Positions 1 through 64,000 of a stretch of DNA of 64,000 nt are shown here, piece after piece; position 1 is the stretch's first letter; each line of letters opens with the position of its first letter. The notes beneath the pieces were generated by a model. It worked only from the letters and a program-made list of their open reading frames with translations. It was not told where the DNA came from and ran no database searches. The position numbers and the translations under genes are program-made. The DNA is from Sphingopyxis sp. TUF1 (GTDB lineage: Bacteria > Pseudomonadota > Alphaproteobacteria > Sphingomonadales > Sphingomonadaceae), in contig NZ_CP144683.1 in NCBI RefSeq assembly GCF_036687315.1, positions 3,170,001-3,234,000 of the forward strand, read 5' to 3'.

Positions 1-545
1 CTTGGCTTGCCTATCTCAAATCGGCGCTTTTGCTGCCAAAGGATCCGCTGGAGGAGCCGTCGCCCGACGAACTGGCGCTGCGGCTGCAACTCAGGCTCCA
101 GCGGCTCGCGGCGATGCGCGAGGCGGCGGCGCGGCTGCTCGCGCGTGACCGCATCGGCCGCGATGTTTTCCTGCGCCCGCGGCCAGAGGGGCTGCACGAT
201 GTCAAACTTCGGCGTTGGGATGCCAGCCTCTACGACATTCTGGCGGCTTACGGACAGGTCAAGCTGCGGTCCGAACCCGTGGTCCATATGGTGTCGCGGC
301 GTCCGGTCATCACGCTCGACGCCGCGCTGCATCACCTTGAACGGATGCTGGGCGTAAAGCTCGACTGGGGCGAGCTGGCCGATTTTTTGCCCGCCGACTA
401 TCAAGGTCCGCTGCGCCGCTCGGCGATCGCGTCGAGCTTTGTCGCGGCGCTCGAACTGGCGCGCCAGGGGCGGGTTGACCTGAAGCAAGATGGCGCGTTC
501 GAGCCGCTCTATCTGCGGTCGGCTACAGGGGGACGGGGGGCATGA
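1..545 (+). CDS. scpA: Segregation and condensation protein A (partial, 5' end outside window)
   Basis: The last 180 residues of ScpA, the kleisin subunit that bridges the SMC ATPase heads in bacterial condensin. The frame is open from base 3 and begins W-L-A-Y-L-K-S, followed by the L-L-L-P-K-D that ends the conserved ScpA N-terminal domain. The C-terminal part carries the winged-helix region that contacts the second SMC head. The stop TGA shares bases with the ATG of scpB (ATGA), so the two are translationally coupled, as usual for partners of one complex. The true start lies upstream of the window; the first internal ATG at 30 is not the start. Confidence 0.93.
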   Translation, partial: WLAYLKSALLLPKDPLEEPSPDELALRLQLRLQRLAAMREAAARLLARDRIGRDVFLRPRPEGLHDVKLRRWDASLYDILAAYGQVKLRSEPVVHMVSRRPVITLDAALHHLERMLGVKLDWGELADFLPADYQGPLRRSAIASSFVAALELARQGRVDLKQDGAFEPLYLRSATGGRGA

Positions 546-1135
546 TCGACGATCTGGAGCGTGCGATCGAGGCGATGCTTTTTGCGAGTGACGAGCCGCT
601 CGACGCACGGCAGGTTTCCGGCCGGCTTGGCGATGAAATGACCCCGGGACAGGTGAGGTCGATTATCGAAATGATCGCCGCGCGCCATGCAGGGAGCGGC
701 GTCGAACTCGTCGAGCGCGGCGGCCACTGGCATTTTCAGACTCCGGCGGATCTGGCCCACCTGCTCCGCCGCGAGCGTGACGATCCGCGCAAGCTGTCGC
801 GCGCCGCTGCCGAGGTGCTGGCGATCGTCGCCTATCACGAACCCGTCAGCCGCGCCGAGATCGAGGCGATCCGCGGTGTGCAGACGTCGAAAGGCACGCT
901 TGACGTGCTGATGGAAGCCGAGTGGATTGCGCCCGCCGGACGGCGCGAAGTGCCGGGGCGGCCGCTGATCTACAAGACCACCGACGCATTTTTGCAGCAT
1001 TTCGGCCTTAGCAGCCGCAAGGATCTGCCGGGGCTCGATGATCTGCGCGCGGCGGGCCTGCTCGATCCGGTCGATCTCGCTTTTGAAGCGGCGATGGGCG
1101 AACTGGACCTAGTAAATGACGGCGAAGAGGCTTAG
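542..1135 (+). CDS. scpB: Segregation and condensation protein B
   Basis: ScpB, the dimeric winged-helix KITE subunit of the SMC-ScpAB complex that helps chromosome segregation. The 197-residue length fits the family. Visible signatures are the N-terminal A-M-L-F-A-S helix, the second-domain motif L-S-R-A-A-A-E-V-L-A-I-V-A-Y, and the G-R-P-L-I-Y-K-T-T block followed by F-L-Q-H-F-G-L. It overlaps scpA by four bases and is followed 25 bases later by tatA, so scpAB-tatABC probably form one transcript. This linkage is common in Sphingomonadales. Confidence 0.95.
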   Translation: MIDDLERAIEAMLFASDEPLDARQVSGRLGDEMTPGQVRSIIEMIAARHAGSGVELVERGGHWHFQTPADLAHLLRRERDDPRKLSRAAAEVLAIVAYHEPVSRAEIEAIRGVQTSKGTLDVLMEAEWIAPAGRREVPGRPLIYKTTDAFLQHFGLSSRKDLPGLDDLRAAGLLDPVDLAFEAAMGELDLVNDGEEA

Positions 1136-1160
1136 ATGAGCCCCTCAAGGAGAATGTGAG

Positions 1161-1394
1161 ATGGGTAGCTTCAGCATCTGGCACTGGCTCGTGGTCGGGA
1201 TCCTCGTCCTGCTGCTGTTCGGCAAGGGGCGTTTTTCGGACATGATGGGCGATGTCGCCAAGGGCATCAAAAGCTTCAAGAAGGGCATGGCCGACGACGA
1301 TACGCCGACCCCCGCACCGAAGCAGATCGATGGTCAGCGCGCGCCCGATCTGACCGCGACTCCCACCCCCACCGCGGAAACCGAAAACCGCTGA
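1161..1394 (+). CDS. tatA: Sec-independent protein translocase TatA
   Basis: TatA, the pore-forming small subunit of the twin-arginine translocase that exports folded proteins across the inner membrane. The 77 residues comprise an N-terminal membrane helix (about residues 6-21), the F-G-K-G hinge, then an amphipathic helix ([14 protein letters not shown]) and a Thr/Pro-rich acidic tail. An AAGGAGAA ribosome site lies just before the ATG. It is first of three tat genes; the 32-base gap to tatB suggests cotranscription. Confidence 0.95.
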
Positions 1395-1426
1395 CCGCTT
1401 TCCGTTCGCGGGGGACAGGCTGACTC

Positions 1427-1834
1427 ATGTTTGATGTTGCGCCCACCGAGTTGCTGCTCGTCGTGGTGGTGGCCCTGGTCGTTATCGGGCCCAAGGATTT
1501 GCCCAAGGCGATGCGCTTTGTCGGCAAATGGATGGGCAAGGCGCGCGGCATGGCGCGCCATTTTCGCGCCGGGCTCGACACGATGATGCGCGAGGCCGAA
1601 CTCGAAGAACTGGAGAAGCAGTGGCGCGAGCAGAATGAGGCGATCATGCGCGAATTTCCGCGCATCGATGACGCCGACAGCGTCGCGGCCGCGAAGCCGG
1701 CCAATCCATCACCGGCGCAGCCACCGGCCGATGCGGATCGCACGGACAAGGCCGACGAAGCGCCGGATTCCGTGGGCGACGCGGGCGGGGGCGAGACACA
1801 TGTCGTGCCGCCGCGCAGCGGACCGCTTCCATGA
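1427..1834 (+). CDS. tatB: Sec-independent protein translocase TatB
   Basis: TatB, which with TatC forms the twin-arginine signal-peptide receptor in the inner membrane. The 135 residues show the typical short periplasmic start M-F-D-V-A-P-T-E with the conserved glutamate at position 8, one membrane helix, the G-P-K-D-L-P hinge, then a long amphipathic and charged helix. The last third is Ala/Pro/Asp-rich and probably disordered. Its stop overlaps the tatC start (ATGA), consistent with TatBC complex formation. TatA is excluded by the length and by the glutamate and G-P-x-x-L-P signature. Confidence 0.94.
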   Translation: MFDVAPTELLLVVVVALVVIGPKDLPKAMRFVGKWMGKARGMARHFRAGLDTMMREAELEELEKQWREQNEAIMREFPRIDDADSVAAAKPANPSPAQPPADADRTDKADEAPDSVGDAGGGETHVVPPRSGPLP

Positions 1835-2640
1835 GCGACGGCAGCCCGGATATGCGGAGCGACGAAGACGGCGCCGGCGGCAAGATGCCGCTGCTCGACC
1901 ATCTGATCGAGCTTCGCTCGCGTCTGCTCAAATCGCTGCTCGCCGTCGCGCTCGCCTTCGGAGTCTGCTTCTATTTCGCGCGGCCGATCTTTGCGATCCT
2001 CGTCCAGCCGCTGATCGCTGCGGGGCAGGGCAGACTTATCTACACGCAGCTGTTTGAGGCCTTTTTCGTCGAGGTGAAGGTCGCCTTTTTCGCGTCGATG
2101 ATGATCGCCTTTCCGGTGATCGCGAACCAGCTCTGGAAATTCGTCGCGCCCGGCCTCTATCGTCAGGAAAAGCGCGCGCTGCTGCCCTTTCTTTTCGCGA
2201 CGCCTGTGCTGTTCGCGGTGGGGGCGTCCTTCGCCTATTTCATCACCATTCCCCTCGCGCTGCGCTTTTTGCTCGGCTTTCAGGGCAATGTCGGCGGGGT
2301 GACGCAGGAGGCTTTGCCGTCGGTAGGCAATTATCTCGATTTCACGATGCAGTTCATCATGGCGTTCGGGATCGCGTTCCTGCTGCCGATCCTGCTGATG
2401 CTGATCGAGCGCGCCGGACTTGTCAGTCGCGATCAGCTCATCGCGGCGCGGCGCTACATGATCGTCGCGGCCTTTGCCATTTCGGCGGTCGCAACGCCGC
2501 CCGATATTTTAAGCCAGTTCCTGCTCGCGGTGCCCCTGATCCTGCTTTACGAATTTTCGATCTTCGCGATCTGGTTCACTCAGCGCCGACGCAAAACAGG
2601 CGCCGAAGCGGCGCCTGTCGAACCTCTCGAAGAGGCATAG
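1831..2640 (+). CDS. tatC: Sec-independent protein translocase TatC
   Basis: TatC, the six-helix membrane core of the twin-arginine receptor, which binds the RR signal peptide through its cytosolic N-terminus and first loop. The 269 residues begin with an acidic tail, then the family motif M-P-L-L-D-H-L-I-E-L-R-S-R-L. The F-E-A-F-F-V-E-V-K-V-A-F-F-A-S segment with its conserved glutamates and the Q-L-W-K-F-V-A-P-G-L-Y block follow. The ATG lies inside the tatB stop. It is the last gene of the forward cluster. Confidence 0.96.
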   Translation: MSDGSPDMRSDEDGAGGKMPLLDHLIELRSRLLKSLLAVALAFGVCFYFARPIFAILVQPLIAAGQGRLIYTQLFEAFFVEVKVAFFASMMIAFPVIANQLWKFVAPGLYRQEKRALLPFLFATPVLFAVGASFAYFITIPLALRFLLGFQGNVGGVTQEALPSVGNYLDFTMQFIMAFGIAFLLPILLMLIERAGLVSRDQLIAARRYMIVAAFAISAVATPPDILSQFLLAVPLILLYEFSIFAIWFTQRRRKTGAEAAPVEPLEEA

Positions 2641-2658
2641 AATAAGCGACATATCGGA

Positions 2659-2784
2659 TCAGATCGCCCGGTCGCCTGCTTCGCCGACCGATTCGATATC
2701 GCGGCCGACGCCCTTCACCGTGTTGCAGCCAGCGACCAGAAAGCTGGCGAGCAGAGCCAGGAGGATCGCACGAAAACCAGTCAT
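2659..2784 (-). CDS. Entericidin A/B family small lipoprotein
   Basis: A 41-residue lipoprotein of the entericidin family. Entericidins are cell-envelope lipoproteins linked to stationary-phase and stress responses, and in enterobacteria to a toxin/antidote pair. A hydrophobic signal ends in the lipobox V-A-G-C (Cys 20), followed by N-T-V-K-G-V-G-R-D-I and a short acidic tail, the usual entericidin pattern. GAGGTGAGAAGAG directly precedes the ATG. Upstream on the same strand is a GGAAC-N17-CGTT promoter, which points to control by the EcfG general stress sigma factor. Only one entericidin is present here, so an antidote/toxin pair is not visible. Confidence 0.87.
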   Translation of the reverse strand: MTGFRAILLALLASFLVAGCNTVKGVGRDIESVGEAGDRAI

Positions 2785-3008
2785 CTCTTCTCACCTCAAT
2801 CAAATCGTGACGCAAAATGGCCCGGCACGCTTCGAGGGGGGGGAGGGAATGCGGGCCGGGCCAATGTTGCTGAGCAGCGCTGCGGGGGGGCGATGACCGC
2901 TGCTCGAACGGGAAACGACCGAATTGTTCGAAAAGTTCCAAAAAAGAATCGGAATAGCGAAATTTTTTTGGGCACCGATACTGATCGTTGAAAAGCAATT
3001 GCTTAGGT
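2785..3008. other. Intergenic gap upstream of the entericidin gene
   Basis: The 224 bases between mgtE and the entericidin gene hold no supported gene. They contain G-runs near 2838-2845 and 2884-2890, the EcfG-type promoter at 2914-2939 and, on the mgtE side, a 12-base palindrome AAGCAATTGCTT near 2993-3004. That palindrome could be a weak end-of-transcript hairpin for mgtE, but the support is slight. Confidence 0.5.
2914..2939 (-). promoter_or_regulatory. EcfG (general stress response) type promoter
   Basis: Read on the minus strand this is GGAAC, 17 bases, then CGTT. That matches the promoter class of the alphaproteobacterial EcfG sigma factors governed by PhyR-NepR (GGAAC-N16/17-CGTT). 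It faces the entericidin gene and would leave a leader of about 120 bases. It is the only such match I found in an intergenic position in this window. That EcfG actually uses it is inference. Confidence 0.72.
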
Positions 3009-4442
3009 TTAGAGCGTCGTCAGTCCGCTCAGCACCGCGAGGCCCAGGAACGCCAGAAAGCCCATGGAGTCGGTCGTCATCGTGACGAAAATCGAACTGG
3101 CGACGGCCGGATCCTGATCGAGCCGGTCGAGCAATAGGGGGATAGCGACCCCGGCTACGCCTGCAACGAAAATATTGACGACCATCGCCGCCGCGATGAC
3201 GCCGCCCAACGCGGGATTTGCAAACCATAGGGCGGTCGCACCCCCCGCAATCACGGCTATTGTGCCGCCGTTCAGCAAGGCGATCTTCATTTCGCGCCAG
3301 ATTGCGCGCCAGCTGTTCGAATCGGTGAGCTGGTTCATCGCGAGCGCGCGCACTGTCACCGCCAGCGTTTGCGTGCCGGCGTTACCGCCGACCCCCGCAA
3401 CGATCGGCATCAGCGCTGCTAGCGCAACCATCTGCTCGATCGCGCCGCCGAAAATGCCCACGATCGTCGAGGCGACGAGCGCGGTGCCGAGGTTGGCGAT
3501 CAGCCAGCGCACGCGCGCACTGTATGTTTCGCGGATCGGCTCGTTAATGTCGCCATCGCCCGCGCCCGACAGGCGCAATATATCCTCGCCCGCCTCCTCC
3601 TGGATGATGTGGACGATGTCGTCGACCGTGATCATGCCGACGAGGCGCCCCGCCTTGTCGACGACCGCGGCCGAGATCAGCGCATATTTTTGGAAGCGCA
3701 GCGCAACCTCTTCCTGGTCCATATCGACCGGGATCAACGTCTGTTCGCGCTTCATCACGTCGCTGATCGCAATGTCGCGCGGCGTACGGAGAATCCAGCT
3801 CAGCTGGCAGGTGCCGACAGGACGGTGCATCGGATCGACGACGAAGATTTCCCAGAAATCGCTGGTGAGATGGGTATCCTCGCGCAGCCTGTCGATCACG
3901 TCGCCGACCGTGACATGCTCGGGCACCGCGACCAGGTCGCGCTGCATCAGGCGGCCGGCCGATTCCTCGGGGAAGGACAGAGCATCTTCGATCGCGGCGC
4001 GATCTTCGGGCTCCATTGCGTCGAGCACGGCTTGTTGCTCGTCGGCTTCCATATCCTCGATGATCGCGACCGCGTCGTCGGTATCGAGTTCGGACGCGAG
4101 TTCGGCGACTTGCTCGGGCGCGAGCAGGTCGATCAGCTCCTCGCGCACATAGTCGTTCATTTCCGCCAGCACGTCGGCGGACAGCATGTCGCCAAGCACG
4201 GCAGCGAGCATCGGGCGCTCATCCGACCGCGCGAGCTCGAACAGGTCGGCGATGTCCGCAGGGTGCAGGCGGCCGATGCGTTCGCGCGCTGCCTCGCCTT
4301 CGCCGGCTTCGGCCAGGTCGATCACGTCGCGCACGAAATCGGGCTTCAGCCGGTCGTCCTCGTCGAGTTCGGTCACGATCTCTTCGCGATCGACGGCAAT
4401 CTTCACGTCTTCTGGCGGCCGGGATTCTTCGCGTTCGTCCAT
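3009..4442 (-). CDS. mgtE: Magnesium transporter MgtE
   Basis: MgtE-type Mg2+ channel/transporter of the inner membrane. The 477 residues comprise an acidic N-domain with MgtE superhelical repeats (L-H-P-A-D-I-A-D-L-F), a CBS-domain pair that senses cytosolic Mg2+, a plug helix, and five C-terminal membrane segments including the conserved P-I-V-A-G-V-G-G-N-A-G-T-Q-T pore region. I place the start at the ATG giving M-D-E-R-E-E-S, because GGGAGG lies 8 bases before it. A longer reading to 4532 has a non-conserved Arg-rich extension. It is monocistronic, pointing towards the entericidin gene. Confidence 0.95.
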   Translation of the reverse strand: MDEREESRPPEDVKIAVDREEIVTELDEDDRLKPDFVRDVIDLAEAGEGEAARERIGRLHPADIADLFELARSDERPMLAAVLGDMLSADVLAEMNDYVREELIDLLAPEQVAELASELDTDDAVAIIEDMEADEQQAVLDAMEPEDRAAIEDALSFPEESAGRLMQRDLVAVPEHVTVGDVIDRLREDTHLTSDFWEIFVVDPMHRPVGTCQLSWILRTPRDIAISDVMKREQTLIPVDMDQEEVALRFQKYALISAAVVDKAGRLVGMITVDDIVHIIQEEAGEDILRLSGAGDGDINEPIRETYSARVRWLIANLGTALVASTIVGIFGGAIEQMVALAALMPIVAGVGGNAGTQTLAVTVRALAMNQLTDSNSWRAIWREMKIALLNGGTIAVIAGGATALWFANPALGGVIAAAMVVNIFVAGVAGVAIPLLLDRLDQDPAVASSIFVTMTTDSMGFLAFLGLAVLSGLTTL

Positions 4443-4599
4443 CGCGCGGTCCTCCCTGGTCATTTGCGGCGTCCGCCTTTCCCCTAGTGCGGCGACCGGC
4501 CGATGGCAACGCCACGAAGGTCGTTTCGGCAATTAGTGCGTGGCCTTGCGCGCGCAGGGCCGCTATGGCGCTGCCAACCTCGATTACAGGAGCCTAGTT

Positions 4600-5046
4600 A
4601 TGTCCGATACCCTCACGCTTTCGCTGTCGACCGGCGATGTCGTCATCCGCCTTCGCCCCGATCTTGCCCCGCTGCATGTCGAGCGCATTTCCACGCTCGC
4701 GAAAGAGGGCTTTTATGACGGCGTCGTCTTCCACCGCGTGATCCCGGGCTTCATGGCGCAGGGCGGCGACCCCACGGGTACCGGCATGGGTGGTAGCGAG
4801 CTTCCCGACCTGCCGCAGGAATTCAGCAGCGAACCGCATGTCCGCGGCGTCTGTTCGATGGCGCGCGCGCAGAATCCGAACAGCGCGAACAGCCAGTTCT
4901 TCATCTGCTTCGAGGATGCGCGCTTTCTCGACAACCAGTACACCGTCTGGGGCGAAGTGATCGAGGGTATGGATAATGTCGACGCGCTGCCCAAGGGCGA
5001 GCCGCCGCGTGAGCCGGGCAAGATCGTGAAAGCGACGATTTCTTAA
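4600..5046 (+). CDS. Cyclophilin-type peptidyl-prolyl cis-trans isomerase
   Basis: A 148-residue cytosolic cyclophilin (PPIase B type) that speeds proline isomerisation in folding proteins. It has no signal peptide. The catalytic core is visible: F-H-R-V-I-P-G-F-M-A-Q-G-G-D (catalytic Arg), then M-A-R-A-Q-N-P-N-S-A-N-S-Q-F-F-I and the F-L-D-N-Q-Y-T-V-W-G-E-V block. The chosen ATG has ACAGGAG seven bases upstream; the longer reading from 4540 adds unconserved residues. It stands alone, with a palindromic repeat immediately behind it. Confidence 0.92.
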   Translation: MSDTLTLSLSTGDVVIRLRPDLAPLHVERISTLAKEGFYDGVVFHRVIPGFMAQGGDPTGTGMGGSELPDLPQEFSSEPHVRGVCSMARAQNPNSANSQFFICFEDARFLDNQYTVWGEVIEGMDNVDALPKGEPPREPGKIVKATIS

Positions 5047-5057
5047 AAGTTCAGGCA

Positions 5058-5197
5058 ATCCTCCCTGTGGCCGAAGGCCATGGGGAGGGGGACCGCTCGC
5101 GCAGCGAGTGGTGGAGGGGCCTCGCAACGTCGGCGCAATAGCCCCTCCGTCAGCGCTTCGCGCTGCCACCTCCCCATCGCTGCGCGACAGGGAGGAT
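5058..5197. repeat. Family A long palindromic repeat, copy 1
   Basis: About 140 bases bounded by ATCCTCCCTG and its inverse CAGGGAGGAT, with inner arms built on CCATGGGGAGG and GGAGGGGC. Copies recur at 8396-8527 and 51968-52103 with the same outer ends and a variable middle. The whole element can fold into a branched hairpin. It lies between converging genes, where it may serve as a transcript end or a REP/BIME-like element. Confidence 0.85.
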
Positions 5198-5205
5198 CAA
5201 ATTGC

Positions 5206-6342
5206 TCACTCTCCGATAAACCCGTTCAGCCGCTCGCACGCGGCGATCCAGTCTTCCTTGAACGCCTGCACAACCTGTCCGGCGCCCATCGCTTCGTTCA
5301 TCAAGCCGACGCCCTGGCCGACCCAATAGGTTGCGAGTGCTTTGGCGCCTTCGTGGCCGCCCTCGGACAATTTATCGACCTTGCGCAGCGCCGGTTCGCT
5401 GACCAGTGACTGGAGCGGCATGGGCAGCGGTTTCGGCGCGCCTTCGGCCTCCCACGCGTCGGTCCACGGCGAGCGGAGCTGGCGCGACGGCTTGCCGGTG
5501 CGACTTTTCGAGCGCACCGTGTCGCGCGACGAGGCGGCGAGCATCTTTTCCTTCACGACCGGGCTGGTCTCGGCCTCGGCGGTCGTCAGCCACACCGATC
5601 CGGTCCACGCGCCGTGCGCACCCATCGCCATCGCTGCTGCCATCTGGCGCCCGGTGACGATGCCGCCCGCGGCTAGGATCGGTGTGGTATCGCCCATCGC
5701 GTCGAGTGCCGCCGCGACCTCGGGGACGAGCACCATCGTCGCGACCTCGCCGCAATGCCCGCCCGCTTCGCCACCCGCGACGACCAATATGTCGACGCCT
5801 GCGCGCACCTGCGCGAGCGCATGATCGCGCGTGCCGACGAGCGCGGCGACGGGCACATTATGCCGCTTTCCTAGCTCAAGCATCAGCGGCGGCGGGACGC
5901 CGAGCGCGTTGGCGATCAGCTTGATCGGGTGGCGGAAAGCGACTTCGAGCAGCCGGGCCGCGCCCTCTTCGTGCATATTGTCGCCAAAGCTCTGCCGCGC
6001 TTCCATCGCCGAGTCGAGGCCCGATGCATCGACGTCGAATTTGCCGAGCAGGTCGGCGGCGAAGTTCAGATGCGTCTCGGGAATCTGCGCGGCGCCCGCC
6101 GACGGGGCGTCCCCCTTGCCGGCGAAGCTGTTGGGCACGATCAGATCGACGCCGTAGGGGCGGCCGCCGATATGCGCGTCGATCCACGCAAGTTCCTCTT
6201 CGAGCCGTTCGGGCGGCAGTGCGGCGGCGCCGAACACCCCCATGCCGCCCGCCTTCGACACCGCCACCACGACGTCGCGGCAGTGCGAGAAAGCGAGCAA
6301 GGGAAATTCAATGCCGAGCATCGTCGCAATGGGTGATTGCAT
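5206..6342 (-). CDS. Nitronate monooxygenase family FMN protein
   Basis: A 378-residue TIM-barrel flavoprotein of the nitronate monooxygenase / 2-nitropropane dioxygenase family. Members oxidise alkyl nitronates or act as NAD(P)H:quinone reductases. Signs are the start G-I-E-F-P-L-L, the V-S-K-A-G-G-M-G-V-F-G loop, V-V-A-G-G-E-A-G-G-H (FMN phosphate loop), I-L-A-A-G-G-I-V-T-G-R-Q and G-A-H-G-A-W-T-G-S-V-W-L. GGAGAGG stands five bases before the ATG. A 20-base palindromic operator lies 41 bases upstream, in the gap shared with nadC. The real substrate cannot be read from the sequence; in related bacteria such enzymes often sit with acyl-CoA metabolism. Confidence 0.85.
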   Translation of the reverse strand: MQSPIATMLGIEFPLLAFSHCRDVVVAVSKAGGMGVFGAAALPPERLEEELAWIDAHIGGRPYGVDLIVPNSFAGKGDAPSAGAAQIPETHLNFAADLLGKFDVDASGLDSAMEARQSFGDNMHEEGAARLLEVAFRHPIKLIANALGVPPPLMLELGKRHNVPVAALVGTRDHALAQVRAGVDILVVAGGEAGGHCGEVATMVLVPEVAAALDAMGDTTPILAAGGIVTGRQMAAAMAMGAHGAWTGSVWLTTAEAETSPVVKEKMLAASSRDTVRSKSRTGKPSRQLRSPWTDAWEAEGAPKPLPMPLQSLVSEPALRKVDKLSEGGHEGAKALATYWVGQGVGLMNEAMGAGQVVQAFKEDWIAACERLNGFIGE

Positions 6343-6382
6343 GGAAGCCTCTCCGTTTTGTTATGCGATGTATGTCAGCGCC

Positions 6383-6402
6383 ACTTTACGTAAACGTCAA
6401 GT
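6383..6402. promoter_or_regulatory. Palindromic operator resembling a LiuR-type MerR-family site
   Basis: ACTTTACGTAAACGTCAAGT, two 9-base arms (one mismatch) around AA. The layout and the ACTTnACGT half-site resemble operators of MerR-family regulators of branched-chain amino-acid and fatty-acid catabolism (LiuR type). It sits in the 93-base divergent gap between the nitronate monooxygenase and nadC and is closer to the former. The palindrome is directly visible; the regulator's identity is inference. Confidence 0.55.
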
Positions 6403-6435
6403 TGATTTGCTGCGGGCGCCCATTATCGCGGTTGC

Positions 6436-7284
6436 ATGACCCAATTTTCCCTTCCCGATTTCGACCTCGACGCTTTCGTCCGCGCTACATTCGCCGAAGA
6501 TTTGGGGGTGGGGGGCGATATTACATCGATGGCGGTGATTCCCGCCGATGCGCGTTTTGGCGGGCTAATGGACAGCCGCGATGCGATCATCGTTGCGGGG
6601 CTGCCGATCGCCGAAGCTTTCTTTCGCGCGCTCGATCCTGCCATGGAGATCGAAATCCTGGCCGAAGAGGGCGCCGGCGTCGCCGCGGGCAGCGATTTGA
6701 TGCGCCTGTCGGGCAATGCGCGCGCGATGTTGACCGCCGAACGGTCGGCGCTCAACACCGTGCAGCATCTGTCGGGCATTGCGACGATGACGTGTCAATA
6801 TGTCGACGCGATCGCGGGAACCGGCGCGACGTTGCTCGACACGCGTAAGACGATCCCCGGCCTTCGCGTGCTGGAAAAATATGCGACGCGGATGGGCGGC
6901 GCGAAGAATCACCGGATGGGGCTGTGGGATGCGGCGATGATCAAGGACAATCACGTCGCCGTCGCGGGGTCGGTCGAGGAGGCGGTGCGGCGTGCGGTCG
7001 CGGCGGGAATTGCGGACATCATCGTCGAGGTCGACCGCGTGGCGCAGGTCGAACCGGCGCTGAAGGCCGGGGCGACGCATTTGTTGCTCGACAATATGAG
7101 CCTCGAAGAGCTGCGCCAATGCGTCGTGCTGGTGGACGGTGAAGTACCGACCGAAGCGTCGGGCGGGGTGCGGCTCGACACGATCCGCGACATCGCCGAA
7201 ACGGGCGTTACCTATGTTTCGGTCGGTCGCCTCACCCAATCGGCGCCCGCGGCCGACATCGGGCTCGATTTTGCGCTGGCTTAG
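6436..7284 (+). CDS. nadC: Nicotinate-nucleotide pyrophosphorylase (quinolinate phosphoribosyltransferase)
   Basis: NadC converts quinolinate and PRPP to nicotinate mononucleotide, the last committed step of de novo NAD synthesis. The 282 residues show A-E-D-L-G-V-G-G-D-I-T-S, the L-N-T-V-Q-H-L-S-G-I-A-T helix, D-T-R-K-T-I-P-G-L-R, the K-N-H-R-M-G-L substrate loop, M-I-K-D-N-H and the V-E-V-D / L-L-D-N-M-S phosphate-binding strands. No clear ribosome site precedes the ATG. The usual partners nadA and nadB are not adjacent. An RNase T2 gene begins inside its last codons. Confidence 0.96.
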   Translation: MTQFSLPDFDLDAFVRATFAEDLGVGGDITSMAVIPADARFGGLMDSRDAIIVAGLPIAEAFFRALDPAMEIEILAEEGAGVAAGSDLMRLSGNARAMLTAERSALNTVQHLSGIATMTCQYVDAIAGTGATLLDTRKTIPGLRVLEKYATRMGGAKNHRMGLWDAAMIKDNHVAVAGSVEEAVRRAVAAGIADIIVEVDRVAQVEPALKAGATHLLLDNMSLEELRQCVVLVDGEVPTEASGGVRLDTIRDIAETGVTYVSVGRLTQSAPAADIGLDFALA

Positions 7285-7987
7285 CGCCGCCGCACTGGCG
7301 CTCGCGCCCGCCGCAGCGCAAGCACAAGCGCTTGCCTGTTCGTTGCCCGACCGGATTCTCGTGCCGCGGATCGAACAGCCGCCGCGGGGCGAGCCGGTTC
7401 GGCGGCCACCCATCACCGGCCATCTGCTGGCGATGAGCTGGTCGCCGCAACATTGTGCGGGGGTCCGTGATTCCAAAGGCGCGCGCGACGGCTTTCAATG
7501 TTCGGGAGAGAATGGCCGCTTTGGCTGGGTGCTGCACGGGCTTTGGCCCGAAACCGACAATGCGGGCTATCCGCAATGGTGCCGCCCGGCCAAGATCGTG
7601 CCGCAGCCGGTGCTGAGAAAGCATTTGTGCATGACGCCGTCGGTGCAGCTGATCCAGCATGAATGGGCGAAGCATGGAACGTGCATGAGCCCGAATCCGG
7701 CCGCCTATTTTCGCGCTGCCGAGCTGCTGTTTCGCGCGGTCCGTTTTCCGGAGATGAAGATACTCGCGGCGCGGCGGCAGACCGCGGGCGGCATTCGCTC
7801 TGCGTTTGCCGCGGTCAATCGGGGCATCACACCGGCGATGATTGCAGTGACATCCGATCGGGCGGGATGGCTGAAGGAAGTTCGACTGTGTCTGGGGCCC
7901 AGAATGCGCCCCGCACCGTGCAAATCGTTCCAGAAGGGGGTGCAGGATGGCCGGCAACTCCGTGTTCGGCCAATGCCGCGTGGTTAG
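7271..7987 (+). CDS. Ribonuclease T2 family protein, exported
   Basis: A periplasmic or secreted endoribonuclease of the RNase T2 (RNase I) family, which cleaves RNA through 2',3'-cyclic phosphates. Both catalytic boxes are present: L-H-G-L-W-P-E (CAS I) and H-E-W-A-K-H-G-T-C (CAS II), with several cysteines for disulfides. TTG at 7271 gives R-W-L-S followed by an Ala-rich signal peptide ending A-Q-A-Q-A and overlaps nadC by 14 bases. An ATG at 7214 would overlap it by 71 bases and lengthen the signal. The start is therefore uncertain; the family is not. Confidence 0.88.
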   Translation: MRWLSAAALALAPAAAQAQALACSLPDRILVPRIEQPPRGEPVRRPPITGHLLAMSWSPQHCAGVRDSKGARDGFQCSGENGRFGWVLHGLWPETDNAGYPQWCRPAKIVPQPVLRKHLCMTPSVQLIQHEWAKHGTCMSPNPAAYFRAAELLFRAVRFPEMKILAARRQTAGGIRSAFAAVNRGITPAMIAVTSDRAGWLKEVRLCLGPRMRPAPCKSFQKGVQDGRQLRVRPMPRG

Positions 7988-8021
7988 CAGTTAAACGTCC
8001 CGCATCGGGACGGCGCTGCCG

Positions 8022-8036
8022 TTAACGATCTTTTAA
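8022..8036. promoter_or_regulatory. CtrA-type binding box (TTAA-N7-TTAA)
   Basis: An exact TTAA, seven bases, TTAA(CC) lies 39 bases before the small gene at 8075, and a further GTTAAC follows at 8049-8054. This is the full-site consensus of the alphaproteobacterial cell-cycle regulator CtrA. The AT-rich patch stands out in GC-rich surroundings. Binding by CtrA is inference from the motif alone. Confidence 0.6.
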
Positions 8037-8074
8037 CCTTACCGACTCGTTAACATGGGCCTAGCCTTGGGTGC

Positions 8075-8299
8075 ATGGATTCGGGCGATCATATCAATAT
8101 TCGCGGCCGCGTGCGGGAACATGGCGCGCGGCGGCTGACGATCGCGCGGATGAACGCGCCCAAGGATTGGCAGGGCGAACTGCGCACGGCGCTGGCGGCA
8201 CATCGCGAGCCGGTGACGATCTTTTCGAATAATGACTTCCGATTGTTTCTTCAGAGCTTCGCGATCTTTTTTACGGCGACGATGCTGTTCGTGATGTGA
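8075..8299 (+). CDS. Small putative membrane protein of unknown function
   Basis: A 74-residue open frame, not recognised. A basic, charged N-terminal half (with R-G-R-V-R-E-H-G-A-R-R-L) leads to a single hydrophobic segment at residues 56-74 (F-L-Q-S-F-A-I-F-F-T-A-T-M-L-F-V-M), which would tail-anchor the protein. Codon use resembles the neighbours. No clear ribosome site is seen. The upstream CtrA-type box suggests a regulated promoter, which supports a real gene. No function is proposed. Confidence 0.6.
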   Translation: MDSGDHINIRGRVREHGARRLTIARMNAPKDWQGELRTALAAHREPVTIFSNNDFRLFLQSFAIFFTATMLFVM

Positions 8300-8620
8300 G
8301 GCGCAGGGCGTCCGGGTCGTTCAGCGTTGAAGCAATGGATCCCGGATCAAGTCCGGGATGACGGATAGCTCGAAACGATCGATTGGGGACATCTGATCCT
8401 CCCTGTCGCGCAGCGATGGGGAGGGGGACCGCCGCGAAGCGGTGGTGGAGGGGCGGCAACGTCGCGTTATTGCCCCTCCGTCAGCGCTTCGCGCTGCCAC
8501 CTCCCCATGGCTGCGCCACAGGGAGGATTAATGGCAGTCCTCCCAAAAAAAGCCGCTATCGCATTTTGTGACTGCCCGGGTCTCGGAGCCTCAGGCAATC
8601 AAAGTACGCCACCCGCGCGG
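8300..8620. repeat. Repeat-filled gap: single hairpin plus Family A palindromic repeat, copy 2
   Basis: The gap holds no supported gene. At 8336-8364 is a small hairpin (CCCGGATCAAGTCCGGG within GGATCCCGG...GATGACGG), a half-unit of Family B. At 8396-8527 lies the second Family A element, again bounded by ATCCTCCCTG and CAGGGAGGAT, with CGCAGCGATGGGGAGG and its inverse inside. The rest (8528-8620) shows nothing notable. Confidence 0.8.
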
Positions 8621-8932
8621 TCAATCGCGCTGTTGCAGGCTAACCACCGCTTCGATGGGCAGGGCGGCGTAGACATGTGGAAAGAGGTCGCCGCCGCGGG
8701 CCGGTTCCCAGCGCACTGCATCGCCGAGCTGGACCAGGTCGACCTCGACGATCCTCAGGCAGCCTTGCCCCGCAAAATATTTGGCGATCGTTGCTTCCAG
8801 CTGGTCCGCGGTCGACAGGTGGATATAGCCGTCCTCAATGTCCACGGGAGCGCCGCGGAATACGCGTTCACGCTCGAAATCCGTCCATTGCTGGGCGGTC
8901 AGCACCTTGAAGGCAGTGGCCGGTCTCATCAT
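8621..8932 (-). CDS. DUF952 family protein
   Basis: A 103-residue protein of the DUF952 family, function unknown. Typical marks are the opening A-F-K-V-L-T-A-Q-Q-W, the central D-G-Y-I-H-L-S-T-A-D-Q-L, L-R-I-V-E-V-D-L-V-Q-L and the terminal F-P-H-V-Y-A-A-L-P block. Its ATG overlaps the gyrA stop by four bases (ATGA), so it is translated from the end of the gyrA message. The link to gyrase looks positional only. Confidence 0.85.
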   Translation of the reverse strand: MMRPATAFKVLTAQQWTDFERERVFRGAPVDIEDGYIHLSTADQLEATIAKYFAGQGCLRIVEVDLVQLGDAVRWEPARGGDLFPHVYAALPIEAVVSLQQRD

Positions 8933-11661
8933 TCGGACGGTGCTTCGCTAGTCGGCGCTTCGACCGCCGTTTCCTGAACGCCCTCTGCATCCTCGTCCTC
9001 CTCGATCAGCGCGGCCGAGACGACATGTTCGTCTTTGGCGACGTCGAACAGGCGAACGCCCGCACTGCCGCGGCCGATGACGCGCATCGAACCGAGCCCC
9101 ATGCGGATCAGCTTCGCCTGATCGGTGACGAGCATCAGCTGATGCTCCTTCGTCGCCGGGAAGCTCGCGACAACCGGGCCGTTGCGGGCGATATTGTCGA
9201 TGTTGGTAATCCCTTGGCCGCCGCGGCCGGTGCGGCGATATTCATAAGCCGAGGACAGCTTGCCATAGCCGTTGGCGCAGACGGTCAGGATGAACTGTTC
9301 GCGCGCGGCCAGCTCGGCCATGCGGGCCTCGTCCAAGGTTGGGGCGTTCTCGTTATCTTTCCACGGCGCGGCGCGCAGATAGGCTTCGCGCTCGTCACTG
9401 CTGGTGCCGACGCGGTGGAGGATCGACAGCGAGATGACCTCGTCGCCATCGGCAAGGCGCATCCCGCGCACCCCCGTCGAATTGCGGCTCTGGAATTCGC
9501 GAACATCATCGCCGGCAAAGCGGATCGCCTTGCCCTGCCGCGTCGCGAGCAGCACATCGTCGCTTTCGTCGAGCAGCGCGACGCCGATCAGCCGGTCGTC
9601 CTCGTCCTCGCCCTCGAACTTCATGGCAATCTTGCCGTTCGACGGCACGTTGGTGAAGGCGTCCATGCTGTTGCGGCGTACGCTGCCCTTCGCCGTGGCG
9701 AACATGACGTGCAGCTTGCCCCACTCGGCCTCGTCCTCGGGCAGCGGCAGCACGGTCGAGATCGTCTCGCCGGTCGCGAGCGGCAGCAGGTTGACCATCG
9801 GCCGCCCGCGCGTCGCGGGCCCGCCTTCGGGCAGGCGCCACACTTTCATGCGATAGACTTTGCCCGCGGTCGAGAAGAAGAGGACGGGCGTGTGCGTCGA
9901 GGTGACGAACAATTCCGTGACGACATCCTCGTCCTTCGTCGCCATGCCCGCGCGGCCCTTGCCGCCGCGGCGCTGGGCGCGGAAGGTGTCGAGCGGAGTG
10001 CGCTTGATATAGCCGTCCATCGTGACGGTGACGACCATCTCCTCGCGCTCGATGAGATCTTCGTCGTCGATGCCGTCGGCGGCGGGAGCGACGAGCGTCT
10101 TGCGCGGGGTTGCAAACTCGTCGCGCACTGCGACCAGTTCCTCGCGCATCACCCCATAGAGTTTTACGCGGTCCGCGAGGATCGAAAGCAGCTCCTCAAT
10201 TTCGGTCGCCAACTCCTCGAGTTCCTTGCCGATTTCGTCGCGGCCGAGCGCGGTAAGGCGGTGGAGGCGAAGGTCGAGAATTGCCTTAACCTGCACTTCG
10301 GACAAGCGATAGATCGCGGCTTCCTCCATCTCGCCTTCGATCGCTTCGACGAGGCGGATATAGGGCGCGATTTCGCCGATCGGCCATTCACGCGCGAGCA
10401 GCGCTTCGCGCGCGGCGGCGGGCGAGTTCGAGCCGCGGATGATGCGGACGACTTCGTCGAGGTTGCTTACCGCGACGACGAGGCCGAGCAAGATGTGCGC
10501 GCGGTCGCGTGCCTTGGCGAGCTCGAACTTGCAGCGGCGGGTGATGACCTCTTCGCGGAAGGTGATGAAGGCCGAAAGAATATCCTTCAGCCCCATCATT
10601 TCGGGGCGGCCGCCGCGGATCGCGAGCATGTTCGCGGGGAAGCTCGACTGCGCGGGGGTGTGACGCCACAGCTGGTTAAGCACAACCTCGGCGGTCGCGT
10701 CGCGCTTCAGTTCGATGACGACGCGCACGCCCTCGCGGTTCGATTCGTCGCGGATGTCGGCGACGCCCTCGATCCTCTTGTCGCGTGCCGCCTCGGCGAT
10801 CTTCTCGACTAGGCCCGACTTGCCGACCTGAAAGGGAATCGACGTCAAAACAATCGACTGGCGGTCGTTCCTGCCTTCCTCGATGATGTGCGTCGCGCGC
10901 ATCATGATCGAGCCGCGGCCGGTGGCATAGGCGTTGCGCGCGCCGCCCTGACCCAGCATCATCGCGCCGGTCGGGAAGTCGGGACCGGGGACGATCGCCA
11001 TCAATTCTTCGAGGGTCAGCGGTTCGCCGCCCTCGAGCTGGCGGTCGATCATCGCGAGCGTCGCATCGACGACTTCACCGAGGTTGTGCGGCGGAATGTT
11101 GGTCGCCATACCGACCGCGATGCCGCCCGCGCCGTTGACGAGCAAATTGGGGAAGCGCGCGGGAAGCACGGTCGGCTCCTCGCGGCTCGCGTCATAGTTG
11201 GGCTGGAAGTCGACCGTATCCTTGTCGAGATCGTTCAGCAGCACCATCGCGGTCTTGGCCAGGCGCGCCTCGGTGTAGCGCATCGACGCCGGCGGATCGG
11301 GGTCCATCGAACCGAAATTGCCCTGACCGTCGATCAAGGGCACGCGCAGCGACCAGTCCTGCGTCATGCGCGCGAGCGCGTCGTAGATCGCGCTGTCGCC
11401 GTGCGGGTGATAATTACCCATGACGTCGCCGACGATCTTCGCCGATTTCTTGTACGGGCGGCCGGGGACGAAGCCGCCTTCCTGCGCCGCATAAAGGATG
11501 CGGCGGTGGACGGGCTTCAGGCCGTCGCGCACGTCGGGCAGCGCGCGGCTGACGATCACGCTCATCGCATAATCGAGGTACGACGTCTTCATTTCGTCGA
11601 CGATATTGATCGGCGAAACGCCGTCCTCGGACGGCTGCACAGGCGTATTTTCTTCGGTCAA
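8929..11661 (-). CDS. gyrA: DNA gyrase subunit A
   Basis: GyrA, the DNA-cleaving subunit of gyrase, 910 residues. The catalytic tyrosine is Y129 in M-R-Y-T-E-A-R-L. The quinolone pocket reads [10 protein letters not shown], with Ser 90 and Asp 94 (E. coli Ser 83 and Asp 87) both in the sensitive, unmutated state. The six-bladed C-terminal domain carries the GyrA box Q-R-R-G-G-K-G, which separates it from ParC. A short acidic tail ends the protein. The S-M-D-P-D-P-P-A-S loop is typical of alphaproteobacteria. It is followed by the DUF952 gene. Confidence 0.98.
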
Positions 11662-11743
11662 GACCCGGCCTTTTTTCTGCTTATCGGGAGATGGGTTTGG
11701 CCTAGCCCATGGCGCGACGAATTGCCAGTGATTCGGGCGATTT

Positions 11744-12451
11744 TCAGGGAATGATTTCGCTGCCGTCCCATGCGAAAATTCGCCCCGATTGGGCGGGTGT
11801 CAGCGCATCGATCGTGCGCAGCAGGTTGGCCGCCGCGTCGGGCGGCGTCACGAGCGCCGCGGGCGGCACCGCGCGCTGGAACGGCCGCGACATCACCGTG
11901 TCGACCGTGCCGGGGTGCAAGGCGACGACCACCGCGTCCGGATTGCGCCGCGCCTCGGCGATCGCGAAGCTGCGGACGAGCTGGTTGAGCGCGGCTTTCG
12001 ACGCGCGATAGCTGAACCAGCCGCCGCTGCGGTTGTCGCCGATGCTGCCGACCCGCGCCGACAGGGCGGCAAATATGGTGCGTCCATGGCGGGGCAGCAG
12101 CGGCAGGAAATGGCGCGCGACCAGCGCCGGGCCGATCGTGTTGACCTCAAAATTGCGCGCCATCCATGCGGGATCGATGTCGGACAGGCTGCGTTCGGGC
12201 CGATGGCCGTCGGCGTGGAGAAGGCCTGTCGCGACGATGACGAGGCGGGGCGGTGCGCCGCTCGCCGCGACCATTGCCGCCGCCGCGGCGACGGAATCCG
12301 CGTCGGTGATGTCGACCGTCAGCGGCGCGGGCGCCGATCGGGCAAGGCGGTGGATGGCGTCATGGCGTCCATCGGCCGCAAGCGCGTCGGCCAAAGCCGC
12401 GCCGATGCCGCCCGCTGCGCCGATCACCACCGCCGATCCCCGGTCCGTCAT
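11744..12451 (-). CDS. Short-chain dehydrogenase/reductase
   Basis: A 235-residue classical SDR with an NAD(P)-binding G-A-A-G-G-I-G-A-A-L Rossmann motif and the catalytic pair Y-x-x-x-K in F-S-Y-R-A-S-K-A-A-L-N. The later P-G-T-V-D-T segment is also typical. It resembles CsgA/C-factor-like sniffer-type SDRs; the substrate is unknown. I chose the ATG giving M-T-D-R-G. A second ATG at 12469 and a longer reading to 12538 are possible, but they run into the divergent promoter of the next gene. No good ribosome site marks any of them. Confidence 0.83.
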   Translation of the reverse strand: MTDRGSAVVIGAAGGIGAALADALAADGRHDAIHRLARSAPAPLTVDITDADSVAAAAAMVAASGAPPRLVIVATGLLHADGHRPERSLSDIDPAWMARNFEVNTIGPALVARHFLPLLPRHGRTIFAALSARVGSIGDNRSGGWFSYRASKAALNQLVRSFAIAEARRNPDAVVVALHPGTVDTVMSRPFQRAVPPAALVTPPDAAANLLRTIDALTPAQSGRIFAWDGSEIIP

Positions 12452-12561
12452 GGGGGCCACGCCTATCATGCGCAGCCGGGCCGGAACAAGCGATGCTTGC
12501 CAAAGCCGCGGGCCGCCATAATAGGTTGAACCGTGCATTTCTTGCTGCCCCTTGCCCGCCT

Positions 12562-13773
12562 ATGGCCCTGATCGCGCTCGTCGGCGCCAGCGAGACCCTG
12601 TCCGACGGCGGCTTACGCGCGCTCGTCACCGTCGCGGGCGAAACGCTGATCGAGCGGCAGGCGGCGCGCCTTGCCGACGTTGGGGTCACGCACATCGCCG
12701 TCGCGGTCGCCGCGGTGCCGGCCGACCTGCTCGCCGTGTGCGACCGGATTCGTAGCCGGGGATTGAAAGTGACGCCGGTGCGCGCGGCGAGCGACCTTGT
12801 GCCGCTGGTCGAGGCCGATGATCAGATCCTGCTGGTCGCCGATGGCCTGCGCGCCGGGGGAACGCATTATGCCGCGATCGCGAAGCCGGGCTCGCCAGCG
12901 ATCCTCGTGACCGGCGACACCGTGCTGACGCAGGGGTTCGAGCGGATCGACGCGACGCGGCGCTGGGGCGGGCTGGCTTCGGTTTCGCAGCCGATGGTCG
13001 CCGAGCTCGCCGCGATGCCCGGCGAATGGGACATGATGCTCACCTTGCTGCGGCTTGCCGTGCAGGCGGGCGCACGGCGGCTCTATTGCGAGCCGGCGCT
13101 GTTCGAACAGGGCGAGATTGCGATCGTTGCCGATCGCCCGACCGCGGTGCTGATCGAGCAATCGAGTCTGCAGAGGGTCGAGTATGGCGGCATGGGGCTG
13201 GGGCGCTCGGCGATCATGATGCCGCTGGTGCGGCTCGCCGGACCGCTGCTCGTCAAATCGCCGAATACGGCGCGTTTCCTGCCGCATGTCACCGCGTTGC
13301 TGTGGCTGGGGGTCGCTTTGCTGGCTGCCAGCGGATTGGCGGCGGCGGGCACGCTTGCCGCGATCTTGGGCGGGCTCGGGCTCGCGGCGATGCGTTTCCT
13401 GGCGGCGTTTCGCGCCGAAAGTGCGGCGCAGGATCGCGCGCGCGCGGTCATCCGCGGTTTTGCGCTCGTCCTGCTTGCCGGTTTCCCGTGGCTGCTGGCG
13501 CTCGGTGCGGGCCGCGCGATACCGTCTTTTGCAGAGGCCGCGCTAGCGCCGTGCCTCGCTGCGGCGATCCTGCTTGCACGAGCCCTGTACGAAGATCTGG
13601 GCGCTCGGCGGCGGTTCCACTGGCTCCTTCCCGACGCCGATCAGGCATGGATCATGCTGGCGCCCGCATTGCTGATCGGGGTCGCGCCGCTGATGTTCGC
13701 GATCCTGCCACTGCTCGCACTGTTCCAGAATCTGCTCTGGCTCCGCCTCGCGCGGCGGCCTGAGGCCCAGTAA
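12562..13773 (+). CDS. Nucleotidyltransferase-like domain fused to a multi-helix membrane domain
   Basis: A 403-residue protein of unknown function. Residues 1 to about 225 look like a MobA/sugar-nucleotidyltransferase fold (A-L-V-T-V-A-G-E-T-L-I-E-R-Q-A-A-R-L, then I-L-L-V-A-D-G), but the Gly-rich NTP loop is degenerate (V-G-A-S-E-T-L). From about residue 245 on there are four or more hydrophobic helices. The order resembles the bifunctional CTP:inositol-phosphate cytidylyltransferase / CDP-alcohol phosphatidyltransferase fusions, including a pre-membrane L-L-V-K-S-P-N-T. The diagnostic D-G-x-x-A-R...D motif of the transferase half is absent. It is therefore probably a diverged, perhaps non-catalytic relative. 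The ATG giving M-A-L-I-A-L-V-G is preferred over the longer frame from 12493. Confidence 0.7.
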   Translation: MALIALVGASETLSDGGLRALVTVAGETLIERQAARLADVGVTHIAVAVAAVPADLLAVCDRIRSRGLKVTPVRAASDLVPLVEADDQILLVADGLRAGGTHYAAIAKPGSPAILVTGDTVLTQGFERIDATRRWGGLASVSQPMVAELAAMPGEWDMMLTLLRLAVQAGARRLYCEPALFEQGEIAIVADRPTAVLIEQSSLQRVEYGGMGLGRSAIMMPLVRLAGPLLVKSPNTARFLPHVTALLWLGVALLAASGLAAAGTLAAILGGLGLAAMRFLAAFRAESAAQDRARAVIRGFALVLLAGFPWLLALGAGRAIPSFAEAALAPCLAAAILLARALYEDLGARRRFHWLLPDADQAWIMLAPALLIGVAPLMFAILPLLALFQNLLWLRLARRPEAQ

Positions 13774-13791
13774 AACAACGTCCTTCAAGGT

Positions 13792-13805
13792 TTAAGGCCT
13801 ATTAA
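13792..13805. promoter_or_regulatory. CtrA-like half-site pair with 6-base spacing
   Basis: TTAA, GGCCTA, TTAA(C) lies 27 bases before the start of the next gene. The half-sites match CtrA, but the spacer is six bases instead of seven, so this is a weak candidate. It is the only AT-rich block in the gap 13774-13831 and could equally be part of an ordinary promoter. Confidence 0.3.
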
Positions 13806-13831
13806 CGCCAAGCTGCTATTGGCGGGTGCGC

Positions 13832-14743
13832 ATGAGTGAACCGCTCTCCTTTCCTGGCGTCGAACCGCCGTCACCGACGCTGTCCGCGCGCCTGGGCGAA
13901 CTGGCGGACTATTTTGCCGCGCCCGCCGCGGGGCGGCTGACCGAGGAACAGCGCGCGCTTTCGCTGGGAATCGCGCGGCGGCTGGTCGCAGAGGTGGCGG
14001 AACTGATCGATCCAGCGGTCGATTTCGGCGGACTGTGGACCGAATGGCTGCGCAGCGGAGTGCCGGGCGCCGCGCGGCTTGCCGGCATCTGCTTCGGGCG
14101 GGCTGAGGAGCATCGCTGGCGGGCGCTGTCAGCCGAGCGAGCAATTCCGGTCCCGCTGGCCCCCGAGTCCGATGAAGAAGATGCGGCGACCGAGGTGGCC
14201 GGCCCGATGACGGCGCGCGACCGCGCCTATCTGGCATTGCGCATCGCCGACCGGCGGCGTTTCGACGCCTATGGGCAGCCGAAGCTGGCGGTCGCCGACC
14301 TCGACAGCGAGATTTTCCGCGCGCTCCTCCACGATGTCGCGGGCTGGCAGCTGGCCGCGGTCAGTATCGATACCGGCCGCGCGGCGGATCTGGGCGATGC
14401 TGTGCGCAAGGCTGTCGAGCGGCAGTCCGAGGCGCCAGGGATGACCGCGGCGGCGATAGCCTATCATGACGCCGTGGAGGACGCGCTGCCGGACGCCGCG
14501 CGCGCAGCCATTGCCGCGCATGACTGGCCGGCGCTGATTGCGCTGGCCGCGGCGGCGCAGCGACGAGGCTATGCCGATACGGCGCTGGCGCTCGTCACCG
14601 CCGAGACCGCTGCGCTGCCGTCGCTGCTTGCCCCGCTGAGGCTCGACCGCGATGCGCTCGCGCCGCTCGAGGCGTCGCTGGCGATGCTGCCGGCGCGGGC
14701 GGTGAGCGATAGTCACGGCTTTGCTGGGGAGGCAGGGCGATGA
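13832..14743 (+). CDS. Unknown helical protein, translationally coupled to a kinase-like protein
   Basis: A 303-residue protein with no motif I recognise. It is Ala/Arg/Glu-rich, predicted almost wholly helical, without signal peptide or membrane segments. It shows loose repeats of the type L-x-x-A-x-x-x-A, including a run of short helices near residues 200-290 (A-I-A-A-H-D-W-P-A-L-I-A-L-A). A HEAT-like or DUF2336-like helical array is possible but not demonstrated. Its stop overlaps the ATG of the following kinase-like gene, so the two are almost certainly made together and may interact. ATG 13832 is preferred to GTG 13826. A CtrA-like box precedes it. Confidence 0.75.
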   Translation: MSEPLSFPGVEPPSPTLSARLGELADYFAAPAAGRLTEEQRALSLGIARRLVAEVAELIDPAVDFGGLWTEWLRSGVPGAARLAGICFGRAEEHRWRALSAERAIPVPLAPESDEEDAATEVAGPMTARDRAYLALRIADRRRFDAYGQPKLAVADLDSEIFRALLHDVAGWQLAAVSIDTGRAADLGDAVRKAVERQSEAPGMTAAAIAYHDAVEDALPDAARAAIAAHDWPALIALAAAAQRRGYADTALALVTAETAALPSLLAPLRLDRDALAPLEASLAMLPARAVSDSHGFAGEAGR

Positions 14744-16110
14744 ACGATCGCGTCATCCGCGGCCGTGTCGATCAGTCGGGCGCGCTGGTGAGCGCAGATG
14801 CGCCGCTGCTGCGGCTGCAACAGCGCGCCGGGGCAGGGCTCGGCAAGCCGATCGCGCTGCCGCACCTCGCGCGGCTCGTCGCGCTGTCGCAGCGATTGCT
14901 TCGCGACATCAGCCGGCCGCTTTATGCCGCCGACGACCATAGCGACATCCACGCGCTGGTGCGGATCACGCCCGATGCCGAGGGCGCGAGCATCGAGATC
15001 AGCGACTGGCGCGCGCGCGCGGTGACGCCGCCGCACATTCCGCCGGTCGCCGACGAGACGACCCTCATCGACGGATGGTCGTGGGAATGCGATCCGCAGT
15101 TGCGCCTCGTCGCGCTCCGCGCAGCGGGGAACGGCCCCGGGGTGCCGGCGGGATGGGAAGGGCGGTCGTTGTCCGAGCTTTTCGAACTGCAACCCGACGC
15201 TGACGGACGTTTTCCGGTGCTGCGCGCGCTTGCACAGCAATCGCGTTTCGATGGCCAGACGGTTAGCGCGGCCGGCGCAACGATGATCCTTTCGGGCGAG
15301 GCGCTGTTCGATGCGGCGGGCCGCTTCACGGGGTTTCGTGGTTTTGCTGCCATCACCGACGCGGCGCCCGTCGCCGTGCCCAAGGCTGCGGCCGCGCTGG
15401 CCGATCCCGCTTTCGGATCGCTGCCACTGTCCGATCCGAAGTTCGGGCGCCGGATCGACGGGGCGCTGCGCGGGCCGCTCAGCCGCATCATCGCCACGGC
15501 GGAGACGATCTCCGGCCAGCTCGACGGGCCGATTCGCGCCGATTACGCGCGCTACGCCGGCGATATTGCCCATGCGGGGCGGCACCTGCTGGGATTGGTC
15601 GACGATCTTGCCGATCTTCAGAATATCGAACGGCCCGGGTTCAAGGCGGCGCGCGACGACATTGATCTCGGCGATCTGGCCCGCCGTGCGGTCGGGTTGC
15701 TCGGCATGAAGGCCGAGGAAAAGGGGATTCGCATATCGGCGCCGAGCACCGACGACCGGATGCCCGCCACCGGCGAGTTCCGCCGCGTGCTTCAGGTGCT
15801 GCTCAACCTGCTCGGCAATGCGATCCGCTATTCGCCTGATGATTCGCAGATATGGATCCGCGTCGATCGCGAGGGCGACCGCGCGATGGTCACCGTCGCC
15901 GATCAGGGGCAGGGGATCGACGCCGGGCAACAGGCGAAGGTGTTTGAAAAATTCGAGCGGCTGGGGCGCACCGACAGCGGCGGATCGGGGCTCGGCCTTT
16001 ATATCGCCCGGCGCCTTGCGCGCGCGATGGACGGCGACCTGACGGTGGACAGCGCGCCGGGGCAGGGGGCACGCTTCAAGCTGAGCCTGCCGGCGCGGGA
16101 CGAGGGGTAG
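14740..16110 (+). CDS. Histidine-kinase-like protein lacking the phosphoacceptor histidine
   Basis: A 456-residue cytosolic protein: an N-terminal PAS-like sensor region (about 1-220), a dimerisation/phosphoacceptor-like helical pair (about 235-290) and a full HATPase_c domain (about 340-452). The ATPase motifs are intact: N-L-L-G-N-A with Asn 360, D-Q-G-Q-G-I-D, and G-S-G-L-G-L-Y-I-A. In the H-box, where kinases read S-H-E-L-R-T-P-L, this protein reads D-G-A-L-R-G-P-L: the histidine is replaced by Gly 241 and the following Glu by Ala. It can thus bind ATP but probably cannot autophosphorylate in the usual way, as in DivL-like signalling pseudokinases. No response regulator is adjacent; the partner is the overlapping upstream gene. 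Confidence 0.8.
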   Translation: MNDRVIRGRVDQSGALVSADAPLLRLQQRAGAGLGKPIALPHLARLVALSQRLLRDISRPLYAADDHSDIHALVRITPDAEGASIEISDWRARAVTPPHIPPVADETTLIDGWSWECDPQLRLVALRAAGNGPGVPAGWEGRSLSELFELQPDADGRFPVLRALAQQSRFDGQTVSAAGATMILSGEALFDAAGRFTGFRGFAAITDAAPVAVPKAAAALADPAFGSLPLSDPKFGRRIDGALRGPLSRIIATAETISGQLDGPIRADYARYAGDIAHAGRHLLGLVDDLADLQNIERPGFKAARDDIDLGDLARRAVGLLGMKAEEKGIRISAPSTDDRMPATGEFRRVLQVLLNLLGNAIRYSPDDSQIWIRVDREGDRAMVTVADQGQGIDAGQQAKVFEKFERLGRTDSGGSGLGLYIARRLARAMDGDLTVDSAPGQGARFKLSLPARDEG

Positions 16111-16132
16111 GGCGCGAGCGGGTGCCCCAACC

Positions 16133-16210
16133 CGTCACCCCGGCGAAGGCCGGGACCTCGCGGGTGCGTCAATCCGATAGGGTGAGATCCCGGCCTTCGC
16201 CGGGATGACG
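16133..16210. repeat. Family B palindromic repeat (GTCACCCCGGCGAAGGCCGGGA type)
   Basis: An inverted repeat whose outer arms CGTCACCCCGGCGAAGGCCG and CGGCCTTCGCCGGGATGACG enclose about 40 variable bases. It fills most of the gap between the converging kinase-like and Crp/Fnr genes. It is a diverged member of the CCCCGCGAAGGCGGGG family found at four other gaps here. Confidence 0.85.
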
Positions 16211-16264
16211 ATGGAATGTGAGTCCGTGGCAAGTGGATGCGGAGGGCACATCCCGAAAACCCCG

Positions 16265-16948
16265 TCATCCCTCGCTTTCGCTGATGTCCTCGAGCATGTC
16301 GGGCTCCAGCACGCGCACGCGGCCCTGTTCGAGCGCGATGATACCCGATTCCTCCCAGCTTTTGAGCTGGCGGTTGATATGTTCGCGGCTCATTCCGGCG
16401 AAATTGCCAAGTTCGGTCTGGCTGAGTTCGACGCGCTGCGACGCACCGACATCCTTGCGGATCAGGCGCTTCAGATAGCGCGCAAGCCGCGGGCCGGAGG
16501 CGTAGGCGCGGTCGCTTTCGATCGTCTGGTCGGCGGTGCGCAGCCGGCGCGCGAGCTGCTGCATCAGCGACCACGCAAATTCAGGGTGGCTGGCGACAAA
16601 ATCCTTGAGCGCATTGCGGCCGAGCTGGAGCGCGCTGCCGGCGCTGGTCGCGGTCACCGACGCGGTGCGCTCACCGCCGTCGAGCAGCGCGATTTCGCCC
16701 AGCACCGCGCCCGGTTCGGCATAGGCGAGGACGATTTCACGCCCGCCCAAGGTCAGCATCGACACGCGCGCTGTGCCTTCGGTCAGAATCAGCATCATGT
16801 CGCCGGGATCGCCCTGAACGAGCAATTCCTTGCCCTTGGCGAAATTGAGCTGGACCGCGCGGCTGGCGATCTCGGCCCAATCTTCGACCGATAGGCCGGA
16901 AAAGATGCTATCGGGGCCCTGAAGCTCGGCAAGTCTTGCGTGATCCAT
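16265..16948 (-). CDS. Crp/Fnr family transcriptional regulator
   Basis: A 227-residue regulator with an N-terminal cyclic-nucleotide-binding beta-barrel (E-P-G-A-V-L-G-E-I-A-L-L-D-G-G-E-R-T-A-S-V, a good match to the phosphate-binding cassette), the long dimer helix, and a C-terminal winged helix (L-S-Q-T-E-L-G-N-F-A-G-M-S-R-E-H-I-N-R). It has no Fnr-type cysteine cluster, so it is more likely Crp-like than an oxygen sensor. AAAGGGGATTGG precedes the ATG. It starts 21 bases after pyrG and may be cotranscribed with it. The flavoprotein at 50316 carries a related sensor domain. Confidence 0.9.
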   Translation of the reverse strand: MDHARLAELQGPDSIFSGLSVEDWAEIASRAVQLNFAKGKELLVQGDPGDMMLILTEGTARVSMLTLGGREIVLAYAEPGAVLGEIALLDGGERTASVTATSAGSALQLGRNALKDFVASHPEFAWSLMQQLARRLRTADQTIESDRAYASGPRLARYLKRLIRKDVGASQRVELSQTELGNFAGMSREHINRQLKSWEESGIIALEQGRVRVLEPDMLEDISESEG

Positions 16949-16969
16949 GGTCCCAATCCCCTTTATCGG

Positions 16970-18601
16970 TCAGACCAGCCGGCTCTGTTTCACCGCCGCT
17001 TCGATGAAACCCGCGAACAAGGGATGCGGGTCAAAGGGCTTGGATTTGAGCTCCGGGTGGAATTGCACCCCGATAAACCACGGATGGTCCGGGCGCTCAA
17101 CGATTTCCGGCAACATGCCGTCGGGCGACATGCCCGAAAAGACCAGCCCGCCCTTTTCGAGCCTGTCGCGATAGGCGCCGTTGACTTCATAGCGGTGGCG
17201 GTGGCGTTCGCTGATCGCGTTGGCGCCATAGACGCTGGCGACATGGCTGTTCGGCGAAAGCCTGGCTTCATAAGCGCCGAGGCGCATCGTGCCGCCAAGA
17301 TCGGTGTTGGCGCCGCGTTTTTGCAACCCTTCGGCGCTCATCCATTCGGTGATCAGGCCCACGACGGGTTCGTCGGTCGGGCCGAACTCGGTGCTCGATG
17401 CCTTGGCAATGCCGCTCGTGTTCCGCGCCGCCTCGATGCACGCCATTTGCATACCGAGGCAGATGCCGAAAAAGGGCACGCCGCGTTCGCGCGCGAAGCG
17501 CACGCTCGAAATCTTGCCTTCGGACCCGCGTTCGCCGAAGCCGCCGGGGACGAGGATGCCGTGCAGCGGCTCAAGGTTGGCCGCCAGATCCTCGTCGCGT
17601 TCGAACATCTCGGCGTCGAGCCAGCGGATATTGACCTTGACGCGGTGCGCCATGCCGCCGTGGACGAGCGCCTCGTTGAGCGACTTGTAAGCATCGGGCA
17701 ACGAGACATATTTGCCCACAACGCCGATCGTTACTTCGCCTTCGGGATGCTGCTTGCGGTCCATGATGTCGTACCAGGCCGTGAGGTCCGGCGCGGGCGC
17801 GTCGTGGATTCCAAAGGCGTGAAGTACCTCCGCATCGAGTCCTTCGCCATGATATTGGACCGGCACCGAATAAATGCTGTCGGCATCGAGCGCTGGAATC
17901 ACTGCTTCTTTCCGCACGTTGCAGAATTGCGCGATTTTGGCGCGCTCACCGTCGGGCAGCGGCTTTTCGCAGCGGCAGAGCAATATGTCGGGCTGAACGC
18001 CCAGCGAGGCGAGTTCGCGCACGCTGTGCTGCGTCGGCTTGGTCTTCAGCTCGCCCGCGGCGGCGATATAGGGGACCAGCGTGACGTGGACCGAGATGGC
18101 ATTTTCACGCCCCACCTCGTTCTTGAGCTGGCGGATCGCTTCGATGAAGGGCAGCGATTCGATGTCGCCGACGGTGCCGCCGATTTCGCACAGCACGAAA
18201 TCGAGATCGTCGGTTTCGGCGCGGGCAAATTCCTTGATCGCATCGGTGACGTGGGGGACGACCTGTACCGTTGCGCCCAGATAATCGCCGCGGCGTTCCT
18301 TGGCGATGATGCCCTGATAGATGCGGCCCGAGGTGACATTGTCGCTCTGGCGCGCGGCGACGCCAGTAAAGCGTTCATAATGGCCGAGGTCGAGGTCGGT
18401 TTCCGCCCCGTCGTCGGTCACATAGACTTCGCCGTGCTGATAGGGCGACATCGTGCCCGGATCGACGTTCAGATAGGGATCGAATTTCCGGATGCGGACA
18501 CGATAGCCACGCGCTTGCAGGAGGGCGGCAAGGCTTGCCGCCATCAAACCCTTACCAAGCGAGGAGACCACGCCGCCGGTGATAAAAATGAACCGCGCCA
18601 T
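16970..18601 (-). CDS. pyrG: CTP synthase
   Basis: PyrG aminates UTP to CTP using glutamine and ATP, 543 residues. The N-terminal synthetase domain has the P-loop-like [11 protein letters not shown] and [11 protein letters not shown]; the C-terminal class I glutaminase has G-I-C-L-G-M-Q with the nucleophile cysteine and the final H-P-E. Order on this strand is secG, pyrG, Crp-like regulator. The message just before the ATG is pyrimidine-rich (ends CCTCCC), so no Shine-Dalgarno sequence is visible, which is unusual for a highly expressed enzyme. Two hairpins lie in the secG-pyrG gap. Confidence 0.97.
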
Positions 18602-18630
18602 GGGAGGAAAGACTTACTCAAAGGGAGGGG

Positions 18631-18677
18631 GACGGCGCAAGCCGTCGAATCGCGAACCGCGGAAAATATTTCCGCGG
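18631..18677 (-). other. Two hairpins in the secG-pyrG gap
   Basis: A perfect 9-base-arm palindrome CCGCGGAAA-ATA-TTTCCGCGG (18657-18677) and a 6-base-arm tetraloop hairpin GACGGC-GCAA-GCCGTC (18631-18646) sit side by side, ending about 30 bases before the pyrG start. No T-run follows either on the minus strand. They may be a processing or attenuation structure between secG and pyrG; a role in pyrG control is speculative. Confidence 0.5.
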
Positions 18678-18710
18678 GGTGCGGGTGGATACGGAGGCCC
18701 GAGCCGCCGT

Positions 18711-19175
18711 TTATTTGGTCGCGGGCGGCGCCTGCGTGCCCTCGGCGGGGGCCAGAGCGGCTTTCTCGCTCGCCGCAGCGGCCGCGGCAGCGGCCAGCGG
18801 ATCGTCGGTGAGCGGCGCGGATGCGGGGCCGGTGGCGACGCCTTCCGCGGGCTGTGCCGGCGCCGTGATCGACGAGCTCGGGGCCGCGCCGCTCGTCTGC
18901 GCCGATTTCGACAGCGAGGTGTCGATCGTCGAACCGCTACGGCCAACCGAGGCCATCGCCGCAAGCAGGATCGAGAGACCCACGAACAGGCAGGCGAGTA
19001 CCGTCGTTGCACGGGTCATGAAATCCGCCGCGCCACGCGCGGACAGCAGACCCGCAGGGCTGCCGCCGACGCCCAGGCCGCCGCCTTCCGACTTTTGCAT
19101 CAAAATGACGCCGATCATCGCGGCAGCAACAAGCGCCTGGACGACGAGCAGGAAGGTGAAAAGGCTGGACATCAT
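18711..19175 (-). CDS. secG: Preprotein translocase subunit SecG
   Basis: SecG, the small membrane subunit of the SecYEG channel. From the chosen ATG (M-M-S-S-L-F) it has 154 residues: two membrane helices separated by the conserved cytosolic loop I-L-M-Q-K-S-E-G-G-G-L-G-V-G-G, then a long Ala/Pro-rich tail that is typical of sphingomonads. The frame extends to 19223, but that part is Arg-rich and unconserved. It is followed by pyrG on the same strand; tpiA lies upstream beyond a repeat. Confidence 0.92.
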   Translation of the reverse strand: MMSSLFTFLLVVQALVAAAMIGVILMQKSEGGGLGVGGSPAGLLSARGAADFMTRATTVLACLFVGLSILLAAMASVGRSGSTIDTSLSKSAQTSGAAPSSSITAPAQPAEGVATGPASAPLTDDPLAAAAAAAASEKAALAPAEGTQAPPATK

Positions 19176-19260
19176 ATTTTCCCGAACTTGCGCGGCCTCA
19201 AACCGACCGCGCCCGCGGCGCACATAGAGACGAAGCGGCGGGGGTTCAAGCCATACGTCG

Positions 19261-19338
19261 CGTCGCCCCCGCGAAGGCGGGGGCCGTAATCGGAGTAGCG
19301 CAAGGTTGCCAGCGGCCCCCGCCTTCGCGGGGGCGACG
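19261..19338. repeat. Family B palindromic repeat
   Basis: Outer arms CGTCGCCCCCGCGAAGGCGG and CCGCCTTCGCGGGGGCGACG are exact inverses and enclose about 38 variable bases (19281-19318). It occupies the gap between tpiA and secG and could form a long hairpin in the message. Confidence 0.9.
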
Positions 19339-19340
19339 GA

Positions 19341-20087
19341 TCAGAGCGCCGCCGCCGCTTCGACGATCGGCACGAACTTTGCCGCCGTCAGGCTGGCGCC
19401 GCCGACCAGCGCACCGTCGACATCACCGGCGTCCAGCAATTCGGCGGCGTTATCGCCATTGACCGAGCCGCCATAAAGGATGCGGATCGTCTGTGCCGCA
19501 TCGCCGAACCGTTCCGCCAGCGCGCCGCGGATCGCGCCATGCATCGCTGCGACATCGGCGATGGTTGGCACCAGTCCGGTGCCGATCGCCCAGATCGGCT
19601 CATAAGCGACGGCAAGCCGCTGCGGATCGAAGCTGTCGGGTACCGACCCTGCAATCTGCGCCAGCACATAATCGATCGCGCCGCCCGATTCGCGGACCTC
19701 GCGCGGTTCGCCGACGCACAGGATGACCGCCAGCCCCGCGGCGAGCCCCGCTTCGGCCTTGGCGCGGATATCGGCGTCGCTTTCGCCAAAGCCTTCACGC
19801 CGCTCGCTGTGTCCCACGATGACGAGCGATGCCCCCGCATCGGCGAGCATCGGCGCGGCGACCGATCCGGTATAGGCGCCCGACGCGGCGCTATGGCAAT
19901 CCTGCCCGCCGACCACCTTGCCCGGCGTCGCCGCGGCCATCGCACCGATCAGCGTGAAGGGCGGGCAGAGCGCAACATCGACGCCGGGGTGTGCCTCGGC
20001 GGCGGCAAAGATCGCCCGCGCTTCGCCGAGCGCATCGCGCAGCCCGTTCATCTTCCAGTTGCCGACCACATATTTGCGCCGCGTCAT
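19341..20087 (-). CDS. tpiA: Triosephosphate isomerase
   Basis: TpiA interconverts dihydroxyacetone phosphate and glyceraldehyde 3-phosphate. The 248 residues carry the catalytic set Asn 10 and Lys 12 (G-N-W-K-M-N-G), His 93 (V-G-H-S-E-R-R) and Glu 163 (A-Y-E-P-I-W-A-I-G-T-G), and the phosphate loop L-Y-G-G-S-V-N. GGGAGAAG lies ahead of the ATG. It is divergent from ppiD across a 180-base gap with no clear motif. Confidence 0.97.
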   Translation of the reverse strand: MTRRKYVVGNWKMNGLRDALGEARAIFAAAEAHPGVDVALCPPFTLIGAMAAATPGKVVGGQDCHSAASGAYTGSVAAPMLADAGASLVIVGHSERREGFGESDADIRAKAEAGLAAGLAVILCVGEPREVRESGGAIDYVLAQIAGSVPDSFDPQRLAVAYEPIWAIGTGLVPTIADVAAMHGAIRGALAERFGDAAQTIRILYGGSVNGDNAAELLDAGDVDGALVGGASLTAAKFVPIVEAAAAL

Positions 20088-20268
20088 CGCCCCGCTTCTC
20101 CCGCTTATCCGAATGATGATCTGCCCCTAGCGGGGAAGCGCGCGGCAAGGCAAGCGGTGCGGCGCGGCACCAGAAAGCCCCTTTCGCGCCTTGATGCCGC
20201 GGCATCGCGCCTCTAAAGCAGCGCGCAACCGCGCCTCGCTGCGCCCTGCCGGAAAGACCGCCCGTTTC

Positions 20269-22215
20269 ATGATTACTGCCATTCGCGCCATGTTTTCCTC
20301 GACGATCGGCAAGTTCCTTGCGCTCGCCTTCGTTGTCCTTGTCGGTGTTGCCTTTGCGCTGGGCGACGTCACCGGAAACTCGACTTTTGGCGGGATCGGC
20401 GGCGCCAATGTGGCCAAGGTCGGCGGCGAAGATATCGGCGCCGGTGAGCTGCGCGACCGCGTGCGGCAGGCCTATGATCAGGCGCGGCGTGACCAGCCCG
20501 GGCTGACGATGGCCGCGTTCGTCGAAGGCGGCGGGCTCGATCAGGTGCTCGGGCAGATGATCGACGGGCTGGCGTTCGACCAATATGCGAGCGAGCTCGG
20601 CTTCGGCGTCAGCAAGCGGTTGATCGACGGGCGGATTGCCGATCTGCCGGCCTTTGCCGGCGTGTCGGGACGGTTCGACCAGACGGTTTTCGAGAACTTC
20701 CTGCGCCAGAACGGGATCAGCGAAGCGCAGCTGCGCCGCGACCTGCGCCAGCAAATCCTGCTCGAGCAGCTTGCCGTGCCGATCGCGCAGATGCCGCGCC
20801 TCGCGACCGGCATGGCGCAGCCCTATGCCGCGCTGCTGCTCGAACGGCGGCGCGGGCAGGCAACGTTCATTCCGTCGAGCCCCTTCGCGCCGAAAGCCGA
20901 TCCCGGCGATGCCGTTCTGCGCCGGTTTCTGACGGAGAATGCCGCGAAATTCGCCATCCCCGAACGCCGCGTGATCCAATATGCGATGTTCGAACGCAGC
21001 TCGGTGCCCGTGCCCGCAGTGACAGATGCCGAAATCGCCAAGGTCTATAAGGACAATGCCGCGCAATATGCCGCGAGCGAAACGCGGCGCTTTGCGCAGG
21101 TGATCCTGCCCGATCAGGCGGCGGCGAACAGCCTGGCCGCGAAAGTGCGCGGCGGGGCTTCGATCGCGAGTGCCGCCGCCGATGCCGGCCTGTCGGCATC
21201 GACGACGGGCGACCTGACCCAGACCGCCTATGCCGCAACGACGAGCGCGACCGCGGCAAAGGCCGCCTTTGCTGCGAAGCGCGGCGATGTGGTCGGGCCG
21301 TTGCAGACCGGTCTCGGCTGGACGGTGGCGCGCGTGGAGGATGTGACGGTACGTCCGGCGCGCAGCCTGGCCGATGCGAGCGCCGAAATCCGCGCCGAGC
21401 TTGCCAAGAACAAGGCGAACGAGGCGATCGTCGATTATTACAACGCGATCCAGGATGCGGTGAACGGCGGCGCGTCGGTCGAGGAAGTCGCGGCGGACCG
21501 CAAGCTTCAGCTGATTGAAACGCCGGCGATTTTACCTAGCGGCCGCGCGCCGGCACAACCGGCCTTTGCCCCCGCGCCCGAACTCGCGCCGCTCGTTGCC
21601 CAGGCCTTCCAGGTCGGCGGCGAGGGCGAGGGGCACATCGCGACGATCGTCGAGAACGAAAAATTTGCGGTGTTTGCCGTGAAGTCGATCGTCGCCGCAG
21701 CGCCGCCGCCCTTTGCGCAGATTCGCGGCGATCTCCTCAGCGAATGGCGCTTTGCCGAGGGGCAGAAGGTGGCGCGCGACAAGGCGCGCGCGATCGTCAA
21801 GGCGGTCGAAGGCGGCAAGAGCCTGAACGAAGCCGTCGCAGCCGCGGGGCCGAACATCGGCAGCGTACAGGCGATCGGCGGTCGCCGCGGTGAGCTGGGT
21901 CAGAGCGGCCAGCCGGTACCGCCCGAACTCGCGCTGCTCTTTTCGATGGCCGAGGGCAGCGTGAAAACGCTGGAAATCCCCGGCAATCGCGGCTGGATGG
22001 TGATTGCGCTGAATGAGGTGGAACGTCCCGATCCCAAGGCTATTGAACCCGCGCGCGTCGCTGCAATCGCACAGCCGCTTGCCCCCGCGTTCGGCAACGA
22101 ACTGATCGACCAGCTTGCCGCCGAGGCAAAGCGGCGCGTCGGGGTGACGATCAACAAGGAGCTTGTCGATCAGCTGCGCGCCGAACTGACCGGCGCCGCG
22201 CCGGTCGCCGAATAA
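20269..22215 (+). CDS. ppiD: Peptidyl-prolyl isomerase D / SurA-like periplasmic chaperone
   Basis: A 648-residue PpiD-like protein: a cytosolic stub and single membrane anchor (residues about 12-32), a SurA_N-like chaperone domain (V-G-G-E-D-I-G-A-G-E-L-R), a central parvulin-like PPIase region containing G-D-V-V-G-P-L-Q-T-G-L-G-W, and a helical C-terminus. It assists folding of outer-membrane and secreted proteins at the inner membrane surface. The start M-I-T-A-I-R-A-M-F is chosen because the anchor follows at once; the longer frame from 20191 is Arg-rich. trpE follows after two bases. Confidence 0.9.
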   Translation: MITAIRAMFSSTIGKFLALAFVVLVGVAFALGDVTGNSTFGGIGGANVAKVGGEDIGAGELRDRVRQAYDQARRDQPGLTMAAFVEGGGLDQVLGQMIDGLAFDQYASELGFGVSKRLIDGRIADLPAFAGVSGRFDQTVFENFLRQNGISEAQLRRDLRQQILLEQLAVPIAQMPRLATGMAQPYAALLLERRRGQATFIPSSPFAPKADPGDAVLRRFLTENAAKFAIPERRVIQYAMFERSSVPVPAVTDAEIAKVYKDNAAQYAASETRRFAQVILPDQAAANSLAAKVRGGASIASAAADAGLSASTTGDLTQTAYAATTSATAAKAAFAAKRGDVVGPLQTGLGWTVARVEDVTVRPARSLADASAEIRAELAKNKANEAIVDYYNAIQDAVNGGASVEEVAADRKLQLIETPAILPSGRAPAQPAFAPAPELAPLVAQAFQVGGEGEGHIATIVENEKFAVFAVKSIVAAAPPPFAQIRGDLLSEWRFAEGQKVARDKARAIVKAVEGGKSLNEAVAAAGPNIGSVQAIGGRRGELGQSGQPVPPELALLFSMAEGSVKTLEIPGNRGWMVIALNEVERPDPKAIEPARVAAIAQPLAPAFGNELIDQLAAEAKRRVGVTINKELVDQLRAELTGAAPVAE

Positions 22216-22217
22216 GC

Positions 22218-23735
22218 GTGAGCCTGGAGGGCAGGGCCGCGGCGCTCGAAGCGCTGGCAGGGGGGCGCGGCGCGGTCGTCTGGCAGCGGCTGATCGCCGA
22301 CATCGAAACGCCCGTATCGGCGGCGCTCAAGCTCATCGAACCGGGCCGCGGCGACTGGGTGCTCGAATCGGTCGAAAGCGGCGAGACGCGCGGACGCTAC
22401 AGCCTGATCGGGCTCGACCCCGACCTGATGTTCGAGGTGCGCGGCGATGCCGCGCGGATCAACCGCGACTGGCGCTGCGACCGCGAGGCGTTCGCGCCCG
22501 TCGATGCTCCTGCATTGCAGGCGCTGCGCGATCTCGTTGCCGAATGCCGGTTCGATGTGCCCGACGGGCTGCCGAAGGCGCTCGCAACGCTCGTCGGCTT
22601 CTTCGCCTATGAAACCATCGGCCTGGTCGAGCGCATCGCCCGCGCGCCGGGCGCCGGACTCGGCCTGCCCGACATGATCTTCGTGCGCCCGACGACGATC
22701 CTCGTCTTCGACCGCTTGGCCGACGAACTGTTTCTGATCGCGCCGATCTGGCCCGATGCGCATGGCGCGATCGACCGGATGATCGAGACCGCGCACGAAC
22801 GGCTCGAAAGCATTGCGGCGCGCCTGTCGAGCGTGAGCGTCCACGCCGAGCGCGCGTCGACTGCATTGCTGCCCGAAAACATCGCCGCGATCCCCGCGAC
22901 GTCGCCCGAACGCTTTTCCGCGATGGTCGCGGCGGCGAAGGATTATATTGCTGCGGGCGACATTTTTCAGGTCGTGCTGTCCCAGCGCTTTTCGACGCCG
23001 TTCGACCTGCCGCCCTTCGATCTTTACCGCGCGCTTCGCCGCGTCAATCCGTCGCCCTTCCTCTATTTTCTCGACCTGCCGGGCTTTGCCCTGATCGGGT
23101 CGTCGCCCGAGATACTGGTGCGCGTGCGCGACGGCGAAATCACGATCCGTCCGATCGCCGGCACGCGGCCGCGCGGGCGCACGAGCGCCGAAGACGCCGA
23201 AAATCGCGAATCGCTGCTCGCTGATCCTAAGGAACGCGCCGAGCACCTGATGCTGCTCGATCTTGGCCGCAACGACGTCGGTCGCGCGGCGGTGGGGGGC
23301 AGCGTGACGGTTACCGACAGCTATACGGTCGAATTTTACAGTCATGTGATGCACATCGTGTCGAACGTCATCGGCCGTATCGCGCCGGACAAGGACGCCA
23401 TCGACGCGCTGTTCGCTGGTTTTCCCGCGGGCACCGTGAGCGGCGCGCCCAAGGTGCGCGCGTGCCAGATCATCGCCGAACTCGAAGCCGATGCACGCGG
23501 CCCTTACGCAGGCGGCGTCGGCTATTTCGCGCCCGACGGCAATATGGACAGCTGCATCGTGCTGCGCACCGCAATCGTCAAGGATGGCGTGATGCACGTC
23601 CAGGCGGGCGCGGGGATCGTCGCCGACAGCGATCCGGCGTATGAACAGCGCGAGTGCGAGGCCAAGGCCGGCGCGCTGTTCGCCGCGGCGCGCGAGGCGG
23701 TGCGGATCGCAGGGTCAGCGGGTTATGGGCAGTAG
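22218..23735 (+). CDS. trpE: Anthranilate synthase component I
   Basis: TrpE makes anthranilate from chorismate with ammonia supplied by TrpG. The 505 residues show the N-terminal tryptophan-binding region with L-L-E-S-type L-E-S-V-E, and the chorismate-binding core: D-I-F-Q-V-V-L-S-Q-R-F, R-P-I-A-G-T-R-P-R-G, L-L-D-L-G-R-N-D-V-G-R, F-P-A-G-T-V-S-G-A-P-K-V-R-A and Q-A-G-A-G-I-V-A-D-S-D-P. The start codon is GTG, two bases after the ppiD stop. The glutaminase gene trpG, often adjacent, is not present here. A repeat-rich 550-base gap follows. Confidence 0.96.
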   Translation: MSLEGRAAALEALAGGRGAVVWQRLIADIETPVSAALKLIEPGRGDWVLESVESGETRGRYSLIGLDPDLMFEVRGDAARINRDWRCDREAFAPVDAPALQALRDLVAECRFDVPDGLPKALATLVGFFAYETIGLVERIARAPGAGLGLPDMIFVRPTTILVFDRLADELFLIAPIWPDAHGAIDRMIETAHERLESIAARLSSVSVHAERASTALLPENIAAIPATSPERFSAMVAAAKDYIAAGDIFQVVLSQRFSTPFDLPPFDLYRALRRVNPSPFLYFLDLPGFALIGSSPEILVRVRDGEITIRPIAGTRPRGRTSAEDAENRESLLADPKERAEHLMLLDLGRNDVGRAAVGGSVTVTDSYTVEFYSHVMHIVSNVIGRIAPDKDAIDALFAGFPAGTVSGAPKVRACQIIAELEADARGPYAGGVGYFAPDGNMDSCIVLRTAIVKDGVMHVQAGAGIVADSDPAYEQRECEAKAGALFAAAREAVRIAGSAGYGQ

Positions 23736-23810
23736 GTTTCGCTGCCCCCGGCTTGGATAGCCAAGTGGATTTGGCTTGCTGCCGTAAATACCCCTCGCCG
23801 TCCTCTCAAC

Positions 23811-23893
23811 CCGTTCGCATCGAGCGAAGTCGAGATGCCCCGCAGACCGGGCTTGAGGCCGATGGGTGTCTCGACTTCGCTCGACACGAACGG
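23811..23893. repeat. Family C palindromic repeat (TCGAGCGAAGTCGAGA type)
   Basis: Outer ends CCGTTCG and CGAACGG, then TCGAGCGAAGTCGAGA and its inverse TCTCGACTTCGCTCGA, around a variable middle of about 35 bases. A second copy is at 26230-26303. It lies directly behind trpE and could act as a transcript-end hairpin. Confidence 0.85.
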
Positions 23894-23948
23894 AAAGAGA
23901 GAATTGCTCTGAAATCAACCCCAACTCAGCCATCGGCACCCGCTGGAA

Positions 23949-24183
23949 TCACAACGCCCGGGCCTTGTTCCCAAGACCCGGGCGCCTGTGACGAACACTC
24001 GCCATCCCCCTTGTTGCAGGCCTGGCGAAAGGCCTGCACTCCCTGGAGCCGGGCCTTTGGCCGCGTTGATCCAGAAGCCAGAGGGGTAGGTGGAAGCGGG
24101 CGCTTTGTCACCCTCTGGCGGGCCGACCGGCGCGCTTTTGGCGGGCCCTGTGGCCGATCGGCAACATATGTTGCGAACCGATC
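23949..24183. other. Cluster of three strong inverted repeats (possible structured RNA)
   Basis: At 23949-23991 a stem of about 18 pairs (TCACAACGCCCGGG... closing with CCCGGGCGCCTGTGA) has a four-base loop. At 24015-24038 an 8-base perfect stem (TGCAGGCC/GGCCTGCA) closes an 8-base loop. At 24156-24183 GATCGG/CCGATC encloses CAACATATGTTG, which is itself palindromic. Three independent stems within 235 bases suggest either an expressed structured RNA or a nested repeat. I could not match it to a known RNA family. Confidence 0.45.
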
Positions 24184-24285
24184 GCAACATGGCGCGATGC
24201 CGGCGGCCATTGCCAGCGCCCCGCGACCTGCCTAAAGCAGCGCCATGCGTGACCCTTTTCCTGCGCCGCAAAGGCCGCGTTTTCC

Positions 24286-25536
24286 ATGATCCTTCGCCCT
24301 TATGAGCGCACCATATTCAAGCGCTATATGCTGCCGCAGCGCGGCGAAGGCTTTATCTTCGTCGCGGCAGCGTTCAGTTTTATCGCCGTCACTCTGGGGG
24401 TCGCGGCGCTCGTCGTCGTGATGAGCGTGATGAACGGTGTGCGCAGCGATCTGTTCGACAAGATCGTTGGACTCAACGGCCACGCGGTCGTGCAGGGCTT
24501 TGGCGGGCGGCTCGACGATTGGCGCGACGTGCTGAAGCAGGCGAAGGCGACGCCCGGGGTTACGTCGGCTACGCCATTGATCGAGCAACCATTGCTCACG
24601 ACCTTCGGCGGGCGCGTCGAAGCGGTACTGGTGCGCGGTATGACCGTTCCCGACATCCGCAGCAACGCGGTGCTGGGCGGCAAGGTTTTGCAGGGAAGCC
24701 TGAACAGCCTGACGGCGGGCTCGGGCAATGTCGCGATCGGCAGTGAACTGGCGCGCAACCTCGGCGCCACCGCGGGTTCGAACATAACGATCATCAATCC
24801 GCAGGGCCGCTCGACGCCCTTTGGTACGGTTCCGCGCGAGATCAGCTACCGTGTTTCGGCGGTGTTCGAGATCGGTGTGTATGATTTCGACAAGGCATAT
24901 GTCGTCATGCCGATGGAGGATGCGCAATTGCTGCTGCTCAGCGGCGACCAGATCGGCATGATCGAAATCAAGACCGAAGACCCCGACCGCGTCGGCGAGA
25001 TATTGCAGCCGCTCGCCGAAAAACTGGCGGCGCAGGCGGTCGTGTCCGACTGGCGATCGATGAACGCCAGCCTGTTCGAAGCGCTGTCGATCGAGCGCGT
25101 GGCGATGTTCGTCATCCTGTCGCTCATCATCCTGGTCGCGTCGTTCAACATCATTTCGTCACTGATCATGCTCGTGCGCGCGAAGACGCGCGACATGGCG
25201 ATATTGCGCACAATGGGCGCGCCGCGCGATTCGGTGATGCGGATCTTCATGGCGATCGGCCTGTCGATCGGCGTTGCGGGAACGATCGTCGGCATGATCG
25301 TCGGCTTCGGGCTCCTCTATTTCCGGCAGGGCGTGCTGCGCGGGGTCGAGTTTCTGACCGGCCAGCCGTTGTGGGATCCCTCGATCCGCTTCCTTACCGA
25401 ATTGCCCTCGAAGCCCGATCCGGTCGAGATCGTCGGGGTCGCGGTAATGGTGATCGTCTTCAGCTTCCTTGCGACGCTCTATCCGGCCTACAAGGCGGCG
25501 AATACGGACCCCGTACAGGTGCTGCGTTATGAGTGA
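24286..25536 (+). CDS. lolC: Lipoprotein-releasing ABC transporter permease (LolC/LolE family)
   Basis: A 416-residue FtsX-superfamily permease of the Lol system, which extracts lipoproteins from the inner membrane and hands them to LolA. One N-terminal membrane helix (about 23-48, ending M-S-V-M-N-G-V-R) is followed by a large periplasmic domain (about 49-270) and three C-terminal helices with the typical [11 protein letters not shown] coupling loop. Only one permease gene is present with lolD, so it probably works as a homodimer (LolF type) rather than LolC plus LolE. It overlaps lolD by eight bases. Confidence 0.93.
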
Positions 25537-26218
25537 GCAGACGACCGGCCCGGCGCTCGAACTGATCGACCTCAGGCGCAGCTTCCGCCAGGGCGACGTC
25601 ACCATCGACGTGCTGCGCGGCGTCGATGCGTCGCTGCGCCGCGGCGAGATCGTTGCGCTGCTCGGCCCGTCGGGATCGGGCAAGTCGACGATGCTGCAGG
25701 CGGTCGGTCTGCTCGAAGGCGGTTTCGACGGCACGATCCGCATTGATGGCGAAGATGTGACGCGGTTCGAGCAGGGCGAGCGCACGAAGACGCGGCGCGA
25801 AAAGATCGGTTTCGTCTATCAGTTCCACCATTTGCTGCCCGATTTCAACGCGATCGAGAATGTCGTGCTGCCGCAGCTGATCCGCGGTGCGCGGCAGGCG
25901 GAAGCCGAGGAACGCGCCGCCGATCTGCTCGCTCGGCTGGGGTTGGGCGAGCGGCTGCATCACAAACCGAGCAAGCTTTCGGGCGGCGAGCAACAGCGTG
26001 TTGCGGTGGCGCGCGCGCTGGCGAACCGGCCGCTGCTGGTGCTTGCCGACGAGCCGACAGGCAATCTCGACGAGACGACCGCCGACCGTGTGTTCGACCA
26101 GTTCGTTTCGCTGGTGCGCGATCATGGATCGGCGGCGCTGGTCGCGACGCATAACGAACGGCTGGCGGCCCGGATGGATCGCGTGCTGCGCTTGCACGAG
26201 GGGCGGATCGAGGGTTAG
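25529..26218 (+). CDS. lolD: Lipoprotein-releasing ABC transporter ATPase LolD
   Basis: LolD, the ATPase that powers lipoprotein release, 229 residues. Walker [11 protein letters not shown]-loop [12 protein letters not shown], signature [14 protein letters not shown], Walker [13 protein letters not shown] and the H-loop T-H-N-E-R are all present. The ATG giving M-S-E-Q-T-T-G lies inside the lolC end, so subunit production is coupled. MacB/FtsE relatives are less likely given the LolC partner. Confidence 0.95.
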
Positions 26219-26229
26219 CTGTCACTTTT

Positions 26230-26303
26230 CCGTTCGTGTCGAGCGAAGTCGAGACACGTGAAGGCAGTGCGCGACGTATCTCGACTTCGCTCGATACGAA
26301 CGG
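26230..26303. repeat. Family C palindromic repeat, second copy
   Basis: CCGTTCGTGTCGAGCGAAGT on the left and its near inverse ACTTCGCTCGATACGAACGG on the right enclose a short middle. Same family as 23811-23893. It sits between lolD and gpx, immediately ahead of the gpx ribosome site. Confidence 0.87.
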
Positions 26304-26327
26304 AACTTGGAGATGGGAGCCAATACC

Positions 26328-26804
26328 ATGAGCCTATACGATTTTTCGGCGAAATTGCCGGGCGGCGGCGCGCAATCGCTCGCGGATTATCGCGGCAAGG
26401 TGCTGCTGATAGTCAACACCGCGTCGAAATGCGGCTTTACCCCGCAATATGAGGGGCTGGAGGCGCTGTATCGCGATTACAAGGATCGCGGGTTCGAAAT
26501 CCTCGCCTTTCCGTGCAACCAGTTCGGCGCACAGGAACCGGGGGACGCCGAGGAGATCAAAAACTTCTGCTCGCTGACCTATGACGTCAGCTTTCCCCTG
26601 ATGGCGAAAATCGACGTCAACGGCGATGATGCCGATCCGATCTTCAAGCATTTGAAGACGGAAAAGGGTGGGCTGCTGGGCAGCGGGATCAAGTGGAACT
26701 TCACGAAGTTTCTGGTCGATCGCGACGGCAAGGTCGTCTCGCGTCACGCGCCGACGACGAAGCCGGAGCAGCTGCGCAAAGAGATTGAGGAATTGCTGGG
26801 GTAG
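26328..26804 (+). CDS. Glutathione peroxidase family protein
   Basis: A 158-residue thiol peroxidase of the GPx/BtuE family that reduces hydroperoxides, in bacteria usually with thioredoxin as donor. The catalytic set is visible: peroxidatic Cys in N-T-A-S-K-C-G-F-T, Gln in F-P-C-N-Q-F-G, and Trp/Asn in I-K-W-N-F-T-K-F-L. It has cysteine, not selenocysteine. The start M-S-L-Y-D-F-S is chosen by family length and the GGGAG at 26315-26319; a longer frame from 26307 is unlikely. It is flanked by repeats on both sides. Confidence 0.93.
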   Translation: MSLYDFSAKLPGGGAQSLADYRGKVLLIVNTASKCGFTPQYEGLEALYRDYKDRGFEILAFPCNQFGAQEPGDAEEIKNFCSLTYDVSFPLMAKIDVNGDDADPIFKHLKTEKGGLLGSGIKWNFTKFLVDRDGKVVSRHAPTTKPEQLRKEIEELLG

Positions 26805-26812
26805 GCAGTAAA

Positions 26813-26977
26813 CCCCTCCCCTTCAGGGGAGGGACAGCGAGACTTGGCCCGGCGCCAGCCGGGACTTTAGTCGAGCGAGGTGGGGGCTAGTGGCTTTGCG
26901 CAAGGCCGCTGGCCCCCACCCGCTGCGACTAAGGCAGCAAGCTGCCAAGTCTCGCTGCCCTCACCTGAAGGGGAGGG
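26813..26977. repeat. Family E long palindromic repeat
   Basis: About 165 bases with outer arms CCCTCCCCTTCAGGGGAGGG and CACCTGAAGGGGAGGG, and inner arms CAGCGAGACTTGGC and GCCAAGTCTCGCTG. A central part contains TGGGGGCTAGTGG and its inverse CGCTGGCCCCCA. The element fills the gpx-dnaE gap and can fold into a long branched stem. It is the only copy in this window. Confidence 0.85.
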
Positions 26978-27007
26978 CGTATTCGGGCCTTCCCCGAATC
27001 GTCACAT

Positions 27008-30000
27008 ATGCCTAGCGTCCCCGCCATGGCCTTCAGCCCCTTTGTCCCTCTGCGCGTCTTTTCCAGCTACACGATGCTCGAAGGGGCGATCGAGCCCAAG
27101 GCGATTGCAAAAGCCGCGCGCGACCGCGGCTTTCCGGCGATCGCCGTCGCCGATCGCAACGGCCTCTACGGCGTCATGGCCTTTGGCGAGGCGTGCAAGG
27201 CCGCGGGGGTGCAACCGATCGTCGGCGCGCTGCTCAGCGTCGCGCGGCCGGGGCAGCGGCTGGCGAATGGTGCGCCGCTGATCGACTGGCTCGCGCTCTA
27301 TGCGCAGGATGAAAAGGGCTACGACAATCTTTGCGCGCTCGTGTCGGCGGCGCATCTTGGGCGGCCGGTCGAGCAGGAGCCGCATGTCACGCTCGCCGAT
27401 CTTGCCGGACGGACGGACGGGCTGATCTGCCTGAGCGGCGGCGGCGAAGGCGCGCTCGCGCGCTTGCTCGCGGGCGAGCAGAAAAGCGCTGCCGAGGATT
27501 ATGTCGAGCAACTGGAGGCCTTTTTCGGCGGACGGCTCTATATCGAGCTGTCGCGGCGCGGCGATGCCACCGAAACCGCCGCCGAAAATGCGTTGATCGA
27601 AATGGCGTATGCGCGCGCGCTGCCGATCGTTGCCACCAATCCGGCGAATTTCGTCGAGCCGCAGTTCCACCCCGCGCATGATGCGATGCTGTGCATCGCG
27701 CAGTCGGCCTATGTCGAGAGCGAGGATCGCCGGTCGAGCAATCCCGAGGCGTGGCTGAAGCCGGCCGAGGCTATGGAAGACGCCTTCTCCGACTTGCCCG
27801 AAGCGATCCGCAACACGCTGGTCATCGCGCAGCGCTGCGCCTTCATGGCGCCGAAGCGCAAGCCGATCCTGCCAAGCCTTGCCGGCGACCGCGAGGGCGA
27901 GGCGGCGCAATTGAAGGCCGACGCCCATGCGGGGCTCGAAGCGAGGCTGGCGCTCTATTCCGACCTGACCGACGGGGAACGACAGGCCTATGTCGAGCGG
28001 CTCGATTTCGAGGTCGACGTCATCACCCAGATGGGCTTTCCGGGCTATTTTCTGATCGTTGCCGACTTCATCAAATGGGCGAAGGCACAGGATATTCCGG
28101 TGGGGCCGGGACGCGGCTCGGGCGCAGGCAGCGTCGTCGCCTGGGCGCTGACGATCACCGACCTTGATCCCTTGAAATTGGGCCTGCTGTTCGAACGCTT
28201 CCTCAACCCCGAGCGCGTGTCGATGCCCGACTTCGACATCGACTTTTGCGAAACGCGGCGCGGCGAAGTGATCCGTTATGTGCAGGAAAAATACGGCCGC
28301 GATACCGTCGCGCAGATCATCACCTTCGGGAAGTTGAAGGCGCGCGCGGTGCTCAAGGATACCGGCCGCGTGCTGCAGATGAGCTATGGCCAAGTCGACC
28401 GGCTGGCAAAGCTCGTGCCCAACCATCCGACCGATCCGTGGACGCTCGAACGCGCGCTCAACGGCGTTTCGGAACTGATGACCGAATATAAGCAGGACGA
28501 CGGGGTGCGGCGGCTGTTCGACATGGCGCGCCAGCTCGAAGGCCTGCCGCGGCACAGCTCGACCCACGCGGCGGGCGTGGTGATCGGCGACCGGCCGCTC
28601 GACCAGCTCGTCCCGCTCTATCGCGACCCGCGCTCGGACATGCCGGTGACGCAATTCGACATGAAATATGTCGAGACCGCGGGGCTGGTGAAATTCGACT
28701 TCCTCGGCCTAAAGACGCTGTCGGTGCTCAAGGAAGCGCGGCGGCTGCTTGCCCTCCGGGGGATCGACGTCGATCTCGATACACTCGCGTGGGACGATCC
28801 GGCGGTTTACGAACTGCTCCAGCGCGGCGAGACGGTCGGGGTGTTTCAGCTGGAATCCGAAGGAATGCGGCGCACGCTGTCGGCGGTGAAACCGACCAAT
28901 TTTGGCGACATCATCGCGCTCGTCGCGCTCTATCGACCGGGTCCGATGGACAATATTCCGTTGTTCGGTGCGCGCAAGAACGGGCGCGAGCCGATCGCCT
29001 ATCCGCACCCGCTGCTTGAAGGCATCCTCGCCGAAACATACGGGATTTTCGTCTATCAGGAACAGGTGATGCAGGCCGCGCAGATATTGGCGGGCTACAG
29101 CCTTGGCGGTGCGGACCTGCTGCGCCGCGCGATGGGCAAGAAGATCCAGGCCGAGATGGACGCGCAGCGCGAGACCTTCGTCAAGGGTTGCGGCGAGCAT
29201 AACCAGATCGATGCGAAGACCGCGAACGAGCTGTTCGACTTGATCGACAAGTTCGCGGGCTATGGTTTTAACAAGAGCCACGCCGCCGCCTATGCGCTGC
29301 TCTCCTATCAGACCGCTTGGCTGAAGGCGCATCATCCGCACGAGTTTTTTGCCGCGTCGATGTCGTTCGACAGTCACCAGACCGACAAACTGTCGGTGTT
29401 TATCGACGATATGCGCCGTCTTGACGTTGCCGTCGCGCCGCCGTCGATCAATGAAAGCGAGGCGGATTTTTCGGTCGGCCGTACCGACGAAGGGCTCGCG
29501 GTGCGCTATGCCCTGGGGGCGCTCAAAGGCGTCGGCGAAAAGGCGATGGAGGCGCTGGTCGCCGAGCGGCAGGCGAAGGGCGATTTCGCATCGCTCGACG
29601 ATTTCGCGAACCGTATCGACCCCAAGCTGCTCAACCGGCGGCAAATCGAGGCGCTTGCCGGGGCGGGGGCGTTCGATTGCGTCGAACCCGAGCGGCCGCG
29701 CGCCTTTGCGGGAGCCGAGGCCCTGCTCGCCTGCGCGAACTCGTCGGCGCACGAACGCTCGACCGGGCAGGGCGGTCTGTTTGGCGGCGATATTGCAATT
29801 GCCCCATCCTTGCAGCTCCCCGCCGCCGAGCCGTGGACCCTCGCCGAGCGGATGACGCGCGAGAAGGACGCCTTCGGCTTTTATTTCTCGGCGCACCCCG
29901 TCGAGCAATATGAAGCGATCCTATCGGCGCGCGGAGCGCGGTCCTATGGCGACATTTGCGAAAATGTCGAAATGACGCCGGGCACGCGCATCCCGATGAT

Positions 30001-30514
30001 GATGGCTGCAATGGTCGAAAGTGCGCGTGCGCGTGTCTCGCAGCGCGGCAACCGCTTCCTCAACCTGACGCTGTCGGATCGCAGCGGGCAGTTTCAGTCG
30101 AGCTGTTTCGACGAGGCTGCGGGCAAGGTGCTCGAGGCGCTGGCAAACGAGGGCGGCTGTGCGCTGTTATCAGTCGAGCTTGATTTGCTTGAAGGTGAAG
30201 AAACGCCGCGCGTCACGGTGCGCGGCGCGCAGCCGCTCGCCGAGATCGCCGCGACCGCCTCGCTCCAACTCTTTTGCCGCGTCCAGGCGCCCGAAGCGAT
30301 TGCAGAAATGGCGCGGCTGCTCGAAAGACGCGACGATGCGCGCGGGCGGGTGATCGTCGCGACGCGCGATCCGCTGACGGACGAGGATTTGCGGATCGAG
30401 CTGGGGCGGGGATTTGCGCTGACTCCCGACACGGTCGCGCGACTCGATATGGTGACGGGCGTCGCCGATGCCGCCCTGTCGCTCGTCGCGCCGCGCGAGT
30501 TCCGCGTGCGCTGA
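27008..30514 (+). CDS. dnaE: DNA polymerase III subunit alpha
   Basis: DnaE, the replicative polymerase, 1168 residues. It has an N-terminal PHP domain, the Pol III palm (G-P-G-R-G-S-G-A-G-S-V, then catalytic P-D-F-D-I-D-F), fingers with F-A-G-Y-G-F-N-K-S-H-A-A-A-Y, and a C-terminal OB fold. A clamp-binding motif Q-G-G-L-F lies near residue 920. The PHP metal ligands look lost (F-S-S-Y where active forms have H-S-D-Y, and A-D-R-N for T-D-H-G), so proofreading would come from DnaQ. The next ATG (27026, M-A-F-S-P-F) is an equally possible start; neither has a clear ribosome site. Confidence 0.96.
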   Translation: MPSVPAMAFSPFVPLRVFSSYTMLEGAIEPKAIAKAARDRGFPAIAVADRNGLYGVMAFGEACKAAGVQPIVGALLSVARPGQRLANGAPLIDWLALYAQDEKGYDNLCALVSAAHLGRPVEQEPHVTLADLAGRTDGLICLSGGGEGALARLLAGEQKSAAEDYVEQLEAFFGGRLYIELSRRGDATETAAENALIEMAYARALPIVATNPANFVEPQFHPAHDAMLCIAQSAYVESEDRRSSNPEAWLKPAEAMEDAFSDLPEAIRNTLVIAQRCAFMAPKRKPILPSLAGDREGEAAQLKADAHAGLEARLALYSDLTDGERQAYVERLDFEVDVITQMGFPGYFLIVADFIKWAKAQDIPVGPGRGSGAGSVVAWALTITDLDPLKLGLLFERFLNPERVSMPDFDIDFCETRRGEVIRYVQEKYGRDTVAQIITFGKLKARAVLKDTGRVLQMSYGQVDRLAKLVPNHPTDPWTLERALNGVSELMTEYKQDDGVRRLFDMARQLEGLPRHSSTHAAGVVIGDRPLDQLVPLYRDPRSDMPVTQFDMKYVETAGLVKFDFLGLKTLSVLKEARRLLALRGIDVDLDTLAWDDPAVYELLQRGETVGVFQLESEGMRRTLSAVKPTNFGDIIALVALYRPGPMDNIPLFGARKNGREPIAYPHPLLEGILAETYGIFVYQEQVMQAAQILAGYSLGGADLLRRAMGKKIQAEMDAQRETFVKGCGEHNQIDAKTANELFDLIDKFAGYGFNKSHAAAYALLSYQTAWLKAHHPHEFFAASMSFDSHQTDKLSVFIDDMRRLDVAVAPPSINESEADFSVGRTDEGLAVRYALGALKGVGEKAMEALVAERQAKGDFASLDDFANRIDPKLLNRRQIEALAGAGAFDCVEPERPRAFAGAEALLACANSSAHERSTGQGGLFGGDIAIAPSLQLPAAEPWTLAERMTREKDAFGFYFSAHPVEQYEAILSARGARSYGDICENVEMTPGTRIPMMMAAMVESARARVSQRGNRFLNLTLSDRSGQFQSSCFDEAAGKVLEALANEGGCALLSVELDLLEGEETPRVTVRGAQPLAEIAATASLQLFCRVQAPEAIAEMARLLERRDDARGRVIVATRDPLTDEDLRIELGRGFALTPDTVARLDMVTGVADAALSLVAPREFRVR

Positions 30515-30592
30515 CGCGCTTTGACCCTTGCGCAGCGGCGCTATCGCACCCTATCGCTGCTTGGCAACGACAAGAAACGAGGATGCCGCACC

Positions 30593-32197
30593 ATGGGAAT
30601 GCAGGGCCAGCCGCTGCTCATCACCAGCCTGATCGATCACGCCGCGCGCGAACATGGGGCGCGCGAGATCGTATCGCGATGGGCCGACGGCAGCGTGACG
30701 CGATCGAACTGGGGTGAAGTCGGCACCGACGCCCGCCGCTTTGCCGCCGCGATGGTCAAGCTGGGGATTAAGAAGGGCGATCGTATTGCGACGCTGGCGA
30801 TGAACCACGGCCACCATCTGGTGAGCTGGTACGGAACCGCCGGAATGGGCGGCGTGCTGCATACGGTGAACCCGCGGCTGTTCGACGAGCAGCTCGTCTA
30901 TATCATCAACCATGCCGAGGATCGCGTGCTGTTCGTTGACGCGATGTTCCTTCCGATCGTCGAGCGGCTGCGCGATCAGCTGACCAGTGTCGAGCATTTC
31001 GTCCTCTTCGACGCGCCCGCACAGGGTGATTATAAATCCTATCGCGACCTGATCGACGCCGAAGACGGCCGCTTTCAGTGGGTCGAACTCGACGAGCGCG
31101 ATCCGGTGGGGCTTTGCTACACCAGCGGGACGACGGGTAATCCCAAGGGTGTGCTGTACGAGCATCGCTCGAACGTCATCCATGCAATCACCGAAATCCA
31201 ACCCGACGCCTTTGACCTTTCGAGCCGCAGCGTGATCCTGCCGATCGTCCCGATGTTCCATGCAAACAGCTGGGGCATCCCCTTTGCCGCTGCGACGGTG
31301 GGAGCGAAGCTGGTGTTTTCCGCGACGAACGACGCGCAGGTCCTGTGCGACCTGATGCACGCCGAGGGGGTTACGCACAGCGCCGGGGTGCCGACCGTCT
31401 GGCTCGCGATGTTCGCGCATATGGATGCGACGGGCATGGATTACGGCGCGCTCCATCATGTCATCATCGGTGGGTCGGCCGCGCCGCGTGCGATGATCGA
31501 GCGCTTCATGAAGGCGGGCGTATATGTCGGTCATGCCTGGGGGATGACCGAAACCAGCCCGATCGGGACGATGGGCAAGCGGCCGTGGAACTGGGACGCG
31601 CTGAGTTTCGATGAGCGGGTCGACATCATCTGCCGCCAGGGCTGCCCGCCGTTCGGGGTCGAACTGCGCATCGTCGATGACGAAGATCGCGAGCTGCCGC
31701 GCGACGGCCAGACGAGCGGACGGTTGCAGATCCGCGGGCCGTGGATCATCCAGCGCTATTTCAAGGCCGATGCCGACGCCGCCGATGCGGACGGTTGGTT
31801 CGATACCGGCGACGTGTCGGTGATCCATCCCGACGGTGTGATGCAGATCACCGATCGCGCGAAGGACGTCATCAAGTCGGGCGGCGAATGGATCAGCTCG
31901 ATCGAGCTGGAAAATGCCGCGGTCGGGGCACCCGGCGTGCAGGAAGCCGCCGCAGTCGGCGTCTATCACCCTAAATGGGACGAGCGGCCGATCTTGCTGA
32001 TCGTGAAAAAACCCGGCGCAGATGTGAGCGAGGCGGCGATCATCGACTATCTGAAGGACAAGGTCGCCAAATGGTGGCTGCCCGATGAGGTCGTGTTCGT
32101 CGACGAATTGCCGCACACCGCCACGGGCAAGATCTTGAAGCGCCAGATCCGCGATGACTATAAGGACTATACGCTGCGGTCGCTCACGGCGGCCTAG
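30593..32197 (+). CDS. Long-chain fatty acid-CoA ligase
   Basis: A 534-residue ANL-superfamily acyl-CoA synthetase that activates a carboxylic acid as acyl-AMP and then transfers it to CoA. Visible are the P-loop [41 protein letters not shown] and the catalytic Lys in T-A-T-G-K-I-L-K-R. It is closest in appearance to medium/long-chain ligases of beta-oxidation. The start M-G-M-Q-G-Q-P-L-L is chosen by family and an ACGAGGA site; the chain length used cannot be told. It converges on the radical SAM gene with a 4-base overlap. Confidence 0.92.
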
Positions 32198-33282
32198 AAC
32201 AGCTCCATCTGCCCGTCGCGCTCGGGCGGCCTAAACAGGTCCGAGCGGAGCGGCGGAAAGCTTCGGTCCATGCCATGCGCGCGGGCGGCGCGTTTGACGC
32301 GCTGGCGGATGAGCTGCGGCCAAACGCCTTGTCCCTTCATTCGCGTAAAGAAATTGGGGTCGTTGTCGCGTCCGCCGCGAATGTCCTGAACCATATGCAT
32401 CACCTTGGCCGCGCGGTCGGGATAGTGTGCGTCGAGCCAGGCGCGGAAAAGCGGAGCCACCTCATAGGGCAGCCGCATCAATATGTAGGAGGCGCGGATT
32501 GCGCCCACATCCGCCGCCGCGGTCATGATCGCCTCGATCTCGTGGTCGGTGATCGCCGGGATGATCGGCGAGATATTGACCTGCGTCGGCACACCCGCGT
32601 CGATCAATGCACGGATCGCGGCGAGGCGCCGCCGCGGATGTGGCGCGCGCGGTTCGAGCGTGCGGGCGACCTTCGGATCAAGCGTGGTCACCGAAATCGC
32701 GACGCCGATCAGATTGTCGCGCGCCATCGCCGCGAGCAGATCGATGTCGCGCAGCAGCCGGTCTGACTTGGTGGTGATGAGCAGCGGATGGCGCGTTTCG
32801 GCGAGCACTTCGACGATCGACCGCGTGATCCCCCATTCGCGCTCGATCGGCTGATAGCCATCGGTGTTCGTGCCGATCGCAATCGGAGCAACTTTGTAAT
32901 TGGGCTTTGCCAGTTCGTTGCGCAGCAGAGCCGCGGCGTCGGGCTTTGCGAACAACCGGCTTTCGAAATCGAGGCCGGGCGATAAGTCATGAAAGGCGTG
33001 TGTCGGACGCGCGAAGCAATAAATGCAGCCATGTTCACAGCCGCGATAGGGGTTGATCGAGCGGTCGAAACTGATGTCGGGCGACTTGTTGCGCGAAATG
33101 ATCGTTTTGGGATGCTCGACCGTCACCGTTGTGCGCAAGGGTAGAGGTGCACCGTCGATGTCCTCGGCCAGATCGAGCCAGTCGCCATCGGCCTCGCGAT
33201 CGAGTGAGCCCGTGCGCGTGGGGCGTGCGTTGGTCGGTGCGCCGCGACCGGAGATCGGGGGTAGGGGCTTGGCGGGTTCCAC
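32194..33282 (-). CDS. PA0069-type radical SAM protein
   Basis: A 362-residue radical SAM enzyme of the PA0069 group, related to spore photoproduct lyase (SplB), function unproven. The [4Fe-4S] motif is C-E-H-G-C-I-Y-C, preceded by I-N-P-Y-R-G, and the TIM-barrel partial sequence includes T-T-K-S-D-R-L-L-R-D and I-S-V-T-T-L-D. The C-terminus (M-D-R-S-F-P-P-L-R-S-D-L-F) is typical. It converges with the CoA ligase and lies alone on its strand after a repeat. Confidence 0.88.
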   Translation of the reverse strand: MEPAKPLPPISGRGAPTNARPTRTGSLDREADGDWLDLAEDIDGAPLPLRTTVTVEHPKTIISRNKSPDISFDRSINPYRGCEHGCIYCFARPTHAFHDLSPGLDFESRLFAKPDAAALLRNELAKPNYKVAPIAIGTNTDGYQPIEREWGITRSIVEVLAETRHPLLITTKSDRLLRDIDLLAAMARDNLIGVAISVTTLDPKVARTLEPRAPHPRRRLAAIRALIDAGVPTQVNISPIIPAITDHEIEAIMTAAADVGAIRASYILMRLPYEVAPLFRAWLDAHYPDRAAKVMHMVQDIRGGRDNDPNFFTRMKGQGVWPQLIRQRVKRAARAHGMDRSFPPLRSDLFRPPERDGQMELF

Positions 33283-33327
33283 CGAGCGAGTTTATCGGCT
33301 CAGCAGGAACAAATAAAGAACAAATAT

Positions 33328-33417
33328 CGTCGCCCCCGCGAAGGCGGGGGCCCCTGGCCGCCTTTTCCTACGCCGCTGCGTAAACCGACAACGGCCCCCG
33401 CCTGCGCGGGGGCGACG
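33328..33417. repeat. Family B palindromic repeat
   Basis: Outer arms CGTCGCCCCCGCGAAGGCGG and CCGCCTGCGCGGGGGCGACG enclose a middle of about 50 bases that includes TTTTCCTACGCCGCTGCGTA, also found in near-identical form in the copy at 61352-61442. The shared middle shows that these two copies are closely related. Confidence 0.9.
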
Positions 33418-33427
33418 GCCCTATCGG

Positions 33428-33952
33428 CTATTCCATCAACCGCGGCATCAGATCGACGAAGTTGCAGGGCTTGTGCCGACTGTCGAGCTGGCTCGCCAAA
33501 ATGCCTTCCCATGCGTCGGTAACTGCGCCGGTCGAACCGGGAAGCGCAAAGATATAGGTGCCGCGTGCGACGACGGCGCAGGCCCGCGATTGGATCGTCG
33601 AGGTGCCGATCGTCTGGTAGCTGAGCCAGCGGAACAGCTCGCCAAAGCCCGGAATATCCTTGCCGTCGAGACGATGCAGCGCCTCCGGCGTCACGTCGCG
33701 GCCCGTAAGGCCTGTCCCGCCGGTGGTTATGACGACATCGACCTCCGGGTCGTCGATCCAGTTATGAAGGCGCGAAACAATGAGGTCGGTCTCGTCCTTA
33801 ATAATCGCGCGCGCGGCGAGGATATGTCCCGCGCCGGTGAGCAGTTCCTCGAGCTTGTCGCCCGAGCGGTCTTCGGCCGCGCTGCGGCTGTCCGAAATCG
33901 TCAGGAGAGCGATGCGGACCGGCGTAAAGGCAAGACTTTCGTCAATCGGCAT
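33428..33952 (-). CDS. moaB: Molybdenum cofactor biosynthesis protein B
   Basis: A 174-residue MoaB/MogA-fold protein that binds molybdopterin and adenylylates it or assists molybdate insertion. Signature segments are [14 protein letters not shown] and [18 protein letters not shown], with F-G-E-L-F-R following. MoaB is preferred over MogA from overall length and the S-Y-Q-T-I-G-T-S block. No other moa/mob gene is near. Its first 11 bases overlap the end of the transglycosylase, which implies coupled translation with an unrelated function. Confidence 0.92.
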
Positions 33953-35708
33953 TGGCCAGTCCGCCGCTCCATGTCAGGCGCGCGCGGTCCTTGCCGTCCG
34001 GAAAACGCGGCCATTTGCCTTGTGCGAGCGCAATGCGGCTGTCGGAGGGTTTGCCTTGCTGCGCTTCGTACATCCAATAGTTGCGCAGGACGATCCCGAC
34101 ATAACCGCGCGTTTCCCAATAGGGGATCGATTCGATGTAGAGCAGCGGGTCACCATTGTCGCGGATCTCGGTCTGCCAGCGCGCGATCGGCGCCGGGCCG
34201 GCGTTATAGGCGGCGATCACCTTGGGCAGCAGGCCGCCCGTCGCAGGCTCGCGGCTCAGATATTGCAGGTAACGCTGGCCGAGATCCATGTTGACCGAAG
34301 GTGTCTTGAGATCGCCGAGCGCGGCGACCGCGCCTTCCCAACGCACGACGTCGCGCGCGGTGCCGGGGCGCACCTGCATCAGGCCCGTCGCGCCCGCGCT
34401 GCTGACCACCGCGCGCTGGAACCGCGATTCCTGGAGCGTATGGGCGAAAACGAGCGCGGGATCGACCCGCCAGCCGCCATTGGGTTCCCATTTCGGTTGC
34501 GGATAGCGTGCCGCAATCGCGGGCTTGCGGCCATTCGGGGTATTGTGCGCCAGATAGAGCTGCGTTTCGGGCAGGCTTAGCGCGCCGGCCATCGCGATGA
34601 GCTCGTTATGATGGTCGGGATTGCCGATGCGCGCCTGGTGGCGCAGCGCTTCGCCCGCGTATTTTTCTTCGCCGATCTCCGACAGTGCCATCGCGATACG
34701 GACATTGGGCAGGCCCTGAAGCGTCCGCCAGGCACTGCGATCGGGTCGCAGCGTCTCGCGCTGGCTCGTTGTTTCGACGCCGAGCGTTTCGGCGGCGAGC
34801 AGGCCGTAGAGCGTTTCTTCATTGGCCGCCGCCGAGCGAAGGCGCGGCTGAACGGCGGCGGGCTGACCCGCCGCAACCGCCGCACGGGCGGCCCAATAAT
34901 AAGCGGCCGCGCGAAGTTCGCTGTCGGGCGCCTCTTTCGCCACACGATCGAAGGCGGCGAGCGCAGTACGATAGTCGTGCAGCCGCCACGCGGCGAGCCC
35001 CTGAACCCACGCGCCCTGTGTGGCCCAGGGGCCGCCGTCGGCGGTGCAGGCCAGCGAAAGCCGGAGCGCGTTCGCGTCGTCATTCTCGATATAATAGGAC
35101 CAGGCGACCTTCTGCCGCCACTCGGCGCGCGCGGCGGGGGTTAGCTGATCGGCCACCGCGTTGAGCAGGGCTTCGGCGCCGGCGGGATCGTCATTCTTGA
35201 TCCGTTCGGGGATCGTGCGCGCGAGGCCCGCTGCGACCGGGTCGCTGCTCACCGCATCGGCGCCGAGACGGCGCGGCGCGCTGCCGGCCCAGGCAAGACG
35301 CATTTCGGACGGCAGCGCCGGAATGTCGGCCGCGCCGCGCTTTGCTGCAAGGCGGCCGAGCTGGGTCGCCTGCGGAAGGAACGGCGACCGTGCAAGGATC
35401 GGCATGATGTCGGCGATTTCCGCACGTGGGCTGTTTGCCGCGACGAGCAATTCCGCGCGCAGGAAATCGGTGATCGGGTCGCCATCGGCGCCGTCCAGCA
35501 GCGCCTTGGCGTCGCTCCAGCGCTCGCTCCGGATCGCGGTCAGCGCCTGTGTGTAGAGCTGCTTCTGCTTTGCTGACAAAATGCCGGGCACCGTCTGCGG
35601 TGCCGCCGCAAAACCGGTATCGCGGGCATCGGCCGCGATCGCAGGAACAGTGGCAAGCGCCAGCGCACCCGTGGCGCACGATAGAAAGGCTTTGGTCATA
35701 ATCGGCAT
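33942..35708 (-). CDS. Soluble lytic murein transglycosylase
   Basis: A 588-residue Slt70-type lytic transglycosylase that cleaves peptidoglycan glycans in the periplasm. It has an N-terminal signal peptide ([11 protein letters not shown]..., cleavage after A-I-A-A), a long helical superhelix of TPR-like repeats, and a C-terminal SLT domain with the catalytic Glu in L-Q-E-S-R-F, then [11 protein letters not shown] and Y-N-A-G-P. GGGGAC nine bases before the ATG at 35708 favours that start; an ATG three codons later is also possible. It lies between the UDG-like gene and moaB. Confidence 0.92.
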
Positions 35709-35711
35709 CTG

Positions 35712-36500
35712 TCAACGTCCCCGGTTGAACAGTTTCAGGCTGTCCCATGCCGCTGCCTTTTGCGCTGGCCGCGCGAGCAATATTGCGGGATGGGTTACGG
35801 CTATCGTCTCCACCTTGCCGCCATTTTGGTTAACATCGAGTAACTTTCCGCGCGCGTCGGGGAGCGCAAGGCCCGTCGCCATGCGCGTTATGTCGCCGCC
35901 GACCAGCAGCAGACGTTGCGGTGCGGCGAGGCGCAGATGGTGCCAGAGCAACCGTTCGAGACCGGCGCTGTCATCTGCATCGATGCGCCCCCCCGGTGGG
36001 CGCGTTACGGCAAGGCTGGCGAGATAGCATTGGCTGCGCGTGAGGCCGATCGCCTGCAGCATCGCGTCGAGCAACCTGCCTGCCGGTCCTGCGAACAATT
36101 GCGCTTCGCGCTGGTCGTCGATTTCGGGCCAGGCGGTGAGCAGCATCAGCGGTGCGGCGGCTTCCCCGACGGGGAGCACGCGGCGCGCGTCCCACTGGCT
36201 TCCCGGCACATCGTCGTTCGTCGCCAGCCATTGCTGGAATCCATTCCACTCGTCGGGAAGGACAACCGGTCCCTTTGGTTCGGCGGGCTGCTCGCTACGC
36301 TGGCGCTGAAGCGCGGCGGGCAGAGGTTGCGCTTCGGGCGCGGGGTCGACGGCACGCTTTGTCCGCGGTGCCGCAGCGTCATTCGCCGGCGGCACGGCAA
36401 GCCATCCCGCGGGCTGTTCGCCGACAAGCGCCTCGACGCCCGCCAGCGACCACCAGTCGCAATAGCTTTCCGCCAGCAATGCAGAGGTTTGCCCGCCCAT
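35712..36500 (-). CDS. Uracil-DNA glycosylase superfamily protein, probably degenerate
   Basis: A 262-residue protein with the C-terminal fold of family 4/5 uracil-DNA glycosylases (F-A-G-P-A-G-R-L-L-D-A-M-L, Y-L-A-S-L-A-V-T-R-P-P, L-L-V-G-G, V-T-H-P-A-I-L-L). The usual G-E-A-P-G catalytic loop is replaced by L-L-T-A-W-P-E. Only two cysteines exist (Cys 14 and one in S-Q-C-Y), too few for the [4Fe-4S] cluster of family 4. The N-terminal 90 residues, opening with Y-C-D-W-W-S-L-A-G-V, are separate and Pro/Ala-rich. It may bind DNA or act by another chemistry. The start M-G-G-Q-T-S-A is chosen over a frame reaching 36578. Confidence 0.75.
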   Translation of the reverse strand: MGGQTSALLAESYCDWWSLAGVEALVGEQPAGWLAVPPANDAAAPRTKRAVDPAPEAQPLPAALQRQRSEQPAEPKGPVVLPDEWNGFQQWLATNDDVPGSQWDARRVLPVGEAAAPLMLLTAWPEIDDQREAQLFAGPAGRLLDAMLQAIGLTRSQCYLASLAVTRPPGGRIDADDSAGLERLLWHHLRLAAPQRLLLVGGDITRMATGLALPDARGKLLDVNQNGGKVETIAVTHPAILLARPAQKAAAWDSLKLFNRGR

Positions 36501-36520
36501 GAAATTGTTGAAACAGGAGG

Positions 36521-36536
36521 TTGACGGGCGCGTCAA
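36521..36536. promoter_or_regulatory. Palindrome TTGACGGGCGCGTCAA in a divergent promoter
   Basis: A perfect inverted repeat (TTGACG, four bases, CGTCAA) lies in the 118-base gap between the divergent UDG-like gene and ETF-QO. It could be an operator for either. The half-site CGTCAA also occurs in the right arm of the operator at 6383-6402, but the spacing differs, so I do not claim the same regulator. Confidence 0.35.
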
Positions 36537-36618
36537 TTGGCGGGCATCGCATTTCGTGACAGAATGAGCGCCGGACACGATGAATGATCGGCGCGGGGAC
36601 GGCAGAAAGGTGATTGCG

Positions 36619-38274
36619 GTGAGCGAACGGGAATCGATGCCCTATGACGTGGTCATCGTCGGCGCAGGTCCGGCGGGACTTTCAGCGGCGATCCGCCTCA
36701 AACAACTGGCGAATGAAGCCGGCAGCGAACTGTCGGTCTGCATCCTTGAAAAAGGGTCCGAGGTTGGCGCGCACATCCTGTCGGGGGCGGTGATCGACCC
36801 CAAGTCGCTCGACGAACTGTTACCCGAATGGCGGACCATGGGCTGTCCGCTGGCCGAGGTTCCGGTCAATGACAACCAGCACTGGGTCTTGACCAAGACC
36901 AAGAAGATCGGGGTGCCACACTTCATCACCCCCGGCTTCATGCACAACAAGGGCACCTATACGGGCAGCCTCGGTAATCTTTGCCGCTGGCTGGCTGAGC
37001 AGGCCGAAGGGCTGGGTGTCGAAATCTTCCCGGGCTTTCCAGCCGCCGAAATCCTCTACAACGAAGATGGATCGGTCAAAGGCGTCGCGACGGGCGACAT
37101 GGGTGTCGCGCGCGACGGTAGCCACAAGGCCGACTATGCGCCCGGGCTCGAACTCCACGCCAAATATACCTTCTTTGCAGAGGGCGTGCGCGGTCACCTC
37201 ACCAAGATACTGAAGCCGCAATTCGCGCTCGACGCCGATTGCGAGCCGCAGGTCTATGGCCTTGGCGTCAAGGAGCTATGGGACATCGATCCTGAAAACC
37301 ACGCGCCGGGCCGGGTGATCCACACGCAGGGCTGGCCGCTCGACGAAAACGCCAATGGCGGCGGTTTTCTTTATCATCAGGCGAACGGTCAGGTGGCGCT
37401 GGGTTTCGTGACCTGGCTCAACTATCGCAATCCGCACATCTCCCCATTCCAGGAGATGCAAAAGTGGAAAACGCATCCCGAGATCGCGAAGATTTTGAAG
37501 GGCGGCAAGCGTGTTTCCTATGGCGCGCGCGCAATCAGCGACGGTGGCTATCAGTCGGTGCCGAAGCTGGCCTTCCCCGGCGGCGCATTGATCGGCGATA
37601 GCGCCGGGTTCCTCAACGTGCCGCGGATCAAGGGCACGCACACGTCGATGAAGTCGGGCATGATGGCGGCCGAGGCGGCGTTCGCGGCGGTGGCAGCGGG
37701 GCGGGGGAGCGATACGCTTGATGCCTATCAGGCCGCCTACGATAACAGCTGGGTCAAGAAGGAACTCAGCGTCGTGCGCAACGTCCTGCCGCTCGTCGAG
37801 AAATATGGCGATCTGGCGGGCACGATCTTGGCGGGTATCACCATGTGGGCCGAAACGCTCAAGATCAAAATGCCCTTCACGATGAAGCATCATCCGGACA
37901 ACGAAAGCCTGTACCGCGCGGACATGATGCCGAAACCCGACTATCCGAAACCCGACGGCGTGCTGACCTTCGACCGCCTTTCCTCGGTGTTCGTGTCGAA
38001 CACCAATCATGAGGAGGATCAGCCGGTTCACCTGCAGCTCAAGGACCCGTCGATCCCGGTCGAATATAATCTGCCGCTCTATGATGAGCCCGCGCAGCGT
38101 TATTGCCCGGCGGGCGTCTATGAGATCGTCGGCGAGGAAGAGGGCGATCCCAAATTCGTCATCAACGCGCAGAATTGCGTCCACTGCAAGACGTGCGACA
38201 TCAAGGATCCGACCCAGAACATCAACTGGGTTACCCCCGAAGGCGGCGGAGGCCCCAATTATCCGAACATGTAA
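36619..38274 (+). CDS. Electron transfer flavoprotein-ubiquinone oxidoreductase
   Basis: ETF-QO passes electrons from acyl-CoA dehydrogenases, through ETF, to ubiquinone in the inner membrane. About 551 residues: FAD-binding V-V-I-V-G-A-G-P-A-G-L-S-A, the membrane-associated quinone region with F-F-A-E-G-V-R-G-H-L, G-D-S-A-G-F-L-N-V, and a C-terminal [4Fe-4S] domain (Y-C-P-A-G-V-Y, N-C-V-H-C-K-T-C-D-I-K). I place the start at GTG 36619 because AGAAAGG lies eight bases before it; ATG 36580 would add 13 residues. It fits with the acyl-CoA ligase nearby in fatty-acid oxidation. Confidence 0.93.
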   Translation: MSERESMPYDVVIVGAGPAGLSAAIRLKQLANEAGSELSVCILEKGSEVGAHILSGAVIDPKSLDELLPEWRTMGCPLAEVPVNDNQHWVLTKTKKIGVPHFITPGFMHNKGTYTGSLGNLCRWLAEQAEGLGVEIFPGFPAAEILYNEDGSVKGVATGDMGVARDGSHKADYAPGLELHAKYTFFAEGVRGHLTKILKPQFALDADCEPQVYGLGVKELWDIDPENHAPGRVIHTQGWPLDENANGGGFLYHQANGQVALGFVTWLNYRNPHISPFQEMQKWKTHPEIAKILKGGKRVSYGARAISDGGYQSVPKLAFPGGALIGDSAGFLNVPRIKGTHTSMKSGMMAAEAAFAAVAAGRGSDTLDAYQAAYDNSWVKKELSVVRNVLPLVEKYGDLAGTILAGITMWAETLKIKMPFTMKHHPDNESLYRADMMPKPDYPKPDGVLTFDRLSSVFVSNTNHEEDQPVHLQLKDPSIPVEYNLPLYDEPAQRYCPAGVYEIVGEEEGDPKFVINAQNCVHCKTCDIKDPTQNINWVTPEGGGGPNYPNM

Positions 38275-38287
38275 GCCCGTCAGCCTG

Positions 38288-39922
38288 TTGATCGCTGCTG
38301 CGGCGGCCGTGGCGGCGGCGCCCGCTGGGGCGACCGATGGCGACGGCGCCGCGCTCAACGCTCTTGTCCGTGCGCGGCTTGCCGAGGAGGATGGAACGCC
38401 CGCGGTGGCGCTGTCGGCGCTCAACGAGGTGGCGATCCTTGCGCCCGGATTGCCGGGCGTGCACGGTCGGATGCTGGAGCAGGCGATCGCTGCCGGCGAT
38501 CTTGATGCCGCACGGAGCGCGGCGCAGCAACTCTGGAGCGCGGGTGATCATCGGTTCGATGCACAGCTTGTCCTGTTGGTCGATGCCATGCGCCGGTCGG
38601 ACTGGAAAGCCGCACGGTCCTATCTGGCAGGCCGGACCGACAAGGTTGGTGCCGATCCTATTTCGCGCCTGATCGTGCCGACGTTCCAGGCGTGGATCGA
38701 CGTCGGCGCGCGCGTCAAGCGACCCGAACGGCATCTGCTCGCCGCCGCAGGAGGGACGCGGCCCGAGCCCGCACTGATGCTGCAGGTTGTGCTGGTGCAG
38801 GCGGCGGCGCGGCGTACGGCGGAGGCGGCGGCGCTGGCCGACGACATCACACTGACCGACCGCACCAGCCAACTCGTCGGACTGCGCGCGGCGGCGACAC
38901 TTGATCGGGCAGGACAAGATGGTGCCGCCCAGCGCCTTCGCGGGCGGATCGCGCTGGCGGCGGGCGAGCGGGAAGACCCCATGCTCCTGCTGCCCGAACA
39001 GCCGCTCACAACCTCTCGGGAGGGAACCGCGCAGTGGCTCGGTGTGCTCGCCGACGGGCTTGCGCGCACGCCCAATGGCAGCACAAAGCTACCGCTGTTG
39101 TTCGCGCGCGCGGCGCATTGGCTGAACGATGCGGATTGGGCCGTGCGAGCTACGCTGGTCGAGACGCTCGTTCGCGACGGTCAGAATGACGCCGCCATGG
39201 CGCTTCTCGATGGGCTGCGCGGCAAGCTGCCCGCCGTGCTGGCGATGCGACAGGCCGAGCTGATTGCCGACAGCGGCAACCTGCCGGTCGGCCTCAATCG
39301 CGCCGAGGCCGCCGTCCGCGACGAGGCGCCGCGCGCCTTGCTGGTGCGCTTCGCCGATCTGGTGCGCAGGTCGGGCAATTCCAAGGCGGCGGCCGCGGCC
39401 TATGAACGGCTCGAAGCCGCGCTGGGCGAGGGCGACAGCGCGCTGCGCAGCAGCCTGTTGCTCGCGCGCGCCGAACTGCTGCTGCAAAGCGACGGATGGG
39501 ATAGCGCGGCGCCGCTGATCGAGCGCGCAGTGGCCTTGCAGCCCGACGACCCCGCCGTGCTCAATTTTGCGGGCTATTCGGCGCTCGAACGGCGCAAGGA
39601 TGTCGAACAGTCGCTTTCGCGGATCGAGGCGGCGTGGGCCAAGGCCCCACAAAATGCGAGCATCACCGACTCGCTCGGCTGGGCCTATTTCCTGACGGGA
39701 CGCACCGATGATGCGGTCGAGCTGCTCGAAAAGGCGCAGCGCGGCGAACCCGACAATGCGGTGATCGTCGAGCATCTGGGCGACGCCTATTGGCAGGCGG
39801 GGCAAAAGTTCCAGGCGCGATACAATTGGCGCGCAGCGGCGCTGCTCGCGGATGCCGAGATGGCGACGCGGATCGAGGCGAAGCTGCGCGACGGTCTGAC
39901 GCCGGCGACGGTCGCGCCATGA
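38288..39922 (+). CDS. Exported tetratricopeptide-repeat protein
   Basis: A protein of about 540 residues built of TPR-like helical repeats with an N-terminal signal-like stretch (L-L-I-A-A-A-A-A-V-A-A-A-P-A-G-A), so probably periplasmic. C-terminal repeats such as V-L-N-F-A-G-Y-S-A-L-E-R-R and S-L-G-W-A-Y-F-L-T-G-R are classical TPRs. The start is a problem. No ATG or GTG lies between the ETF-QO stop and the signal; TTG 38288 is the best candidate but leaves the signal without its basic head, whereas R-T-C-K just upstream would supply one. It overlaps ispE by four bases. The function is unknown; TPR proteins often scaffold envelope complexes. Confidence 0.8.
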   Translation: MIAAAAAVAAAPAGATDGDGAALNALVRARLAEEDGTPAVALSALNEVAILAPGLPGVHGRMLEQAIAAGDLDAARSAAQQLWSAGDHRFDAQLVLLVDAMRRSDWKAARSYLAGRTDKVGADPISRLIVPTFQAWIDVGARVKRPERHLLAAAGGTRPEPALMLQVVLVQAAARRTAEAAALADDITLTDRTSQLVGLRAAATLDRAGQDGAAQRLRGRIALAAGEREDPMLLLPEQPLTTSREGTAQWLGVLADGLARTPNGSTKLPLLFARAAHWLNDADWAVRATLVETLVRDGQNDAAMALLDGLRGKLPAVLAMRQAELIADSGNLPVGLNRAEAAVRDEAPRALLVRFADLVRRSGNSKAAAAAYERLEAALGEGDSALRSSLLLARAELLLQSDGWDSAAPLIERAVALQPDDPAVLNFAGYSALERRKDVEQSLSRIEAAWAKAPQNASITDSLGWAYFLTGRTDDAVELLEKAQRGEPDNAVIVEHLGDAYWQAGQKFQARYNWRAAALLADAEMATRIEAKLRDGLTPATVAP

Positions 39923-40761
39923 TGCACGAGACCGGCTGGGCCAAGATCAACCTCGCGCTCCACGTCCGCGCGCGGCGTGCCGACGGCTATCATGACATCG
40001 AAACGCTGTTTGCTTTTGTCGATGACGGCGATGCGATCCACGCCACGGTGTCCGAGGCCGATGCACTCGTCATCGACGGCGAGTTTGCCGAGGGCCTGAG
40101 CGCGGGCGGCGACAATCTGGTAATGCGCGTGCTGGCTCTGCTGCGTGCGCGTTATGGCGCTGACCGGGTGCCGCCGCTCACGGTGACGCTGAGCAAGCGG
40201 CTCCCCGTTGCGGCGGGGATTGGCGGCGGATCGGCGGATGCCGCGGCGATGGCGCGGCTGATCCGCACCCATTTCCTGCCCGAACTGGGCGACGCAACGC
40301 TCGCGCGGATCGTCAGCCCGCTCGGCGCCGATATTGCGGCGTGCGTGGCGAGCACGACCTGTCTCGGTATTGGCACCGGCGAGGAGTTGAGCCCGGTCGC
40401 CGGCTTACGGATTGAAGGCACGCCGGTGCTGCTCGTCAATCCGCGTCAGCCGGTCGCGACGGGGCCGGTCTTTGCCGCATGGGATGGCATCGATCGCGGA
40501 CCGCTGTACATCGGTGCTGACCACCGGGCGCAGCTGATTGGCGCCCGCAACGATTTGCAGCGCCCGGCGATCGCGGGATGCCCTGCGATCGCCGACGTGC
40601 TTCTCGAACTCGGTGCGCTGCGACCGTGGCTCGCGCGCATGTCGGGATCGGGAGCGACCTGTTTTGCGCTTTTCGATTCGGCGGCCGAGCGCGACGCGGC
40701 TGCAGCGGCGCTTCGTGAACGGCATCTGGATTGGTGGCTGATGGCGGGAGTTCTGCGATGA
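39919..40761 (+). CDS. ispE: 4-diphosphocytidyl-2-C-methyl-D-erythritol kinase
   Basis: IspE phosphorylates CDP-methylerythritol in the MEP isoprenoid pathway, 280 residues, GHMP kinase fold. It shows W-A-K-I-N-L-A-L-H-V, R-A-D-G-Y-H-D-I-E-T-L, the ATP loop P-V-A-A-G-I-G-G-G-S-A-D-A-A-A and the final M-S-G-S-G-A-T-C-F-A. The ATG overlaps the TPR stop and its own stop overlaps the next ATG, so TPR protein, ispE and the amidohydrolase form one tightly coupled unit. Confidence 0.96.
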   Translation: MMHETGWAKINLALHVRARRADGYHDIETLFAFVDDGDAIHATVSEADALVIDGEFAEGLSAGGDNLVMRVLALLRARYGADRVPPLTVTLSKRLPVAAGIGGGSADAAAMARLIRTHFLPELGDATLARIVSPLGADIAACVASTTCLGIGTGEELSPVAGLRIEGTPVLLVNPRQPVATGPVFAAWDGIDRGPLYIGADHRAQLIGARNDLQRPAIAGCPAIADVLLELGALRPWLARMSGSGATCFALFDSAAERDAAAAALRERHLDWWLMAGVLR

Positions 40762-41489
40762 GCGAAGCATGGGTCCAACTGGGCGAGCCGCGCGCGGGCG
40801 GAATCCTGCTGATCGGCGACCATGCCTCGGCGCATGTGCCACCTGACGTCGATCTCGGCATCGACTCTGCGCTGCTCGCCAACCACATCGCGATCGACAT
40901 CGGCGTCGCGGAGGTCGCGGCGTTGCTCGTCGAAAACGGCGCAGTCGGTGCGGCCATCCTCGGCGGCGTATCGCGGCTGGTCGTCGACCTTAACCGCGAG
41001 GAGGACGCGCCGGGCGTGTTGCCGATCGCAAGCGACGGCCATGCCGTGCCGGGCAATGCGCTGGACGATGCGGCGCGCGAGGCGCGGCTGGCGCGGTTCT
41101 TCCGGCCCTATCACGACCATATTGCGGCGACGATTGCGGCGCATCGGCCCGCGATGATCCTGTCGCTGCACAGCTTCACCCCGGCGCTTGCGGCGCATCC
41201 CGATCAGGCGCGCCCTTGGCATGTCGGCGTGCTCTATAATGAGGACGACCGCCTCGTCCCCGCCGCGATCGCCGCGCTGGAAGCCGAGGACATCATCGTC
41301 GGCGACCAGCAACCCTATTCGGGCAAGGCGCTCAACGCGACGATGAACCGTCATGCCGAAGCGAACAACATTCCCTATATCGGAATCGAGATGCGGCAGG
41401 ATCTGGTCGGCGACGCGGCGGGGCAGGCGCTGTTCGCCGAGCGACTGGCGCGCATGTGCCGGAAAGTGGCGTTGAACATCGGGGCTTAG
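40758..41489 (+). CDS. N-formylglutamate amidohydrolase family protein
   Basis: A 243-residue HutG-like zinc amidohydrolase. Family marks include D-H-A-S-A-H-V-P, the R-L-V-V-D-L-N-R-E-E-D-A-P-G block, S-L-H-S-F-T-P and the metal-site-containing H-A-E-A-N-N-I-P-Y-I-G-I-E-M-R. True HutG removes formate from N-formylglutamate in histidine breakdown, but no hut gene is near, so the substrate may differ. It overlaps ispE by four bases and is followed after 59 bases by ilvD. Confidence 0.88.
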   Translation: MSEAWVQLGEPRAGGILLIGDHASAHVPPDVDLGIDSALLANHIAIDIGVAEVAALLVENGAVGAAILGGVSRLVVDLNREEDAPGVLPIASDGHAVPGNALDDAAREARLARFFRPYHDHIAATIAAHRPAMILSLHSFTPALAAHPDQARPWHVGVLYNEDDRLVPAAIAALEAEDIIVGDQQPYSGKALNATMNRHAEANNIPYIGIEMRQDLVGDAAGQALFAERLARMCRKVALNIGA

Positions 41490-41548
41490 GCGTGTAGAGG
41501 CGCATTTCGCCGCTAATTTGCGAAACAAAATTATCAGGATTGAGTTAA

Positions 41549-43408
41549 ATGCCTTCTTATCGTTCGCGCACCACGACCCACGGCCGCAACATGGCCGGCG
41601 CCCGCGGCCTGTGGCGCGCAACGGGAATGAAGGACAGCGATTTCGGCAAGCCGATCATTGCGGTGGTCAACAGCTTCACCCAGTTCGTCCCCGGGCACGT
41701 CCATTTGAAGGATCTGGGCCAGATGGTTGCGCGCGAGATCGAGGCGGTGGGCGGCGTTGCCAAGGAATTCAACACCATCGCAGTCGATGACGGCATCGCG
41801 ATGGGGCACGACGGAATGCTCTATAGCCTGCCCAGCCGCGACCTGATCGCGGACTCGGTCGAATATATGGTCAATGCGCACTGCGCCGACGCGATGGTGT
41901 GCATCTCCAACTGCGACAAGATCACGCCAGGGATGCTGATGGCGGCGCTGCGCATCAACATTCCGGTGGTGTTCGTGTCGGGCGGGCCGATGGAGGCGGG
42001 CAAGGTCGTGCTGAAAGGCAAGGAGGTCGCGCTCGATCTGGTCGATGCGATGGTTGCCGCGGCCGACGAGAAATATAGCGACGAAGAGGTGCTCGCGATC
42101 GAGCAGGCGGCGTGCCCAACCTGCGGCAGCTGTTCGGGGATGTTCACCGCCAATTCGATGAACTGCCTGACCGAAGCATTGGGGCTGTCGCTGCCGGGCA
42201 ATGGCTCGACGCTCGCGACGCACGCCGACCGCAAGGAGCTGTTTCTGCGCGCGGGGCGGATCGTTGTCGAGATGTGTCGCCGCCATTATGAGGAAGGCGA
42301 CGACAGCGTCCTGCCGCGCAATATCGCGACATTCGAGGCGTTCGAAAATGCGATGAGCCTCGACATTGCGATGGGCGGATCGACCAACACGGTGCTGCAT
42401 CTGCTCGCAGCCGCCTTTGAAGCCGGGGTCGATTTCACCATGACCGACATCGACCGGCTGTCGCGCCGCGTACCGTGCCTGTCGAAAGTCGCCCCGGCGA
42501 AAAGCGACGTCCATATGGAGGATGTTCACCGCGCCGGCGGCATCATGGCGATCCTCGGCGAACTCGATCGCGCCGGACTGCTCCACGCGCACCTGCCGAC
42601 GGTACACAGCGCGACGATGGGCGACGCGCTCAACAAATGGGACATTTCGCGGACGAACGATCCCGAGGTGCAGAAATTCTTCATGGCCGCGCCGGGCGGC
42701 GTGCCGACGCAGACGGCGTTCAGCCAGGACCGGCGCTGGGACAGCCTCGATCTCGATCGCGAGGCCGGCGTGATCCGCTCGGCCGACCATGCGTTCAGCA
42801 AGGACGGCGGGCTGGCGGTGCTGAGCGGCAATATCGCGCTCGACGGCTGTATTGTGAAGACCGCGGGTGTCGATGAAAGCATCCTGAAATTCAGCGGCCC
42901 GGCCAAGGTGTTCGAGAGCCAGGACGCCGCGGTTGCGGGCATATTGACTGGGCAGGTCGAGGCGGGCGACGTCGTCGTCATCCGCTACGAAGGACCGAAG
43001 GGCGGGCCGGGGATGCAGGAAATGCTCTATCCGACGAGCTATCTGAAATCGAAAGGACTGGGCGCCGCCTGCGCGCTGATCACCGACGGGCGCTTTTCGG
43101 GCGGCACGTCGGGCCTGTCGATCGGCCATGTCTCGCCCGAGGCGGCCGAGGGCGGAACGATCGGACTGGTCGAAAATGGCGACCTCATCAACATCGACAT
43201 TCCTTCGCGTACGATCACGCTCGCGGTGGCCGAGAGCGTGCTCGCCGAACGCCGCGCCGCGATGGAGGCGAAGGGCGAGGCCGCCTGGCAACCCGCAAAG
43301 CCGCGGCCGCGCAAGGTTTCGGTAGCACTTCAGGCCTATGCCGCGATGACGACGAGCGCGGCGCGCGGCGCGGTGCGCGACCTGTCGCAGTTGAAGGGCA
43401 AAGGATGA
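41549..43408 (+). CDS. ilvD: Dihydroxy-acid dehydratase
   Basis: IlvD dehydrates dihydroxy-isovalerate and dihydroxy-methylvalerate in branched-chain amino-acid synthesis. The 619-residue Fe-S enzyme carries the cluster cysteines in [11 protein letters not shown] and [15 protein letters not shown], and the C-terminal [12 protein letters not shown]. The length marks the long [4Fe-4S] class (E. coli type). AGGATTGAG precedes the ATG. A small lipoprotein gene overlaps its stop. Confidence 0.97.
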
Positions 43409-43770
43409 TTCGCAAACGCGGCGCGGTGCTGGTTCCATTGATGTTGCTGACCGCTTGCGGCGGCTCGCCGGGCGACGAGGCGGCTGACGCGGGCAAGGAG
43501 CGGATCGAATGCGCGCTCGAAGGCGCGAATGCCTTTGCGCGCAACTGCACCGTCGAGGAAATGAGCGGCGCGGATGGCGCCGTTCTGGTCGTTGGGCGCA
43601 GCGACGTCGGATACCGGCGCTTGCAGATCACGACCGACGGCCGCGGCGTCATCTCGGCCGACGGTGCCGAGCCCGCGACAGTGACGATCATTGGCGACAA
43701 GCTGATCGAAGTCGCGATCGGCGGCGACCGGTACCGCCTTCCGGCGAACACCGGCGGCGCGACTGAATAG
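43405..43770 (+). CDS. Small lipoprotein of unknown function
   Basis: A 121-residue putative lipoprotein, not recognised. It has a basic start M-I-R-K-R, a hydrophobic signal and the lipobox L-T-A-C with C followed by G-G-S. The mature part holds two further cysteines (E-C-A-L-E and N-C-T-V), which could form a disulfide, and beta-type segments ([19 protein letters not shown]). Its ATG overlaps the ilvD stop (ATGA), so it is expressed with ilvD although no metabolic link is evident. Confidence 0.8.
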
Positions 43771-43771
43771 C

Positions 43772-43849
43772 CGTCGTCCCCGCGAAGGCGGGGACCGCAG
43801 TCGGCCTTGCGCTGCGCCTCCAGCGGCCCCCGCCTTCGCGGGGGCGACG
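43772..43849. repeat. Family B palindromic repeat
   Basis: Left arm CGTCGTCCCCGCGAAGGCGG and right arm CCGCCTTCGCGGGGGCGACG, with a middle of about 38 bases containing CGGCCTTGCGCTGCGCCTCC. It separates the ilvD unit from the NAD(P)HX repair gene. Confidence 0.9.
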
Positions 43850-43920
43850 GTATTCCGATACCGAACCGTATAACGGCCTGCTTGGTTCTCACCGGCGTCG
43901 AAACGCGCTACGTCAGCATC

Positions 43921-45270
43921 ATGTCCGTTCCCGCCGACGCCCCCATCCTGACCGCCGACGCAATGCGCGCCGCCGAGACCGAATGCGTCGCGTCCGGCAC
44001 GCCGCTCAGCGACCTGATGGAGCGCGCGGGCGCAGCGGTGGCCGATACCGCGTGGCGCATGGCTGCGGGTGCGCCGATCCTGATCCTGTGCGGTCCCGGC
44101 AACAACGGCGGCGACGGCTATGTCGCGGCGCGCCGGCTGGCGGAGCGCGGCGCAGCGGTGCGCGTTGCGGCGCTGGCCGATCCGACGACCGACCTTGCGC
44201 GGGCTGCGCGGGGCGCGTGGACCGGACGAGTCGAAACGATCGACGCGGCGTTGGTGTCTGCACCGCTGATCGTCGATGCACTGTTCGGCGTCGGCCTGAC
44301 GCGGCCGATTGCCGACGATCTGGCGACCGCGCTGCAACGCCTGAACGGCCGCGTTCTCGCCGTCGACGTGCCGAGCGGAGTCGACAGCGATGGTGCGGCG
44401 AGCTGGACGCCTCCGCTAACGGCCGATGTCACGTTGGCGCTCGGCGCGCTGAAACCAGCGCATGTGCTGCTTCCGACGGCACCGTCATGCGGGCGCGTGC
44501 AGCTAGCGCCGATCGGGATTGCGGCCGACCGGATGATGCGCACACTTCCCCGGAGCCGTTCACAAAGGCCCGCCGCGACCGCGCACAAGTTCAGCCGCGG
44601 CATGGTGCTCGTCTTTGCCGGGCCGATGCGCGGCGCCGCCGGGCTGGCCGCTGCCGCCGCGCTACGCGCCGGGGCCGGCTATGTCGTGCTCGACGGCAGC
44701 GAATCGGCGCCGCTATCGGCCATCATCGTCGAAGGGGACGAGAAATTCGGCGAGCGGCTGGACGACCCGCGCGTCGGCGCGGTCGTGATCGGACCGGGCT
44801 TTCCGGCGGGCGAGGAATTACTGTTCGACGTCGAAGCGGCGCTCGATTCGGGCAAGCCGCTGGTGCTGGACGCCGCTGCGATCGACGCTGCTCTGCCTCG
44901 ATTGTCCGAAACACCGCGGGGGGCGATCCTGACTCCGCACGAAGGTGAATTCGCGCGCGCCTTTCCGCAAACTTGCGGCAGCAAGATCGAACGCGCCAAA
45001 GCCGCCGCCGCGCGGACGCAGGCGGTTGTCGTCTACAAGGGTGCCGACACAATCATCGCCGCGCCCGACGGCCGCGTTGTAGCAGCGTGGCCCGGAAGCC
45101 CGTGGCTCGCGACGGCGGGGACGGGCGATGTGCTCGCGGGTGCGTGCGGCGCGATGCTGGCGCGCGGTGGCGACGCCTTTGACGCCGCGGTTGCCGCAGT
45201 GGGCTGGCATATCGCGCAGGCGGCGCGTATAGGCCCCGGCCTTGTCGCCGACGATCTGGTCAGGAATTGA
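43921..45270 (+). CDS. nnr: Bifunctional NAD(P)H-hydrate epimerase / ADP-dependent dehydratase
   Basis: A 449-residue repair enzyme that converts damaged, hydrated NAD(P)H back to NAD(P)H. The N-terminal YjeF_N half epimerises the R/S hydrate (C-G-P-G-N-N-G-G-D-G-Y, then D-A-L-F-G-V-G-L-T-R). The C-terminal ribokinase-fold half dehydrates it with ADP (L-T-P-H-E-G-E-F, then the catalytic Asp in T-A-G-T-G-D-V-L-A-G). The start M-S-V-P-A-D-A is chosen by family start; a longer frame from 43807 lies in a repeat. It is followed after six bases by an RNA methyltransferase gene. Confidence 0.94.
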   Translation: MSVPADAPILTADAMRAAETECVASGTPLSDLMERAGAAVADTAWRMAAGAPILILCGPGNNGGDGYVAARRLAERGAAVRVAALADPTTDLARAARGAWTGRVETIDAALVSAPLIVDALFGVGLTRPIADDLATALQRLNGRVLAVDVPSGVDSDGAASWTPPLTADVTLALGALKPAHVLLPTAPSCGRVQLAPIGIAADRMMRTLPRSRSQRPAATAHKFSRGMVLVFAGPMRGAAGLAAAAALRAGAGYVVLDGSESAPLSAIIVEGDEKFGERLDDPRVGAVVIGPGFPAGEELLFDVEAALDSGKPLVLDAAAIDAALPRLSETPRGAILTPHEGEFARAFPQTCGSKIERAKAAAARTQAVVVYKGADTIIAAPDGRVVAAWPGSPWLATAGTGDVLAGACGAMLARGGDAFDAAVAAVGWHIAQAARIGPGLVADDLVRN

Positions 45271-45276
45271 GCCCTT

Positions 45277-46476
45277 ATGTCTGATGCCGCGCTGATCGAG
45301 CGCATTGCCGCGCGCGGCGATGGTGTGACGGGCGACGGCCGACACGTGGCGGGCGGGGTGCCGGGCGACCGTGTGCGCGATGACGGCATCATCATTCCCG
45401 GCCCGAACCGTGCCGATCCGCCGTGTCGCCATTTCGGCAAATGCGGTGGCTGCCAATTGCAGCATGTCGCCGAACCGGCACTCGCCGATTTCGTCCGCGA
45501 CCGCGTTGTCGGCGGGCTAGAGGGGCAGGCGGTGCCCTGTGGCGAAGTTCTGCCCGCGCTGCTCTCGCCGCCACAGAGCCGCCGCCGCGCGGCGCTGACC
45601 GCGCTTCGGACCGGCAAGCAGGTGGCAATCGGGTTCAATGCAGCGCAGAGCAACCAGATCGTCGACATGCGGATTTGCCCGCTGCTCGCCCCCGCGCTGT
45701 TTGCGCTCGTGGCGCCGGTGCGCGACTTGCTGGTGATGATCGCGCAGCCGCGACGACCGGTGAAGGTCAAGCTGCAACTGCTCGACCAGGGCGTCGAACT
45801 GATATTGGAGGGCGTGAAGGCCGAGGGGCTGGATGCCGCCATGGCGCTGCAGGATTTCGCGGGCGCCAACAATCTCGCGCGCTTCGCCATCGATCAGGGC
45901 GACGGGCTGGAGATTCTGTGGCAGCCCGATCCGCCGACGATGCGCTTTGGCGACATTGCGGTGGAAGTACCGCCCTTCGCCTTTCTGCAGCCGACGGCGG
46001 CGGGGCAGGCGGCACTCGTCGATTCCGTCGTCCGGGCCATCGGCGATGCGCCCGCGGTGGCCGATCTGTTCGCAGGGGTCGGCACCTTTGCGCTATCGGT
46101 GCAGGCAGGGCGCAAAGTCTATGCTGCCGAGGGCGCGCGCGACGCCATCGCGGCGCTGGCGGGCGCCGCCAACCGCGCCCGCGCGCTCGTTGCGACCGAG
46201 CATCGCGACCTGTTCCGCCGCCCACTGGTGCCCGCCGAGCTCAATCGTTTCGCCGCGATCATCCTCGACCCGCCGCGTGCAGGCGCCGAGGAGCAGGTGA
46301 AGCAGCTGGCAGCGTCAACGGCGCCCGTGATAGCCTATGTAAGCTGCAATCCAGCAAGCTTCGCGCGCGATGCAAAAATGCTCGTCGAGGGTGGTTACGC
46401 GCTCGATTGGGTACAGCCCGTCGGCCAGTTCCGTTGGTCGACCCATGTGGAACTGGCCGCGCGGTTCAGCCGCTGA
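45277..46476 (+). CDS. 23S rRNA (uracil-5-)-methyltransferase family protein (RlmD/RumA type)
   Basis: A 399-residue SAM-dependent RNA m5U methyltransferase. The [4Fe-4S] cluster is shown by C-R-H-F-G-K-C-G-G-C and a later R-I-C-P. The N-terminus is a reduced TRAM-like region. The SAM domain has D-L-F-A-G-V-G-T-F-A-L, and the catalytic nucleophile lies in V-S-C-N-P-A-S-F-A-R-D, with L-D-P-P-R-A-G before it. Whether it acts on U747, U1939 or another position cannot be told. It abuts the MAPEG gene end on the other strand. Confidence 0.9.
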   Translation: MSDAALIERIAARGDGVTGDGRHVAGGVPGDRVRDDGIIIPGPNRADPPCRHFGKCGGCQLQHVAEPALADFVRDRVVGGLEGQAVPCGEVLPALLSPPQSRRRAALTALRTGKQVAIGFNAAQSNQIVDMRICPLLAPALFALVAPVRDLLVMIAQPRRPVKVKLQLLDQGVELILEGVKAEGLDAAMALQDFAGANNLARFAIDQGDGLEILWQPDPPTMRFGDIAVEVPPFAFLQPTAAGQAALVDSVVRAIGDAPAVADLFAGVGTFALSVQAGRKVYAAEGARDAIAALAGAANRARALVATEHRDLFRRPLVPAELNRFAAIILDPPRAGAEEQVKQLAASTAPVIAYVSCNPASFARDAKMLVEGGYALDWVQPVGQFRWSTHVELAARFSR

Positions 46477-46911
46477 TCAGTTTAGCACAAAGGCCATGAA
46501 GGCGTGGATGCAGAGCGCGAGCAGCGCGATGCTCGCGAGCACGAATACCAGGAAGCGCCACATCACGCGGTTCACCGTTACCTGGATCAGGCTGTGGACG
46601 ATGCGCAGCGCAACATAAGCCCAGGCGATCTGCGCGTTCAGCCCGCCCCCCATGCCGCCGACCGCCAGCGCGATTGAGACCGCGTAGAATAGCGTCGGCT
46701 GCTCCATCAGATGATTATAGTTATGCGCCTTCCACTGCACCGGCGGCGGCAGGATATTTTCCAGATTCTGCCCCGTCCCGCCGACGAGATTGGCGGTATC
46801 GATCTTGGCGCGGCGCATGGCGGGCAGCCGCGTTGCATACATCCACACCCACATGACCATTGACCACAGCGCGAGCGCGGCGACCGGGCCCAAAATTGCG
46901 TTCGTATCCAT
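46477..46911 (-). CDS. MAPEG family membrane protein, copy 1
   Basis: A 144-residue four-helix membrane protein of the MAPEG superfamily (membrane-associated proteins in eicosanoid and glutathione metabolism). It has N-terminal helix A-A-L-A-L-W-S-M-V-M-W-V-W-M, the conserved W-K-A-H-N-Y-N-H-L-M-E-Q-P-T-L-F-Y-A-V and A-Y-V-A-L-R-I-V-H-S. AAGGGAA precedes the chosen ATG. It is the downstream member of a tandem pair with the next gene (10-base gap), sharing about the same layout and many residues. The substrate is unknown. Confidence 0.87.
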   Translation of the reverse strand: MDTNAILGPVAALALWSMVMWVWMYATRLPAMRRAKIDTANLVGGTGQNLENILPPPVQWKAHNYNHLMEQPTLFYAVSIALAVGGMGGGLNAQIAWAYVALRIVHSLIQVTVNRVMWRFLVFVLASIALLALCIHAFMAFVLN

Positions 46912-46921
46912 ATTATTCCCT

Positions 46922-47353
46922 TCAACCCAAAGTGGCGATGACGGCGAGAATCGACAGCGCGAAAAGGCAGAATGTCGCGAGCGAGAAAATGGCAAAGCGC
47001 ACCGGGATACGGTTGACCGTCGATTGCCACAGGCTGTGGACGATGCGCAGCACGACATAAGCCCAGGCGAGACCGCGCGTCAGGTCGGTGTCGCCACCCG
47101 ATAGATGCAGGAAGACGAGCACTGCGTAAAAGATCGTCGGCTGTTCGCACAAATGCGTGTAATTATGCGATTTCCAGTTGGTTTCAGGCGGCAGGACGTT
47201 TTCCAGATCGGCGCCGCGTCCACCCGGCGGTGCCGTTTTGATGTCGACGCCGGCCTTGGCCATCGCCGAGAAACGCGTCGCGGCGACCCAGCCAAGCATG
47301 ATGATCGTCCAGAGGGCCAGCACGGCCCCGGGTGCAAGCAGATTATCGGACAT
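46922..47353 (-). CDS. MAPEG family membrane protein, copy 2
   Basis: A 143-residue paralogue of the preceding protein. It shows N-W-K-S-H-N-Y-T-H-L-C-E-Q-P-T-I-F-Y-A-V and A-Y-V-V-L-R-I-V-H-S-L-W-Q-S-T-V-N-R, which match the first copy almost residue by residue, so the pair arose by tandem duplication. GGAGGGGG stands ahead of the ATG (M-S-D-N-L-L-A-P-G). It is the upstream gene of the pair and may form mixed trimers with it, as MAPEG proteins are trimeric; that is inference. Confidence 0.88.
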   Translation of the reverse strand: MSDNLLAPGAVLALWTIIMLGWVAATRFSAMAKAGVDIKTAPPGGRGADLENVLPPETNWKSHNYTHLCEQPTIFYAVLVFLHLSGGDTDLTRGLAWAYVVLRIVHSLWQSTVNRIPVRFAIFSLATFCLFALSILAVIATLG

Positions 47354-47465
47354 GGTTTCCCCCTCCATCTAGATTGTGCGGCGATGCTAAGCAGCGCGCT
47401 GCATTATGCAATTCAATCCTTCGTCCGCGGCAATTCGGGGCGGGTGGACGGGGCTTTGCCGCAGT

Positions 47466-48791
47466 TCAGGCGGTTGCAGTTGCGGGCCCACCGCCGTCCG
47501 CGCCGTTGGAATAAGCCGCCGAGATCTGACGATAGGATTTGGATCGGAACGCCGCGAGCGTCGCGACCACGCCGAGCAACCCCGCGATCGAAAAGACGAT
47601 CGCGATGCCGCGTTCGGGGCCGCGCCCATACCAGTCGCCGATCATTGCCGCCCCGGCGCCATCGGTCATCAGCGGCACGAAGACGAACTGGGTAAGCGGT
47701 GCGATCAGGAAGGCGGTGAGCGGCGATGCCGCCTGTTCGACAGACTGCGCAAAGCCGAACACGCGCCCCTGCCGATCGAAGGGCACGACCTTTTGCAGCG
47801 TCGTTTGTTCGGCGGCCTCCGCATAGGGGCCAAGGAACATCCAGAGAAAGCAGCCGGCAGCCAGCAGCAGGATCGACGATTGAATTGTGAAGAACACTGC
47901 GACCGTCCACGCCGCAAGATTCACCATCAGCAACGTACGAACCGGGTTGGCGCCCAGCCCCGTCCGCGCGATCACCATCCCGCTGAGGATGAAAGCGCAC
48001 GAAATAATGGCCCACAGCAGCCCCCATTCCTGGACCTTCATCAATGACAGGCCATAGGCGTCCATCAGCGCCATGAAAACGCCGCCGAGCAGGTTGTTGA
48101 ACGCGGAGAACAGGATCAGCGCGAACAGGCCGGGGATGGCAAGCACGACGCGAAGCGTCCCGGCGAGATCGATGCGCCGCGGGGCGTCCTGATCGCCAGC
48201 TTGGCGCGGTTCGTCGACGCCGACGAAAAACAGATCGATTGCGGCTGCCAGTGACAGGATGATTGCAAAACCGAGCGTCGCGACCATCCCGCCCCATGCG
48301 ACGAGAAACCCGCTGATCGCCGAGGTCGTGAGAAAGCCGATACCGCTGACCATGCCGACTAGCCCGTTTGCCTTGTCGCGCCGATCCTCCGGCACCAGCA
48401 GCGTCACGAGTGTGGGCAGCGCGATCATGCGGATGTTGCCGACGATCACTCCCAGCATCGTGAGCAGGATGAAGAGCCAGAAGGCGACGCTCGTGATCTT
48501 AGCAGCGCGAATATCCGGATCGAGCGCATAGCCACCGAGCACGACCGCATAGAGTGCAACCGACGCCAGGCTGGAAACCAGCATCATCGTCCGTTTGCCA
48601 TGATGATCGACGAGACTGCCGAACCAGATGCCGAGCATCGCCGTCAGGACCAGGTAGATGCCCGCGATCATCCCCGTTGCGAACACCGACTGGGTTTCGA
48701 GGAAGGTCCAGAAGGTCAGCGCAAACCACACCGTAAAATTGGTGATGTTCGCGACCAGGTTGTTGGCGAGGAGATGGTGGAAGGGGGACAT
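47466..48791 (-). CDS. Major facilitator superfamily permease
   Basis: A 441-residue MFS transporter with about twelve hydrophobic segments. The loop 2-3 motif G-S-L-V-D-H-H-G-K-R and the opening N-N-L-V-A-N-I-T-N-F-T-V-W-F-A-L-T-F-W are typical of the macrolide/drug-efflux branch (MefA/H+ antiporter type). Substrate unknown. No ribosome site is evident at the ATG. A 112-base gap with no feature separates it from the MAPEG pair, and a terminator lies between it and ornithine decarboxylase upstream. Confidence 0.87.
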   Translation of the reverse strand: MSPFHHLLANNLVANITNFTVWFALTFWTFLETQSVFATGMIAGIYLVLTAMLGIWFGSLVDHHGKRTMMLVSSLASVALYAVVLGGYALDPDIRAAKITSVAFWLFILLTMLGVIVGNIRMIALPTLVTLLVPEDRRDKANGLVGMVSGIGFLTTSAISGFLVAWGGMVATLGFAIILSLAAAIDLFFVGVDEPRQAGDQDAPRRIDLAGTLRVVLAIPGLFALILFSAFNNLLGGVFMALMDAYGLSLMKVQEWGLLWAIISCAFILSGMVIARTGLGANPVRTLLMVNLAAWTVAVFFTIQSSILLLAAGCFLWMFLGPYAEAAEQTTLQKVVPFDRQGRVFGFAQSVEQAASPLTAFLIAPLTQFVFVPLMTDGAGAAMIGDWYGRGPERGIAIVFSIAGLLGVVATLAAFRSKSYRQISAAYSNGADGGGPATATA

Positions 48792-48824
48792 AAGCGGCGC
48801 AATCTAGCGCCTTGAACTAAAAGC

Positions 48825-48859
48825 GAAAGGGCCGATCGCTTTGCGGCGCCGGCCCTTTC
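48825..48859 (-). terminator. Rho-independent terminator behind ornithine decarboxylase
   Basis: Ten-base arms GAAAGGGCCG and CGGCCCTTTC enclose a 15-base loop, 20 bases after the ornithine decarboxylase stop. On the minus strand the stem is followed by GCTTTTAG; on the plus strand by TTTTT. The former ends odc transcription before the MFS gene. The plus-strand T-run suggests that it can also stop opposing transcription. Confidence 0.75.
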
Positions 48860-48879
48860 TTTTTCCCGTTCGAATGCGA

Positions 48880-50073
48880 TCAAAACAGCTTGGTCACCGT
48901 TGCGCTGCGGCGCTCCTGTTCGACTTCGCCGGTATAGAGGCTGGTCATCGGTTCGTCGCTGACGACATGCGTCTCGTCGGCGCCGAAGCCGTTGAACTTC
49001 GTCCGCATCGCGCAGCCATAGGCGCCGAGCATCCCGATCTCGATGAAATCGCCGGCCTTGATGTCGGCGGGCAGAAAGAAGGGGCCCGCCATATGGTCGA
49101 GGTCGTCGCACGTCGGGCCATAGAAGCTGAACGGCAGCAGTTCAGCGCCGCTTTCCGCATCGCGTTGCAGCGAAACGGGGAAGCGCCAGCCGACATGCGC
49201 GGCGTCGAACAGGGCGCCGTAAGCACCGTCGTTGATATACAGCTCCTCGCCGCGGCGCTTTTCGACGCGGACGATCAGCGAGCTGTACTCGGCCGACAGC
49301 GCACGGCCGGGTTCGCACCAAAGCTCCGCCGAATAGCTGATCGGCAGGCTTTCGAAGCTGCGATGGATCGTGTCGAAATAGGCATCGAGCGGCGGCGGCT
49401 CCATACCCGGATAGGAAGACGGAAAGCCGCCCCCGACATCGATGATGTCGACCGTGACCGACGCTGCAACGATCGCCGCGCGGACGCGTTCCATTGCCTG
49501 CGCATAGGCGTGCGGGGTCATCGCCTGGCTGCCGACGTGGAAGCAGATGCCGAGCGCGTCTGCCGCCTGTCGCGTCGCCATCAGCAGTTCGGCGACATCC
49601 TCCGGCTCGGCGCCGAACTTGGCGGCGAGGCTGAGTTTCGAATGGTCCGACGAAACACGAAGGCGAACGAGCAGGTTCAGATCCTGCGCACCTTCGGTCG
49701 CGCGGACGATCTTTTCCAGCTCGTCGAGCGTGTCGAGCGAGAAGGTGCGCACGCCATGCTTCCAATAGGCTTCGGAAATCGCTTCCTCGGCCTTCACCGG
49801 ATGCATGAAGCACAGCGTGGCTTCGGGAAGCGTGCGCGCAACAAGCCGCACCTCGGCGATCGAGGCGACGTCGTAATGCGTCACACCCGAATCCCACAGC
49901 ACGCGCAGCAGGTCAGGCGACGGATTCGCCTTGACCGCATACATGGTGGTGCCGGGAAATCGCTCGATGAAGAAACGCGCTGCGCGCCGCGCGGCATGCG
50001 GGCGGACAAGCGTAACAGGTTCGACCGGCGAAAGTGCCTGAATCAGCCCGTGGGCGCTATGATGCTGGTGCAA
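48880..50073 (-). CDS. Ornithine decarboxylase (fold type III)
   Basis: A 397-residue PLP enzyme of the alanine-racemase fold, related to eukaryotic ornithine decarboxylase, which makes putrescine from ornithine. Lys for PLP is in M-Y-A-V-K-A-N-P-S-P; the phosphate loop is G-G-G-F-P-S; E-P-G-R-A-L, and the catalytic Cys in Y-G-P-T-C-D-D-L-D. Some alphaproteobacterial members also take lysine. The start codon is TTG (M-H-Q-H-H-S-A-H-G), with no in-frame ATG before it, and the leader shows long-range pairing over the start. With the synthase at 54874 and decarboxylase at 52108 it completes a spermidine pathway. Confidence 0.92.
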   Translation of the reverse strand: MHQHHSAHGLIQALSPVEPVTLVRPHAARRAARFFIERFPGTTMYAVKANPSPDLLRVLWDSGVTHYDVASIAEVRLVARTLPEATLCFMHPVKAEEAISEAYWKHGVRTFSLDTLDELEKIVRATEGAQDLNLLVRLRVSSDHSKLSLAAKFGAEPEDVAELLMATRQAADALGICFHVGSQAMTPHAYAQAMERVRAAIVAASVTVDIIDVGGGFPSSYPGMEPPPLDAYFDTIHRSFESLPISYSAELWCEPGRALSAEYSSLIVRVEKRRGEELYINDGAYGALFDAAHVGWRFPVSLQRDAESGAELLPFSFYGPTCDDLDHMAGPFFLPADIKAGDFIEIGMLGAYGCAMRTKFNGFGADETHVVSDEPMTSLYTGEVEQERRSATVTKLF

Positions 50074-50180
50074 CTCAAGGGACCCCCAAAAATAACGTTA
50101 AACATCCAAGGCTGCCTTGCGGTTATTGGAAGTCCCCCTGGGGCAGCGGAGGGCGATATATTGAGGGGGGTCCCCCCTGT
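50074..50180 (-). promoter_or_regulatory. Structured leader of ornithine decarboxylase (candidate speF-type RNA)
   Basis: On the minus strand the leader begins with a G6-A-C6 palindrome (50165-50177) and ends with GGGGGTCCC (50079-50087), immediately before CTTGAG and the TTG start. The early GGGACCCCC (50166-50174) is fully complementary to that GGGGGTCCC, so the translation start could be masked; a middle CCAGGGGGACTTCC offers a competing partner. Alphaproteobacterial ornithine decarboxylase genes are known to carry the speF leader motif. Whether this is that motif needs a covariance search. Confidence 0.5.
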
Positions 50181-50315
50181 AAAGACCCTTTGGCGCAATT
50201 TTGTAACCATGGGTCAACCGTCGGAGACGAAGTGGGGCAACCGTGCGTCGGTGCGAGACAGACGTCGGCGGCGGCGTTAGAAGATATCGCCAAAGATCCT
50301 GAAAGGACGCGCCCC

Positions 50316-51968
50316 ATGGTCTCCCGCGCCGACGTCAATCACACTTTCTCCGATACCGAGCTCGACGAGCTTTGCGCGTTCGGCACCATCGAGTCGCACA
50401 CGGCGGGCGATCTGCTGGTTGCCGAGGGGACGATGGCGCCCGACTGCATTGTCACGCTGTCGGGCCACACCGACATCTTTGCATCGACCGACGATGGGCC
50501 AAAGCGCGTCGGCTGGATGGAGCGCGGGCAGTTTGCGGGCGATTTGTCGGTGCTGACCGGCCAGCGTCACCTGTCGCGCCTCGAAATGGGTGCCGATGGC
50601 GAGATATTGCGGATCGCTCACGCCGATTTTCAGCGGCTGATCGCGGGCAATTCGCATTATTCGGACATTTTCGTGCGCGTGCTGTCGGCGCGGCGTGAAT
50701 TCGGTAACCAGCGCGGCTTTGCGGCAACGATCGTGATCGGCGCGGCGCTGGACCGCAGCGTCTATGCGCTGCGCGACCTGCTCGCGAAGCATGGCGTCGC
50801 GCATCGCTGGTTCGATCCGGCGGACGGACCCGTTTCTGCGCATCTGCTCGCCGAGCGGGGCATCACCGAAGATCAGCTTCCCGTCGTGATTCTCGGCGCG
50901 TCGGATATGCTTGTCCAGCCGACCCCCGAACAGCTGGCCGCGGCGCTGGGGCTCGACCTGCTCCCCGACGGCGCGACCGCCGATGTCCTCGTTGTCGGCA
51001 GCGGTCCCGGCGGGCTCGCCGCGGCGGTTTATGCCGCATCCGAAGGTCTCACGGTCATCGCGCTCGACGCCCATGCGCCCGGCGGACAGGCCGGCACATC
51101 GTCGAAGATCGAGAATTATCTGGGCTTTCCGACCGGTATTTCAGGCAACGAACTCGCCCGCCGAGCGACGGTGCAGGCACAGAAATTCGGCGCACGGATC
51201 GCCGCCCCGGTACGCGCGGCATCGATCGCGCGCGACGGAGAGGCTTATTGCCTCCACCTTGCCGACGGCCGCAGACTGCGCAGTCGCGCGGTCGTCGTCG
51301 CGTCGGGCGCGCAATATCAGCGGCTGCCGATCGAGGGGATCGAGGCCTATGAAGGGCGCGGCATCTATTATGGCGCGACGCCGATGGAGGCGCAGCTGTG
51401 CGGCAATGCCGAGGTCACTATCGTCGGATCGGGCAATTCGGCGGGGCAGGGGGCGATCTATCTCGCGAGCACAGCGAAGAAGGTTCATGTCATTTTCCGC
51501 CGCAAGAACCTGCGCGAAACCATGTCCGAATATCTGGTCAAGCGGCTGGAAGAGCATCCGAATATCGAGATCATCCCGTCGACCGACGTTGTCGCGTTGC
51601 ACGGCGAGGACCGGCTTGCCGGGCTGACCTATCGCTGCCGCGAAACCGGCGAGGAAGGGCATTGCGATTGCGGCTTCCTGTTTCTCTTCCTCGGTGCAAA
51701 TCCGAACACTGGCTGGCTACCCACGGAAATGGTGTGCGACGAGCGCGGCTTTGTTAAAACCGGCGCCGAGATCGCGCCGATGGAGCTGGTGAAGGCCGGC
51801 TGGTCGCTTGACCGGATGCCGAGCCGCTATGAAACAAGCTGGCCGCGCATCTATGCGATCGGCGACGTGCGCAAGGGATCGGTGAAACGCGTGGCTTCAT
51901 CGGTGGGCGAAGGATCGGTGGTGGTGAGCGACATCCATCAGGCGCTGGCGGAGATCAGGTCGCAATAA
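50316..51968 (+). CDS. Cyclic-nucleotide-binding domain fused to a thioredoxin-reductase-like flavoprotein
   Basis: A 550-residue fusion. Residues 1 to about 130 form a cNMP-binding domain (L-L-V-A-E-G-T-M-A, G-W-M-E-R-G-Q-F-A-G-D-L-S-V-L-T-G). Residues about 130-220 look like a Grx/Trx-like insert (W-F-D-P-A-D). The rest is a TrxR-like FAD/NAD domain (V-V-G-S-G-P-G-G-L-A-A, I-V-G-S-G-N-S-A-G-Q-G-A, Y-A-I-G-D-V-R). The C-x-x-C of true thioredoxin reductase is missing; the site reads Y-Y-G-A-T-P-M-E-A-Q-L-C. GAAAGGA lies eight bases before the ATG. It is divergent from ornithine decarboxylase. The role is probably redox or signalling; the electron acceptor is unknown. Confidence 0.87.
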   Translation: MVSRADVNHTFSDTELDELCAFGTIESHTAGDLLVAEGTMAPDCIVTLSGHTDIFASTDDGPKRVGWMERGQFAGDLSVLTGQRHLSRLEMGADGEILRIAHADFQRLIAGNSHYSDIFVRVLSARREFGNQRGFAATIVIGAALDRSVYALRDLLAKHGVAHRWFDPADGPVSAHLLAERGITEDQLPVVILGASDMLVQPTPEQLAAALGLDLLPDGATADVLVVGSGPGGLAAAVYAASEGLTVIALDAHAPGGQAGTSSKIENYLGFPTGISGNELARRATVQAQKFGARIAAPVRAASIARDGEAYCLHLADGRRLRSRAVVVASGAQYQRLPIEGIEAYEGRGIYYGATPMEAQLCGNAEVTIVGSGNSAGQGAIYLASTAKKVHVIFRRKNLRETMSEYLVKRLEEHPNIEIIPSTDVVALHGEDRLAGLTYRCRETGEEGHCDCGFLFLFLGANPNTGWLPTEMVCDERGFVKTGAEIAPMELVKAGWSLDRMPSRYETSWPRIYAIGDVRKGSVKRVASSVGEGSVVVSDIHQALAEIRSQ

Positions 51969-52103
51969 TCCTCCCTGTCGCGTAGCGATGGGGAGGTGGC
52001 AGCCCGCAGGGCTGACGGATGGGCCATAGCGTCAGCGTTGCGACCCCTCTACCACTTGTTGTGCGAGCCGTCCCCCCCCCCATGGCTTCGCCACAGGGAA
52101 GAT
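51968..52103. repeat. Family A long palindromic repeat, copy 3
   Basis: Starts ATCCTCCCTGTCGCGTAGCG at the stop codon of the flavoprotein gene and ends CCACAGGGAAGATC. The inner GATGGGGAGGTGGCAGC motif is shared with the inverse arms of copies 1 and 2. The right side is more decayed (CCCCCCCCCCATGG). It lies between two converging genes, as does copy 1. Confidence 0.82.
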
Positions 52104-52107
52104 CGGC

Positions 52108-53280
52108 TCAACTTAACCGCGTCTTGAAATCCGCATACCCAAACTCGCGGATCAGCTTCAGATCGTCACTTTCGCTGTCCCACAGCCAGATCGACGGTAG
52201 CGGCACGCCATTGAACGTGTTGGTCTTCACCATCGAATAATGCGCCTGATCGAGGAAGGCGAAGCGCTGGCCGACGCGCGCGCCACCGGGCAGGCGATAG
52301 TCGCCGATGACGTCGCCCGCGAGGCATGACGGGCCGCCGAGCCGGGTCATCGCGCCGTCGCTGCCTTCGCCGAGCATCGCGGGGCGGTAAGGCGCCTCGA
52401 TCACGTCGGGCATGTGGCAGGTCGCGGAGATGTCGGTAATGCCGATGTTCATGCCGTTGCTGAACAGGTCGAGCACTTCGCCAACAAGGATGCCTGCGTC
52501 GAGCGCGATCGCTTCGCCGGGTTCGATCATCACGTCGCAATCGGTCGCGGCGCGCACTTGTTTCAGAAAGGCGATCAGGTCGTCGACCTGATAATCGGCG
52601 CGCGTCACATGATGGCCGCCGCCGAAATTGATCCATTTGAGCTGCCCGAAAAACGGCCGAAGCATCGGATGGACGGCTTCCCACGTGCGCGCGAGCGGCG
52701 GAAGATCCTGTTCGCACAGGCTATGCATATGGATGCCGTCGACGCCCTCCATATGTTCGGGGAGCAATTGCGTGATCGGAAAGCCCAGGCGGCTGCACGG
52801 CGCAGCGGGGTCGTATTTCGCGACCTCACCCTCGCTATGCATCGGGTTGATGCGCAGGCCGACGTCGAAGCTTTCGCCCTTTGCGCGGAGATCATCAAGT
52901 AGCGGACGGAAGCGCGCGATCTGACCGGGCGAGTTGAAGATCAGGTGATCGGATAGCGCCGCGATTTCGGGCAGGTCGGCTTCCTTGTAGCCCGCGCAAT
53001 AGGTCGCGACTTCGCCCCCATATTCGGCGCGGCCGAGCTTGGCCTCGTAAAGCCCCGACGCGCAGACGCCGTCGAGATATTCGGCCACCGTGGGGCCGAG
53101 CGACCACATCGAAAAGGCCTTGAGCGCCGCAAGCACCCGCGCCCCCGACGCGTCACCGATGTGGCGCAGCAGCGCCAGATTGGCGCGAACCTTCGCCGCA
53201 TCGACGACGAAGGCGGGCGAGGGGACGCGGCTCAGGTCGAAGCGGGCAAAGGCTCCGGGGTCGCCGGCACGGGTTTCCAT
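52108..53280 (-). CDS. nspC: Carboxynorspermidine/carboxyspermidine decarboxylase
   Basis: NspC-type PLP enzyme, 390 residues, that decarboxylates carboxyspermidine (or carboxynorspermidine) to spermidine (or norspermidine). It is of the same alanine-racemase fold as ornithine decarboxylase but with family marks: P-S-P-A-F-V-V-D, A-L-K-A-F-S-M-W-S (PLP Lys), G-V-C-A-S-G-L-Y-E-A-K-L-G, H-M-H-S-L-C-E-Q, N-F-G-G-G-H-H-V, and G-P-S-C-L-A-G-D-V. No ribosome site is obvious. DUF486 and hydrolase genes separate it from its synthase, all on the minus strand. Confidence 0.93.
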   Translation of the reverse strand: METRAGDPGAFARFDLSRVPSPAFVVDAAKVRANLALLRHIGDASGARVLAALKAFSMWSLGPTVAEYLDGVCASGLYEAKLGRAEYGGEVATYCAGYKEADLPEIAALSDHLIFNSPGQIARFRPLLDDLRAKGESFDVGLRINPMHSEGEVAKYDPAAPCSRLGFPITQLLPEHMEGVDGIHMHSLCEQDLPPLARTWEAVHPMLRPFFGQLKWINFGGGHHVTRADYQVDDLIAFLKQVRAATDCDVMIEPGEAIALDAGILVGEVLDLFSNGMNIGITDISATCHMPDVIEAPYRPAMLGEGSDGAMTRLGGPSCLAGDVIGDYRLPGGARVGQRFAFLDQAHYSMVKTNTFNGVPLPSIWLWDSESDDLKLIREFGYADFKTRLS

Positions 53281-53298
53281 GTCGCAATTGGCTTTCTG

Positions 53299-53649
53299 TC
53301 AGGCCGCAATCGGGCCTTTGAAAATGAAAAACGCCCCCGCCGCAATCAGTCCGAAGCCGACGAGATGGTTCACGGTCAGCCTCTCACCGAGCCAGAAGAC
53401 CGCGAACCCGGCGAATATGACCAGCGTGATGACTTCCTGCAAGGTCTTGAGTTCGGCGGCGCTGTAGACGCCATAGCCGATGCGGTTCGCCGGAACCGCA
53501 AGGCAATATTCGAAAAAGGCGATACCCCACGCGATCAGCACTGCGAGCCACAGCGGCCGCGACATGTCGCCGAGATGCCCGTACCAGGCGAACGTCATGA
53601 AGATGTTCGAGAGGATGAGAAGTCCGATCGGCGCGAGATAGGCGGTCAT
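53299..53649 (-). CDS. DUF486 / DMT-type small membrane protein
   Basis: A 116-residue protein with four hydrophobic helices, of the DUF486 family related to small multidrug-resistance/DMT proteins. Marks are F-M-T-F-A-W-Y-G-H-L, W-G-I-A-F-F-E-Y-C-L-A-V-P-A-N-R-I-G and L-K-T-L-Q-E-V-I-T-L. Its ATG overlaps the stop of the hydrolase upstream (ATGA), and nspC follows after 18 bases, so a transport role for polyamines or their precursors is possible but unproven. Confidence 0.87.
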   Translation of the reverse strand: MTAYLAPIGLLILSNIFMTFAWYGHLGDMSRPLWLAVLIAWGIAFFEYCLAVPANRIGYGVYSAAELKTLQEVITLVIFAGFAVFWLGERLTVNHLVGFGLIAAGAFFIFKGPIAA

Positions 53650-54740
53650 TTCGTCGCTTTCGTTCCCGTCAAAGGCAGCACGTCACGAAGCAGTGCGGCG
53701 AAAAAATGCCCCGGCTCCTCGACCATCGGCATATGCGCCGAATGTTCGAACCACACGAGCTTTTTGGAGGGTGCACGCAGTTTGGCCAGCCAATCGGCGG
53801 CCGGGACAGAGGGCACCGTATAATCATGACGCCCAAGCAGAAAAACGATCGGTACCTGCATTTTTGTGACATCCGAATAGCTGACATCGGCAAGGCGCGG
53901 CCAGAGCGTCGTTACGGAAAAGGCGCTGCCTTTCCCCCACGCCTGCCGGTCGGCTTCGCTATATTCGGGTGACAGGCGGGCGGTTTGAAAATAATATTTC
54001 AGGTCGGGCTTGTTATACATCAACGACCCATAGGGCATCGCATATTTGCGCCAACCGTCCGCCTGTTCGATAGTGAACGGACCCGATTCCGGATAGGGTG
54101 CGAGCGCGTCGATCGCCTTCACGGCTTCGTCGTTGCCCGCAGCCAGCGCCTTGGCGCGCGTCCACGCCATGCCGACCTTTTCGCCATCGCGGAAATCGAT
54201 CTGCTGCCCGACGCCGACATAGGCGTGGAGCAGGTCGGGGCGCTTTACCGCGACCGACAGGCCGACGATCGAACCCCAGCTATGTCCCATCAGCACGACC
54301 TTGCGCTTGCCATACCGTTTGGTCAGCAATTCGATCAGTTCGATGGCGTCGTCGCGGTAGCGTTCCGGCGTCATCGTCGGGGCGAGCGTTTCGGGATCGT
54401 TCAGCGGGTAGGAGCGCCCCGCGCCGCGCTGGTCGTACTGGACGACGGTGAAGACATCCTCCCACGGCCGCTGGAACGCCCAGGCGAAGGGCATCTCGAC
54501 CGCGCCGGGGCCGCCGTGGACAAAGATGAGGATCGGATTGTCGCGGTCCGATCCGCGGACGTTCACGACCTGCCGCGCGCCGCCGAGCGTGACCTCGAAC
54601 GTTTCCTGCACGCCGTTCGGCGTAACGATCCTGCCAATGTCGGCGACGATTGCGCGCGCCGGAGCGTAGGCGTCGTCGTTCTGGGCGGCGGCGGGTGTGG
54701 CGAGGGACAGCGCCGCTAGAACTGGGAGGGAGAATTTCAT
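53646..54740 (-). CDS. Exported alpha/beta hydrolase (proline iminopeptidase-like, S33)
   Basis: A 364-residue hydrolase with a cleavable signal peptide (M-K-F-S-L-P-V-L-A-A-L-S, cut after A-A-A). It has the oxyanion block F-V-H-G-G-P-G, D-Q-R-G-A-G-R-S-Y, and the nucleophile elbow G-H-S-W-G-S; the catalytic His is near E-H-S-A-H-M. The sequence class is the prolyl aminopeptidase-like S33 family, but substrate specificity is not visible. GAAGGACG lies ahead of the chosen ATG; the longer frame to 54893 runs into a repeat. It overlaps the DUF486 gene. Confidence 0.9.
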   Translation of the reverse strand: MKFSLPVLAALSLATPAAAQNDDAYAPARAIVADIGRIVTPNGVQETFEVTLGGARQVVNVRGSDRDNPILIFVHGGPGAVEMPFAWAFQRPWEDVFTVVQYDQRGAGRSYPLNDPETLAPTMTPERYRDDAIELIELLTKRYGKRKVVLMGHSWGSIVGLSVAVKRPDLLHAYVGVGQQIDFRDGEKVGMAWTRAKALAAGNDEAVKAIDALAPYPESGPFTIEQADGWRKYAMPYGSLMYNKPDLKYYFQTARLSPEYSEADRQAWGKGSAFSVTTLWPRLADVSYSDVTKMQVPIVFLLGRHDYTVPSVPAADWLAKLRAPSKKLVWFEHSAHMPMVEEPGHFFAALLRDVLPLTGTKATK

Positions 54741-54771
54741 GCTGCGTCCTTCGCTTGCTGACCAATAAAAA

Positions 54772-54853
54772 CCGTTCGCCCTGAGCTTGTCGAAGGGTCG
54801 CTCTTCTTTGGCTAAAGGGAAGAACGGTGCTTCGACAAGCTCAGCACGAACGG
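54772..54853. repeat. Family D palindromic repeat (CTGAGCTTGTCGAAG type)
   Basis: Left CCGTTCGCCCTGAGCTTGTC, right GCTTCGACAAGCTCAGCACG plus AACGG, with about 35 variable bases between. The outer CCGTTCG/CGAACGG ends are the same as in Family C, but the inner arms differ. It sits between the hydrolase and the carboxyspermidine synthase. Confidence 0.87.
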
Positions 54854-54873
54854 AATAGAAGTTGGCGCGAGAC

Positions 54874-56082
<1,209 letters not shown>

Positions 56083-56146
56083 CGAAAATCTCCTGTCGCG
56101 GACTTTGCCGCCTTGTCTTGTATGCCCGGCCCTATAGGACGAAGCC

Positions 56147-57136
56147 ATGACACAGCAAAGCCCCGAAGCCCTGATCGATCCGAACCGTGCGCCTACGCTG
56201 GCGGGAGTCGAACGCGCGGCAGCCAAAGTCGCTGCCTTGCTTCCGCAGACGCCGCTGCTGCCGCTCGAGGTCGATGGCCGCACCATCTGGTGCAAGGCCG
56301 AATCGCTTCAGCCGATTGGCTCGTTCAAAATCCGCGGTGGCTGGCACCGGCTGACCGACCTCACCGCCGAGCAGGCCGCAGCGGGCGTCGTCGGCGTATC
56401 GAGCGGCAACCATGCGCAGGGCGTCGCCTGGGCGGCGAAGCGGCTGGGCATTCGCGCCACGATCGTCATGCCAAGTAACGCGCCGGCGATGAAGCTTGCG
56501 GCGACGCGAAGCCTCGGCGCCGAGGTTGTACTCTATGATCGCGTCACCGAATCGCGCGATACGGTTGCCGCAAAGCTGCTCTCCGAGCGCGGCGGCACGC
56601 TCGTCCATGCCTATGGCGATCCGTGGATCATCGAAGGGCAGGGGAGCGCGGGGATCGAGGCGGCGGCGCAGCTGCGCGCGCGCGGCATCGATGGCCCCGA
56701 CCGGATCGTCACCTGTTGCGGCGGCGGGGGCCTGTCGGCGGGCCTCGCGCTCGCCTGCCCCGAGGCCGAGCTGATCGCGGTCGAGCCCGAAGGCTGGGAC
56801 GATGTGACGCGCAGCCTCGCCGCCGGCGAAATCCTGAGCGTCGAGGATCTGGCTTTCCCCACCGAATGCGACGCGCTCCAGACGCCCGAGACGCGGCCAA
56901 TCAATTTTGCGGTATTGCAGGCGCGCGGCGTGCGCGGGGTCGTCGTGACGCGCAGCGAAGTGCGCGATGCGGTGCGACTGGCGTTCGAGAAGCTGCATCT
57001 TGTCATCGAACCCGGCGGCGCGGCGGCGCTTGCGGCGGTACTGGCGGGCAAGGTGACGCCGACCGACGCGACGCTCGTCACCCTGTCGGGCGGCAATGTC
57101 GATCCACTGAAATTCGCCGAAATCATCAGTGAATAG
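56147..57136 (+). CDS. Threonine/serine dehydratase (single-domain)
   Basis: A 329-residue fold type II PLP enzyme. The PLP lysine is in G-S-F-K-I-R-G, the substrate loop is S-S-G-N-H-A-Q-G-V-A-W, and the phosphate loop is C-G-G-G-G-L-S-A-G. It deaminates threonine to 2-oxobutyrate or serine to pyruvate, or may racemise serine. The C-terminal ACT-like regulatory domain of biosynthetic IlvA is missing, so it is either catabolic (TdcB-like) or insensitive to isoleucine. It is divergent from the carboxyspermidine synthase across 64 bases. Confidence 0.9.
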   Translation: MTQQSPEALIDPNRAPTLAGVERAAAKVAALLPQTPLLPLEVDGRTIWCKAESLQPIGSFKIRGGWHRLTDLTAEQAAAGVVGVSSGNHAQGVAWAAKRLGIRATIVMPSNAPAMKLAATRSLGAEVVLYDRVTESRDTVAAKLLSERGGTLVHAYGDPWIIEGQGSAGIEAAAQLRARGIDGPDRIVTCCGGGGLSAGLALACPEAELIAVEPEGWDDVTRSLAAGEILSVEDLAFPTECDALQTPETRPINFAVLQARGVRGVVVTRSEVRDAVRLAFEKLHLVIEPGGAAALAAVLAGKVTPTDATLVTLSGGNVDPLKFAEIISE

Positions 57137-57182
57137 GAAACTTCGCGCTCACCGGGCGTTGGCGTGGCAAAGGAGAGATACG

Positions 57183-57617
57183 ATGCACAAGAGTCTGACC
57201 ATCGCGGCGGCGGCCGCAGCGATGCTGCTTGCTGGCTGCGAAAAGGCCGAGGCACCGGCGCCTGCCGAAACGACTACGACCGAAACGGTGCCGGTCGAAA
57301 CGGTGCCCGCAGAGGAAGCCGATGCCGCGGCATCCCACCGCTTTGCAAGCTGGGCAGGCAAGTGGACCGGGGTCGAGGGCATGTATGTCACGATTACCCC
57401 CGCCGAGCCCGGCAAGTATAAGCTTGAAATGCAGTCCGACCTCGACACTAAGGGGACTTATGAAGGCGCGGACAGCGAACATGGGATCCAGTTCACGCGC
57501 GGCGGTGAAGCACTCAGCCTGCATCGCGCCAGCGGCGACGAAACCGGGCTCAAATATCTCGCGGGCAAGACCGAATGCCTGATGGTCAAGCCCGGCGAGG
57601 GTTATTGTCGGGATTAA
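57183..57617 (+). CDS. Small lipoprotein of unknown function
   Basis: A 144-residue putative lipoprotein, not recognised. A signal with the lipobox L-L-A-G-C is followed by a Thr/Glu/Pro/Val linker (repeats of T-E-T-V-P, V-E-T-V-P), then a beta-rich domain (W-A-G-K-W-T-G-V-E-G-M-Y-V-T-I-T). Two late cysteines (E-C-L and Y-C-R-D) may pair. AAAGGAGAG precedes the ATG. It stands alone after the dehydratase; envelope location is likely. Confidence 0.82.
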   Translation: MHKSLTIAAAAAAMLLAGCEKAEAPAPAETTTTETVPVETVPAEEADAAASHRFASWAGKWTGVEGMYVTITPAEPGKYKLEMQSDLDTKGTYEGADSEHGIQFTRGGEALSLHRASGDETGLKYLAGKTECLMVKPGEGYCRD

Positions 57618-57717
57618 GTCCGACGACAATGTCGTGGCGCGTGGCGGTTAAGCAACGAGTTGATTTTCTGCCGCTCCGCCGGTCTTTATCGGCGTCGCGG
57701 CGAAGCGACTGAAACGC

Positions 57718-58377
57718 TTACTCTGACTCGCGAACGTCCTGTTCCCCGGAAACCATCAGCTTGCTGTCGGGGTAGACGGCGGACCCCGCAACAAAGGCCG
57801 CGCCGATCAAAGCCAGCGCGATCATGGTGACCCCCACGGCCTTGCCGCGCGCGGACGGGATCATGCGCTGAAGGTCGGGTTTGCCGAGCAGCCATTGGTG
57901 GCGGAGCGCGCCCGCGACGTGCAGGACGAACAGCCCGATCGCCAACCACGCCGTCGCCTCGTGGATCGCTTCGGCAGGCTCGTGCCAGCTGCGGCCAACG
58001 GGAAGATGCGGCCAAGGCACAAGCCCGAACAGCGATGTCGGCGACGGCACCTTCGCCGTCGAAACGAGCAGCCAGCCAGTAATCGGGCCAAGGATCATCA
58101 CCACATAGAAAAGGCCGTGAACGACAGCTGCGAGCGCACGCGCCCACGCGGGGCCGTCGGACGCGGGCGGGCGCTGCATGGCGAAGCGCGCGGCAAGACG
58201 GACGAGGCTGAGCAACAGGATCGTGATGCCGATCGACTTGTGGAGCTGGAACCGCTGAAACAGCTCCGGACTGTTATCGCCCTCGAGCGCCCAGCCGAGC
58301 GCGATCTGAAAGGCGAGGAGCAGGGCGATCAGCCAGTGTAGTGTGATCGCGGTATAGCTATAGCGTTGAACAGCCAT
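57718..58377 (-). CDS. Cytochrome b561 family protein
   Basis: A 219-residue four-helix di-haem b membrane protein of the YodB/CybB type that may pass electrons between quinol and periplasmic acceptors. Candidate haem ligands are His in T-L-H-W-L-I-A, L-H-K-S-I-G-I, V-V-H-G-L-F-Y and L-H-V-A-G-A-L-R-H. GAGGA precedes the ATG. It is monocistronic; a 100-base gap with no gene separates it from the lipoprotein. Its redox partner is unknown. Confidence 0.9.
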   Translation of the reverse strand: MAVQRYSYTAITLHWLIALLLAFQIALGWALEGDNSPELFQRFQLHKSIGITILLLSLVRLAARFAMQRPPASDGPAWARALAAVVHGLFYVVMILGPITGWLLVSTAKVPSPTSLFGLVPWPHLPVGRSWHEPAEAIHEATAWLAIGLFVLHVAGALRHQWLLGKPDLQRMIPSARGKAVGVTMIALALIGAAFVAGSAVYPDSKLMVSGEQDVRESE

Positions 58378-58463
58378 AAGACATCCTCGTACCGAAAGGG
58401 CGGGCGCCCTTGCGAAGATTAGCGGCCGCCAGGATTGCCCCCAGCGTCAACGAGGGTCGTCGA

Positions 58464-59153
58464 TCAATCGTCGAACCCTATGAAACGCACCGCCTCTTCA
58501 ATGCTCTTGCGCTTCGAAACCACGGCGTTGGCCGGAAAATCGGCGTCGGGCCAGCCCATCGCGACGCAGATCATGATGACCTGATCGTCGGGGATGCGCG
58601 CATGTTCGCGCACCACGGGGCTTTGCATGATCCCTTGGCTGTTGATCACGCAGCCGAGCCCGCGCGACCAGGCGGCGTTGACCAGCGCGTTGGTCACGGC
58701 CCCGCAATCGAAGGGCGCGATGTCGCTGCCCAGCAGCACGCGGTCGTAGGTGACGACGATGCTGACCGGCGCGTCGAACTGGCGGAAACCGCGCAGCACC
58801 CAATCCTGCCGCGCATCCTTGTCGTCGCGTTCGATGCCCATCGCGCCGAAGAGCTGCTTGGCGATCTCGACCTGTCGGCCGCGATGTTCGTCGGGCACCT
58901 TGTCGAACCGGCGAAACTCGCGGCTGTCGGGCGTGCCCGCAAGGATGCCTTCGGTGTTGCCTCGGCGTATCGCGTCGAGCGGCGTGCCGGTCACGACCGA
59001 GAAATTCCAGCACTGATTGTTGAACGACGATGGCGCGCGCATCGCCACCGCGATGATTTCAGCGATTAGCTCTTTCGGAACAGGCTTGTCGAGAAAGCCG
59101 CGGATCGAGCGGCGTCCGACGACGACCTCGTCAAATCCGGGCGCGTCCGTCAC
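58464..59153 (-). CDS. Nitroreductase family FMN protein
   Basis: A 229-residue NfnB/NAD(P)H-dependent flavin reductase family protein. It shows [12 protein letters not shown], the N-terminal [15 protein letters not shown], and the C-terminal M-G-W-P-D-A-D block. The substrate is unknown. It starts at GTG (V-T-D-A-P-G-F-D-E), sharing bases with the hemA stop (GTGA overlap), which decides the start against a longer frame to 59189. It is thus cotranslated with hemA; a haem-related role is possible but not shown. Confidence 0.88.
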
Positions 59154-60370
59154 GCCGCCTTCTGAAGCTGAAGTTCGAGCCGGTCCCATATTTCGACGAG
59201 CGCGCTGGTCAGATCGCGCATCATCGCTTCGTTATGCGCGGGGCCGGGGGTGAAGCGCAGGCGTTCGGTGCCGCGCGGCACGGTCGGGAAATTGATCGGC
59301 TGCACATAGACGCCATATTCGGCGAGCAATATGTCGCTGATCTTCTTCGCGCGCACCGGATCGCCGACCATCAGCGGGACGATGTGCGTCGTCGAATCCA
59401 TCACCGGCAGTCCAGCGTCGCGGAAACATTGTTTGAGATAGGCGGCGGCCGCCTGCTGCGCCTCGCGCTCGACACTCGAGGATTTGAGGTGCCGCACGCT
59501 CGCCAGCACGCCGGCGACGAGCACCGGCGACAGGCTGGTCGTGAAGATGAAACCGGGCGCATAACTGCGGATCACATCGACGATATTCTTGTCGGCGGCG
59601 ATATAGCCGCCCATCACGCCGAACGCCTTGCCCAGCGTACCTTCGATGATGGTCACGCGGTGCGCGGCCTCGTCGCGGTCGGTGATGCCGCCGCCGCGCG
59701 GGCCGTACATGCCGACGGCGTGCACTTCGTCGCAATAGGTGAGTGCGTTATATTTTTCGGCCAGGTCGCAGATCGCGTGGATCGGGGCGACGTCGCCGTC
59801 CATCGAATAGACGCTCTCGAACGCGATCAGCTTGGCCGCTTCGGGATTGTCGGCGGCCATCAATTCTTCGAGATGGGCCAGGTCGTTGTGGCGCCACACA
59901 CGCTTTTCGCAGCCCGAATTGCGGATTCCCGCGATCATCGATGCGTGGTTCAATTCGTCTGAATAGATGATGCAATTGGGTAGCAGCTTGCCGAGCGTGC
60001 CGAGCGTCGCTTCATTCGAGATATAGCCCGATGTGAAGAGCAGCGCGCCCTCCTTGCCGTGCAGGTCGGCGAGCTCAGCCTCGAGGTCGATGTGATAATG
60101 GGTGTTGCCGCCGATGTTGCGTGTGCCGCCCGATCCCGCGCCGACATCGTGCAGCGCCGCTTCCATCGCCTCGACGACCTTGGGGTGCTGGCCCATCGCC
60201 AGATAGTCGTTCGAGCACCACACGGTGATCGGCTTCGGCCCATTGTGCCCGGCAAAGCAGCGCGCGTTGGGAAAGGCGCCTTTGTTGCGCAAAATGTCGA
60301 TGAAGACGCGGTAGCGCCCTTCTTCGTGAAGCCGGTCGATCGCGCGAGCGAAAATGTCGTTGTAATTCAC
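59150..60370 (-). CDS. hemA: 5-aminolevulinate synthase
   Basis: ALAS condenses glycine and succinyl-CoA to 5-aminolevulinate, the first haem step in alphaproteobacteria (Shemin route). The 406 residues are those of the PLP-dependent alpha-oxoamine synthase family: [29 protein letters not shown], and the PLP Lys in E-G-T-L-G-K-A-F-G. The start is GTG (M-N-Y-N-D-I-F) with GGGG seven bases upstream. It overlaps the nitroreductase and follows murI after 136 bases. Confidence 0.96.
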
Positions 60371-60491
60371 GTTTCAGCCCCGCAGTCAGGTGCCAGTCAA
60401 GCTCTGGACGCCGCTCCCCCGGCGGCTGTTAACATGCGGGCCAATAACGCCGGAAAGCGCCAAAGGCCAGTGCGAACGATTCGCAGTTTTG

Positions 60492-60504
60492 GGACAAATT
60501 GTCC
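60492..60504. promoter_or_regulatory. Palindrome GGACAAATTGTCC upstream of hemA
   Basis: A 13-base perfect inverted repeat (6-base arms around A), the core of TTGGGACAAATTGTCCAA, lies 122 bases before the hemA start and just behind the murI stop. It is AT-centred and could be a repressor site for hemA. No T-run follows, so a terminator is unlikely. Function is unproven. Confidence 0.35.
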
Positions 60505-60506
60505 AA

Positions 60507-61313
60507 TCAGATCGTCTCGATCGATCCGATGCCATAGGGTGCGAGCGCGGCAAGCGGCGGCGGCGGCCGCTCGTCGCTGCGCGTAAAGACCGCGATCCCG
60601 GGCGCCGCGACGTCGGGCCAGCGCTGCCCCTCGGTCAGGTGCGCGATGCGCCGTGCGATGCCCTCCGCGCCGTCGATCAGCGCGACGCCGGGGCCGAAAC
60701 CCGCCTGCAATTCGTCCCGCAGCAATGGAAAATGGGTACAGGCCAGCACCACGACGTCGATCGCCTCGCCCCCCGGCTGATCGCGCAGGCCCGCAACGGC
60801 GCGCGCGATCACATCCGGGTCGATCGCTTCGCCGCGCAGCTTGGCCTCGGCGCCGGTGACGAGGCCGGGGCTGCCGTGACGTAGCACCGTCTTTCCGCCA
60901 GCGAAACGCGCGCTCAGATCGTCGACATAGGGCTGACGCACCGTCGCTTCGGTACCGAGCACGCCGATGACGCCGCTCTTGGTCATTTCGGCGGCGGGCT
61001 TGATCGCGGGCACGGTGCCGACGATCGGCAGGTCGAGCGCGGCGCGGACATGACCCAGCGCGATGGTCGAGGCAGTGTTGCACGCGATGACCGCAAGACG
61101 CGGCTGGTACCGCTCCACCAGCCGCCCGAGCAGTGCGGGGACGCGCGCGGCCAGTTCCTCATCGCTTTTCTTGCCATAAGGCAGGCCGGCATAGTCGGCG
61201 GCATAGACGATCGGCGCGGTCGGCAGCAACGCACGCGTCGGGCCGAGCACGGTCAGTCCGCCAAGGCCGCTGTCGAAGAAGAGGATGGGCGCGTCGGGGG
61301 CGGGTCCGTGCAT
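60507..61313 (-). CDS. murI: Glutamate racemase
   Basis: MurI makes D-glutamate for peptidoglycan. The 268 residues carry F-F-D-S-G-L-G-G-L-T-V at the start, the first catalytic Cys in A-C-N-T-A-S-T and the second in L-A-C-T-H-F-P-L-L, with G-L-P-Y-G-K-K between. Both cysteines are present, so it should be active. It lies upstream of hemA on the same strand; a Family B repeat precedes it. Confidence 0.96.
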   Translation of the reverse strand: MHGPAPDAPILFFDSGLGGLTVLGPTRALLPTAPIVYAADYAGLPYGKKSDEELAARVPALLGRLVERYQPRLAVIACNTASTIALGHVRAALDLPIVGTVPAIKPAAEMTKSGVIGVLGTEATVRQPYVDDLSARFAGGKTVLRHGSPGLVTGAEAKLRGEAIDPDVIARAVAGLRDQPGGEAIDVVVLACTHFPLLRDELQAGFGPGVALIDGAEGIARRIAHLTEGQRWPDVAAPGIAVFTRSDERPPPPLAALAPYGIGSIETI

Positions 61314-61351
61314 CGCACGGCGTTAGCAGGAGCATGGGCGCGGCTCAACAC

Positions 61352-61442
61352 CGTCCCCCCCCGCGCAGGCGGGGGCTGCCGTCGGCCTATTCCTGCGTCG
61401 TTGCGTAAACCGCCGTCGGCCCCCGCCTGCGCGGGGGCCGAC
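61352..61442. repeat. Family B palindromic repeat
   Basis: Left arm CCCCCGCGCAGGCGGGGGC, right arm GCCCCCGCCTGCGCGGGGGC, around a middle (CTATTCCTGCGTCGTTGCGT) that closely matches that of the copy at 33328-33417. It fills the divergent gap between murI and plsY, so here it lies in a promoter region and not behind genes. Confidence 0.9.
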
Positions 61443-61535
61443 GATTTTGTCCATTTCGGCAATGGCTCGGCCCGAATCCGTTGATTGCTTTCCCCAACCC
61501 CGCCAAAAGGGAAGGCGAACGAAACGGGGAGCGTG

Positions 61536-62138
61536 ATGACCATCTATTTGTTGATCGCCGGGGGCTATCTGCTCGGCTCCATCCCATTCGGCGTCCTGCT
61601 CACGCGCGCGTTTGGCGCGGGCGATCTTCGGCAGATCGGGTCGGGCAATATCGGCGCGACCAACGTGCTGCGCACCGGGCGCAAAGGGCTCGCGGCGGCA
61701 ACCCTGCTGCTCGACGGCGCGAAGGGGGCGGCCGCGGTGCTGCTCGCGCGCCACTTCGTGCCCGAGCTCGGCGACCATGCCGCGATGATCGCGGGCGCCG
61801 CGGCGATGATCGGCCATTGCTACCCCGTCTGGCTCCGGTTCCGGGGCGGCAAGGGCGTCGCGACCTTGCTCGGCCTCGCGCTCGCGCTCGCTTGGCCCAT
61901 CGGTCTGGTCTTTGCGGCGGTGTGGCTCGGCACGGTGCTGCTGCTCCGCATCTCCTCACTTGGCGGGATGCTCGGCGCGGTATCGGCGCCGGTCGCGGCT
62001 TTTGCGCTTGGCTATCCCATCTATGCCCTGGGGCTCGCCGGGCTGGCGGTGATCGTGCTGTGGCGGCACCGCGAGAATATCGCCCGCCTGCGCGCAGGGA
62101 CCGAGCCGCGCGTCGGCGCCAAGAAAGAGCGCGCATGA
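61536..62138 (+). CDS. plsY: Glycerol-3-phosphate acyltransferase PlsY
   Basis: PlsY transfers the acyl group from acyl-phosphate to glycerol 3-phosphate, the first step of phospholipid synthesis. It is a 200-residue membrane protein with about seven short helices. All three family motifs are present: G-S-I-P-F-G-V-L-L; I-G-S-G-N-I-G-A-T-N-V-L-R; R-F-R-G-G-K-G-V-A-T. GGGGAG lies five bases before the ATG giving M-T-I-Y-L-L. Its stop overlaps the dprA start. Confidence 0.96.
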   Translation: MTIYLLIAGGYLLGSIPFGVLLTRAFGAGDLRQIGSGNIGATNVLRTGRKGLAAATLLLDGAKGAAAVLLARHFVPELGDHAAMIAGAAAMIGHCYPVWLRFRGGKGVATLLGLALALAWPIGLVFAAVWLGTVLLLRISSLGGMLGAVSAPVAAFALGYPIYALGLAGLAVIVLWRHRENIARLRAGTEPRVGAKKERA

Positions 62139-63217
62139 CGCACTCCGAACGGCTGGCGCGGCTGCGGCTGATCCGCACCCCGCACGTCGGCCCGGTCAGC
62201 TGGCACCAGCTGATGCAGCGCTTCGGATCTGGTGTAGCCGCACTCGAAGCGCTACCCGACCTAGTGCTGCGCGGTGGCGCGGGGAAAGCGCGGATCGCGC
62301 CGACAGAAATCGCCGAACGCGAGATTGCGCGCGCCGCGGCGCTCGGCGCGCGCCATATCTTCAGCGACGAAGATGATTATTCGCCCCTGCTGCGCGAGGT
62401 TGAGGGAGCGCCACCCGTTGTCGTCGTGCGGGGCGATACCGCCATGCTGCGCCGCCCGTGCATCGCGATCGTCGGCGCGCGCAATGCGTCGGCCATTGCC
62501 TGCCGTTTCGCGCGCCAGCTCGCCGCCGACCTGGCGGGGCAGGGGGTGACCGTCGTCAGCGGCCTCGCGCGCGGGGTCGATACCGCGGCGCATATCGGCG
62601 CGCTCGGCGGATCGACGGCGGGCGTCATCGCGAGCGGGATCGACATCGCCTTTCCACCCGAAAATGCCGCGCTTCAGGAAAAGATCGCGAGCGACCAGCT
62701 GCTGATTGCCGAACAGCCGCCGGGCACCGAACCGTTCGCGCGCCATTTCCCCTCGCGCAACCGCATCATCGCCGGGCTCGCGCACGGCACGGTGGTGATC
62801 GAAGCGGCGCCGAAATCGGGCTCGCTCATCACCGCGCGCCGCGCGGGCGACTATGGCCGCGAAGTGATGGCGGTGCCCGGTTCGCCGCTCGATCCGCGCG
62901 CGCAGGGCTGCAACCAGCTGATCCGCGAAGGCGCGACACTGATCCAGACGATCGACGATGTGATCGAGGCCATCGGCCCGATCGACCGCCGCATGGTCCG
63001 CGAGCCGGTCCAGGCGTTCGTCGCGCCGCCGGTGGCCGAACCCGCCGACCGCGAGCGGCGCGCGCTGATTGATCTCCTCGGCCCGACGCCGGTGGCCGTC
63101 GATGAGCTGGTACGCCAGTCGGGGCAGGATGCTGCCTCCGTCCAGCTCGTGCTGCTCGAACTCGAACTCGCCGGGCGGGTCGAGCGTCATGCGGGAGCAA
63201 AAATCTCGCTATTGTGA
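62135..63217 (+). CDS. dprA: DNA-processing protein DprA
   Basis: DprA (Smf) loads RecA on incoming single-stranded DNA during natural transformation. The 360 residues hold an N-terminal SAM-like helical part, the extended Rossmann core (V-G-A-R-N-A-S, V-V-S-G-L-A-R-G-V-D-T-A-A-H, R-N-R-I-I-A-G-L, S-G-S-L-I-T-A-R-A-like S-L-I-T-A-R-R-A) and a C-terminal winged helix (L-G-P-T-P-V-A-V-D-E-L). The plsY-dprA coupling by ATGA is common in this group. Other competence genes are not in the window. Confidence 0.95.
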   Translation: MTHSERLARLRLIRTPHVGPVSWHQLMQRFGSGVAALEALPDLVLRGGAGKARIAPTEIAEREIARAAALGARHIFSDEDDYSPLLREVEGAPPVVVVRGDTAMLRRPCIAIVGARNASAIACRFARQLAADLAGQGVTVVSGLARGVDTAAHIGALGGSTAGVIASGIDIAFPPENAALQEKIASDQLLIAEQPPGTEPFARHFPSRNRIIAGLAHGTVVIEAAPKSGSLITARRAGDYGREVMAVPGSPLDPRAQGCNQLIREGATLIQTIDDVIEAIGPIDRRMVREPVQAFVAPPVAEPADRERRALIDLLGPTPVAVDELVRQSGQDAASVQLVLLELELAGRVERHAGAKISLL

Positions 63218-63329
63218 GGCCCCGCACAGCGCGGCGCGCCGACCCGACTATCCATTCATCGCGGTTCAGCCACGGTTCAGCGGCCGAATCGCAGGCTGAT
63301 GATATGGTGTTACATGGATGGGGAGGTCG

Positions 63330-64000
63330 ATGATGCGAAGCCGTTTCCTGACAAGCGCTACCTTGGTCGCGGTGCTGGCGAGCGCACCCGCACCCGTCCC
63401 GCTCGCACTCGCGCAGCAAGCGCCCGAGCGCGGGCAAGGATATTGCCGCAACGCCGCCCCGTTGCCGCGGCTTGCGCCCGAGACGGCGGCGCAACAGCAG
63501 TCTGACCCGGGTTATAAGACCGAGGGGCGTGACGGACGCGGCCGCGCCGCGATGACGATGGCGGAGCCTCCGCCGCCCGCTCCGATGGCCCCGCCGCCGC
63601 TATCCTATGACAGCGCGGGAACAGTGTCGGAGGTCATGGTGACTGGATCGTGGGCTACAGCCGATGCCGCTCCGCCTGCCGCGACGTCACCGACCGAGGC
63701 GCGCATCCGGCCTCCGGTTCCGCCGCGCCCCTATCCGCAGCCGCAACCGCAATCGGGCATCCTGACTGCGGGTGAGCATGACGACCTGCTCAACCCCGAA
63801 CTTTATGCCGCCTATGTGAACCGCAATGGCAATCTGGGGCAGGAGGTGCGCGACCTGCCACGCGTCGACACGACGCGCGTCGTGACGGTGAAGGTCGCGG
63901 ACCGCAACGGCCAGCCGATCCCCTTCGCCGACGTGACCGTGACGTGCAGCGACGGCAACAGCATCACGATGGCGACGCACGCCGACGGGAGCGCCGCCTT
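63330..64000 (+). CDS. Secreted proline-rich protein of unknown function (partial, 3' end outside window)
   Basis: An open frame of at least 223 residues running off the window, so seen only in its 5' part. It has a signal peptide (M-M-R-S-R-F-L-T-S-A-T-L, cut near A-L-A-Q), a Pro/Ala-rich low-complexity stretch (residues about 70-150, with P-P-P-P-A-P-M-A-P-P-P and Y-P-Q-P-Q-P-Q), then a folded start (L-N-P-E-L-Y-A-A-Y-V-N-R) and a beta-sandwich-like segment (V-V-T-V-K-V-A-D-R-N-G-Q-P-I-P-F-A-D-V-T-V). The latter resembles carboxypeptidase-regulatory or Ig-like domains. GGGGAGG stands close before the ATG. The C-terminal domain, which would decide its function, is missing. Confidence 0.82.
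   Translation, partial: MMRSRFLTSATLVAVLASAPAPVPLALAQQAPERGQGYCRNAAPLPRLAPETAAQQQSDPGYKTEGRDGRGRAAMTMAEPPPPAPMAPPPLSYDSAGTVSEVMVTGSWATADAAPPAATSPTEARIRPPVPPRPYPQPQPQSGILTAGEHDDLLNPELYAAYVNRNGNLGQEVRDLPRVDTTRVVTVKVADRNGQPIPFADVTVTCSDGNSITMATHADGSAA

Follow-up and report, generated by a model that had tools for sequence, protein, structure and literature searches.

A sphingomonad histidine kinase-like protein that appears to have lost its phospho-acceptor once, kept its ATP site and travels with a putative DUF2336 partner

What does a protein built as a histidine kinase do when the histidine that should carry the phosphate is absent? The question is raised by two adjacent genes of Sphingopyxis sp. 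TUF1, whose genome is a single contig of 3.47 Mb. We analysed them within a stretch of 64,000 nucleotides (the window), and all coordinates below are counted from its first letter.

13791..13806, + strand: CtrA-type box TTTAAGGCCTATTAAC, one mismatch to TTAA-N7-TTAAC
13832..14743, + strand: P0001, putative DUF2336-related helical protein, 303 amino acids (ATG start; profile chain; AF2 model)
14740..14743, + strand: ATGA, in which the P0001 stop overlaps the P0002 start (sequence reading)
14740..16110, + strand: P0002, His-less PAS-PAS-DHp-CA pseudo-histidine kinase, 456 amino acids (Pfam, alignment, tree, AF2 model)
14755..15021, + strand: N-terminal PAS-like domain, P0002 residues 6-94 (AF2 model, named by eye)
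15073..15354, + strand: second PAS-like domain, residues 112-205 (AF2 model, named by eye)
15355..15435, + strand: linker, residues 206-232 (pLDDT mostly below 50)
15436..15630, + strand: DHp helical hairpin, residues 233-297 (AF2 model, Foldseek, alignment)
15460..15462, + strand: Gly241 codon, the phospho-acceptor position (alignment)
15655..16095, + strand: CA (ATP-binding) domain, residues 306-452, with N, G1, F and G2 boxes (HATPase_c, alignment)

A sequence-only reading of this DNA had described a coupled pair with no response regulator beside it, and this description holds. Both frames are open and share the ATGA, and P0001 has an alternative GTG start 6 bases upstream of its ATG. A stop-start overlap of 1-8 bases recurs in 56 of 57 Sphingopyxis loci, as counted by hand with start codons picked by a script. 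The pair is flanked by genes for an SDR, a nucleotidyltransferase-like protein and a Crp/Fnr regulator, and then comes a CTP synthase gene, named by eye. The nucleotidyltransferase-like protein (12493-13773) has an N-terminal NTP_transf_3 match that is weak and under its cut-off, and a hydrophobic C-terminal half; in seven family loci a relative of it precedes the kinase, and no DUF2336 gene was found between the two. Our literature searches, with few subscription journals in their coverage, turned up no description of such a pair.

Using Pfam, we found a HATPase_c match of 100.7 bits in P0002 (cut-off 26.4; residues 348-453), while HisKA stayed under its cut-off (21.1 versus 26.9) with a match that begins only at profile position 13. 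Measured against a canonical HisKA kinase, P0002 has the HATPase_c domain with boxes that we take to be N, G1, F and G2, and lacks the phospho-acceptor histidine. The AF2 model (mean pLDDT 84.6; pTM 0.49, so that the relative placement of domains is unreliable) has two PAS-like domains followed, after a linker of low confidence, by a DHp hairpin and a CA domain. P0002 itself had no PAS match in the Pfam search, and PAS_4 was above cut-off in the matching part of two His-bearing relatives (L194 and L199). Foldseek matches to the kinase core include HK853, DivL and RetS.

Residues 240-247 of P0002 read DGALRGPL, which confirms the glycine that had been noticed in place of the histidine. Alignment of orthologues at this position, the check proposed at the time, covered 108 distinct sequences; none of the 107 with a letter at position 241 has His (G 60, P 21, A 9, R 7, K 4, Q 4, N 1 and V 1). 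Among 20 further family loci, 17 lack His, two (L215 and L216) carry MSHELRTPLNAIIGF and one (L233) has His in a degenerate box. An alignment re-check of 24 family genomes added four His-less loci (L328, L330, L331 and L336) and five with a full His box (L332, L333, L334, L335 and L337). In total, His is absent from 128 of 136 family loci, a count that includes L219, whose kinase core repeats that of L155, and excludes L329, a repeat of L215; as many of the loci are close relatives, these are not independent events. Seven of the eight exceptions carry a complete SHELRTPL box; in the eighth, the histidine is present but the motif is not. The L233 histidine (G083, a genome of ~2.1 Mb) sits in an HSFKPSI box without the Glu and Thr, and this kinase nests among the His-less ones. 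Outside the family, the best P0002 relative has the full His box in all 20 loci from other families of the order. Orthologues with His had been named by the sequence-only reading as evidence against itself. In part this applies, as relatives with His do exist, both in those 20 loci and in the seven family loci, but they place the loss in a lineage and do not give P0002 the function.

A phylogenetic tree was constructed from 103 kinases with the H-box columns excluded, L233 counted as His-less, DivL and 16 near-copies omitted and L335 cut. The 62 His-less rows make up one side of one branch (support 100/87), and the split was present in 100% of 200 bootstrap trees, with His-bearing relatives surrounding it. 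On the basis of this arrangement, the loss of His in the kinase family looks like a single event, and it appears to date to the ancestor of the sphingomonads or of most Sphingomonadaceae. L337, which has His, branches beside the His-less side, and the order near the point of loss is unsure because L214, L336, L330 and L337 are long rows. An earlier tree of 113 rows contained one further change, that of DivL (L180), on a distant long branch of unsure place. The linker that joins the second PAS domain to the H-box is shorter in kinases without the histidine: its median length is 27 residues (22-40) across 62 His-less rows and 54 (18-54) across 25 His-bearing rows. It is already short in L215 and L337, which both keep the histidine, as if linker loss came before His loss.

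We compared conservation between 70 His-less rows (from which L180, L214, L217, L230 and L233 were omitted) and 22 His-bearing rows, using weighted and rounded values. Fourteen positions are at ≥0.95 in the His group and <0.6 in the His-less group. Five of these, S240, H241, E242, T245 and N248, stand at 1.0 in the His-bearing rows: H241 is the acceptor, E242 and T245 are the H-box Glu and Thr, which serve phosphatase chemistry, and S240 and N248 are neighbours of these. The other nine lie in the input helix (three) and elsewhere in the DHp and CA parts, so relaxation is not confined to catalysis. Arg249 is new and near-fixed in the His-less rows (0.96, versus Ala at 1.0 in the His group). Ten residues, which we take to belong to the ATP boxes, are at 1.0 in both groups: N356, N360, D388, G390, G392, F402, F405, G415, G417 and G419. 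The claim that the ATP-binding boxes are intact was thus well founded, and P0002 would be expected to bind ATP.

The partner had been described as helical with no recognised domain. Neither Pfam nor NCBIfam gives a match to P0001 at E ≤ 1, PF10098 was not matched anywhere in its own genome, and its AF2 model (mean pLDDT 86.1) is nearly all helix; this part of the description stands. The absence of a domain does not; it marks how far Pfam can reach, since a chain of profile comparisons identifies P0001 as a strongly diverged relative of DUF2336, a relationship that rests on these steps: the Sphingopyxis group matches the Sphingomonas-type group (96%, 1.3e-9) and the latter matches the order-level group (100%, 1.8e-50). 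Compared directly, the Sphingopyxis and order-level groups match weakly (15%, 0.0017). Among 10 upstream family proteins, six, all of the Sphingomonas type, match DUF2336, four of them above the PF10098 cut-off; two Erythrobacter/Novosphingobium-type and two Sphingopyxis proteins do not. All nine others examined, seven from the order level together with L214 and L215, pass the cut-off (180-241 bits). A sequence search recovered P0001 in 34 of 36 genus genomes (own included) and in 0 of 24 genomes from other families of the order, whose relatives have diverged beyond the reach of that search.

A DUF2336-type gene lies upstream of the kinase in 58 of 58 assessable Sphingopyxis loci and in 67 of 75 assessable loci from the rest of the family (seven His-bearing). 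Some of these same proteins went into the profiles behind the counts; of the 25 loci that did not contribute, 23 match. Linkage of the two genes, predicted to be conserved, therefore is. The remaining eight family loci keep the kinase without an upstream DUF2336 gene, so the partner is not strictly needed. At the order level a DUF2336 gene adjoins the His-bearing kinase in 19 of 20 loci, the last (L196) ending with its contig; 13 of these 20 loci contributed to the profile used. In the class outside the order, it is directly upstream in 9 of 30 kinase loci fetched; DUF2336 was found in 96 of 190 class genomes and so has other contexts too.

The nearest His-bearing relatives of P0002 are DUF2336-linked PAS kinases with a SHELRTPLNAIIGF box from other families of the order, including Paremcibacter and Govanella. 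They share the gene order of P0001 and P0002 but retain the His, Glu and Thr and in most cases have a long input linker; they are presumably active kinases. Five of these loci (L199, L202, L204, L205 and L206) have a second DUF2336 gene downstream of the kinase on the opposite strand, with NAD-kinase-like and, in some, MoaA-like genes in between, and flagellar-looking genes adjoin in L205 and L209 (all by eye). The literature searched made no use of the word DUF2336.

A pair of CtrA-like half-sites had also been noted upstream. The excerpted text of PMC8921679 gives the full CtrA site as TTAA(N7)TTAA, and TTAA half-sites are indeed present at 13791-13806 and conserved in relatives. Scanning from -120 to +60 around the start of the first gene for sites with at most one mismatch to TTAA-N7-TTAAC, with seven loci lacking an upstream DUF2336 gene omitted, we found the box in 56 of 57 Sphingopyxis loci and in 14 of 20, 20 of 21 and 13 of 19 loci of the other family groups. 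Dinucleotide shuffles of the same four groups gave means of 0.28, 0.08, 0.08 and 0.24 (largest 3, 2, 1 and 1). As a control, the site occurs in 218 of 11,978 180-base windows of these loci (1.8%; both strands, promoter windows included). In the rows listed, the distance from the box to the start downstream is mostly 27 to 41 bases, and the half that matches exactly is usually TTAAC. We also looked at the seven loci without DUF2336 and at L085 and L336: a one-mismatch site lies close to where the kinase's open frame begins in eight of these nine, the exception being L336, which has none. Of 18 His-bearing order-level loci, 9 have the box (shuffle mean 0.78), at positions that vary from locus to locus. 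Across the whole window, counted per strand, there are five matches with no more than one mismatch, of which the pair's promoter accounts for two; 0.65 are expected, and 1 of 100 shuffles reached as high a count. Elsewhere in it, at 8021-8054, an exact TTAA-N7-TTAAC site overlaps another on the opposite strand, and a third site there has one mismatch. CtrA probably drives transcription of the pair, judging by this box; the TTAAC half could instead be part of a -35 element.

The sequence-only reading had the pair working in the manner of DivL, and here our data point elsewhere. DivL resembles P0002 in being an alphaproteobacterial protein with PAS domains and a HisKA-type DHp/CA core without the acceptor His. 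However, the TUF1 genome has its own DivL-like protein (L193:3747-6101; 785 residues, SYELRTPL, with tsaE next downstream), whose best solved match is DivL (4q20, 9.4e-32), and a DivK-like single-domain regulator (3.6e-38 to solved DivK). A CckA-like protein is also present by eye. P0002 matches solved DivL at 6.5e-17, rank 16. We therefore rejected P0002 as a DivL orthologue: the genome has a separate DivL, and the 113-row tree parts the two, with DivL on a long branch.

P0002 might nevertheless act as a second DivL, in which ATP plays no part and the DHp face docks phosphorylated DivK and relays its state to CckA. The genome does encode DivK- and DivL-like proteins. In the portion of PMC4211667 available, changes at DivL R553, T557, Y562 and H579 lower DivK~P binding; the R553 equivalent, Arg244, is conserved at 0.98 in the P0002 family, and several helix-2 residues (Y269, Y272, D275, I276, H282 and D289) are kept. 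Against this, the equivalents of T557 and Y562, mapped by offset from the acceptor, are changed (H579 could not be mapped), as is the docking face in the His-less rows more widely: H+7 from N to A/G/D/S, H+8 from A to R (0.96), H+11 from G to A (0.88) and H+12 from F to N (0.72). In addition, DivL binds TNP-ATP weakly (57 uM) and its CA domain is dispensable, according to the same portion of PMC4211667, while the P0002 ATP site is fixed. In our alignment, the genome's own DivL keeps the Glu, Thr and Phe of the H-box region and departs at several ATP-site columns. Conservation is thus near the reverse of DivL's: DivL keeps the H-box Glu/Thr and the docking face and binds ATP weakly, whereas the P0002 family has lost the H-box chemistry and kept the ATP site, with an adjoining DUF2336 gene in a separate neighbourhood. 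The pair's own link to CtrA is through the promoter box only. Accordingly, we consider a second DivL unlikely. P0002 is a second pseudokinase in a genome with a separate DivL and DivK, built almost oppositely to DivL.

By eye, none of the genome's 28 HATPase_c matches is a second kinase with a SHELRTPLNAIIGF-type box, and the L165 kinase (SHELRTPLAAILGY) looks PhoR-type. A PhoQ/PhoP-like pair seemingly occurs twice (L174/L175 and L243/L244, at ~6-8 kb and 3.439-3.441 Mb; by eye), with regulators identical letter for letter. In the excerpts of the literature available, the DivJ-PleC-DivK system of Sphingomonadales is described as degenerate or lost, with DivK or PleC in several organisms (PMC2877005), and the Caulobacter hybrid kinase CCNA_03265 as lacking the conserved His (PMC11481889).

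Could the intact CA domain instead phosphorylate another protein, either a heterodimer partner kinase or some other substrate? The ten fixed ATP-site residues would suit such phosphotransfer in trans. RetS of Pseudomonas, a kinase-like regulator that acts through binding another kinase, is among the structural matches to the DHp/CA core, a likeness of fold that carries no claim of orthology. However, no candidate acceptor was found. The DUF2336 partner has an EEHR motif, but as its histidine occurs in only 26 of 39 aligned rows it is no universal acceptor, and we regard transfer in trans as improbable. An ordinary kinase phosphorylated elsewhere in its own chain is far less plausible: helix-2 His282 is found in 61 of 62 His-less rows, but all 25 His-bearing relatives compared have it too, so it did not arise as a replacement, and the H-box Glu and Thr are lost too.

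P0002 was found in all 36 genus genomes (own included), with relatives 53-94% identical, and 31 of the 36 best matches have no internal stop. In the family, at least 153 of 199 genomes have a relative at E ≤ 1e-45, a lower bound as 8 candidates were scored per genome. Matches were partial and confined to the kinase end in 14 of the 24 re-checked family genomes, which may lack the gene. Broken or partial kinases occur in a few records: L120, G027 (split across two contigs) and L137 of Sphingopyxis sp. PET50, where a kinase frame of 187 aa and an upstream frame of 116 aa reflect either a broken gene or a sequencing error. The relaxed H-box, these broken copies and the 14 genomes without a full-length match could suggest a functionless gene in decay, but its presence throughout the genus, mostly free of stops, with fixed ATP residues and a conserved overlap and promoter box, makes this highly improbable.

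We therefore return to a kinase that keeps its ATP pocket and has lost its histidine, a combination from which P0002 probably signals by shape change and not by phosphate transfer. The P0002 line would descend from an ordinary histidine kinase, which in the ancestor of most Sphingomonadaceae would have lost the acceptor His and the neighbouring Glu/Thr; the input linker would have shortened, and the ATP pocket would have remained strongly constrained. The shape of the DHp/CA dimer might then depend on PAS input and nucleotide state, and the dimer would hold or release the co-translated DUF2336 partner. The target, reached through this partner or directly, may be a kinase or regulator of the CckA-DivL-DivK-CtrA network. 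If CtrA drives transcription of the pair, the pair would be a feedback branch. Osp of Rhodobacter sphaeroides, which the available part of PMC9430884 presents as a two-component-type protein activated by CtrA that feeds back on CckA, offers a precedent for this role, although Osp is a single-domain response regulator and P0002 is kinase-type. Taken as a whole, an inherited, co-translated two-gene signalling module under CtrA control, whose kinase works without phosphotransfer as an ATP-loaded conformational switch or scaffold, is the best explanation of these sequence patterns, and we give it about an even chance of being right.

More tentatively still, DUF2336 and a PAS kinase may be an old alphaproteobacterial pair, in which the sphingomonad kinase, by a single loss of phosphotransfer, became a CtrA-controlled, ATP-dependent conformational regulator. 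It would represent a second class of pseudokinase, found in one cell together with DivL, that has kept its ATP site in place of the docking face and has a DUF2336 output. For DUF2336, the pair supplies a conserved signalling neighbour. Because the loss of histidine kinase chemistry appears to have a single origin, and close relatives that have the histidine share the gene order, the pair lends itself to the direct question of what use a kinase fold still makes of ATP after losing phosphotransfer.
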